Shown here piece after piece: positions 1 through 38,698 of a DNA stretch of 38,698 bases. Below the pieces are notes generated by a model that had not been told where the DNA came from, did no database searches, and saw only the letters and a list, made by a program, of their open reading frames with translations. Location: positions 1-38,698 of the forward strand of contig JANYAV010000015.1 of assembly GCA_025361145.1 (NCBI GenBank), in the 5' to 3' direction. The position numbers and the translations under genes are program-made. Positions within the stretch are counted from its first letter, which is position 1, and every line of letters starts with the position of its first letter. The stretch comes from Dehalococcoidia bacterium. GTDB lineage: Bacteria; Chloroflexota; Dehalococcoidia; Dehalococcoidales; UBA3254.

Positions 1-1
1 T

Positions 2-124
2 ATACGTCCTAAATTATTAGAATGGGAATTAACTTGTAATACGATCAGACCTAGTCAGGCCTTGCATTACCTTACTCCAGCCGAAAATTTGAAATTGCTT
101 TTAAAGGAGATAAGGTGTCACTGA
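2..124 (+). CDS. C-terminal fragment of an IS481/IS3-type transposase (integrase core), cut by the window edge
   Basis: An open frame runs from the window edge (first full codon at base 2) to TGA at 122-124 and gives 40 residues. It contains NTIRPSQALHYLTPAE, which matches the C-terminal end of DDE integrase-core transposases of the IS3/IS481 groups (family pattern YN..RPHQAL.Y.TPAE). The conserved His of RPHQAL is Ser here. The catalytic residues lie upstream of the window, so it cannot be told whether the gene is intact. It ends about 60 bp before a tRNA gene, a usual neighbourhood for mobile DNA. I could not identify a terminal inverted repeat after the stop codon. The family call is from this short motif only. 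Confidence 0.65.
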   Translation: MRPKLLEWELTCNTIRPSQALHYLTPAENLKLLLKEIRCH

Positions 125-146
125 TCAACCGAACGAGTACACGAGT

Positions 147-175
147 TTGCCTGAAAAATGCAGCTCTGATATAAT
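147..175 (+). promoter_or_regulatory. Sigma-70-type promoter of the tRNA-Glu gene
   Basis: TTGCCT (147-152) and a perfect TATAAT (170-175) are separated by 17 bp. The tRNA gene starts 12 bp after the -10 box, which suits a short leader on a stable RNA. Confidence 0.75.
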
Positions 176-186
176 ATTAAGGTTGT

Positions 187-262
187 GGCCCCATCGTCTA
201 GTGGCCTAGGACACTGGCCCTTCACGCCGGCGACTCGGGTTCGAATCCCGATGGGGTCACCA
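187..262 (+). tRNA. tRNA-Glu (anticodon TTC), CCA encoded
   Basis: A complete cloverleaf can be drawn by hand: acceptor GGCCCCA pairing with TGGGGTC (one G-T pair), D arm with AGTGGCCT loop, anticodon stem CTGGC/GCCGG around loop CCTTCAC, a four-base variable loop, T stem TCGGG/CCCGA with loop TTCGAAT, discriminator A and an encoded CCA. The loop places TTC at positions 34-36, so the tRNA reads GAA/GAG (glutamate). Oddly, position 33 is C, whereas U33 is almost universal in elongator tRNAs. It is a single-gene transcript with its own promoter upstream and terminator downstream. Confidence 0.95.
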
Positions 263-272
263 AAGATAAATC

Positions 273-297
273 ACTCCGCGACTCGCGGAGTTTTTTA
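273..297 (+). terminator. Rho-independent terminator after tRNA-Glu
   Basis: ACTCCGCG-ACT-CGCGGAGT forms a GC-rich hairpin with a 3-nt loop, followed directly by a run of six or more T. It starts 10 bp after the CCA end of the tRNA. Confidence 0.9.
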
Positions 298-571
298 TAA
301 TATCAGGTAGTCTAAATCATCGCACCAATAACCCTCGATAATTTTCAACGCAATCACGGCAGCAATTATTGGCGCTCCGTCCTTCTTCTAATTTGTGGTG
401 ATAAACAGACAATGACGAAAAAACGATGTATATTAACACTATCGCGCCAGATTATTTGACTGCCGCCTGAGCGCACATATACGGGAGAGGATGCTATTAA
501 AATTCAATACACTTTCCAATGTTTGTTGGACAATAAAACCTGGGGTTAGATTGAAATTCAGGAGAGACATG

Positions 572-961
572 ATGAGTAAAGCAATCAAACAAACTGTGAC
601 TTTTAAGGCCGCACCCCACGCTATCTACGAAGCCCTGATGGACGAGAAGAAACATGCCGCTTTTACCGGAGGAGAAGCCAAAATCAGCCGTAAAGCCGGC
701 GGCAAGTTCAGCATTTACAGGGGAGATATCGAGGGCAAAAACCTAGAGCTAATTCCCGACCAAAAAATTGTGCAGACCTGGAGGTACAGCGATTGGCCAG
801 AGGGACATTATTCTACAGCAACCTTCGTTCTGAAGGCGACGGAGAAAGGCTCCCAGCTGACATTTACCCAGACCGACGTCCCTGATGACAGATATGAGGA
901 CATCAAACAGGGTTGGAAGGACTACTACTGGGCGCCTATGAAAGAAATGCTGGAAGACTAA
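572..961 (+). CDS. SRPBCC / AHSA1-family protein (START-like ligand-binding fold)
   Basis: The 129-residue protein has the pattern of the AHSA1 (activator of Hsp90 ATPase homologue 1-like) branch of the SRPBCC superfamily: an N-terminal strand with TVTFKAAPHAIYEAL, a central AGGKFSIYRGDIEGKNLEL strand pair and a C-terminal helix beginning near the WAPMKEML segment. These proteins have a hydrophobic cavity for small ligands; the ligand here cannot be told. The frame is open from an ATG at 491, but the start at 572 is preferred because AGGAG lies 7 nt upstream and the extra 27 residues look unlike the family. TTGACT (456-461) and TATACG (478-483) could be its promoter. Its stop overlaps the convergent HIT gene by 4 bp. 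From the tRNA terminator (298) to this start I see nothing but this possible promoter. Confidence 0.8.
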   Translation: MSKAIKQTVTFKAAPHAIYEALMDEKKHAAFTGGEAKISRKAGGKFSIYRGDIEGKNLELIPDQKIVQTWRYSDWPEGHYSTATFVLKATEKGSQLTFTQTDVPDDRYEDIKQGWKDYYWAPMKEMLED

Positions 962-1431
962 AATTTCGGCTTTAGTCTTTTATAAATGGCAGTCATGGAT
1001 TCAGACAAAACGCGCGTCTCTCCGATAACTGGCATAAAGTTATTGTCCCCATTCCAGCGCGGCACTATGTGGGTATGCACGTGGTCGGCGATGCCCGCCC
1101 CCGCCACCCTGCCCAAGTTCATGCCGATATTGAAGCTCTCCGTACCAGTAGCTTCCCTTAAAATTCCCACCGCCCGGCTGACCATGGCATAATGTTCATT
1201 GCGCTCCAAAGTGGTCATATCTTCCAGTTTGCCCAGATGGCGGTATGGCACCACCATTAAATGGCCGGGATTGTAAGGAAAGGCATTCATTATCACGAAA
1301 TTATGCTTGCCGCGATAAAGGATCAGGTCTTCTGTATCTTTGTCACACCGAGGTTTATCACAGAAAATACAGCCTTTCTGTTCCACCGCACGGATATATT
1401 GAATTCTCCAGGGGGCCCAGATTCGCTTCAT
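958..1431 (-). CDS. HIT-family nucleotide hydrolase/transferase (Ap4A phosphorylase-like)
   Basis: The 157-residue protein carries the histidine triad HVHTHIVPRW (H117, H119, H121), whose middle His acts as the nucleotidyl-accepting nucleophile in the family. It also has the N-terminal WAPWR motif and a CIFC...C cysteine set (C21, C24, C29) typical of the HIT branch called ATP adenylyltransferase/Ap4A hydrolase. NPGHLMVVPYRH is the first conserved strand. The probable role is splitting of dinucleoside polyphosphates or adenylated phosphates in the cytoplasm; the exact substrate is not predictable. The ATG is preceded by AGGAGA. The gene converges on the AHSA1 gene with a 4-bp overlap. Confidence 0.9.
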   Translation of the reverse strand: MKRIWAPWRIQYIRAVEQKGCIFCDKPRCDKDTEDLILYRGKHNFVIMNAFPYNPGHLMVVPYRHLGKLEDMTTLERNEHYAMVSRAVGILREATGTESFNIGMNLGRVAGAGIADHVHTHIVPRWNGDNNFMPVIGETRVLSESMTAIYKRLKPKF

Positions 1432-1509
1432 GATTCTCTCCTTTTACAGTTCACAGATGTCAGTTTACAATTTACAGTTACGCGCCGCAAGTTAACGAGA
1501 CTACTTGAA

Positions 1510-1538
1510 TTGTAAATATTGGCGCTTTGCTTTATAGT
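1510..1538 (+). promoter_or_regulatory. Putative promoter of the radical SAM gene
   Basis: TTGTAA (1510-1515) and TATAGT (1533-1538) are spaced by 17 bp, about 70 bp before the preferred ATG of the radical SAM gene at 1609. Confidence 0.5.
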
Positions 1539-1608
1539 GAAACTTGCTGTTAGTCTTTAGTTAACCTCATAAGTTTTGATGGGTAAATTTTTAACAATAA
1601 GGAAAACC

Positions 1609-3444
1609 ATGAATCAATTAGACAGCATTCTTTTTCAGGTGGGGAAACCCGCCCGCTATACCGGTGGAGAATGGAACAGCGTGATTAAAGACTGGGATAA
1701 AACCGCTATCCATTTCGCCCTTAGTTACCCTGACCTTTATGACATCGGGATGTCCAATATGGCCGTCCCTATTCTTTACGAGATCCTGAATAACCTACCA
1801 GATGTTCTGGCAGAAAGGGTCTATACCCCCTGGAAAGACATGGAAGCTGCCTTGCGGAAGGCAGAACTACCCCTCTACGCTCTAGAATCAAAACGACCAT
1901 TAAACGATTTTGATATCGTGGGTTTTTCAATGGGTTATGAGTTGTGTTACACCAACGTCTTAAGCATGTTGGATTTGGCTCGTATTCCTCTATTATCCGC
2001 TGAGAGAAACGAGTCCCATCCTTTGGTGATCGCCGGAGGCAGCAGCACGCTTAATCCTGAGCCGATGGCCGACTTCTTCGACCTCCTGGTTCTGGGTGAC
2101 GGAGAAGAGGTCATTGTCGATTTAATCGACGCCTTCCGTGCCTGGAAAAAGAGGGGGGGCCGGAAATTCGACTTTTTAAAAGCCGCAGTTAAAATTGACG
2201 GCATTTATGTACCATCCTTTTATCGGCCCGAATATAATACTGACGGCACTTTAAAAAGCCTCACTCCGTTAATACCTGAAGCACCGGAGAAGGTCAAAAG
2301 ACGCATGGTCAACCGCCTTCCGCCTCCGCCTCTCAAACCCATTGTACCTTTTGTTGAGATCGTCCAGGACAGGGCCGCGGTGGAAATACAGCGAGGCTGT
2401 TCACGCGGTTGCCGCTTTTGCCAGGCTAGCAGCATCTATCGGCCTATACGCGAAAGGCCTCAGGAAGAGGTTATTCAAGCCGTGGGCCAGATACTGGAAA
2501 ACTGCGGTTACGACGAGGTCTCGCTGATATCGTTAAGCACCTCGGACTATCCAGGGATTGATAAGCTGGTAACGGCTTTAGCTAAAAAATATCCAAATGT
2601 CACTTTTTCATTGCCCAGCCTGCGTATCGCCGCTTCTTCAATTCAGCTCATGGAATCGCTGCCATCCAACCGCAAGTCCGGCCTAACCTTCGCGCCAGAA
2701 GCCGGCAGCGAACGACTGCGCTTGATTATCAACAAGGTAATTCCAGAGAGTGTTTTACTGGACACGGCAGCCATTGCTTTCGAGCGCGGCTGGACGACTA
2801 TCAAGCTGTATTTCATGATCGGCCTGCCAGGTGAAACCCTGGAAGATGTGCAATACATTGTGAAACTGATAGAGAAGGTCTGCAACATAGGAAGGGAATT
2901 AAAGGGCAACAGGGCCAGAATCGGAGTAAGCCTGTCTACCTTTGTTCCCAAACCCCACACTCCCTTTCAATGGGCAGCCCAGGACAAAGAGGACGTGATC
3001 CTGGCCAAGCACGAAATAATTAAAAGCGGCCTTAACCGCAGGGGTTTAAAAGTATCCTGGCAGGATCCACACACCAGTCTTTTAGAGGCGGTTATTTCCC
3101 GCGGAGACCGCCGGATCGGCCAGGTTATTCATCAAGCCTGGAAAACGGGAAGCAGTTTTGACGCCTGGAGCGAACACTTTAAGTGGGAGAATTGGCAAGC
3201 AGCCTTTAAAGAGTGCGCTGTTGATCCGACTTTTTACGCTCAAAGAGAACGCCATGAAAATGAAATATTGCCATGGTCGCACATAGACCTCGGCCTTACC
3301 CCTGCCTTCTTAAAGAGGGAATATCAGAAAGCCCTAAAGGGTGAAGACACCGGCGACTGCCGTACAGAGGGCTGTAATGTGTGCGGTTATCAGACAACCT
3401 TCCCCACCTGTGTTGAGCGACTGGAACAGAGCGCCAAACCCTAA
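1609..3444 (+). CDS. Radical SAM protein with N-terminal B12-binding-like domain (TIGR03960 family)
   Basis: The 611-residue protein begins with a cobalamin-binding-like region (YPDLYDIGMSNMAVPILYE) and continues with a radical SAM domain whose [4Fe-4S] cysteines are C264, C268 and C271 in RGCSRGCRFCQAS. A C-terminal cysteine motif CRTEGCNVCG closes the protein. This layout matches the uncharacterised TIGR03960 family, found in many anaerobes and often beside a small TIGR03936 partner and ribosomal or RNase genes; no such partner is present here. The reaction is unknown. The frame is open from 1576, but ATG 1609 has AAGGAA at 1599-1604 and the N-terminus MNQLDSILFQVGKPARYTGG agrees with family starts. 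It is transcribed alone. Confidence 0.9.
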   Translation: MNQLDSILFQVGKPARYTGGEWNSVIKDWDKTAIHFALSYPDLYDIGMSNMAVPILYEILNNLPDVLAERVYTPWKDMEAALRKAELPLYALESKRPLNDFDIVGFSMGYELCYTNVLSMLDLARIPLLSAERNESHPLVIAGGSSTLNPEPMADFFDLLVLGDGEEVIVDLIDAFRAWKKRGGRKFDFLKAAVKIDGIYVPSFYRPEYNTDGTLKSLTPLIPEAPEKVKRRMVNRLPPPPLKPIVPFVEIVQDRAAVEIQRGCSRGCRFCQASSIYRPIRERPQEEVIQAVGQILENCGYDEVSLISLSTSDYPGIDKLVTALAKKYPNVTFSLPSLRIAASSIQLMESLPSNRKSGLTFAPEAGSERLRLIINKVIPESVLLDTAAIAFERGWTTIKLYFMIGLPGETLEDVQYIVKLIEKVCNIGRELKGNRARIGVSLSTFVPKPHTPFQWAAQDKEDVILAKHEIIKSGLNRRGLKVSWQDPHTSLLEAVISRGDRRIGQVIHQAWKTGSSFDAWSEHFKWENWQAAFKECAVDPTFYAQRERHENEILPWSHIDLGLTPAFLKREYQKALKGEDTGDCRTEGCNVCGYQTTFPTCVERLEQSAKP

Positions 3445-3472
3445 TTTTTATTATCTAAACGCCAAACATTAA

Positions 3473-3505
3473 AAAGGCCAGATTCGAATTTAGAATCTGG
3501 CCTTT
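3473..3505. terminator. Terminator hairpin between the converging radical SAM and ilvE genes
   Basis: AAAGGCCAGATTC (3473-3485) and GAATCTGGCCTTT (3493-3505) are perfect 13-bp complements with a 7-nt loop. On the minus strand the stem ends in a T run (TTTTTAA), so it serves ilvE best. It may act in both directions. Confidence 0.85.
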
Positions 3506-3531
3506 GAGTTAATTCTTAGATTTGGACTGGA

Positions 3532-4443
3532 TTAAAAGACCGGGGTGCACCACTGCATATATTTGGGATTCTTGCCGTGAGTTATATCAGTGTACAGTTC
3601 GCACAATTTTTGCGTAATAGGCCCGATTTCACCCTTACCCACCAGGCGATGGTCGACCTCCGCGATGGGGGCAACATTAGCGGCCGTGCCGGTAAAGAAA
3701 GCTTCGTCACAAGTATAAAGCTCATAGCGCTCAATCGGTCTTTCGATGACTTCCAGACCCATTTCCTTTCTGGCAATCTCCATAACTGAATTACGGGTAA
3801 TGCCGATCAAAATGCTTTCACTGGGTGAAGGTGTGACCAACTTGCCGTCGATAATCAAAAAGATATTCTCGCCGCTGCCTTCCGCTACCCGGCCGGAATC
3901 GTTGAGAACGACGGCCTCATCGTAGCCGTTTTCAATCGCTTCGGTCTTGGCGAAAGCGCTGTTGACGTACTGACCGGTGAGTTTGGCCTGTGGAATGGCA
4001 AAGTTGTTACCAGGACGGCGCCAGGAGGAAACTGCCACCTTGCATTTATCGGTCTCCAGATAACGGGTCCAAGGCAGGTTGAACATCAGGAAATCCGACT
4101 TTAGGTTATGCAAGCGAACGCCAATGGCCTCGGTGCTTTTATAGGCTAAAGGCCGAATATATTGCGACTCTTTCAAGCCGCTTTTCTGCACCAATTCAAC
4201 GGTCAGTTGAATCAGATCGTTAATTGAATAAGGCAGATCTATTTTAAGAGCCTTGCAACCATTTAACAAACGTTCATAATGCTCTTTTAAACGGAAGATA
4301 TATACCTGCTGTTTCTCTTTGTTCCAGCTGCCACGGACACCTTCAAAGACTCCAGTGCCATAGTGCATGAAATTGGTCATAACGCTCATCTTAGCATCGT
4401 TCAGTGGCATAAACTTCTGATTGTAATAAGCATAGTTCGGCAT
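3532..4443 (-). CDS. ilvE: Branched-chain amino acid aminotransferase (fold-type IV PLP enzyme)
   Basis: The 303-residue protein matches IlvE in length and motifs. YGTGVFEGVRG lies near the N-terminus. AKLTGQYVNS holds K154 at the position of the catalytic PLP lysine (K159 in E. coli). DEAVVLNDSGRVAEGSGENIF is the class IV signature, and ITRNSVMEIA and DEAFFTGTAANVAPI complete the cofactor site. It interconverts valine, leucine and isoleucine with their 2-oxo acids using glutamate/2-oxoglutarate. ATG 4441-4443 is preceded by GAGGGG. It is monocistronic, with a good promoter upstream and a strong terminator downstream; no other ilv or leu gene is in the window. A D-amino-acid aminotransferase of the same fold is a less likely alternative. 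Confidence 0.93.
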   Translation of the reverse strand: MPNYAYYNQKFMPLNDAKMSVMTNFMHYGTGVFEGVRGSWNKEKQQVYIFRLKEHYERLLNGCKALKIDLPYSINDLIQLTVELVQKSGLKESQYIRPLAYKSTEAIGVRLHNLKSDFLMFNLPWTRYLETDKCKVAVSSWRRPGNNFAIPQAKLTGQYVNSAFAKTEAIENGYDEAVVLNDSGRVAEGSGENIFLIIDGKLVTPSPSESILIGITRNSVMEIARKEMGLEVIERPIERYELYTCDEAFFTGTAANVAPIAEVDHRLVGKGEIGPITQKLCELYTDITHGKNPKYMQWCTPVF

Positions 4444-4473
4444 TTTATTTTCCCCTCAAATATAGATAAAGCC

Positions 4474-4502
4474 ATTATACCCACTACTAAAAACTTAGAC
4501 AA
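4474..4502 (-). promoter_or_regulatory. Sigma-70-type promoter of ilvE
   Basis: Read on the minus strand, TTGTCT (4497-4502) and a perfect TATAAT (4474-4479) are 17 bp apart. Transcription would start near 4466, about 22 nt before the ilvE start codon. Confidence 0.75.
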
Positions 4503-4674
4503 GTTGGCTGATCCCAAAAACCAAAGTACAATGGCCAGATATTCTAGATCGACCCAATGGACGAAGATTAAAAGTTAATAAATAACTCATGGTGACTAAA
4601 TAACTTTCTGCTCCAATGTGGAGCAGGGGGATATGAATAAATCAGGTTAGGCTTCAGTCTCCGGCAGGGATATT

Positions 4675-5229
4675 TTAGATCCTCATAGACTTCATCAAGC
4701 AGAGTATTTCACTACACTCTTCCAGGAGAGTCGTGCTATTGAAAGCCTCATCCAGAATGGGACCCACCGCGAAGGTGCCATGCCCATGCACCGCTACAAT
4801 ATGATGCTCTTGCAAAGCAACTGAAATAACATCAGACAAGGCGCCGGGCTTAACGTCCATGCCCCAACCTACCACCGGCACTTTACCCAGCATATAGAAG
4901 ACCTCCAATTTATCGGAAAATATCTCCTTTTCAGCCATTGACAGAGCAACCACGTGGGTAGGATGCGCATGCACAATGGCCCGAGCCTGGGTAGTTTGAT
5001 AGATCGAACGATGGACGGGCAGTTCAATGGAAGCGAGCGGAGTTGCGCGGTCGTTACGGTTAATGCCGGTTTCAATCAAGTCTTTTTCCTGTAGGGCGCC
5101 CAGATTGCTGCCTCTTCGGGTAATAATCAAGCGATCTCCCATGCGAATGCTTAAATTGCCGCTCTGAGAGGACACCATTCCTCGCTGAAATAAGGCCTGC
5201 CCGACTTTTTGAAATTGAGTTAAAAACAT
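4675..5229 (-). CDS. Class II aldolase/adducin-family protein (L-fuculose-phosphate aldolase-like)
   Basis: The 184-residue protein has the zinc aldolase layout: SGNLSIR phosphate-binding loop near residue 24, E69 in ASIELPVHRSIY as the catalytic acid/base, H88 and H90 in VHAHPTH and H150 in GHGTFAVG as zinc ligands. Family members cleave fuculose- or rhamnulose-phosphate, or epimerise or dehydrate related sugar phosphates (including methylthioribulose-phosphate dehydratase); the actual substrate cannot be chosen from sequence. It is slightly shorter than the usual 210-220 residues. ATG is at 5227-5229. A 7-bp hairpin (4608-4626) follows the gene but lacks a T run. The flanking 220-bp gaps on both sides show no gene. 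Confidence 0.85.
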   Translation of the reverse strand: MFLTQFQKVGQALFQRGMVSSQSGNLSIRMGDRLIITRRGSNLGALQEKDLIETGINRNDRATPLASIELPVHRSIYQTTQARAIVHAHPTHVVALSMAEKEIFSDKLEVFYMLGKVPVVGWGMDVKPGALSDVISVALQEHHIVAVHGHGTFAVGPILDEAFNSTTLLEECSEILCLMKSMRI

Positions 5230-5387
5230 GATCTGCCTTTCGTAGAATTGATTTTTAGGTGCAACGTTAATAATTTATGCCCTTTGAAAAGAAAAAGCAA
5301 ATTATGGCGTTATGTTAATCGACTAAAAAACCATGGTGTTTGAATCATACATCCACACTTCGATGTTGGCGCGTGATAATTATGTCT

Positions 5388-5415
5388 TTGGGAAATGTAC
5401 ATTGATTGATATAAT
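5388..5415 (+). promoter_or_regulatory. Putative promoter of the LysE-family gene
   Basis: A perfect TATAAT (5410-5415) lies 16 bp after TTGGGA (5388-5393). The gene starts 36 bp downstream. The -35 box is weak. Confidence 0.45.
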
Positions 5416-5451
5416 AGAACCAGACCGAAATCCACCGAGGAACAAGATTCA

Positions 5452-6066
5452 ATGTTTTCTGCTTTGGGAACAGTAATAATAACATCACTTTCTGGCGTAA
5501 TGGCGCCTGGTCCAATGTTTACCGTAACACTCGCCAAGAGCTTGAAGTCTCCCTGGTCTGGCATGCAGGTAGCGTTAGGGCACGCTGTCGTAGAAGTGCC
5601 TCTCATATTGCTGGTATTTTTCGGTTTGGCACGGTTTTTTGAACATGCCATTGTACAGCTAGTACTTGGAGTATTGGGTGGGCTCATGATCATATGGATG
5701 GGGGTCAGTCTTTTCCGAGCCCGTGGGATAATGTCAAGTGAGGGAATGGATACTACCTACAGCGCATTCCAGGCCGGAATTGTGCTGAGTGGTTTGAATC
5801 CGTTCTTCCTGATATGGTGGGTAACCGTAGGCAGTCTTCTGTTAATGAGTTTCCTCGACGCGGTTGGGAACTGGGGACTGCCGCTATTTATCATCATACA
5901 CTGGCTATGTGACCTGGTTTGGTTATCACTGGTCTCGTTGAGTATTTATAGAACACGCCAGTTCTGGGGACAAAAAACGCAGGAATGGGTATTTATTGCC
6001 CTAAGTCTGGGGCTCCTATATTTTGGGGGACAATTCATAATAAAGGCAGTAACCCACTATTTTTAA
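5452..6066 (+). CDS. LysE/RhtB-family amino acid exporter
   Basis: The 204-residue hydrophobic protein has about six predicted membrane segments and the family's N-terminal signature SLSGVMAPGPMFTVTLAKSL, in which the PGP motif lies at the end of the first helix. ALGHAVVEVPLILLV and LNPFFLIWWVTVG are the matching second and fourth-helix regions. LysE-type proteins export amino acids or their derivatives using the proton gradient. The substrate is not predictable. The ATG at 5452 has GAGGAA upstream. It stands alone: the upstream gene is divergent and the downstream gene convergent. Confidence 0.88.
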   Translation: MFSALGTVIITSLSGVMAPGPMFTVTLAKSLKSPWSGMQVALGHAVVEVPLILLVFFGLARFFEHAIVQLVLGVLGGLMIIWMGVSLFRARGIMSSEGMDTTYSAFQAGIVLSGLNPFFLIWWVTVGSLLLMSFLDAVGNWGLPLFIIIHWLCDLVWLSLVSLSIYRTRQFWGQKTQEWVFIALSLGLLYFGGQFIIKAVTHYF

Positions 6067-6074
6067 CAGAGACC

Positions 6075-6402
6075 TTAGAATGTCATAATGTTCAGGGTTT
6101 TAATGACGGTCAGATTGTCCAGAACGTCCTGAATGATGGCCATGATGTCTGCCCCCAGCATCGCCATGTCCCGTGCCAACTTGGGGAGCGGTTTGGCCCT
6201 CAGGAACCGGCAAACCGAGAATCTTACTTATCTCGTAGCCTGCCGAGGAATTATGACGACAACCAAATGGAGAAGCTGCTCCATTCAAAACGGCTGTAGC
6301 GAATTTGGCGCAAGTTTCATAACCACATCTCCCACAATTTTTCTTAGGCAATGCGTTAACTATATCCCTTAATTTATTTTGGGCATCGTTTTCAATAACC
6401 AT
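6075..6402 (-). CDS. Small Fe-S (Fe4-domain) protein, apparently frameshifted near its C-terminus
   Basis: The N-terminal part holds C23, C26, C31 and C48 in CGRCGYETC...GC, the C-x2-C-x4-C-x16-C spacing of the Fe4 domain, which binds one [4Fe-4S] cluster and is found in corrinoid, CO dehydrogenase and RnfB-type proteins. As written, the frame ends at 6100 with an odd Gly/His-rich tail (residues 74-100). If one base is removed from the G4 run at 6183-6186, the frame continues as KLARDMAMLGADIMAIIQDV... to TAA at 6075-6077, giving 108 normal-looking residues. I take the His-rich tail as an artefact of a frameshift (sequencing error or real mutation). An AAAGGAG sequence precedes the ATG at 6400-6402. 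It lies in the NO-response cluster, downstream of ygbA on the same strand. Confidence 0.75.
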
Positions 6403-6507
6403 AGCATCTATGCTCCTTTAGTTTTATTAATTCTATTATAAAATTGTTGCACTATCTTGTTTACTGGTGGTTTAATATATATGCTTCTAAGGCATAATCA
6501 TTGCGAT

Positions 6508-6589
6508 TGCGATTCATTCTCATTTATTTATAGTATACTATTATACAAAATATTCGTCAAGAATAATTCGAATTGATTGCGAATATTTT
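6508..6589. promoter_or_regulatory. Cluster of palindromes upstream of the Fe4 gene
   Basis: This AT-rich 240-bp gap holds three symmetrical elements. TGCGATTCATTCTCA (6508-6522) matches the 15-bp Fur core TGATAATCATTATCA at 11 positions. ATAGTATACTAT (6530-6541) is a perfect palindrome. AAAATATTCG (6547-6556) and CGAATATTTT (6580-6589) are perfect 10-bp arms enclosing AATTCGAATT (6565-6574). They probably are operator or promoter parts for the Fe4 gene, whose start is about 110 bp away. The Fur resemblance is weak evidence for any particular regulator. Confidence 0.35.
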
Positions 6590-6642
6590 TGTCTTTAGGT
6601 CTTCAATCTGAATTGAAGACGGCGATATGACCCGGGCTAATT

Positions 6643-6975
6643 CTATTTCTTATTGAGAGGGGTAATCGGCTCTCTCCTTCTTTTATCAAACAGATATCGT
6701 ATGGCAGCCACAGGATGATAGAACAGCATACGCGGTCCAGAAGAACGCATAATAATTTTTATTTTATTTCTTCTCTGTGGATGATAACAATGGACCAGGC
6801 ATTTGGCACAGGTTGTCTTGCCGTTCTGGTATGGACACTTATTCAAGCGCTGGTGCGCATATTTTAGCAAATCCAGACATTCCGGGCATAATGAACTGGA
6901 GTTATGATGTTTGCGACAATAAAGCGCAATCATATCCTGTATGGTCTGTTTTTCTCTTTCAATTCGTGTCTGCAA
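6643..6975 (-). CDS. YgbA-family protein (nitrous-oxide-stimulated promoter family)
   Basis: The 110-residue protein carries the family's cysteine/histidine pattern: ALYCRKHH, LCPECLDLLKYAHQRL, then C-x9-C-x2-C leading into CLVHCYHP, and the closing MRSSGPRMLFYHPVAAIRYL. This agrees with the family named after E. coli YgbA, whose gene is under NsrR/NO control. The many paired Cys and His suggest metal or Fe-S binding, which is my inference. The start is TTG at 6973-6975 (AGGAT upstream); no in-frame ATG fits as well. It lies 10 bp downstream of the Crp/Fnr-family gene on the same strand, so the two are probably co-transcribed, and it supports a nitrosative-stress role for the cluster. Confidence 0.8.
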   Translation of the reverse strand: MQTRIEREKQTIQDMIALYCRKHHNSSSLCPECLDLLKYAHQRLNKCPYQNGKTTCAKCLVHCYHPQRRNKIKIIMRSSGPRMLFYHPVAAIRYLFDKRRREPITPLNKK

Positions 6976-6985
6976 AATATATATC

Positions 6986-7678
6986 CTACAGAATATATTT
7001 CTCTAGTTTCATGATATTCTTGATGTTGATATTTGCGCCCTCAAACTCAATAATTCCCGCATCGCGCATTAAACCCATCTCTCTGGATAAAGACGGGCGT
7101 GGTATATTTAGGTAGTCGGCTAACTCATGTCTTTTCATCGGGATAGTCAGCTTATTTTGGTTTTTCTGACGAAATATATCTAGCAAATAGCAGCTTATTT
7201 TGCCCCGTATATTTTTGGCTGACATCAGTTCAATCTTTTTACTTAACAGGATGTTTCTTTTAGATAAAATTTGAAGCAGGTTAGTAATAAGGGTATTGTG
7301 GGAAGCGCAAGTATTCGCGCAAATGCCTGTAATTTTATCTTTTGGCAAGAAAAGCAAAGTACAATCCTCTTGAGCTATCACAGTCACGGGCCACACCTTG
7401 CTATTGGAAAAAGCCACTGTTTCCCCAAAGATATCTCCTACATCAAAAATACCCATAATGATGCGGTTGCCCGAATATGTCTCTTTAGTCAGAGAGACTT
7501 TTCCACTGGCGATGATTCCTATACCCTGAAATTGTCGACCGGCAGCGAAGATAATTTCCCTCTGCTTAAAAGTTTTTATAGCTGGTCTCAGGCAATCCAG
7601 CATAATGTTGAGAGAATCTTCGCCGATACCGCTGAATAAAGCGGAGGAATTTAGAGTCTTAATCCATTCATGGTACAT
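6986..7678 (-). CDS. Crp/Fnr-family transcription regulator, HcpR-like
   Basis: The 230-residue protein has an N-terminal cyclic-nucleotide-binding-like beta-barrel (ASGKVSLTKETYSGNRIIMG, FDVGDIFGETVAF), a long dimerisation helix and a C-terminal winged helix (MKRHELADYLNIPRPSLSREM, recognition helix about residues 190-202). There is no N-terminal Fnr-type Cys cluster. It is divergent from hcp and shares with it a perfect palindrome, as expected of HcpR, the regulator of hybrid-cluster-protein genes in anaerobes. The start is set at ATG 7676-7678 with AGGTGA upstream, not the GTG nine bases earlier. It probably senses NO or nitrosative stress and activates hcp; both are inference from context. 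Confidence 0.85.
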   Translation of the reverse strand: MYHEWIKTLNSSALFSGIGEDSLNIMLDCLRPAIKTFKQREIIFAAGRQFQGIGIIASGKVSLTKETYSGNRIIMGIFDVGDIFGETVAFSNSKVWPVTVIAQEDCTLLFLPKDKITGICANTCASHNTLITNLLQILSKRNILLSKKIELMSAKNIRGKISCYLLDIFRQKNQNKLTIPMKRHELADYLNIPRPSLSREMGLMRDAGIIEFEGANINIKNIMKLEKYIL

Positions 7679-7693
7679 CAAAATCACCTAATA

Positions 7694-7709
7694 GGTAACA
7701 TATGTTACC
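7694..7709. promoter_or_regulatory. 16-bp perfect palindrome, probable HcpR-type operator for hcp and the regulator gene
   Basis: GGTAACATATGTTACC is a perfect palindrome in the 113-bp gap between the divergent crp-family and hcp genes. It has the dyad form (half-sites GTAAC/GTTAC with 4-bp spacer) expected of a Crp/Fnr-family site. Its centre (7701.5) lies 41.5 bp before a start point predicted from TATCAT (7731-7736), which is the spacing of a class II activator site on the hcp side. On the other side it lies only 16 bp from the regulator start codon, which would suit autorepression. Confidence 0.75.
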
Positions 7710-7791
7710 GCTATTTAATTATTATTGTATTATCATAAATAGGTTGGCGCAAGTTAGATCTTAATAAATAAAATATTCAAAGGAGATGAAA

Positions 7792-9354
7792 ATGACTGAT
7801 ATGTTTTGTTTTCAGTGTGAACAGACCGCAGGTGGTACGGGCTGCACCAAAGTCGGTGTTTGTAGTAAAAAACCGGAATTAGCTCATGAGCAAGACAAGC
7901 TAATCTCCTCCCTGATCAGCCTTGCCCGCGCCTCTGAAGGCAAATCAGTGGATAAGAGCACGGATGAATTAGTCATGCAATCTCTCTTCGTAACAATCAC
8001 CAATGTAGACTTTGATCCCCTGCGAATTGCCGAATATATAAATAAAGTGGAAGTTGCAAAGCAAAAATTGGGAGGGGCAGAAAATTTTGATCCTGATGCC
8101 CTCTTTCATGGTGATGCCGATATCGTTTCTCTCCGCTCGACACTGATTTTCGGTCTTGAAGGTATGGCGGCATACGCGCTGCATGCTCTCGTCTTGGGCA
8201 AAGATAACCCTGAGGTCACCGGTTGGTTCTATAAAGGCTTAAAAGCCGCTGGAGAAGACCATAGCATCGATGAGTGGCTATCACTCATAATGGAATTTGG
8301 CCAGGTGAACCTGAAATGCATGGCCCTGCTTGACCAGGCCAATACCTCCACCTTTGGTCATCCTGTACCTACCAGAGTCAGTCTGAAAGTAGAAAAAGGC
8401 CCTTTCATCGTCGTTACCGGTCATGACCTGAAAGATTTGAAACAATTGCTCGAACAAACCAGGGGTATGGGTATTAATATCTACACCCACGGTGAAATGC
8501 TGCCGGCTCATGCTTATCCCGAATTGAAGAAATATCCTCATCTCAAAGCTAATTATGGAACAGCCTGGCAAAACCAGCAGAAGGAATTTAACAATCTTCC
8601 GGCACCGGTTCTGTTCACTACCAATTGCATTATGCTGCCGCGACCTTCATATATCGAAAATATCTTTACCACATCGGTTGTGGGTTACCCGGGCGTCAAG
8701 CATATTCCTGAAAAGAACAGAGAGAAGGATTTTTCCAGTGTAATTAAAAAAGCTCTAGAGCTGGGTGGTTGGCCTGAAGATAAACAATTCACAGGTATTA
8801 ACGGTGGGACCGAACTGACAACAGGCTTTGCCCGCAATACTGTTATGGGCGTGGCGGACAAAGTCATATCTGCTGTAAAGTCTGGTGCTATCAAACATTT
8901 CTTCCTGGTGGGCGGTTGCGATGGCGCAAAACCCGGACGCAACTATTATACCGAGTTTGTGAAAAACACACCTGCTGATACCGTAGTTATTACATTGGCC
9001 TGCGGCAAATACCGCTTCAACGACCTTAATATCGGCGAGATCGGAGGGTTACCGCGGCTGATGGATATGGGGCAATGCAATGATGCCTACTCGGCGATTC
9101 AGGTGGCTGTTGCCCTAGCCGCAGCGTTGGAGTGTGGAATCAATGAACTACCGTTAACTATGGTACTTTCTTGGTATGAACAAAAAGCTGTGTGTATACT
9201 ACTAACTTTGCTATCACTTGGCATCAAGAATATCTATCTCGGTCCGTCATTGCCGGCCTTTATATCTCCCAATGTGCTTAAAGTTCTGGTAGAGAAATTT
9301 AATATCCATCCGATATCAACCCCGGAAGCTGATCTGCGCGTAATAATGGGTTAA
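7792..9354 (+). CDS. hcp: Hydroxylamine reductase / hybrid-cluster protein
   Basis: The 520-residue protein has the N-terminal Fe-S motif C6-x2-C9-x8-C18-x5-C24, the form found in anaerobes ([4Fe-4S] type), and not the longer spacing of the E. coli type. All ligands of the hybrid 4Fe-2S-2O cluster can be seen: His in VTGHDLKDL, Glu in YTHGEMLPAH, and Cys in TTNC, VGGCDGAK, LACGKYRF and MGQCNDAYSA, then the Glu and Lys of SWYEQKAV. The enzyme reduces NO to N2O (its likely physiological role) and hydroxylamine to ammonia, in the cytoplasm. ATG 7792 is chosen over the ATG at 7786 because AGGAG ends at 7785. It is followed by cupin and hemerythrin genes. It is regulated from the palindrome at 7694-7709. 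Confidence 0.97.
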   Translation: MTDMFCFQCEQTAGGTGCTKVGVCSKKPELAHEQDKLISSLISLARASEGKSVDKSTDELVMQSLFVTITNVDFDPLRIAEYINKVEVAKQKLGGAENFDPDALFHGDADIVSLRSTLIFGLEGMAAYALHALVLGKDNPEVTGWFYKGLKAAGEDHSIDEWLSLIMEFGQVNLKCMALLDQANTSTFGHPVPTRVSLKVEKGPFIVVTGHDLKDLKQLLEQTRGMGINIYTHGEMLPAHAYPELKKYPHLKANYGTAWQNQQKEFNNLPAPVLFTTNCIMLPRPSYIENIFTTSVVGYPGVKHIPEKNREKDFSSVIKKALELGGWPEDKQFTGINGGTELTTGFARNTVMGVADKVISAVKSGAIKHFFLVGGCDGAKPGRNYYTEFVKNTPADTVVITLACGKYRFNDLNIGEIGGLPRLMDMGQCNDAYSAIQVAVALAAALECGINELPLTMVLSWYEQKAVCILLTLLSLGIKNIYLGPSLPAFISPNVLKVLVEKFNIHPISTPEADLRVIMG

Positions 9355-9403
9355 TTAGACCTTTTTATGACAAACTAAGAAAATATAACCTAGGGAGTGA
9401 AGT

Positions 9404-9745
9404 ATGGGAACCAAAAATATTATGGACACAACCTTATACTCAAAAGTTATCAATATGGCCTCCCTGGTAGATTACCAGATTGGAGCCGTGGTCAGCCGGA
9501 CAATCATCCAACGCAACACCAGTACAGTAACCCTCTTCGCCTTTGACAATAGCCAGGGACTAAGTGAGCATACGGCACCTTTTGACGCTTTAGTCCAAAT
9601 TGTAGATGGGGTAGCTGAAGTAACTCTTTCAGGTAAAATCCATGTTCTTAAAGCAGGTGACATGATCATCATGCCGGCTAACGAGCCTCATGCTTTAAAA
9701 GCAATATCGGCTTTTAAAATGTTGCTTACTATGATAAGGTCTTAA
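9404..9745 (+). CDS. Small single-domain cupin protein
   Basis: The 113-residue protein is one cupin barrel. The first motif is GLSEHTAPFDALVQIVDG, where only one His remains of the usual HxH and the usual Glu is Ala. The second motif, AGDMIIMPANEPHAL, keeps its His. It resembles the SEHTAPFDA group of small cupins common in anaerobes; their function is not known to me. Metal binding would be by two His at most, so a ligand-binding role is as likely as catalysis. GGGAG precedes the ATG, and the gene lies 49 bp after hcp, so it is probably co-transcribed with it. Confidence 0.85.
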   Translation: MGTKNIMDTTLYSKVINMASLVDYQIGAVVSRTIIQRNTSTVTLFAFDNSQGLSEHTAPFDALVQIVDGVAEVTLSGKIHVLKAGDMIIMPANEPHALKAISAFKMLLTMIRS

Positions 9746-9754
9746 AAATAAAAT

Positions 9755-9860
9755 ATTGATTAAATCAATCAAACACTTTGACCCAGACAGTATGATTAAA
9801 AAACGATATGACAATCAAACGTTTCACTAATTAACGGTTGACCAACCAACAAGTTGACCC
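9755..9860. repeat. Small inverted and direct repeats in the gap before the hemerythrin gene
   Basis: The 159-bp gap 9746-9904 holds ATTGAT-TAA-ATCAAT (9755-9769), a dyad like an Fnr/Crp half-site pair but with a 3-bp instead of 4-bp spacer. It also holds GGTTG-AC-CAACC (from about 9835) and two TTGACCC copies (9778 and 9854) whose 18-bp surroundings agree at 14 positions. These may be operator and promoter elements for the hemerythrin gene; the second TTGACC could be a -35 box but no good -10 box follows. Confidence 0.35.
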
Positions 9861-9904
9861 AAATAGTGTGGCCAATAATTTTCAAATGAATTGAGGAGGA
9901 GATT

Positions 9905-10480
9905 ATGAAACCAATCGGCCAGCTGATGATAGAACATAGACTTATCGAGAAAATGGTCTATCTGTTAGACCGGCAATTGAAACGCATGGAGGAAACTCAG
10001 AACGCGGATATCGCTTTTCTGAAGGTTGCTGCCGATTTCTTCCGAACATATGCCGACAAAACCCATCATGGGAAAGAAGAGGATATCTTGTTCAGGGAAC
10101 TGGCCAAGAAACAGCTTTCCCAGATTGACAAGCAAATGATGGACGAATTAACACAGGAGCATATTATTGCGCGGGGGATGGTGGCTCGCTTAATCAAGGC
10201 TAGAGAGAACTACACGCAAGGCAATTTGGATAACCTGCATGAAATTATGGTGAGCATAAAAGAATTAGTGGCCTTCTATCCGGTACATATCATGAAGGAG
10301 GATAAAAGATTCTTTTACCCATCTCTTGAATATTTTAATGAACAAGAACAAGCTGATATGCTGCAAGAGTTCTGGGAATTTGATAGAAAATTGATTCACG
10401 ATAAATATAAGAAAATTGTTGATGAAATAGAGAAATCCGGGCTGTTTTGCGCTTCTAATCCATTCACATGGGAATTTTAG
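9905..10480 (+). CDS. Hemerythrin-like (HHE domain) di-iron protein
   Basis: The 191-residue helical protein shows the di-iron ligand pattern of HHE domains: H11 in IEHRL, H54/H55 and E58 in HHGKEED, H86 in QEHIIARG, and H128 and E132 in YPVHIMKEDKRFFYP. Such proteins bind O2 or NO; some (RIC/YtfE) repair Fe-S clusters damaged by NO. The N-terminal ScdA domain of true RIC proteins is absent. Placed after hcp and the cupin gene on the same strand, it probably serves as an NO- or O2-binding partner in the stress response. A very strong GAGGAGGAG ribosome site precedes the ATG, and a terminator follows. Confidence 0.9.
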   Translation: MKPIGQLMIEHRLIEKMVYLLDRQLKRMEETQNADIAFLKVAADFFRTYADKTHHGKEEDILFRELAKKQLSQIDKQMMDELTQEHIIARGMVARLIKARENYTQGNLDNLHEIMVSIKELVAFYPVHIMKEDKRFFYPSLEYFNEQEQADMLQEFWEFDRKLIHDKYKKIVDEIEKSGLFCASNPFTWEF

Positions 10481-10522
10481 GCACAAGCCATAACTGAAAT
10501 TGTACAAACATCCCAAAGACAA

Positions 10523-10557
10523 TAAAAGAGGATGGTGTTAAAAACCATCCTCTTTTA
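10523..10557. terminator. Bidirectional terminator between hemerythrin and lexA genes
   Basis: TAAAAGAGGATGGT (10523-10536) and ACCATCCTCTTTTA (10544-10557) are perfect 14-bp complements with a 7-nt loop. The A/T-rich base of the stem gives a T run on either strand, fitting the two converging genes. Confidence 0.92.
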
Positions 10558-10580
10558 CTTTATTTACTATCTATTTACAA

Positions 10581-11222
10581 CTAATTAAATTGGCGGATAA
10601 CAGCGACCAGGATGCCCTGGATTTCGACGTTGTCAGGGTCAGCGTAAATGGGCTTCATCTGGCTGTTGGCCGGCTGCAGGCGGATTTTATCAGGAAAGAT
10701 GAAAACCTTTTTCAGGGTAGCGCGCTTCTCGCTCTTCAACCAGACCGCGGCCATCTGGCCGTTTTCTACCGTGCTGGCAGCCTGCATTAAAACTATATCG
10801 CCGTCGTTGATCAGCGCGTCAATCATCGACAGCCCTTTGATCTTAAGGGCATAAATGTTGTCTTTGCCGCGCAAGAGCTGAGTGGGAACTTCTATCGTAT
10901 CGGCTGAGGCCGCGGCATTCCAACTTTCTTCTGAAGGCACCGGTATAGGCTGACCGGCTGCGATGGTCCCGAGGAGAGGAACGGCTGATCTATTAGCTTT
11001 AACGGCTATCTCGCCCAGCAATTCAATACCCCGGGAGACATCACGGTGACGTTTCAAGTAGCCTTCTCTTTCCAATATGGCGAGGTTGTAGTCAGCAACT
11101 GAGGTTGAACTAATGCCGCAACCGTGAACTATATCCCTCACCGTTGGGGGAAAAGCCTGTTTCTCTAGAAAATGGCGGATAAAATTCAGAATCTTTTGCT
11201 GCCTGGCAGATAATGACTTCAT
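10581..11222 (-). CDS. lexA: LexA SOS-response repressor
   Basis: The 213-residue protein has an N-terminal winged helix (SLSARQQKILNFIRHFLEKQ to about residue 65), the self-cleavage bond A89-G90 in GTIAAGQPIPV, the catalytic Ser S132 in IKGLSMIDALI and Lys K171 in RATLKKVF. It represses DNA-damage genes until RecA-stimulated autocleavage. ATG 11220-11222 is chosen (GAGGAG 5 nt upstream); an upstream TTG would add six residues with no ribosome site. A LexA-box palindrome 43 bp upstream indicates autoregulation. It is transcribed alone; the other window genes have no visible LexA box. Confidence 0.96.
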   Translation of the reverse strand: MKSLSARQQKILNFIRHFLEKQAFPPTVRDIVHGCGISSTSVADYNLAILEREGYLKRHRDVSRGIELLGEIAVKANRSAVPLLGTIAAGQPIPVPSEESWNAAASADTIEVPTQLLRGKDNIYALKIKGLSMIDALINDGDIVLMQAASTVENGQMAAVWLKSEKRATLKKVFIFPDKIRLQPANSQMKPIYADPDNVEIQGILVAVIRQFN

Positions 11223-11264
11223 TTTACTCCTCAGCAACAATCGGTCAACTATTCATTAAGCATA

Positions 11265-11278
11265 AGAACCCCTGTTCT
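11265..11278. promoter_or_regulatory. LexA box (SOS operator) of lexA
   Basis: AGAACCCCTGTTCT has the perfect dyad GAAC-N4-GTTC, the form known for LexA (DinR) of Bacillus and other Gram-positive-type repressors. It lies 43-56 bp before the lexA start codon. I found no second GAAC-N4-GTTC in a promoter region of this window. Confidence 0.85.
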
Positions 11279-11427
11279 GATTAAAAAGCTTACAGTATAT
11301 GAAAGAAGGATGTCAAGGAGAAGGGCTGAAAAGTCAAAGTAATTGGGAGGAAATAGTATTCAAAAAGATCACCTGAAGAGTAAAGGTTAAAACCGGGTAT
11401 TGAAAGGAGACGAGATAATCGCAGAAA

Positions 11428-11456
11428 ACCCGGAGGCGGATAACCGCACTCCGGGT
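11428..11456 (-). terminator. Terminator after rpsT
   Basis: ACCCGGAG (11428-11435) pairs with CTCCGGGT (11449-11456), and inside this GCGG pairs with CCGC around ATAA with one bulged A. On the minus strand it is followed by TTTTCT. It separates rpsT from the lexA promoter. Confidence 0.8.
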
Positions 11457-11487
11457 AAATATCAAAATAAGCTGAAAACCGAAGAGG

Positions 11488-11802
11488 CTATTTCTTGGTA
11501 GCTTTAGTAGTCTTTACGGCTTTAGCAGGTTTGACAGCTTTGGTGGCAGCGTTGAGTTTTTTCATTAATCTGGACTTGCGGCGGGCAGCGTTGTTGGGAT
11601 GGACCTTACCACGCTCTGCTTCTTTATCCAGAGATCTGATCGCAATCTTGACTTCAGCCTGGGCAAGCTCCATATTACCGGCGGCGATAACACCTTCGGC
11701 CTTGGTAACCTGGGTCTTGGTGGCTTTAAGAATGGACTGATTGCGCTTCGCCCGTCTCTCGGCCGTTCGCATCTCTTTTTCTGCGGTTTTGGTAGTAGGC
11801 AA
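11488..11802 (-). CDS. rpsT: Ribosomal protein S20
   Basis: The 104-residue basic protein has the S20 pattern: a run of Lys/Arg in the N-terminal helix (ERRAKRNQSILKATKTQVTK), AIRSLDKEAERGKVHPNNAARRKSRL in the middle, and NNAARRKSRLMKKLN near the 16S rRNA contact. A C-terminal Lys/Ala/Thr-rich tail (about residues 88-104) extends beyond the usual 85-90 residues. It binds 16S rRNA early in 30S assembly. The start is TTG at 11800-11802; a perfect AGGAGG lies 5 nt upstream. S20 often has a non-ATG start, which in E. coli takes part in its autoregulation. Confidence 0.95.
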   Translation of the reverse strand: MPTTKTAEKEMRTAERRAKRNQSILKATKTQVTKAEGVIAAGNMELAQAEVKIAIRSLDKEAERGKVHPNNAARRKSRLMKKLNAATKAVKPAKAVKTTKATKK

Positions 11803-11917
11803 ATGAACCTCCTGAAATATGTTACTTATGTTATCCTATCGTTTTTTCAAGTTTTTAGCAAATTTTAGACTGTCACGAACAGCGGTCAAGGGTAAGGGGA
11901 AAAACGGTACTAGCAGG

Positions 11918-14086
11918 TCAGGCAACAGGATTAGGCTTGATTATGGCTTCGTCTCCCACACGGCTGACACCGATTACACCGCGCACACCTTCAACTTTTT
12001 CCATAATGCGGGAGAGTTGAGATAGCCCAGAGGTCTCCAGATTCAGCATGGTAAGGGTAGTATGATCATTACGGTTGTTAAAGCTGACAGAGGTGATGTT
12101 GACCTTCTCTTCTGCCACCACTGAGGTAATGTCCCGCACCAGCCCCACCCTGTCCCAGGCTTCTACCTGAACTTTGGCCGCGAAGACCGCTTCAGCATTG
12201 CCCCATTCAACCTCGATCAAACGCTCCTTTTCCCTTTCGTGAATGACATTCGGGCAATCAGTTTTATGGACGGTAACACCACGGGCACGAGTGATATAGC
12301 CAATGATAGCGTCTCCGGACACTGGATGGCAACACTCACCCAGACGGGTCAGCATATCTCCCACACCCAGTACTTTGATAGTGGATGGAGCAGTTTTGGT
12401 CTGGGGAACTTGAGAAACAATTTTGCCAACATCAGATTGGGCCACCATTCTCATAACTACAGTATGAGCACTGAGGCCACCATAACCGATTGCGGCCAGA
12501 AAATCATCGGTGGTTTCATATTTAAACAGTTTGGCTAGACCCTCACGGTCCTGCACCTTGATTCCCAAACGCTTTAATTCTTTGTCTAGCAGCTCACGAC
12601 CGCGGTCGGCGTTCTCCTGGTAATTCTGTTTCTTAAACCACTGGCGGATTTTTTCACGAGCGCCGGAGGTATTAACATAACCCAGATTGCGCCTCAGCCA
12701 GTCCTGGCTGGGGCCTTTGCCCGACTTAACGGTCATGATCTCGACAATATCGCCATTATTCAGGCGGTAGTTGAGGGGCATGAGTTTGCCGTTGATCTTG
12801 GCACCGACGCAGTGATGCCCCAGTTCAGTATGTACGCGGTAAGCAAAATCAAGGGGAGTGGCCCCGCGGGGAAGATCTTTAATCTCACCTTTGGGAGTAT
12901 AGACAAAAACCTGGTCATTAAAGATGTCAGTCTTAACGGATTCCATGAATTCTTCAGCTCCGCTGAATTCACGGTGCCAATCGATCAACTGCCTCAACCA
13001 GGAAATTCTTTCCTCAAAGCGGATGTCTTCTTTAGCCCCTTCCTTATAACGCCAATGAGCGGCAATACCGTATTCTGAGAAATTATGCATCTCGACCGTA
13101 CGAATCTGCAATTCAAGAGGAGTCGTGCCGTTAAACATAACGGTAGTATGTAGAGACTGATAACCATTGGGTTTGGGATTAGCGATATAATCATCGAACT
13201 CATCGGGCATAGGATGCCACAGGGTATGAATAATACCCAACGCATTATAACAATCGGTCACGGTATCAACCAGGATGCGGACGGCCAATAAGTCATGAAT
13301 ATCATCGAACTGCTTGCCCACGGATTCATATTTGCCCATTTTCTGATAAATACTGTAAATATGCTTGGGCCTGCCGTAAATATCGGCCTTTAAGCCAGTT
13401 TTAGCGAAGTCTTCCTTGAGTGTCTTTACAACCTGGGTAATAAAGTCTTCGCGTTCAATTCTGCGGCGGGCGAGCAATTTGGCGATTTGTTTATATTTTT
13501 CCGGTTCCAGGTAGCGGAAAGAGAGGTCTTCAAGTTGCCATTTAATTTCCCCGATACCCAGGCGGTGGGCCAGCGGAGCGTAAATTTCCAAGGTTTCCTG
13601 AGCAATGCTTTGTTGTTTTTGGGGCGGCATGACGTCGAGGGTCTGCATGTTATGCAGACGGTCGGCCAACTTGATGAAAACTACCCTGATATCTTCCGCC
13701 ATAGCCACCAGCATTTTGCGCAGGTTTTTAGCTTGAGACTCGCGGCGAGCAATATCTTCACCAGCCCAGGCGATCTTGCCCAGACGGGTAACCCCATCCA
13801 CCAGGCGGGCTACCTCTGCCCCGAAGCGGGTTTCGATGTCAATAATGGCTACACCGCAATTCTCGCTAACATCATGCAACAGGGCAGCAGAGATCGAAGC
13901 AGCATCCAGATGCAGTTCGGCCAAAGTTAAGGCAATTTGCAGAGGATGTTCGATGTAGTCTTCACCCGAAAGGCGTTTTTGTCCCTGGTGGGAATCCCGT
14001 GAAAACTCATAGGCCTCCTGGATAAGTTTGACCTTGTCCGGAGGCAGATATAGTTTAACTTTTTCTAGAACGTTCTCGATGCTCAT
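11918..14086 (-). CDS. relA: RelA/SpoT-family (p)ppGpp synthetase, with altered hydrolase motif
   Basis: The 722-residue protein has all long-RSH domains. HD hydrolase: H47 in YIEHPLQIA, H71-D72 in LLHDVSEN, D142 in KLADRLHNM. Synthetase: GRPKHIYSIYQKM, DDIHDLLAVRIL, NPKPNGYQSLHTT, ELQIRT. TGS domain: VFVYTPKGEIKDLPRGAT. Zinc-finger-like region: ECCHPVSGD and HKTDCPN. C-terminal ACT domain. Metal ligands of the HD domain are present, but the catalytic pair usually HDxxED reads HDVSEN (N76). In the synthetase, residues 296-299 are EFDD, the EXDD form of synthetase-only RelA, not the RXKD of bifunctional Rel. It makes ppGpp on stalled ribosomes; whether it also degrades it is uncertain. The ATG has only a weak AAAGAT ribosome site. 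It is divergent from hisS. Confidence 0.95.
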   Translation of the reverse strand: MSIENVLEKVKLYLPPDKVKLIQEAYEFSRDSHQGQKRLSGEDYIEHPLQIALTLAELHLDAASISAALLHDVSENCGVAIIDIETRFGAEVARLVDGVTRLGKIAWAGEDIARRESQAKNLRKMLVAMAEDIRVVFIKLADRLHNMQTLDVMPPQKQQSIAQETLEIYAPLAHRLGIGEIKWQLEDLSFRYLEPEKYKQIAKLLARRRIEREDFITQVVKTLKEDFAKTGLKADIYGRPKHIYSIYQKMGKYESVGKQFDDIHDLLAVRILVDTVTDCYNALGIIHTLWHPMPDEFDDYIANPKPNGYQSLHTTVMFNGTTPLELQIRTVEMHNFSEYGIAAHWRYKEGAKEDIRFEERISWLRQLIDWHREFSGAEEFMESVKTDIFNDQVFVYTPKGEIKDLPRGATPLDFAYRVHTELGHHCVGAKINGKLMPLNYRLNNGDIVEIMTVKSGKGPSQDWLRRNLGYVNTSGAREKIRQWFKKQNYQENADRGRELLDKELKRLGIKVQDREGLAKLFKYETTDDFLAAIGYGGLSAHTVVMRMVAQSDVGKIVSQVPQTKTAPSTIKVLGVGDMLTRLGECCHPVSGDAIIGYITRARGVTVHKTDCPNVIHEREKERLIEVEWGNAEAVFAAKVQVEAWDRVGLVRDITSVVAEEKVNITSVSFNNRNDHTTLTMLNLETSGLSQLSRIMEKVEGVRGVIGVSRVGDEAIIKPNPVA

Positions 14087-14258
14087 ATCTTTAAACGATT
14101 TAAAAGTTGCTAGTGGCAGGTTTTCAAATGGGGTAAAGGACGCCCCTCTTGTGATTTTAACTTAACAAATTCCTACTTACTTATCAGTATAATCCAATTG
14201 CGATTATGAGTAAAAACTGCTATTCTAATCTCGTAAAGAGACTCAGAGGAGTGTGACT

Positions 14259-15512
14259 GTGTATCAGGCGCCACGCGGGACTTCGGATATTTTACCTGAA
14301 GAGCAAGCTTACCGGCTGTATATCGAACAAAAGGCCGCTGATATTGCTCGTCTATACGGATACAAGCGCATCGATACGCCAGTTTTTGAGGACACAGAGC
14401 TGTTCCTGAGAGGCGTGGGCGAAGCCACAGACATCGTCCAGAAAGAAGTGTATACCTTCGAGGACCGCGGCGGCAATAAACTGACGCTCAGACCAGAAGG
14501 GACAGCGCCAGTCTGCCGCGCTTATCTTGAACACGGGATGCAAAACCTGTCCCAGCCGGTCAAATTGTTCTATATCGAGGCCAACTACCGCTATGAACGT
14601 CCCCAGGCAGGCCGCTACCGCGAGTTTCGCCAGTTTGGATATGAAGCGATCGGGGACAGCGATCCGGCTCTGGACGCCGAAGTGATCGATATGGCCTGGC
14701 GGTTTTTTGTCTCAATGGGCATCAATAACCTCCATTTAATTATCAACAGCATCGGCTGCCCGAATTGCCGTCCGCAGTACCTGGAAAAACTGAAGGCTTA
14801 TTATACCCAAGGCAGCCAAACTTTATGCAACGACTGTAAAACCCGGCTGGAGAAAAATCCCCTCCGACTGCTGGACTGTAAAAACGAGACCTGCCGACTT
14901 TTAGCCTCTACCGCTCCCAGAAGTTATGAGCACCTTTGCCCGGAATGCGCCGAGCATTATGTTAATCTTAAAAAATTTCTGAGCGTGCTGGGACTTCCTT
15001 ATGAGGTAGACCACTGCCTAGTGCGCGGGCTGGACTATTATACCCGCACCGTCTTTGAGATCCAACCGGAGATTGAGGGAGCGCAAAGCACCATCGGCGG
15101 CGGCGGACGCTATGATGGTCTGATCGAGGAACTGGGTGGTAAACCGACCCCGGCCCTCGGCTTCGCTACCGGGATCGAACGCATCGCGGCGAATTTGAAA
15201 CGACAAAACCTGCCAGTCCCGGGACTCCCCGGAGCAGTAGTCCTGGTAGCCTACCTGGGGGAAGCCGCTAGAGAAGCCGCTGTCAAACTGTGCGGCGAGC
15301 TACGCAAATCAGGCTGTGCCGCTCTCCAGGCATCGGGGGGTAAGAGCCTGAAAGCCCAGTTGCGGCAGGCCAACAGCGCAGGTGTGCGCTACACTGTGAT
15401 CATAGGTGATGATGAAATCAAGGCTGGGACCGTACAGTTACGCGAAATGACCACTTCTGAGCAGAAGAACGTCACCCCGCAGGAACTGAAGGAAATATTG
15501 CTGGGCAAATAA
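14259..15512 (+). CDS. hisS: Histidyl-tRNA synthetase
   Basis: The roughly 418-residue class II synthetase shows QAPRGTSDILP at the N-terminus, motif 2 in NYRYERPQAGRYREFRQFG, the histidine-specific signatures GLDYYTRTVFE and GGGRYDGLIEELGG, motif 3 in ALGFATGIERI and a C-terminal anticodon-binding domain. A zinc-like cysteine cluster (GCPNCRP, CNDCKT, CRLL, CPEC) lies in the insertion at about residues 170-230. GTG 14259 is preferred over GTG 14253, because GAGGAG ends at 14251, leaving 7 nt. A TATAAT (14188-14193) upstream may be its -10 box. It charges tRNA-His in the cytoplasm. It is divergent from relA, a pairing I recall from Dehalococcoides. Confidence 0.96.
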   Translation: MYQAPRGTSDILPEEQAYRLYIEQKAADIARLYGYKRIDTPVFEDTELFLRGVGEATDIVQKEVYTFEDRGGNKLTLRPEGTAPVCRAYLEHGMQNLSQPVKLFYIEANYRYERPQAGRYREFRQFGYEAIGDSDPALDAEVIDMAWRFFVSMGINNLHLIINSIGCPNCRPQYLEKLKAYYTQGSQTLCNDCKTRLEKNPLRLLDCKNETCRLLASTAPRSYEHLCPECAEHYVNLKKFLSVLGLPYEVDHCLVRGLDYYTRTVFEIQPEIEGAQSTIGGGGRYDGLIEELGGKPTPALGFATGIERIAANLKRQNLPVPGLPGAVVLVAYLGEAAREAAVKLCGELRKSGCAALQASGGKSLKAQLRQANSAGVRYTVIIGDDEIKAGTVQLREMTTSEQKNVTPQELKEILLGK

Positions 15513-15566
15513 AAAACCACACTCAAATTAAGCGTAGTTAATCCGGCAGTTTTCAAGGAAAACTTA

Positions 15567-16268
15567 ATGGCAACAGAAGGTCCCCGAATAACCCCAGGCA
15601 AGTTGATCTCTACCGGGATTTATATCCTGATTTTCCCAGCTTTAATTCTTGTACTCTCCGGAAATTGGCTCTGGATTGAAGGTTGGGTTTTCAGCGGCTG
15701 GTTTATCGCTTTGTGCACAATCACCATTATCTATCTTTACCGACATGACCCCTCTTTACTGGCTGAACGGTTTAAAAAACCGGGAAGCGGTAATCAAAAA
15801 GGTTGGGACAGATTTATGGTATATGGAATAGTTTTAATCTTTATCCTCTGGATAGTTATCATACCGCTGGACGCGGAAAGGTATAAGTGGAGCCTAGTTT
15901 TTCCTGTATGGGTAAAAATAATCGGGATATTAGGTTTGCTGTTCTCTTCCTTTCTTTTTTACAGGTCTTATACCGATAACCCCTACCTTTCGGCTCTGGT
16001 CAGAATACAAACCGAGCGTAAGCACCAGGTAATATTTTCCGGAGTGTATAGATGGGTAAGACATCCCATGTATCTGGGTGGCATATTGCTTTTTATCTGC
16101 GCACCCTCGTTGCTTAATTCTCTATATGGCATCCTGATAGCGATCCTCTTTGCTTTTCTTCTGGTAGCCAGAATACTCGGGGAAGAGAAACTACTGACGA
16201 CAGAATTGGAAGGTTACGCCGAATATCGGAAAGGGGTAAAATACAGGATCATACCGTATATCTGGTAA
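15567..16268 (+). CDS. Isoprenylcysteine carboxyl methyltransferase (ICMT)-like membrane protein
   Basis: The 233-residue protein has about five hydrophobic segments and ends with the family's SAM-binding signature: GVYRWVRHPMYLGGILLF (about residues 155-172) and EEKLLTTELEGYAEYRKGVKYRIIP. These R-HP-Y and E..L...GY.EY motifs define the ICMT/phosphatidylethanolamine N-methyltransferase group. Bacteria do not prenylate CAAX proteins, so the methyl acceptor is unknown and may be a lipid or a small hydrophobic molecule. AAGGAAA precedes the ATG. It lies 54 bp after hisS and may be co-transcribed with it. Confidence 0.8.
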   Translation: MATEGPRITPGKLISTGIYILIFPALILVLSGNWLWIEGWVFSGWFIALCTITIIYLYRHDPSLLAERFKKPGSGNQKGWDRFMVYGIVLIFILWIVIIPLDAERYKWSLVFPVWVKIIGILGLLFSSFLFYRSYTDNPYLSALVRIQTERKHQVIFSGVYRWVRHPMYLGGILLFICAPSLLNSLYGILIAILFAFLLVARILGEEKLLTTELEGYAEYRKGVKYRIIPYIW

Positions 16269-16331
16269 AATATCTTAAAAGCATTACGATTTGTTGTTTT
16301 AATGTTACCGTTGATGGAGAGGGCCTTAACA

Positions 16332-17003
16332 ATGGAAGTCAAAGAAGCGATTTTAGCCCGTCATAGCGTCAGGGATTTTAAGTCCGATCCAATTCCCAAA
16401 GCTACAATCTTGAAAATTCTGGAGACGGCAGTACAGGCTCCTTCGACAATAAACAGCCAGCCGTGGAACATCTATGTGGCCAGCGGAGCGGCAATTAAAA
16501 GGATACGCAAAGCCTATGTCGAAAAATTCCTCAAAGGAATTAAACCCTGTTATGAAATTGCCATAAAACCGTTTAGCCAAATGCCGAAAGTAATGGTAGA
16601 CCGTATGACCGAGATGAGAAAAGAGCGTATGAATCTGATGGGCCTGGATCCCGAAAACCCGTCTTCCCAGATAACTGTTAACGCCAGCAACTCCCAGCTC
16701 TTCAACGCGCCAGTTATATTGGTTTTAACTATGGATAAGGTTTTAGATAAATGGTCAGTTTACGATATGGGACTGCTATCACAGAACATCATGCTGGTTG
16801 CTCAGGAATTCGGTTTAAGCACTTTGCCAGCTCTGAGTTTGGTAGGATACCCAGATATTCTGCACACTGAGCTGGATATCATAGACAGCCAAGCCATCGT
16901 TATGGGGATTGCAGTGGGCTATAACAATACCGCCAGCGACATTAATAAATATATCAGCTCCCGCCGCCCGCTCGCTGAAATCGTCAGTTTTAAAGATTCC
17001 TAA
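16332..17003 (+). CDS. Nitroreductase-family FMN oxidoreductase
   Basis: The 223-residue protein has the FMN-binding motifs of the nitroreductase fold: RHSVRDFKSDPIP at the N-terminus, QAPSTINSQPWNIYV near residue 40, and GLLSQNIMLVAQEFGLSTLP followed by GIAVGYNN in the C-terminal half. The family uses NAD(P)H and FMN to reduce nitro compounds, quinones or flavins, or acts in dehalogenation. The substrate here is not predictable. The open frame extends to 16302, but ATG 16332 has GAGAGGG 8 nt upstream and begins at the usual family position. It lies 63 bp after the ICMT-like gene. Confidence 0.87.
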   Translation: MEVKEAILARHSVRDFKSDPIPKATILKILETAVQAPSTINSQPWNIYVASGAAIKRIRKAYVEKFLKGIKPCYEIAIKPFSQMPKVMVDRMTEMRKERMNLMGLDPENPSSQITVNASNSQLFNAPVILVLTMDKVLDKWSVYDMGLLSQNIMLVAQEFGLSTLPALSLVGYPDILHTELDIIDSQAIVMGIAVGYNNTASDINKYISSRRPLAEIVSFKDS

Positions 17004-17073
17004 AACTTAACTTGAAAGCGAGTAGCAAACCGAACTCCTAATCTCAGACCAGATACATTTTATATCTAGTATA

Positions 17074-17082
17074 TGGTATAAT
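17074..17082 (+). promoter_or_regulatory. Extended -10 promoter of gyrB
   Basis: TGGTATAAT is a perfect extended -10 element (TGN-TATAAT). No good -35 box is seen 17 bp upstream (TACATT at 17054-17059). The transcript would begin near 17089 and carry a leader of about 140 nt before gyrB. Confidence 0.6.
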
Positions 17083-17125
17083 AGTTATGATGGTGTTAGA
17101 AGTATCCCACAGAGTAAAAAGTACA

Positions 17126-17157
17126 CCTCTAGGCCATTTTAGAGGCCTTAACGGCCT
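17126..17157 (+). other. Overlapping, mutually exclusive hairpins in the gyrB leader
   Basis: CCTCTA (17126-17131) can pair with TAGAGG (17140-17145), while AGGCC (17143-17147, or 17131-17135) can pair with GGCCT (17153-17157). The stems share bases, so only one can form at a time. This resembles a leader switch, but the stems are short and no T run follows. Confidence 0.3.
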
Positions 17158-17216
17158 ATCTCCTTTGGTATTTCACAAAATCCTCACCAATCCTGGTAAT
17201 CCGCATCAAAAATTAG

Positions 17217-19199
<1,983 letters not shown>

Positions 19200-19256
19200 C
19201 ATAAAAGGCAAAGGTTAAAAGGCAAAAGTATAAAGTATAATTTATAGGTTAAAATC

Positions 19257-19285
19257 AAAACCCCCCTCGTATTGCGGGGGGTTTT
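19257..19285. terminator. Terminator after gyrB (works in both directions)
   Basis: AAAACCCCCC (19257-19266) and GGGGGGTTTT (19276-19285) form a perfect 10-bp stem with a 9-nt loop; T runs occur on both strands. It separates gyrB from the converging small gene. Confidence 0.93.
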
Positions 19286-19305
19286 GTATTACGGTGAATA
19301 GGTGA

Positions 19306-19599
19306 TCAGGTTTTCAGTTTGTATTCTTGGGTTAAGAATGCGATTTCAGCATTGAGGGACTGCGAAGCAGCGTCTTTGGCAAGTAGATTGTGATCTTTTC
19401 TTTTGTCTTGATACCCATCCCAAAGACGATCGGCTGAAGCTTTTAAGAGCTCCTGTAATTTTGTTTTTGATAATTTATCGCATTTTTCTTTTAGCAGATA
19501 CACTATCAGATACCCTGCCACCTCATTAACGCGGTGCCTTTTGCGGTCATTGGTATGCACAGCAGATAAAGCAACTACCAGATCTTCATAACTTGCCAT
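19306..19599 (-). CDS. Small helical protein of unknown function
   Basis: The 97-residue protein is not recognised. It is rich in charged residues (several Lys-rich stretches such as KEKCDKLSKTKLQELLK), has no membrane segment, no signal peptide and a single Cys, and looks mainly helical. A perfect AAGGAGG ribosome site lies upstream of the ATG, and a terminator follows, so it is very likely expressed. It sits between gyrB (converging) and nadD-obgE (same strand, 92 bp upstream). It may be a lineage-specific protein; no function is suggested. Confidence 0.75.
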   Translation of the reverse strand: MASYEDLVVALSAVHTNDRKRHRVNEVAGYLIVYLLKEKCDKLSKTKLQELLKASADRLWDGYQDKRKDHNLLAKDAASQSLNAEIAFLTQEYKLKT

Positions 19600-19691
19600 A
19601 GGCTTTAAGCCTCCTTTTTAATATTGCCAATAATTCAAAACTTAAAGTTAAACGTTTAAAATAAAAATTAATTTAGTTTAGCGATCAGGAT

Positions 19692-20306
19692 TTAGTGCTG
19701 GATACTAGGCTTATACAGACCCTTTTGCTGTATATACTTTGCAACGGCCGGAGGCACCAGTGCATCTATAGTTAAACCATTGGCTACCTTTTCCCGAATA
19801 AGGGTGGCGCTGATGTCAATTAGAGGCCTTTCCATGATGATAGCGCGCTCACTGATACCGGGCAATTCATGCTCTAAAGACTGGATACTGGGTTGAGGGA
19901 AACCTGGGCGGGGTGCTGCCACCACCCGGCAGAGTTTGATCAGTCGGTCCGCTTCATACCAGAGATGGAGATTCATCAGGTTGTCCCAACCCATGATGAA
20001 GAAAAGATCATCCGCCGGATTCAATTGCTTTTTGATTTGCGCCATGGAATCTACAGCGTAGGAAGGACCGGGACGCTCGACTTCCAATCGCGATATTAGA
20101 TAAATGGGCTGACCCGCAATGGCCAGTCCAAGCATTTTGATCCGGTCTTCAGCCGGGGAAATAGCCGCTCTGTCTTTGAAATAAGGCCGACCAGCTGGCA
20201 TGAAAATGACCTTACTCAGAGCCAATAACCTGCGGGCTTCTTCCGCTACGGCCAGATGTCCCAAGTGAATGGGGTCAAATGTGCCCCCGAGAACTGCGAT
20301 CTTCAT
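19692..20306 (-). CDS. nadD: Nicotinate-mononucleotide adenylyltransferase
   Basis: The 204-residue protein has the nucleotidyltransferase signature GGTFDPIHLGHLAVAEEA, the KVIFMPAGRPYFKD strand, FIMGWDNLMNLHLW and the C-terminal ISATLIREK motif (ISSTxIR in the family). It makes deamido-NAD from NaMN and ATP in NAD synthesis. Its start codon lies inside the obgE coding region (32-bp overlap), so translation is probably coupled to obgE. No clear Shine-Dalgarno sequence is seen, which fits coupling. The obg-nadD pairing is common in bacteria. Confidence 0.94.
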   Translation of the reverse strand: MKIAVLGGTFDPIHLGHLAVAEEARRLLALSKVIFMPAGRPYFKDRAAISPAEDRIKMLGLAIAGQPIYLISRLEVERPGPSYAVDSMAQIKKQLNPADDLFFIMGWDNLMNLHLWYEADRLIKLCRVVAAPRPGFPQPSIQSLEHELPGISERAIIMERPLIDISATLIREKVANGLTIDALVPPAVAKYIQQKGLYKPSIQH

Positions 20307-21582
20307 CGTTGGTCCAGGTCCACTCCATTTTTCCGGTTATGACCGTATCTCCCGACTTGACGCCGGCGGCTTTCAATGACTTATTAACACCCTTGCTTTC
20401 AAGGGCAGCATTAAACTCTTGCAGGTCCGCTGGATCACTCAGGTCTAACTTATCAAGCAATGTCTCCAGCTCTGGTTCGGCTAGAATAAAACGGTTACCC
20501 TCGCGATGAACTCTTTTATCCAGGTCAACCGCCTGTGGATGGAACACTTTGGCCGGTTCCAGGGCCGACTGGGTCAATTTGGCTTTCAGCCGCGCCGGCT
20601 GAAGTATCTTCCAAGTCTCCGCTACCAGTTCATCCAATCCCAGAGAACCTGCCGCAGAAATAAAGAGGGGTATCAGCCCAGCCTCAGAGAAACTGGTTTT
20701 CAATTCCTTCATCCTCGCCTGTACTTCGGGTAAATCCACCTTATTGATGACAACCACCTGCGGTCTTTTGGCCAGACTGGCGTCAAAAAGGGCCAGTTCG
20801 TTATTGACCTGGATCATATCTTCCAGTGGGTTCGGCGACGCCCCATTCAGCAAATGTATCATAACCAGAGTACGCATGGCATGCCTCAAAAAGTGATGGC
20901 CCAACCCTTTACCACTGTGAGCACCTTCGATCAGGCCAGGAATTTCTGCCAATACAAAACTTTTTCCTTCAACATTGACGACACCAAGAACGGGTTCCAA
21001 AGTGGTGAAAGGATAATCAGCGATTTCCGGTTTGGCTCGTGAGACAGCGGCCAACAAAGAAGACTTGCCTACATTGGGATAACCAATGATGCCCACCTCA
21101 GCGATTAAACGTAGCTCCAGGACAACGCTTCTTTTCTGTCCGGCGATGCCGGGCTGAGCGATGCGCGGAGCCTGATTGGTAGCTGTGACATAATGCAGAT
21201 TACCATACCCGCCGTTGCCGCCGTGAGCTACTATCACCTCTTGTCCGGCAGTTTCCAGATCAGCCATCAGTTCAAGTGACCCCGTATTGCTTTTAAGGTA
21301 GACCAGCGTCCCCAAAGGAACACTTAGAGTGAGGCTCTCACCATTTTTACCATGCTTATTCTTGGTCATCCCACCCCCACCATTTTCAGCCTTAAAAGAC
21401 CTTTTGTACTTATAAGCCCGGAGCGTATCCAGACTCTCATCCGCCTTGATAATTATATGACCGCCCTTGCCACCATCTCCCCCAAATGGACCCCCGTAAG
21501 GGATAAATTTTTCACGACGGAAAGTGATGGCTCCTCTACCTCCGTCTCCGGCTTTAAGTTGCAATTCTACTCGATCAAGCAT
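20275..21582 (-). CDS. obgE: Obg-family ribosome-assembly GTPase
   Basis: The 435-residue protein has the glycine-rich Obg fold (AGDGGRGAITFRREKFIPYG, GGDGGKGG, GGNGGYGN), a GTPase domain and a C-terminal OCT domain (about residues 345-425). G1 is GYPNVGKSS (168-176), G2 is DYPFTTLEP, G4 is NKVD and G5 is SAAG. G3 reads AEIPGLIEGAH: the usual Asp is Glu (E213). Obg acts in 50S assembly and stress control. A minus-strand TATAAT is seen at 21628-21633 and another at 21599-21604, close to the start. It is upstream of and overlaps nadD. Confidence 0.96.
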   Translation of the reverse strand: MLDRVELQLKAGDGGRGAITFRREKFIPYGGPFGGDGGKGGHIIIKADESLDTLRAYKYKRSFKAENGGGGMTKNKHGKNGESLTLSVPLGTLVYLKSNTGSLELMADLETAGQEVIVAHGGNGGYGNLHYVTATNQAPRIAQPGIAGQKRSVVLELRLIAEVGIIGYPNVGKSSLLAAVSRAKPEIADYPFTTLEPVLGVVNVEGKSFVLAEIPGLIEGAHSGKGLGHHFLRHAMRTLVMIHLLNGASPNPLEDMIQVNNELALFDASLAKRPQVVVINKVDLPEVQARMKELKTSFSEAGLIPLFISAAGSLGLDELVAETWKILQPARLKAKLTQSALEPAKVFHPQAVDLDKRVHREGNRFILAEPELETLLDKLDLSDPADLQEFNAALESKGVNKSLKAAGVKSGDTVITGKMEWTWTNDEDRSSRGHI

Positions 21583-22027
21583 TTAATTTTTATCCTATAT
21601 TATAAGGTTATATTTAGTATCTTCTTAATTATAGCTTATATTAGTTAGAGTTAATAACAGTAGTAATAATAGGCAACCTCAGGGATGTCTGCAATAAGCA
21701 TAAAAAGTTATTGACATTGCACTAAGCACTTTTGCGATATGGGTTTTAACACCCACAATGTAATAATTAACAAAACCCAACATGCCGTAGGTTATAGTTT
21801 CTATATAAATATACTATGGCAAGTGTTCATCTCTTTTATCGTTTTTAGTCTAGTCAGACAGTCAATTACGATAGGTGTATTTCAATAAGTATAATGTTAA
21901 AAGAGCGCGATATATGCAACAGCTTTAAAAGAATACCTCAGACAGAGGATTAAGGGGCTATTAGAGGGGGAATATATACAGTAGTTATAAGGTATTAGAG
22001 GGGAGAAAGAGATCTGTAGGACTATTC
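21583..22027. other. 445-bp gene-free AT-rich stretch between obgE and dnaA: candidate origin region
   Basis: No gene, tRNA or recognisable small RNA is seen. The stretch holds several repeats: ACAGTAGTWATAA (21657-21669 and 21978-21990), TATTAGAGGGG (21959-21969 and 21993-22003), TTATAAGG (21600-21607 and 21985-21992), CAATAAGYATAA (21692 and 21883), CAATAA/TTATTG arms (21692-21697, 21708-21713), and GGGTTTT/AAAACCC arms (21741-21747, 21772-21778). No TTATCCACA box is present; the closest is TTATTGACA (21708-21716), with two mismatches. Its position beside dnaA, length and AT-richness fit oriC. The obgE promoter is probably in its left part. Confidence 0.4.
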
Positions 22028-23404
22028 TTAGGCATGCGACGCAGACTTATTGGCGGCCATTTTCTGCTGGATTTCGTTTATTGTCTGTTTAACGGCGGGA
22101 TCAGAGATCATGTCCAAACTAATCTTTTTATGAGACTGGCTGACGCTAATGGGCTGCCGCCCCCCCAATTCACGTCCGATGTGGGAGAGGGAGAAGTCCG
22201 TCTGTTCCCGCATCAGGTACATAGCTATATGGCGGGCATAGCTGGTCTGCTTGTCCCTTTTGGGACTCTTGAGGTCCTGCATATCCATGTTGAAATAATC
22301 GGCCACGGTGTCTAAAAGTAAAGTTGGAGACGGCAGTGCCTTAGGCTGTCGGGAGGAGATATCCTGGAGGGCCTCTCCAGCCAGTTCAGGCGTAACCACG
22401 GTACGCAGAAGTTTAGCATAGGCCACCACGCGATTCAAAGAACCTTCCAGCTCCCGGATATTCTGTTTGATATGTTCTGCGATAAACTCAAGTACATCCG
22501 GCGCCAGCTTGACGCCTTCTTTACCCGCCTTATCGGCTAGAATTGCCAGGCGGGTCTCAAAATCTGGAGCCTGAATTCCAGCTGAAAGTCCCCATTCCAG
22601 ACGAGAACGCAACCGATCCTCGATCATAGGAATGGAATGCGGCGGACAGTTGCTGGTTAGGGCGATCTGACGGTCAGCATCTCTTAACTCGTTAAAGATA
22701 TGGAAGAAGCTCTCCTCAGTCTGCTCTTTGCCGCTAATAAACTGGATGTCGTCAATAAGCAGCATATCGGTATTGCGGTATTTACTGCGGAAGTCTTCAG
22801 TACGGCGCTCGCGGATGGAGTTGACGAACTCGTTGGTAAACTGCTCGGCGCTGACTAAAATGACCCGCATCCCCTGCTGACAAGCGGAATTACCCAGGGC
22901 ATTCAACAGATGGGTTTTACCCAGACCAACCCCACCGTAGATATAGAGCGGGTTATAACTGCTAAGGCCCGGTTTATCGGCGGCGCCCATAGCAGCAGCA
23001 TAGGCCAGACGGTTACAACTGCTGACGACAAAGCTATCGAATGTATATTTAGGATTAAGCCTGGTTAGTGGAGCCGAAGCCGCCACGACGGTGGGCAAGA
23101 TCGGCATATTACTAACCTGTGCGGCGGGTTGAGCTTCAAAATTGCGGCCGGGGTTATCAACCGTAAACCTGACCTGCACATCTCTTTGAAGAATGCCTAT
23201 TAGTGTTTTTTCAACCAGAGAACGCAGATTCTTATTCAAATACTCAGCTATAAACGTGTTAGGGACACCGAGTATCAACAGGTTATCCTGATAACTTAAA
23301 CCCCTGGTCTTTTCCAGCCAGGTCCGATAATTAGCCTTGCTGACTTGAAGCTGTAACTCGCCCAGGGCTGTCTCCCAGATCTCTTGTGCTGTTCGGGTTT
23401 TCAC
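22028..23404 (-). CDS. dnaA: Chromosomal replication initiator DnaA, with atypical DNA-recognition motif
   Basis: The 458-residue protein has domain I (IWETALGELQLQVSKANYRTWL), a short linker, an AAA+ domain with Walker A GGVGLGKTHL and Walker B MLLIDDIQF, the RLRSRLEWGL sensor/arginine-finger region, and helical domain IV. The ATPase is quite ordinary. In domain IV, YARHIAMYLMREQTDFSLSHIGRELGGR matches the family, but the box-reading loop that is normally DHTTVLHA reads QPISVSQS (residues 417-424). The reading frame is intact on both sides. Thus it likely binds an altered sequence. GTG 23402-23404 is the start with GGAG upstream. No dnaN or recF follows. Confidence 0.95.
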   Translation of the reverse strand: MKTRTAQEIWETALGELQLQVSKANYRTWLEKTRGLSYQDNLLILGVPNTFIAEYLNKNLRSLVEKTLIGILQRDVQVRFTVDNPGRNFEAQPAAQVSNMPILPTVVAASAPLTRLNPKYTFDSFVVSSCNRLAYAAAMGAADKPGLSSYNPLYIYGGVGLGKTHLLNALGNSACQQGMRVILVSAEQFTNEFVNSIRERRTEDFRSKYRNTDMLLIDDIQFISGKEQTEESFFHIFNELRDADRQIALTSNCPPHSIPMIEDRLRSRLEWGLSAGIQAPDFETRLAILADKAGKEGVKLAPDVLEFIAEHIKQNIRELEGSLNRVVAYAKLLRTVVTPELAGEALQDISSRQPKALPSPTLLLDTVADYFNMDMQDLKSPKRDKQTSYARHIAMYLMREQTDFSLSHIGRELGGRQPISVSQSHKKISLDMISDPAVKQTINEIQQKMAANKSASHA

Positions 23405-23689
23405 TGGTTGATTTTACTCCATTTCGAACAACAACTTTCCCTTAATTACATAATTAATTCAGGTAGAATGTTCGAAAGGTGACTTTCCACTGGGTAGCGT
23501 TGATAGAATACCTCTCTAACCGTTGTGCTGGCAAGGTTTATAGAGTTGATTGCGGGTTAGATTTAACCCTCATTTTCTCATCAAAAGACCACAAAATGCC
23601 CCAGTTTGACCAATATTCAGAGCTCTAAGCTCAATTTTATTGTTGTGAAAAAGTGTAAGTGCTAGAATTTGGTAACAGGAGGTGCGGCG
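23405..23689. other. 285-bp gap between divergent dnaA and fmt with inverted repeats
   Basis: No gene is seen. TTTCGAACA (23422-23430) and TGTTCGAAA (23469-23477) are perfect 9-bp inverted arms about 40 bp apart, beginning 18 bp upstream of the dnaA start and flanking the AT-rich TTAATTACATAATTAATT. GGGTTA-GATT-TAACCC (23554-23569) is a perfect 6-bp hairpin. No consensus DnaA box is present. These dyads are candidate control sites for dnaA; no convincing promoter pair could be chosen for either gene. Confidence 0.4.
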
Positions 23690-24631
23690 GTGCGCATAGT
23701 CTTTATGGGTTCTCCGGAGATGGCGGTTTTTCCGCTGGAGCAATTACTCCTCAATGGTCATCAAATAGCGGCGGTGTATACCCGGCCGGACAAACCGGCG
23801 GGAAGAGGCAGGGAAATTCTGGCTACCCCGGTTAAGAAAGCTGCTCTGGAGTGGAATCTGCCGGTAGTACAGGACGGCTCTTTAAAAAAGCCTGAGGCAG
23901 CAGCACAATTAGCGGCGTTCCAGCCTGAAGCAGTGGTGGTAGCCGCTTTCGGACAAATTTTACCGCCAGCCATACTAGAGATACCCCACTATGGCTGTTT
24001 GAATATCCACCCTTCGTTATTACCAAAATATCGTGGGGCCTCTCCCGTTATATCAACCATTCTGGCTGGTGATGACTTTGCCGGTGTCAGCGTAATGAGT
24101 TTGAATGCCGGGACAGATACCGGTCCAATTTTCGCGCAGGCGCAAGTGCCAGTGCTCTTCAATGACACTGCTGAGTCTCTGACCCCCCGCTTATTCCGTG
24201 TGGGCACGCAGATGCTGTTGGAATTGCTGACAGAGCTGCCCTCGGGGAAAAGAGTGCCAATGCCACAGAGCGATGGGCAGGCTTCTTACTCTGCTGAAAT
24301 CGCTCGCGAAGCTGGAAAAATCGACTGGCAGCGAACGGCAACAGAAATCTGGAGGATGGTACGGGCTTACCAGCCTTGGCCGGAAGCCTATACATTCTGG
24401 CAAGGCCAGCAGTTGACCATCAAAGAGGCTATGCCTCTCGCTGCAGATCAAGGCCTCGCTCCGGGTAAAGTTATCGCCCTATCCCAGAATACGGCGGGGG
24501 TCGCTTTCGGGGTAGGCACAGGGAATGGCCTGCTTGGGGTGATTAAGCTGCAAACCGCGGGTAAAAAAGCCATGTCTGCCGCCGATTTTTTACGCGGGCA
24601 GAGGGACTTCATAGGATCGGTGCTGGGTTAG
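23690..24631 (+). CDS. fmt: Methionyl-tRNA formyltransferase
   Basis: The 313-residue protein has the formyltransferase core: VFMGSPEMAVFPLEQLL, TRPDKPAGRGR, the substrate loop and catalytic motif in LNIHPSLLPKYRGASPV, and NAGTDTGPIF with the catalytic Asp. The C-terminal OB-like domain (about residues 205-313) binds tRNA. It formylates Met-tRNA with 10-formyl-THF for initiation. The start is GTG 23690-23692, with a perfect AGGAGG 7 nt upstream; upstream in-frame codons add residues unlike the family. It is followed by cdsA 67 bp later, likely in one operon. def is not in the window. Confidence 0.96.
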   Translation: MRIVFMGSPEMAVFPLEQLLLNGHQIAAVYTRPDKPAGRGREILATPVKKAALEWNLPVVQDGSLKKPEAAAQLAAFQPEAVVVAAFGQILPPAILEIPHYGCLNIHPSLLPKYRGASPVISTILAGDDFAGVSVMSLNAGTDTGPIFAQAQVPVLFNDTAESLTPRLFRVGTQMLLELLTELPSGKRVPMPQSDGQASYSAEIAREAGKIDWQRTATEIWRMVRAYQPWPEAYTFWQGQQLTIKEAMPLAADQGLAPGKVIALSQNTAGVAFGVGTGNGLLGVIKLQTAGKKAMSAADFLRGQRDFIGSVLG

Positions 24632-24698
24632 CCGCAGAGTTGCAGTTAACAACAAATCTGTTAAAATAAGTAAAACTCGACAGCTTTAAGGGAGCTTG

Positions 24699-25559
24699 AT
24701 GAACCAGCCGGATCCCAAAACCGAAAAAAAACGTAATCTGATGCAGAGGACTCTCGTGATCATAATAGGCTTACCTATTGTGATAGCGACAGTCTGGTTC
24801 GGCGAGCCCTGGGTGACCTTGCTGACGGCGGCCTGGGGCGTGGGAGCGGCGTGGGAATTCTACCAAATCATTAGAAGATCCAAAGGGCTGGCGCCGATGC
24901 GGACTTTTGGCTTGTTATGGGTATTTCTCTTCATCATCAGCCCTCACGCTAACAGTATTCCCTTTTTCCAGAAAGTCCAGCCTGCTTCGTTATTATTGAC
25001 CACTGCAATAATTATTCCGTTAATCATTTTGCTCTGGCGCAAGGGCAAGGAAAATGCCTTTATCAATTGGGCTTGGACTATCGGCGGCATCCTCTATATC
25101 GGTTGGCTTTTGAGCTATTTCGTCACTTTACGACAGATGGACGGAGGGCACGGGGGCTGGGTATTTCTGGCGCTATTCTGCACCTTTTCTTCTGATATTT
25201 GTGCTTATCTAGTGGGAAGAACTTTTGGGAAACATAAAATGGCCCCCTACATCAGTCCAAACAAATCCTGGGAAGGGGCAGCGGCGGGCTTAGGGGGAGC
25301 GTTGGCTGTTAGTATATTAGTTGTTTATTTCTTTGCGCTTCCCTTAAATAACTGGCAAGCGATGGTCCTGGGTATTCTAATTAGTATTTTCGGGCAATTG
25401 GGTGATCTGGTGAAATCCCTTTTTAAACGTAACATGCAAGTTAAGGACTCCGGTCATGTGCTTCCCGGCCACGGCGGATTTTTGGACCGCATGGACAGCT
25501 TGGCCTTTGCGGGAGTGCTGGTTTACAGTTTCGCGGCAATATTTACGATTTTGTTATAA
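24699..25559 (+). CDS. cdsA: Phosphatidate cytidylyltransferase (CDP-diglyceride synthase)
   Basis: The 286-residue protein has about seven to eight membrane segments and the C-terminal CDP-diglyceride synthase signature: DLVKSLFKRNMQVKDSG followed by LPGHGGFLDRMDS. SPNKSWEGAAAGLGG is the other conserved cytoplasmic loop. It makes CDP-diacylglycerol from phosphatidate and CTP at the membrane. AAGGGAG precedes ATG 24699 (an adjacent TTG at 24696 is too close to the ribosome site). In many relatives cdsA is followed by dxr and ispG; here the neighbouring genes are on the other strand and dxr is missing. Confidence 0.95.
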   Translation: MNQPDPKTEKKRNLMQRTLVIIIGLPIVIATVWFGEPWVTLLTAAWGVGAAWEFYQIIRRSKGLAPMRTFGLLWVFLFIISPHANSIPFFQKVQPASLLLTTAIIIPLIILLWRKGKENAFINWAWTIGGILYIGWLLSYFVTLRQMDGGHGGWVFLALFCTFSSDICAYLVGRTFGKHKMAPYISPNKSWEGAAAGLGGALAVSILVVYFFALPLNNWQAMVLGILISIFGQLGDLVKSLFKRNMQVKDSGHVLPGHGGFLDRMDSLAFAGVLVYSFAAIFTILL

Positions 25560-25663
25560 CTTTAAAATGAACAATAAGGCTAGGAAGCTAATATTTTAGC
25601 CACCTGCTTACATCCGCCTGAGGTCTTCACGGATCTGCTTCATAAAGTGAAAAAGGGTTGCAG

Positions 25664-26176
25664 TTATTGATTCCCTGGGCGGTTGCCGCGTTTAAGGTAT
25701 TTTCCCTCAATAAAGTCGGCCACGCCTTTGAAGTCATCCAGGCTAAATTGTCTCGCTCTAACCTTCAGCAGCTCATCGGTAACTATCGCTATAAGATTTT
25801 CTGGATTAAGCAGAGGGAGATTGGCTTCTTGGCGGTGGATTTCTATCTTGGGGGTACTGCCTCCCGCGCTAAAACCCTCAGTCAGAATCAGGTCATATTC
25901 TTCCCCAAATTGATGGGCCAGCTCTTCCAGGGTAACATCTTTGGGAATGGGTTTGATGATCTGGATTTGAGACGCGGAGCTAACCATTGTCGCAGCGGCG
26001 CCGGCCTGGGCATGCCGCCAGCTATCTTTGCCGGGCTGGTCAAAGCTGATATCATGATGAGTGTGTTTAATAGTGGCAATTTTATAACCGCGAGAGCTAA
26101 TTTCGCGGATCAGTTTTTCTAGAAAAGTAGTTTTTCCCGAGCCGGATTTGCCGACAATCGATACAACCGGGGCCAT
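25664..26176 (-). CDS. mobB: Molybdopterin-guanine dinucleotide biosynthesis protein B
   Basis: The 170-residue GTPase-like protein has a Walker A motif GKSGSGKTTFLEKLI at residues 9-23, IATIKHTHHD, DSWRHAQAGAA and LILTEGFSAGG, all characteristic of MobB. It assists insertion of molybdenum cofactor guanine-dinucleotide forms. It is the last gene of the ispG-proS-TSUP-mobB run. AGAGGAGAGAG precedes the ATG. It implies that this organism uses Mo- or W-bis-MGD enzymes such as formate dehydrogenase-type or other DMSO reductase family enzymes. Confidence 0.93.
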   Translation of the reverse strand: MAPVVSIVGKSGSGKTTFLEKLIREISSRGYKIATIKHTHHDISFDQPGKDSWRHAQAGAAATMVSSASQIQIIKPIPKDVTLEELAHQFGEEYDLILTEGFSAGGSTPKIEIHRQEANLPLLNPENLIAIVTDELLKVRARQFSLDDFKGVADFIEGKYLKRGNRPGNQ

Positions 26177-26226
26177 ACCTCTCTCCTCTCATATTACACT
26201 CAGTTATTGGCGTATTGTAACAAAGT

Positions 26227-27048
26227 TTAAAGTTTTCCTGCCAACCAGCCTATTACTCCCAGCATATCGAGCCCAATGTAAAGAAGCAGAATTACCAGAA
26301 GATAGTTTAGATAGCGACCGTGGATCTTATGGGCGGTGATGGCCCCTAATTGCGCAAGTATAATACTGGTGCCCCCCAGGGCCAACCAGGCGGGCCAGTA
26401 GATATAACCAATAGTATGTTCAGGAAGTCCAGGTATATTCAGGCCGTTGACGATATAGCCGATAATACCGCCCAGGCTGGTGAAAAGCATCATGGCCAGA
26501 GAGGTGCCTACCGCGTTAACCATACGGAACCTTAGCACCATCACCAAAACCGGGATGACCATAATACCGCCACCGATACCCAGGATCCCCGATATCATTC
26601 CCAGCGGCAAAGCCAGGGCGAACCACAGCCAGTAGTTCTGCCGTATAGGGCGGTCTGTGTCATGGATTTTAAACGTCAGCATACGGATAGCTACCAGCAG
26701 AGTTAGAACACCAAAGGAGATCTTTAAAACAGAAACGGGCAAATGCGCGGCCAGGAAGGCGCCGATAAAACCTCCGATGGCGGTGAAAATACCCATGAAA
26801 ACAGCAATCTTCCAGTTGATGCAGCCGCGCTTCTGATGCTGCCAAACTCCGCTGGCGGCCGTCGGTAGTATTACCGCCAGAGAAGTGGCCAGGGCCATTT
26901 TAAAAGCGATATCGCTGCTAATTCCGTGGGCGGTGTATAGCCAATACTGCACCGGAGTCATAATGATGCCGCCACCGATTCCCAGCAAACCGCTAAGGAA
27001 TCCGATAGCGAGGCCGGTAATTAAAAGGATTATAATTAACGAAGTCAA
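26227..27048 (-). CDS. TSUP-family (TauE/SafE) membrane permease
   Basis: The 273-residue protein has about eight membrane segments and the two TSUP repeats, each with a GLLGIGGGIIMTPV / GILGIGGGIMVIPV loop (about residues 19-32 and 163-176). The family moves sulfur-containing anions such as sulfite, sulfoacetate or taurine; the substrate is not predictable. The start is TTG at 27046-27048, only 19 bp after the proS stop, with a GCGGGA sequence upstream. It is thus in the proS operon. Confidence 0.88.
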   Translation of the reverse strand: MTSLIIILLITGLAIGFLSGLLGIGGGIIMTPVQYWLYTAHGISSDIAFKMALATSLAVILPTAASGVWQHQKRGCINWKIAVFMGIFTAIGGFIGAFLAAHLPVSVLKISFGVLTLLVAIRMLTFKIHDTDRPIRQNYWLWFALALPLGMISGILGIGGGIMVIPVLVMVLRFRMVNAVGTSLAMMLFTSLGGIIGYIVNGLNIPGLPEHTIGYIYWPAWLALGGTSIILAQLGAITAHKIHGRYLNYLLVILLLYIGLDMLGVIGWLAGKL

Positions 27049-27067
27049 GGCTTTATTTTCCCGCTAT

Positions 27068-28768
27068 TTATGCATTGAACTGGGTTTTTAGATAGTCTAC
27101 CAGACCGGCCAGGGGTATGATCTGGGCTTTCTTTTCAGTGCGGCGTTTGTACTCAACATTATTGCCCTCTAATGTGCGCGGGCTGACGGTCAAGCGGAAC
27201 GGAATACCGAAAAGGTCAGCATCGTTGAACTTGACACCGGGTGATTCCAAACGATCGTCAAAAAGTACTTCAATGCCTTGATCTTGCAGGTCCTGGTAAA
27301 GCTTTTCGGTAGCCTCAATAACTTTAGGATTGTCCATATATAGCCCGCAGATATGCACCTGATAGGGGGCGATGGGCAGAGGCCAGATAATCCCTTTGTC
27401 ATCATGGTTCTGCTCTATCGCGGCAGCCAGCATGCGGCCGACGCCGATACCATAGCAGCCCATTACGATGGGTTTAGATACGCCGGTCTCATCCAGGAAG
27501 CGGGCGCCCAATTTTTCACTCAGGGCGGTGCCCAATTTAAAAATATGCCCGACCTCAATACCCCTCACAGAGGAAAGTAGGCCGCCGCATTCAGGACAGG
27601 CATCTCCTGCCCTGGCTTTAGCAATATCCTGAATCACGTCCACGGTGAAATCCCGCTGGAAACGGACATTCTTGATATGCGTGTCTTTTTTATTGCCGCC
27701 GGCCACAAAATTAGGCCCCACACAGACGGAATCGTCAGCCACTATTTTTAGTTTAGTTTTCAGACGGACCGGAGAAACAAAACCAGCCACGATGCCAGCA
27801 GCGGATAGATCGTTCTCTCCGGCCAGGCCTAATTCGGTGCAGTGAAGAGCCTTCTTCAACTTGATCTCATTGATCTCAAGGTCACCGCGTATGACAGTCA
27901 TTACCAGGTTGCCGTCGGCAACATATAACACAGCCTTCAGGGTATGGTCTGGCGCTACTTTCAAGAATTTGGAGATTTGCTCGATTGAGGTCAGACCAGG
28001 GGTGGCTACTTCCTCCATGGGCAGTCCGTCCTCAGGCGCGATTATTTTCTTAACAGAGACCATCTTTTCAACGTTAGCCGCGTGCTGGCATTTATCGCAG
28101 ACGATAATCTCGTCCTCCCCACTGTTTGCCACCAGCATAAACTCCTGGGAGTCTTTGCCGCCGATGGCTCCGCTGTCCGCGTCCACCAGAAGGGCGGGTA
28201 GGCCGCAGCGGGAATACAGGTTGATATAGGCTTGTTTCATCTTTTTATAGCTGATATCCAATCCCTGGTCATCGACATCGAAACTATAGAGGTCTTTCAT
28301 AATAAATTCACGCACGCGCAGGAGGCCACCCCGGGGACGGGGCTCGTCGCGCAGTTTGACCTGAATTTGATACAGGAGCTGGGGGAGATCGCGGTAACTC
28401 TGTACATAACGAGAAACCAGATCGGTAATGATCTCCTCATGGGTGGGACCCAGCACCAGGTCATGACCGCGGCGGTCTTTCAGGTGGAAAAGGGTTTCTC
28501 CGAACCCAGCTTCACGGCCGGACTTCTGCCAGATTTCGCGGGGGTGTAGCACGGGCATCAGGACTTCCTGTCCGCCGGCTTTATTCATCTCGTCGCGTAT
28601 GATATCCTCGATTTTCACCAGCACCCGCAGGCCTAGCGGCAGCAGGGAATAGACGCCGGAAGTAAGCTGATTTATCATCCCAGCCCGGATTAAATATTGG
28701 TGGGAAATAGTGTCCGCATCCGAGGGCACTTCCCTTAAAGTTTTGCCAAACAATCTTGATACGCGCAT
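27068..28768 (-). CDS. proS: Prolyl-tRNA synthetase (bacterial type with editing insertion)
   Basis: The 566-residue class II synthetase has motif 1 (GMINQLTSGVYSLLPLGLRV), motif 2 (VKLRDEPRPRGGLLRVREFIMKDLYSF), motif 3 (GCYGIGVGRMLAAAIEQNHD) and a C-terminal anticodon-binding domain. Between motifs 2 and 3 lies the ~180-residue INS editing domain that removes Ala-tRNA-Pro, which also has the TPGLTSIEQISKFLKV signature. A CDKCQH/CPECGG pair suggests a zinc site. GGAG precedes the ATG. It lies 49 bp after ispG, in the order known from related bacteria. Confidence 0.96.
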   Translation of the reverse strand: MRVSRLFGKTLREVPSDADTISHQYLIRAGMINQLTSGVYSLLPLGLRVLVKIEDIIRDEMNKAGGQEVLMPVLHPREIWQKSGREAGFGETLFHLKDRRGHDLVLGPTHEEIITDLVSRYVQSYRDLPQLLYQIQVKLRDEPRPRGGLLRVREFIMKDLYSFDVDDQGLDISYKKMKQAYINLYSRCGLPALLVDADSGAIGGKDSQEFMLVANSGEDEIIVCDKCQHAANVEKMVSVKKIIAPEDGLPMEEVATPGLTSIEQISKFLKVAPDHTLKAVLYVADGNLVMTVIRGDLEINEIKLKKALHCTELGLAGENDLSAAGIVAGFVSPVRLKTKLKIVADDSVCVGPNFVAGGNKKDTHIKNVRFQRDFTVDVIQDIAKARAGDACPECGGLLSSVRGIEVGHIFKLGTALSEKLGARFLDETGVSKPIVMGCYGIGVGRMLAAAIEQNHDDKGIIWPLPIAPYQVHICGLYMDNPKVIEATEKLYQDLQDQGIEVLFDDRLESPGVKFNDADLFGIPFRLTVSPRTLEGNNVEYKRRTEKKAQIIPLAGLVDYLKTQFNA

Positions 28769-28817
28769 TTTAACTCCATTAATAAGCTTCTAGCTTCCAG
28801 TTTATTACAATTAAAGA

Positions 28818-29867
28818 TTAGTTCATCCCTTCGATTTCTTTCTTAAGTTCGCTCAGAATGTCTGCTTCTTTGACAACTTTAATTTGTATACCTTTTTTGA
28901 AAATCACGGCTTTCCCCTGGCCGCAGGCTACGCCGATGTCGGCGTCCCTGGCTTCACCGGGACCGTTGACGACACAACCCATCACCGCAACTTTCAGGGG
29001 CTTTTTTATACTCGCCAGATATTCATCTATCTCACCGACCAATCCGGCCACATCGGCCTCAGTTCTGCCGCAAGTAGGGCAGCTCACAATAGTGGCCCCG
29101 AACTGCCGCAGGTTCAGACTCTTAAGAATCTCATACCCCGCGAAGACCTCTTCGCAAGGTGGAGAGGTCAGAGAAACTCTCAGCGTATCCCCCAGGCCCT
29201 CATTGAGCAGTATGCCCATACCTACCGAGCTGCGAACCAGTCCTCTTCGTGCAGCGCCAGACTCGGTGATGCCGATATGCAGAGGGTAAGACACAATCCG
29301 GGCGATCTTCCGATAAGCTTCCAGCGTGGTGGGCACATCAAAAGCCTTCAAGGAGACCTTAATCAGGTCGAAATCTAAATCCTCCAGGATGCGGATATGG
29401 CGCAGAGCGGCCTCCACCATTTTATCAGGCAGAGAAAGTTTAATATCCAAATCTTCAGGTAAGCTACCGGAATTGACGCCGATGCGGATGGGGACCTGCC
29501 GGTTTTTAGCTTCTTTAACCACCTGGGACACCTTCTCTGGGTCACAAATATTCCCTGGATTCAGGCGTAAGCCGTCTACTCCGGATTTCAGGGCTTCCAA
29601 AGCTAGCCGGTAATCGAAATGAATATCGGCGATCAGCGGGATGCGGATACCTTTCCTGATGGTTTTCAGGGCCCGGGCAGCTTCCATGTCCGGCACTGCA
29701 CAGCGTATAATCTCACAACCATTATCTGCCAGCTCGTTGATCTGGGTGATGGTAGCTTGAGCGTCCCGCGTGTCGGTCTTGGTCATAGATTGCACGCTGA
29801 TGGGGGCGTCTCCCCCAACAGGCACGTCTCCGATCTGGATGGGCTTTGAAATCCGTCTTTTTATCAT
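28818..29867 (-). CDS. ispG: 4-Hydroxy-3-methylbut-2-enyl diphosphate synthase (GcpE)
   Basis: The 349-residue protein has the TIM-barrel half (VQSMTKTDTRDAQATI, PLIADIHFDYRLALEAL, LRLNPGNI, PIRIGVNSGSL) and the C-terminal [4Fe-4S] domain with SCPTCGRTE and VMGCVVNGPGEA, giving the three Cys and a Glu that hold the cluster. It converts MEcPP to HMBPP in the methylerythritol phosphate pathway. The preceding step enzymes (dxr and others) are not in the window. No good ribosome site is seen before the ATG. It is the first gene of the ispG-proS-TSUP-mobB operon. Confidence 0.97.
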   Translation of the reverse strand: MIKRRISKPIQIGDVPVGGDAPISVQSMTKTDTRDAQATITQINELADNGCEIIRCAVPDMEAARALKTIRKGIRIPLIADIHFDYRLALEALKSGVDGLRLNPGNICDPEKVSQVVKEAKNRQVPIRIGVNSGSLPEDLDIKLSLPDKMVEAALRHIRILEDLDFDLIKVSLKAFDVPTTLEAYRKIARIVSYPLHIGITESGAARRGLVRSSVGMGILLNEGLGDTLRVSLTSPPCEEVFAGYEILKSLNLRQFGATIVSCPTCGRTEADVAGLVGEIDEYLASIKKPLKVAVMGCVVNGPGEARDADIGVACGQGKAVIFKKGIQIKVVKEADILSELKKEIEGMN

Positions 29868-29972
29868 GCCAGATTAAATGTAGCGGTTTATATACTTAAA
29901 AGTCAATTTCGACACCTTGTATTTTATGAAGAGATGGAGCGCTAACCAAGCCGGGAGAGAGCCCCTTTAAAA

Positions 29973-30006
29973 ATAATAGGCCCGTCGATAAAAACGAGCC
30001 TATTAT
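29973..30006 (-). terminator. Terminator after the hydroxyacid dehydrogenase gene
   Basis: ATAATAGGC (29973-29981) and GCCTATTAT (29998-30006) are perfect 9-bp complements, with TCG/CGA pairing inside around ATAAAAA. On the minus strand a T-rich run follows (ATTTTTAAA). Confidence 0.75.
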
Positions 30007-30034
30007 AAACTCTAAATGCACTTTGTGTTAGTGA

Positions 30035-30994
30035 CTACCCAATAGGAGTATTGTTTATGGCAAATTGTGGCCGTTTTCCCGCAGCATATTCCAAAATCAT
30101 TTGTCCACATTGAACTTCGGCACGCGATTTGGCCTCTGGGGTGTTGGCCGCGAAATGAGGAGTTGCGACCAGGTTCTCCAGTAATATAAGAGGATTGCCC
30201 GCTTTCCAGGGTTCGTCTACCATGACATCGATTCCAGCACCGGCGATAACTTTGTTGTGCAGGGCGTCATACAAGGCTTTTTCATCAACCACAAGGCCAC
30301 GAGCGGTGTTGATAAAAATCGCGCTGGGTTTCATCATGGCAAATTCCTTGGCTCCCATCAGATTCCGGGTTGATTCGCCTCCGGCCACGTGCAGCGTTAC
30401 GACGTCAGCACGGGGAAGCGCGTCTGACAGCGAACTAACTAGCTCAATATAATCCGGAATGGTGGAGCGATCGGCATAAGGATCAAAACCGATGATTTTC
30501 ATATCAAATCCATTGGCCATCTTCGCCACACGGCGGCCAATGTTGCCAAGGCCGATAATCGCCAGCGTTTTCCCAGATAGTTCAACAGCACGATATTTAT
30601 TTTTACTGCTCCAATCAGGATTCTCTCGACGAAGATATACGGACAGCGGATAAATCTGCTTGGCAACCGCCAAAATCAAGGCCATGGTATGCTCGGCCAC
30701 CGAAATACCATTGGAATTGGCGGGAGTGGCTACGGAGATACCACGTTCTGTACAAGCTGGAATATCAATTTTATCCACTCCAACACCGCTCCTGCACAGG
30801 AATTTCAGGTTAGGAGCCTTTTCAAGGACTTCTTTATTTACAAATCGGGTGCCGGGCATCACCAGCGCCCCGCAGCGAGCCAGCATTTCTTCATTGAAAT
30901 TCCCGTCGCCGACCAGTACCTCAAAGCCCTGCTCGCGCAGCATTTTTTGGGTAGATTTACCCTCATCAGCCAGGAAATATACGCATTTTTTCAT
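30035..30994 (-). CDS. D-isomer specific 2-hydroxyacid dehydrogenase (phosphoglycerate dehydrogenase-like)
   Basis: The 319-residue protein has the Rossmann motif GLGNIG (148-153), followed by an acidic FDP (D171) that favours NAD over NADP. The catalytic set is R232 in NTARGLVV, E261 in VDEPW and H280 in TPHFAAN. The N-terminal domain is the flavodoxin-like lid (SGVGVDKIDIPA). It lacks the C-terminal ACT domain of classical SerA, so 3-phosphoglycerate, hydroxypyruvate or another 2-hydroxyacid are all possible substrates. GAGGAA precedes the ATG. It is transcribed alone from a clear extended -10 promoter. Confidence 0.9.
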   Translation of the reverse strand: MKKCVYFLADEGKSTQKMLREQGFEVLVGDGNFNEEMLARCGALVMPGTRFVNKEVLEKAPNLKFLCRSGVGVDKIDIPACTERGISVATPANSNGISVAEHTMALILAVAKQIYPLSVYLRRENPDWSSKNKYRAVELSGKTLAIIGLGNIGRRVAKMANGFDMKIIGFDPYADRSTIPDYIELVSSLSDALPRADVVTLHVAGGESTRNLMGAKEFAMMKPSAIFINTARGLVVDEKALYDALHNKVIAGAGIDVMVDEPWKAGNPLILLENLVATPHFAANTPEAKSRAEVQCGQMILEYAAGKRPQFAINNTPIG

Positions 30995-31043
30995 ATTGAT
31001 TCCTCGTGGTGTTTCTTTTTATATTAGGAGTGATTGTGACCAC

Positions 31044-31069
31044 ATTATAGCATAAAGGGAGTCTCCCTT
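31044..31069 (-). promoter_or_regulatory. Promoter with overlapping palindromic operator for the hydroxyacid dehydrogenase
   Basis: On the minus strand TGC-TATAAT (31044-31052) is an extended -10 element; transcription would start about 43 nt before the ATG. Immediately upstream, AAGGGAG-T-CTCCCTT (31055-31069) is a perfect 7-bp dyad around one base, lying in the spacer/-35 zone where a bound repressor would block polymerase. The identity of the regulator is unknown. Confidence 0.55.
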
Positions 31070-31151
31070 AACGGGACGCTCACTGTGAAGCTAACGAGTG
31101 AAACGGACAACAGAAATAAAAAGGGGGAATTTATAACAGAAAAAGGCGGTT

Positions 31152-31679
31152 TTAGCTCTTTCTGGGTTGATTCCTTAGCTGTTCCATTAAGGCCAGAAAG
31201 CCGTTTATGATGGCAGTGGGTGTGGGGGGATTACCGGGGATTTTAATATCAACGGGCAGGATTTTATCCACGCCACCGCGTACAGCGTAGGTGCTCTTGA
31301 AGATGCCTCCATCGCAAGCATCGTCCCCGACTGCGATAACCAATTTTGGGAAGGGCATAACTTCATAGGTTTTTAAAACTGCCATTTCCATATTGAGGGT
31401 GACTGCCCCGGTCACCAACAGGATGTCCGCGTGTTTAGGTGAAGCCACAAAAGAAACACCGAAGCGTTCAATATCGTAATAGGGCGTACTGAGATTATTA
31501 CACTCTATCTCAGTGGCGTTATCTGAACCAGAATCCACCTCGCGGATGGCCAGGCTGCGGCCGAAAATAGAGGATATCTCCATCTTCAGTTTTAGACCTA
31601 TCTCCTCGAAGTTACTATCGCGCCGAATTTGCCTGGGAGCCAGCCTGGCCTTAAATAAATTATGAAACGGTTCAATCAT
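31152..31679 (-). CDS. HycG/NuoB-like subunit of an Ehr-type complex, lacking all [4Fe-4S] ligands
   Basis: The 175-residue protein aligns along its length with the small subunit of group 4 hydrogenases (HycG, HyfI) and NuoB: ATEIECNNLSTPYYDIERFGV, SPKHADILLVTGAVT, PKLVIAVGDDACDGGIF, and VDIKIPGNPPTPTAIINGF. In the family, four Cys bind the cluster nearest the active site. Here the four positions are D53 and T56 (family SCxxC), D120 (family GxC) and N150 (family PGCPP). Only C122, two residues from one ligand site, and C60 remain near. It therefore cannot hold the usual cluster. It is the last gene of the six-gene operon, 97 bp after the large subunit. No clear ribosome site precedes its ATG. 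Confidence 0.9.
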   Translation of the reverse strand: MIEPFHNLFKARLAPRQIRRDSNFEEIGLKLKMEISSIFGRSLAIREVDSGSDNATEIECNNLSTPYYDIERFGVSFVASPKHADILLVTGAVTLNMEMAVLKTYEVMPFPKLVIAVGDDACDGGIFKSTYAVRGGVDKILPVDIKIPGNPPTPTAIINGFLALMEQLRNQPRKS

Positions 31680-31692
31680 AATAGTAGTTTCT

Positions 31693-31763
31693 AGTTCTTA
31701 GTGTTTAGTTTTGAGAAGGGGAGATTCCCGCCTTGACTCTCTAATAACTAACTACTAACAACT
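31693..31763. repeat. Imperfect inverted repeat in the gap between the last two genes of the Ehr-type operon
   Basis: AGTTCTTAGTGTTTAGTTTT (31693-31712) and the reverse complement of 31744-31763 agree at 16 of 20 positions. The arms enclose about 30 bp. This lies in the only sizeable gap of the operon and could be an mRNA hairpin that changes expression of the last gene. Confidence 0.4.
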
Positions 31764-31776
31764 TATCTTAACCCCC

Positions 31777-33357
31777 CTATAAGTCCGTCCCAGCGTAGGA
31801 TAAATTCAAGCTCTTATTAATCAACGGGAAATCCGGCACGATATTGCCAATCACGGCATGTTCGATAGACTGCCAGTTGCAAAAAGAGGCGGTCCTGACC
31901 TTATATCTTTCTATCAGCCCGTTTTTAATATAGACCCAGTGTAGATTCTGTCCCCGGGCAGATTCAACTACGGCTAAACCATATCCATCTTTTAGGGAGA
32001 TGGGATCCAGCACGCTACCGCTTTTAAGCGCTGAAACGCTTTTCTGAATAATCTCCACCGAATCCTGGATTTCCGATAACTTAACATCAAAGCGTGAATG
32101 TACGTCACCTTTCTCCTGCGTTCGTATGGCCAATTCAAAGAACGGGTAAATACCGTACGGATGGTCGATCCGGTTATCAATGCCGACACCGGATGCCCGC
32201 GCAGCCGGTCCAGTGATATTCAGGGGTTGCACAAGCTCTTTTTTAATAACCCCCGTAGTATCCAGACGGTCGATCACTGATTCATTATGGAGCACATAGT
32301 CGGCAGCCCTGCGTAAGCGGCGGAGGAAGGAGTCCAGATAGGAATAAAGCTTGAACAGATCTCTGCTATCAATGTCTCTTTTCAAACCTCCGGGACAGAT
32401 TAACCCCTTTAAAAAGCGGGAGCCGGTTAGAGTTTCATTGAAACGCAGTATTTCCTCCCGTAAAACAAAAAAGTCACTGGCGCCTACGGGGAAAGCTATA
32501 TCAACGTTCATCCCTGCCAGATCGCCAAGATGCGAATAAATTCGCTCCATCTCCAATAAGATGGTCCGCAAGTACCCGGCCCTTTCAGGGACAGAGCCTT
32601 GGGCGATCTTTTCGACTGCCAGGCAATAGGCCACGGTATTAGCTGCTGACTCATCACCGGAAATGGTCTCAGCGACGATTATCGCCTCAGCGGGGGTTTT
32701 ACCCTCAGCCAGTTTTTCCAGCCCGCGGTGCTTGTAAAACAGGCGGACTTCAAGATTAAAAATAGTTTCCCCAATCACACTGAAATGGAAGTGACCAGGT
32801 TCGATAATACCGGCGTGCACCGGTCCTACCAGAATCTGGTAGACCCCGCTGCCCTTGACCTCTTTAAATAAGTATTTTCCTGCCCCGCTCATGGATTTGC
32901 GATTTTCAGTAATATCCCGATTTTTAAAAGATTTAAGCAAAGGATGGAAGTCATGAGGATAGCCCTCGTGTAAAAAGAGGCGCCGTTTATCCACAGAATT
33001 AGTAAATTCAATGCCAAAGCCGTCCCGGATTTCCCGTTCAAACCAGCCTGCGGAAGGAAAATACTCAGCTATCGAAGAAGCCTCATTACCGTTGAGCCGT
33101 CGCAGTAATATCACGAAGTTCTGCGCCCTGCGTTTTTCCAGCACATAGAAAAGGGTGAAGCCGGTCGAGCCTGCGAAGTTTTCGACACAGAAAAGACTGA
33201 TCAGCAGGGTTTCGAACTTGGGTAATTGAGGTATTAATTCCGCGAAAGCTTCCTCGGAAACAGGAAGGTAGAACTCATTGGGCTCTGCCCTGGTGAAGTA
33301 GTCCTGACAAATTTTATTTAGCAGCAAATTAGCTGGTATTTTCTTTTCGTTATCCAT
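31777..33357 (-). CDS. Fused NuoC/NuoD (HycE-like) subunit of an Ehr-type complex, lacking NiFe ligands
   Basis: The 526-residue protein has an N-terminal NuoC-like domain (about residues 1-140; GWFEREIRDGFGIEF) fused to a NuoD/hydrogenase large-subunit domain. In HycE and HyfG the NiFe centre is held by RVCGIC near residue 230 and DPCxSC at the C-terminus. Here these read ETISGD (230-235) and SLNLSYAGTD (516-525), so all four Cys are lost. Nearby VPERAGYLRTILLEMERIYSHLGDLA and FEHRGLEK-like FYKHRGLEKLAEG remain. It can thus not be an H2-activating enzyme; the pattern is that of energy-converting-hydrogenase-related (Ehr) complexes. It starts 2 bp after the HyfF-like gene. Confidence 0.92.
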   Translation of the reverse strand: MDNEKKIPANLLLNKICQDYFTRAEPNEFYLPVSEEAFAELIPQLPKFETLLISLFCVENFAGSTGFTLFYVLEKRRAQNFVILLRRLNGNEASSIAEYFPSAGWFEREIRDGFGIEFTNSVDKRRLFLHEGYPHDFHPLLKSFKNRDITENRKSMSGAGKYLFKEVKGSGVYQILVGPVHAGIIEPGHFHFSVIGETIFNLEVRLFYKHRGLEKLAEGKTPAEAIIVAETISGDESAANTVAYCLAVEKIAQGSVPERAGYLRTILLEMERIYSHLGDLAGMNVDIAFPVGASDFFVLREEILRFNETLTGSRFLKGLICPGGLKRDIDSRDLFKLYSYLDSFLRRLRRAADYVLHNESVIDRLDTTGVIKKELVQPLNITGPAARASGVGIDNRIDHPYGIYPFFELAIRTQEKGDVHSRFDVKLSEIQDSVEIIQKSVSALKSGSVLDPISLKDGYGLAVVESARGQNLHWVYIKNGLIERYKVRTASFCNWQSIEHAVIGNIVPDFPLINKSLNLSYAGTDL

Positions 33358-33359
33358 AA

Positions 33360-34844
33360 TTAATATCCCAGACTGGCGGTTATTGTATTTAAAATTCCAC
33401 TCAGGCCAAAAGCAAGATAAACCGTAATACCGATAATAGCTACAAAAAGGACTTGAATCGGAAGTTTCATGGTCCAGTCGATGCGGTAGGGCTTAAGCGT
33501 GTTTTCTCCCGGTTGGGTTAAGCTATTGATAAGCAGGTAGGCCAGAGCCGCCGCTACGATCAATAAAAGAACCAGAACAACTATCAGGACGGGCAGGGAG
33601 AAATTGCCCAGTTGAACCAGAATAAAAAGCTTGGAGAAAAAGATAGGGAAGGGCGGCATACCCACCACTGCAAGCGCGCCGATGATTACTCCCCAGGTTG
33701 CGAGCGGCTGTAGTTTAAAGGCCGCCGCCATATCCTGCAAATAGCTGCTTTCGTATTGATTTTTCAGTATGCCCGCCGAGAAGAAAAGCAGAGCTTTGCT
33801 GAGAGAATGGGCCAGGATATGAAATAGTGTCCAGAAAAGTGTTACGGCCGTGCCAAGACCGACACCAATCAAAACCAAACCCATGTGTTCGATGCTGGAA
33901 AAACCGATCAATTTTTTCAGGTTAGTGCGGGGCAGCATACTGAAAGCCGCAACGGCAATACTGAGTACTCCAAAGACGATCAATATCACAGTGATGGTGT
34001 GCCAGCAAGAATTTTGATGAGCGATGGAATAGAGCCGGATTATCCCATAAATGCCGCCATTAATCAAAACCGCGGAGAAGACAGCGCTGACCATCGATGG
34101 CGCTTTAGCATAGGCTTGGGGCAGCCAGGTGTGAAAAGGCACAATGCCGGACTTGGAAGCAAAACCGATAAAACAGAAAACAAAGGCGAAAATGAATAAA
34201 GAGGGAGGCAATGAATTGGCTATCAACATAAGCTCGGTCCAATTCAGGGTCCCGATGCCAGAGGTTTGTTTGGCAGTGGCGAAAAGGAGGATCAAACCGA
34301 TTACGGAAAAAAGCATGGCGGTAGAAGCGATAAACACATATTTTAAGGCGGCGATAACGTTGGCTCTGTCACTTAGTGTGACGATCAATACGGCGGACAA
34401 GATAGTGGTTAACTCCAACAAAATCCAGAAAAGAGCCAGATTGTTGGAGAAGAAGGTGAAAACCATGATTACCATCAAAAGGTTGAAAGAGCCATAAAAT
34501 AGCTCAAGGGATTCTACTTTAATTACACGGCGCTCCAGCAAATTCTTAATATAGCCTCGCCCGTAGACGGCCGCAAGAAAGAAAATAATCTCGGCAATAA
34601 GGACCTCATAAATAGCCAGTGGATCCATAAACAGGTAATTATTGAAAGCCAGAACGGGCAGAGGCAGACGAATTATTGCCAGGCCGGTTATTACCAAATA
34701 TGCGGCCGCATGGGCTAAGGTCAGATTATTCAAAAAACTAGACTTTGAGGCTGCCGCGGTTTCACCCTTGAGCCGCCATTTTAAAACGACCGCCGCGATG
34801 CCCAGCAGAAGCAGTCCGCAAATTAAATATGCCAGAAAAATCAT
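33360..34844 (-). CDS. HyfF/NuoN-like (Mrp antiporter-type) membrane subunit
   Basis: The 494-residue protein is very hydrophobic with about 13-14 segments and has the Proton_antipo_M domain: GFASKSGIVPFHTWLPQAYAKAPSM, SSIEHMGLVLIGVGLG and LFHILAHSLSKALLFFSAG. The family is homologous to Mrp antiporter subunits and the ion-pumping Nuo L/M/N subunits; a conserved Lys in HSLSKAL and the charge in TWLPQAYAKAP belong to the pumping channel. It is probably part of the ion-translocating arm. GAGG precedes the ATG; the gene follows the HyfE-like gene by 8 bp. H+ or Na+ cannot be told. Confidence 0.93.
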   Translation of the reverse strand: MIFLAYLICGLLLLGIAAVVLKWRLKGETAAASKSSFLNNLTLAHAAAYLVITGLAIIRLPLPVLAFNNYLFMDPLAIYEVLIAEIIFFLAAVYGRGYIKNLLERRVIKVESLELFYGSFNLLMVIMVFTFFSNNLALFWILLELTTILSAVLIVTLSDRANVIAALKYVFIASTAMLFSVIGLILLFATAKQTSGIGTLNWTELMLIANSLPPSLFIFAFVFCFIGFASKSGIVPFHTWLPQAYAKAPSMVSAVFSAVLINGGIYGIIRLYSIAHQNSCWHTITVILIVFGVLSIAVAAFSMLPRTNLKKLIGFSSIEHMGLVLIGVGLGTAVTLFWTLFHILAHSLSKALLFFSAGILKNQYESSYLQDMAAAFKLQPLATWGVIIGALAVVGMPPFPIFFSKLFILVQLGNFSLPVLIVVLVLLLIVAAALAYLLINSLTQPGENTLKPYRIDWTMKLPIQVLFVAIIGITVYLAFGLSGILNTITASLGY

Positions 34845-34852
34845 ATCGCCTC

Positions 34853-35524
34853 TTATTGTTTAAACCATTTGGTCAGATTGTTTAGTTTGCGCGTGAGGTC
34901 CTCTTCGGTAGAGTCGATTCCCATAGACAGGACTGCAGCCAATAAAATGAATATTACCAGATCGACGATGATAAACAGTTCGATGATGAAAGGCAATTCG
35001 GCGATAAATACGCCAAATAGTAAAACGCCGTTTTCCATCATCAGATAACCCACTGCCTTGGTCACTATTTTCTTACGGCTGAAAATTACCAGCATACCCA
35101 GCATAGCCAGTGAAACGCCAATAACAGAGCCGAGGAAAAAGAGGTTGTCCTGAGACAACTGAAAAACCCGGAGGAAAGAGCTATAAATTACGAAAATCAA
35201 GGCCATGCCGATTATAATGGCTGAAACCGGCGTCAGATACCGGAATTCGGCGTCATGGTGAATGCCGCTGTCTTTGCGTACGCGGTTCAGCATGTAGGGA
35301 ATAATTATCACCTTGGTAACCACGGTCAATACAGCCAGGGCTAGCAGAACAAAAGACCCCGTCTCTTTAAAAAGCACCAGGGATACGAAAGCCATCAACA
35401 GAGATTGAATGGCGTATATTGAAAACAATGATCTCAATGACTTCTGCATAATAATCAGGGCTGCCGTGCCCAGAATAAACACGAAAAGGACCTTGATCAA
35501 TATTATTGAAATTGGATTCATCAT
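34853..35524 (-). CDS. HyfE-like membrane subunit
   Basis: The 223-residue protein has about seven membrane segments and the pattern of HyfE (NuoK-like with an N-terminal extension), for example GYLMMENGVLLFGVFIAELPFIIELFIIVDL, where a Glu lies within a membrane helix as in NuoK. It links the HyfC and antiporter-like subunits in group 4 complexes. Its ATG (35522-35524) overlaps the stop of the HyfC-like gene in an ATGA, which indicates coupled translation. Confidence 0.9.
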   Translation of the reverse strand: MMNPISIILIKVLFVFILGTAALIIMQKSLRSLFSIYAIQSLLMAFVSLVLFKETGSFVLLALAVLTVVTKVIIIPYMLNRVRKDSGIHHDAEFRYLTPVSAIIIGMALIFVIYSSFLRVFQLSQDNLFFLGSVIGVSLAMLGMLVIFSRKKIVTKAVGYLMMENGVLLFGVFIAELPFIIELFIIVDLVIFILLAAVLSMGIDSTEEDLTRKLNNLTKWFKQ

Positions 35525-36459
35525 ACTAACAACTCAAAAACAATCGTTACAAAAGCCAGGGCAAAGGCCAGAATAAAGAAGGTGCGCAGGCCAAATAAAC
35601 GCGATTTAGCCATCACCGACTCAAATACTGCCATAAAGATTGCCAGGATAGAGCCCTTTAATAGAAAAGTCAGCATACCGATCAACAAATTTAAAGGTGT
35701 TACGCTTGCCGCGAGTCCCCAGGGGACTAAAATATTGATCAGGAGAGCCATTAAGAGGGTACTCTTGATGGCGTGAGATAACTCCATCAGCGCCAGATTG
35801 GGGCCGGAGGATTCCAGAATCATAGCCTCGTGAACCATGGTCAATTCCAAATGTGTTTCGGGATTATCCACGGGAACGCGTGAAGTCTCAGTGATCAGGA
35901 TGATAAAGAGCGCGGCGGCGGTTAAAAACAGGGTAGCATTGGTAAGGACCGAAGATCCCAGTGTTGTGGCGAACATCTGGTGTATGTTAAAGGTATTTAA
36001 GACAAAAACCAGCGCTGACACTACAATGATCACCACGGGCTCGAAGATGGCTGAAATGGTCATCTCTCGAGAACTACCCATGCCGCCGAATGAGCTGCCG
36101 GCATCCAGTCCGCCCAGGGCCATAAAGAACTTGGCCATTACCATTAGATAGAGGAATAAAATGACATTGCCGAACCCATAATTGGCAGCCGGGATAAAGA
36201 CCAGTGGGACGCATAATGAAGCCGCTAGTATGAAAATTATATTAATATAGGGCGAAATCAGGGTAATGAACGACGAGTTTAGAGAGACCACACGCTCTTT
36301 TTTAAATAACTTTAATAAATTGAAATAAATCTGCAAAAGGGGAGGGCCGCGCCTGCCCTGCATCTGGGCTTTAACAATTTTTATCAAGCCCATGAAGAGC
36401 GGAGAGACCGCCAGCACGAAAACGGTATTTAGGACGAAATATACAGCGAAAGAGGCCAT
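35521..36459 (-). CDS. HyfC/HycD/NuoH-like membrane subunit
   Basis: The 312-residue protein has about eight segments and the NuoH family's cytoplasmic loop (MQGRRGPPLLQIYFNLLKLFKKE) and TSRVPVDNPETHLELTMVHEAMILESSGPNLALMELS, conserved in HycD and HyfC. It anchors the peripheral arm to the membrane in group 4 complexes and complex I. ATG 36457-36459 is chosen because it overlaps the upstream stop as TGATG and follows a GGGG stretch; a GTG 12 bp earlier is an alternative. Confidence 0.92.
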   Translation of the reverse strand: MASFAVYFVLNTVFVLAVSPLFMGLIKIVKAQMQGRRGPPLLQIYFNLLKLFKKERVVSLNSSFITLISPYINIIFILAASLCVPLVFIPAANYGFGNVILFLYLMVMAKFFMALGGLDAGSSFGGMGSSREMTISAIFEPVVIIVVSALVFVLNTFNIHQMFATTLGSSVLTNATLFLTAAALFIILITETSRVPVDNPETHLELTMVHEAMILESSGPNLALMELSHAIKSTLLMALLINILVPWGLAASVTPLNLLIGMLTFLLKGSILAIFMAVFESVMAKSRLFGLRTFFILAFALAFVTIVFELLV

Positions 36460-38396
36460 CACAAAACCCACCCCGCTACTATGATTAGAATAATCACTGT
36501 AATGAATGAATACAAGATGAAGGTATCCAGGTCCACATTTTGAGCGGCAGAAACCTTGCGGGAGATAGAACGGATAGCATTAGCCACCGGAATATAAAGC
36601 TTCTCTTCAAATATTTTCATGACATGAATGTCAGCCCTGCCGCTTTTAAACACGGCGCCGTATTTATCCCAGAAATTGCGTTCAATAACTTTATCTGTCT
36701 TATAAATCGGTTTAAAAAAGGTCAGGATGGGCTCGGAAAAACCCGCGGCGGTATATTCGGAGTGGGAATCAGGTGTGGGCATTCCGCACGCCCAGGTTTC
36801 CGCCCTGCGGGTTACATGTCCTGAAGCTGCTCTAACTAAAATCACGGTTAGACCTAAAAATATGAATAAGGACAAGGATACCCATAATAAATTAGGCATC
36901 GGTGGCTGGTAGCCCAACCAGCTAAAGATCTGGAAGGAAAAAATACCAAGGCCGACGCATAAAAAGGCCAGTAGGGCAGGACCGATTAGCATGGATTTGG
37001 GGACTTCATGAGCCTGCTGCACTGTATCTGATCTTGGCATGGCCAGAAAGATAACGCCGAAGGCTTTAACAAAACAGGCAGCGGCCAGGGCGCTGGTGAG
37101 GGCAAATAGGGATAGACAGACCACCAGCAGGACGATGACATAATGACTGGGAATGGCGAAAGCCTGGAAAAAAGCCTGGAAAATCATCAGTTCGCTGACA
37201 AAGCCGTTAAAAGGCGGTAAAGCAGAAATGGAAAGCGCGCCGATCAAGAATAAGCTGGCAGTGATAGGCATAGTTTTCACCAGTCCGCCCATCTTTTCGA
37301 TATCACGGGTGCCGGTTTCTTCCACCACCGACCCCGCTGTCAGGAAGAGCAAGCTCTTGAAAATAGCATGATTTAGAGTGTGAAATAGAGAGGCGGCCAG
37401 GCTGAGGAAGGCCAGGTCAGACAGTCCATAGCTATCGAAAATAATATACAAACCCAGACCAATCAGAATAATGCCGATATTTTCGATGCTGTGGTATGCC
37501 AGTAATCTCTTGATGTCGTGTTCTTTTAAGGCGTAGATGACCCCCAGCAGGGCTGAAATAGTTCCGGCTATGAGGATCAGGATGCCCCACCAGAGCTGCG
37601 GATCTAAAACAAAAAGTACGTATCTTACCAAACCGTAAATGGCCACTTTGATCATAACACCGGACATCAGAGCTGAGATGTTGGAAGGGCTGGAGGAGTG
37701 GGCGTAGGGCAGCCATTTATGAAAGGGAATAATACCGGCTTTAATACCAAAACCGCAGAATAAAAAGATGAAAACAAGGGTATTAGTTCCTGCGGTGAGT
37801 ACAGGAGAGGACGCAATAGTAAATGAACCAGTGGCGTTATACAGCAGAATAAAGCCCAACATCAAGAAGATCGTGCTCATCTGCGTCATGATAAAATAAA
37901 AAATTCCGGCCTTGCGGGTCTCTTCTTTCTCATAGTGATACATCACCAGTATGAACGACGAAAGGGATATCAGTTCCCAGAAAAGCAGCTGAGCAAAGGA
38001 ATTGGCCGAAGCGACAAAACAGAGCATGCTTAAAATGAAGACATTCATTAAAGGGACGAAGAGATTACGGCGGATTCCCGAAGTGCTGGCCTCAATGTAA
38101 CGTAATGAATAAATGGCAACACTCAGGGCTACGATTGAGATTACTAATATGAAAAAAGCCGCCAGACGGTCAATCGAAAATGAGAACTGTAATTGAGGGG
38201 CAATCTGAGAAAAAGAATATTGCAAGGGCTGGTTGTTAAGTGCTGTGCGTGCGCCCTCGGAAACAAATATCAGGCAGGCTGCGATAGTCAGCCACAACGC
38301 AGCCTTGCGAGTTATTGAATTGTCTCTGCGGGTATTAACCACACAAATGAGAGCAGATAAAAGACACAAACCTACCCCGATGGCAAATAAAAACAC
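36459..38396 (-). CDS. HyfB/NuoL-like (Mrp antiporter-type) membrane subunit
   Basis: The 645-residue protein has about 16 membrane segments and the Proton_antipo_M core: FCGFGIKAGIIPFHKWLPYAHSSSPSNISALMSG, AYHSIENIGIILIGLGLY, and LFHTLNHAIFKSLLFLTAGSV followed by RDIEKMGGLVKTMP. It ends with a polar stretch and a last hydrophobic helix. It is the first gene of the operon and the second antiporter-like subunit of the membrane arm. The start is GTG 38394-38396 with AAAGG upstream. I saw no convincing promoter in the 140 bp upstream; AATATA (38411-38416, minus-strand TATATT) is a weak -10 candidate. Confidence 0.93.
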   Translation of the reverse strand: MFLFAIGVGLCLLSALICVVNTRRDNSITRKAALWLTIAACLIFVSEGARTALNNQPLQYSFSQIAPQLQFSFSIDRLAAFFILVISIVALSVAIYSLRYIEASTSGIRRNLFVPLMNVFILSMLCFVASANSFAQLLFWELISLSSFILVMYHYEKEETRKAGIFYFIMTQMSTIFLMLGFILLYNATGSFTIASSPVLTAGTNTLVFIFLFCGFGIKAGIIPFHKWLPYAHSSSPSNISALMSGVMIKVAIYGLVRYVLFVLDPQLWWGILILIAGTISALLGVIYALKEHDIKRLLAYHSIENIGIILIGLGLYIIFDSYGLSDLAFLSLAASLFHTLNHAIFKSLLFLTAGSVVEETGTRDIEKMGGLVKTMPITASLFLIGALSISALPPFNGFVSELMIFQAFFQAFAIPSHYVIVLLVVCLSLFALTSALAAACFVKAFGVIFLAMPRSDTVQQAHEVPKSMLIGPALLAFLCVGLGIFSFQIFSWLGYQPPMPNLLWVSLSLFIFLGLTVILVRAASGHVTRRAETWACGMPTPDSHSEYTAAGFSEPILTFFKPIYKTDKVIERNFWDKYGAVFKSGRADIHVMKIFEEKLYIPVANAIRSISRKVSAAQNVDLDTFILYSFITVIILIIVAGWVL

Positions 38397-38538
38397 AGCG
38401 AAAAACCTTTAATATACCGTAAACAGGATTACACTTCTATACATACCGGACCTATGGTGGCTCCTCGAGAGGTGCGATTTACTAAGTACAGGTTTATTTT
38501 AGTCGTCTGGGGTCTGTGTGTCAAAAGATAGGCTTGAT

Positions 38539-38698
38539 TTAGCCTCCAATTGGCTGTTTTAGGTTTTTAAAACGCACCCGACTGAAGGCTGCAGCCGCGA
38601 TGAAAGCCAGAGAGGAGATACTACCCCAAACTACCAGAGGATGAAGAGGGAAAGCGTTCAGTAGAAAACCGCCCAGCAAAGGCCCGAGTGAGAAGCCC
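38539..38698 (-). CDS. C-terminal fragment of an MFS transporter (cut by the window end)
   Basis: A minus-strand frame enters from the window edge and ends with TAA at 38539-38541, giving 52 residues. GFSLGPLLGGFLL followed by a small-residue helix (SISSLAFIAAAAF) and a basic tail (SRVRFKNLK) is typical of the last two helices of major-facilitator drug or metabolite exporters. Nothing about its substrate can be said. It runs in the same direction as the Ehr-type operon, 142 bp upstream of it; that gap holds no gene. Confidence 0.7.
   Translation of the reverse strand, partial: GFSLGPLLGGFLLNAFPLHPLVVWGSISSLAFIAAAAFSRVRFKNLKQPIGG

Follow-up and report, generated by a model that had tools for sequence, protein, structure and literature searches.

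The six-gene operon found in the window (i.e., the whole stretch of 38,698 nucleotides of Dehalococcoidia DNA that was analysed) is predicted to encode an Ehr (energy-converting hydrogenase-related) complex formed by HyfB, HyfC, HyfE, HyfF, a large subunit and a small subunit, which lacks any predicted electron-transfer centre; its most likely function is an ion translocation that does not depend on redox chemistry, a reading to which we assign a probability of roughly 0.55. The centres lost would be the NiFe site, the proximal or N2-type [4Fe-4S] cluster and the ferredoxin subunit. The preliminary description of this DNA dealt with the cluster ligands of the small subunit; judging from the deduced proteins, the loss reaches the whole complex and not the small subunit alone, a point that was then overlooked. 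It is about an even bet that, in broader terms, an old and widespread branch of complex I and the group 4 hydrogenases turned into a cofactor-free ion-translocating machine, the catalytic module of which would have been rebuilt as a charged gate.

The ORF of the small subunit is intact and its product matches the Pfam family Oxidored_q6 (E 4e-26) and the NCBIfam NuoB model (E 3e-36). The initial claim was that the cysteines that hold the cluster are replaced in this protein by D53, T56, D120 and N150, and that the motifs around these positions persist. Both statements were borne out by a residue-by-residue alignment, obtained with phmmer, with HycG from E. coli (7z0s_G) and MbhJ from P. furiosus (6cfw_J), as well as by comparison with Cys-keeping relatives: the four residues align with the cysteines of the CxxC, GxC and PGCPP motifs, and the interval indicated for them (31230–31523) is exactly spanned by the codons of D53 (31523–31521) and N150 (31232–31230). 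The alignment with HycG, NuoB and Ehr small subunits that had been recommended revealed that the replacement is family-wide, with counts well beyond what chance would produce (Table 1); orthologues with identical replacements are approx. 59–85% identical to the window protein. The small subunit thus lacks the four-Cys proximal [4Fe-4S] cluster of a functional group 4 [NiFe] hydrogenase, and two hallmarks of respiratory complex I, the N2 ligands carried by NuoB and the subunit NuoI, are also missing. The proposal that C60 and C122 could form a new site did not hold: in 67 clade sequences C60 appears only once, in the window protein itself, and C122 is invariant (67/67); since C122 is also a Cys in many relatives that have all four ligands (GACACSGG), it is ancestral and not compensatory. 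These residues were therefore rejected as replacement ligands, and no other Cys of the protein was found at the ligand positions.

Table 1. Location of the operon genes and of the replaced ligand codons in the window; counts at the ligand positions refer to 72 aligned members of the clade.
Feature	Position	Strand	Basis or observation
HyfB/NuoL-like antiporter-like subunit, 645 aa, first operon gene	36459..38396	minus	family matches
HyfC/NuoH-like membrane subunit, 316 aa	35521..36471	minus	family matches
HyfE-like membrane subunit, 223 aa	34853..35524	minus	family match
HyfF-like antiporter-like subunit, 494 aa	33360..34844	minus	E144, K231 and TM12 K405 kept
Large subunit, NuoCD/HycE/EhrL-like, 526 aa	31777..33357	minus	S233, E236, S520, G523 at the NiFe Cys positions; T231 in place of the N2 second-sphere Arg
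Small subunit, NuoB/HycG/EhrS-like, 175 aa	31152..31679	minus	ORF, family matches, alignment
D53 codon, first cluster Cys position	31521..31523	minus	D in 72/72
T56 codon, second Cys position	31512..31514	minus	varies in the clade: T, A, V or P
D120 codon, third Cys position	31320..31322	minus	D in 70/72, E in 2/72
N150 codon, fourth Cys position	31230..31232	minus	N in 70, D in 1 of 72; one row unreadable

The genes are arranged in the order hyfB, hyfC, hyfE, hyfF, large and small subunit, with the small-subunit gene as the last of the six, and this order is identical in all 42 loci with a complete operon, which belong to two domains of life. A ferredoxin gene is absent from these 42 operons, and the only ferredoxin motif within 1.5 kb of them lay in an ORF running antisense to the large-subunit gene. 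Upstream of hyfB in the window lies the end of an unrelated ORF that looks, by eye, like the C-terminus of a transporter; no conserved additional partner that could serve as electron donor accompanies the operons, and their flanking genes are lineage-specific. In the large subunit the positions of the NiFe cysteines are occupied by Ser, Glu, Ser and Gly in 48 of 49 sequences and by Gly, Glu, Ser and Gly in the other one; none of the four Cys that form the NiFe site of a functional group 4 [NiFe] hydrogenase is present in any of the 49 proteins. Likewise, a second-sphere Arg has been lost: position 231 is T, A, S or V in 49/49 sequences, and its equivalent is Arg in HycE, HyfG, NuoCD, the seven Ehr of the L175–L181 type and 11 of 12 other Cys-keeping relatives. 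The lost Arg corresponds to R274 of E. coli NuoCD and to R141 of Yarrowia NDUFS2, which lies in the second sphere of cluster N2 (PMC8042128); in the NuoCD sequence used, the annotated start of which is presumed to be four residues later, its counterpart is residue 270. The HRGxE motif still contains the other second-sphere Arg (R121 in Yarrowia), and the quinone-site Tyr of complex I is Gly in this large subunit, as in hydrogenases. The AlphaFold model of the large subunit (mean pLDDT 82.9, pTM 0.87) is confident in the core and not in residues 167–199. As far as its deduced proteins reveal, none of the known ligand sets of metal centres is left in the operon. In an Altiarchaeales MAG (L038:14290-19316), the complete operon is followed by another hyfB-hyfC-hyfE-hyfF block; genes for a large and a small subunit are absent from that stretch.

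The clade to which the window protein belongs was recovered with a SH-aLRT support of 99 in the small-subunit tree, and with a support of 100/100 in a concatenated tree of the small and large subunits from which the four ligand columns had been removed. In the latter, the clade sits within a wider Ehr group that is set apart from Hyc/Hyf (100/99), and it groups with Cys-keeping Ehr devoid of NiFe ligands (100/97); this placement rests on the relatives present in the tree, a set without named reference Ehr sequences. The earlier remark that classic Ehr complexes mostly keep the cluster is right for L175–L181, L190, L191, L196, L198 and L200, all of which have CCCC, and wrong for a group of Chloroflexota (group B; L182–L187 and L207), with D/E, C/T/A, E/D and D/S at the ligand positions, and for L201, another Chloroflexota lineage, with D, V, A and T. 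When Cys-keeping Chloroflexota were included and the ligand columns left out, the AU test rejected the monophyly of the window clade and group B (p = 0.0009), and also the same constraint plus L201 (p = 4e-5); a single loss common to the window clade and group B was discarded on the first of these values. Nevertheless, an earlier AU test with fewer taxa, also with the ligand columns out, did not reject a loss shared with group B (p = 0.235), and the Cys-keeping Chloroflexota were chosen after the first tree had been seen; because of this, the losses in the window clade and in other Ehr-like lineages are regarded as likely independent, and not as proven to be so. Seen in this way, the cluster would have disappeared on three or more occasions, and position 53 would have become Asp in each of them (in one case Glu). 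The recurrence of an acidic residue suggests a demand for a carboxylate at this position, and the convergence of independent losses on such residues would provide a comparative handle on a role of the cluster site other than electron transfer. The members of group B (genomes G417, G364, G349, G438, G445, G067 and G147) have the four NiFe cysteines in the large subunit in 7/7 cases and a ferredoxin domain fused to the small subunit, so they apparently carry a NiFe site without a proximal cluster. In genome G338, the cluster loss of L201 occurs alongside the Cys-keeping paralogue L200, and the Ehr operon at L191:198-4409 includes a tandem pair of hyfB-like genes; its ferredoxin is encoded by a gene of its own, and its small subunit keeps the cluster Cys.

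Other residues around the former cluster are also characteristic of the clade. Asp119 is present in 70/72 members, and position 146 is Lys or Arg in 71/72 and Tyr in 56 of 65 Cys-keeping relatives; in group B, Tyr146 is kept and so is the large-subunit Arg in 6 of 7 cases. In terms of charge, the window clade lost a positive one with this Arg of the large subunit and acquired another with K/R146 of the small one. The AlphaFold model of the small subunit has the NuoB fold (mean pLDDT 84.8, with the first ligand loop, 54–56, poorly defined) and matches the NuoB, MbhJ and HycG chains with Z values of 16–19. According to our reading, D53, D119, D120 and N150 together with K146 would form a rebuilt salt-bridge network in the place where the cluster was. 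The main rival to such a network is a metal site: the acidic pocket of D53, D120 and N150, perhaps with D119 or C122, could bind Mg2+, Ca2+, Mn2+ or mononuclear Fe and control the membrane arm, either as a sensor or as a redox site of another kind. The nearly invariant O/N-type residues at the three least variable ligand positions, the presence of C122 as a possible metal ligand in all 67 sequences, and the similar residues placed at those positions by the independent losses of group B agree with this idea; however, K146 beside the pocket and the missing large-subunit Arg are equally compatible with the salt-bridge network, and C122 is older than the loss of the cluster. We consider a bound metal rather unlikely.

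The operon family had already been noticed: Mhun_1817–1822 (Pmh) of Methanospirillum hungatei has homologues in Methanosarcina acetivorans and M. mazei and a large subunit without NiFe cysteines (PMC2686161), and the operon was later named ehrABCDLS and listed with enzymes that likely reduce ferredoxin (PMC4704411). Based on the sections of these papers that were covered, Pmh/ehrABCDLS resembles the window operon in its six genes, the NiFe-less large subunit and the genera in which it occurs, and from genus, gene number and NiFe loss it very probably belongs to the same family as the window clade; those sections present a putative hydrogenase-like complex, and do not mention that the small subunit has lost its cluster or that the ferredoxin subunit is gone. 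We found no report of this joint loss in the literature covered, although the paper that defined Ehr (Marreiros 2013) lies beyond it. The Ehr of other organisms have been described as lacking NiFe ligands, with an unknown or suspected redox function, and one type was reported from ammonia-oxidising archaea (PMC10432482). The latter is probably the type found in the Thermoproteota genomes (L175–L181, taken from the phylum to which a Bathyarchaeota locus belongs), which shares with the window clade the gene order, S, E, S and G at the NiFe ligand positions, and a small-subunit domain 54–60% identical. Unlike the clade, L175–L181, which are among its nearest relatives, keep the four proximal-cluster Cys and the second-sphere Arg, and their small subunit is fused to a ferredoxin domain for a single cluster (CP + CxxCxxC); this N-terminal half-ferredoxin has ligands for one [4Fe-4S] cluster only. 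Hydrogenase-4 and formate hydrogenlyase from E. coli (Hyf/Hyc) contain homologues of HyfB, C, E, F, G and I in the same order; nevertheless, they have a NiFe site, a proximal cluster and the ferredoxin-like HyfA/HyfH, none of which occurs in the window operon, and neither does HyfD. With complex I (NuoB, CD, H, L, M and N) the window complex shares the small-subunit fold and the ion-path residues of NuoL, NuoM and NuoH, but it has no N2, NuoI, NADH module, second-sphere Arg or quinone-site Tyr.

If the complex were still redox-active, an unlinked protein would have to supply the interface of the large and small subunits with electrons, which would be taken up there by a quinone-like acceptor or a cofactor yet to be recognised, as has been proposed for Ehr in general. 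This possibility is in line with the listing of ehrABCDLS in the covered sections of PMC4704411, with the general suspicion that Ehr couple redox reactions to ion transport (PMC6349859), and with the retained HRGxE motif; it is opposed by the absence of ligand sets and of a conserved partner gene, as well as by the Gly that replaces the quinone-site Tyr, and it seems to us improbable, somewhat more so than the metal site. An unlinked redox subunit or a cofactor that does not depend on Cys, such as a flavin or a mononuclear metal, may count against the redox-independent ion translocator. The annotation of ehrABCDLS as ferredoxin-reducing, in the form given in those sections, is contradicted by the ligands deduced from these sequences, and annotating the Ehr genes of this clade in methanogens and Dehalococcoidia as ferredoxin-linked hydrogenases should be avoided.

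The ion path of the membrane subunits is well conserved in the clade. The equivalents of NuoL E144, K229, D303, H334, H338 and K342 are invariant in 42 sequences, those of NuoM E144 and K234 in 49, and those of NuoH R46, E157, D213, E220 and E228 in 41. At the position of NuoM K265 most members have Asn, a residue also present in E. coli HyfF, and the position of NuoH E216 is variable; the Cys-keeping Ehr also deviate from complex I at these two positions. In TM12 of HyfF there is a Lys in 48/49 clade members and a Glu in 14 of 15 other Ehr. Given an intact ion path without an electron path, the simplest reading is a gradient-driven exchange of the Mrp type. Mrp-type cation/proton antiporters have antiporter-like membrane subunits without redox centres, as is the case here, and by analogy a similar way of working is proposed, in which the conserved ionisable residues would sustain a predicted cation/proton exchange; in contrast with Mrp, the window complex also has NuoH-, NuoCD- and NuoB-like subunits. 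We infer that the six proteins assemble into a complex in which existing gradients would drive, for example, Na+/H+ or K+/H+ exchange; the ions would cross via the two antiporter-like subunits and the NuoH-like subunit, and the cofactor-free module of the large and small subunits would cap the NuoH channel or gate it by conformation. Choline/betaine ABC genes adjoin three of the Dehalococcoidia operons (L049, L052 and L058), and next to the Methanosarcina operons (L044, L048, L061 and others) lie genes for a Na,K-ATPase-like P-type ATPase, for an ABC exporter and for a FilR1-type regulator; these osmolyte and cation transporters are lineage-specific and lend slight backing to the ion-transport reading. 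MrpE was found in one of eight genomes with the complex and in 6 of 53 others, i.e., without a complementary pattern, and a search with PF01899 gave no match in the genome of the window. How electron transfer is coupled over a long distance to ion pumping in complex I is a long-standing question; if the proposal is true, this would be a natural redox-free complex I, in which the membrane arm and the coupling module could be observed without electrons. A natural relative under strong selection and without electron carriers would allow the ion half to be studied alone, and its Methanosarcina hosts can be grown and modified. Pseudo-enzymes have typically lost all their catalytic centres, and the complex, or its large/small module, might accordingly be a relic that serves in regulation or assembly and transports nothing by itself; the invariance of the ion-path residues in 41–49 sequences and the permanence of the six genes together in two domains of life make this quite improbable.

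The extent of the family was determined by a scan of genome contigs with the alignment of the orthologues, which yielded 51 loci: 38 were archaeal (among others, from Methanosarcina, Methanoregula, Methanofollis, Bathyarchaeota, Altiarchaeales, Woesearchaeota, Aenigmatarchaeota and Thermoplasmatota) and the other 13 belonged to Dehalococcoidia/Chloroflexi, including isolate genomes such as those of Methanosarcina (L044, L048, L056 and L066). One of the two search patterns included D53, and for this reason the scan was biased towards that state; pattern-free profile searches of whole genomes gave the same picture, plus Cys-keeping relatives. The loss of the cluster is old and common to Dehalococcoidia and archaea, which had been missed initially. 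The dN/dS comparison called for at the outset gave a value of 0.077 against the nearest orthologue (dS 1.33, dN 0.102; NG86) and a median of 0.095 for 63 closer pairs (NG86), indicating that the small subunit is under selection, and the replaced positions use both Asp codons and both Asn codons. With an intact frame and such values, the early statement that the gene is not decaying is sustained; the further idea of a fold retained by selection after the loss of the cluster is also supported, by dN/dS, by the operon common to two domains and by the structural match mentioned above. As deduced from these comparisons, selection keeps the complex intact across bacteria and archaea. The idea that an ordinary small subunit has decayed, or was altered by sequencing error or mis-assembly, can be dismissed almost entirely, since the same residues occur in the 72 aligned members, isolate genomes and two domains of life among them, with a dN/dS of approx. 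0.08. The genome of the window also encodes an ordinary NuoB that retains its cluster cysteines as far as they are readable (G000:C16:34008-34337, L117), hence this organism also possesses a distinct complex I-like enzyme with a redox function.
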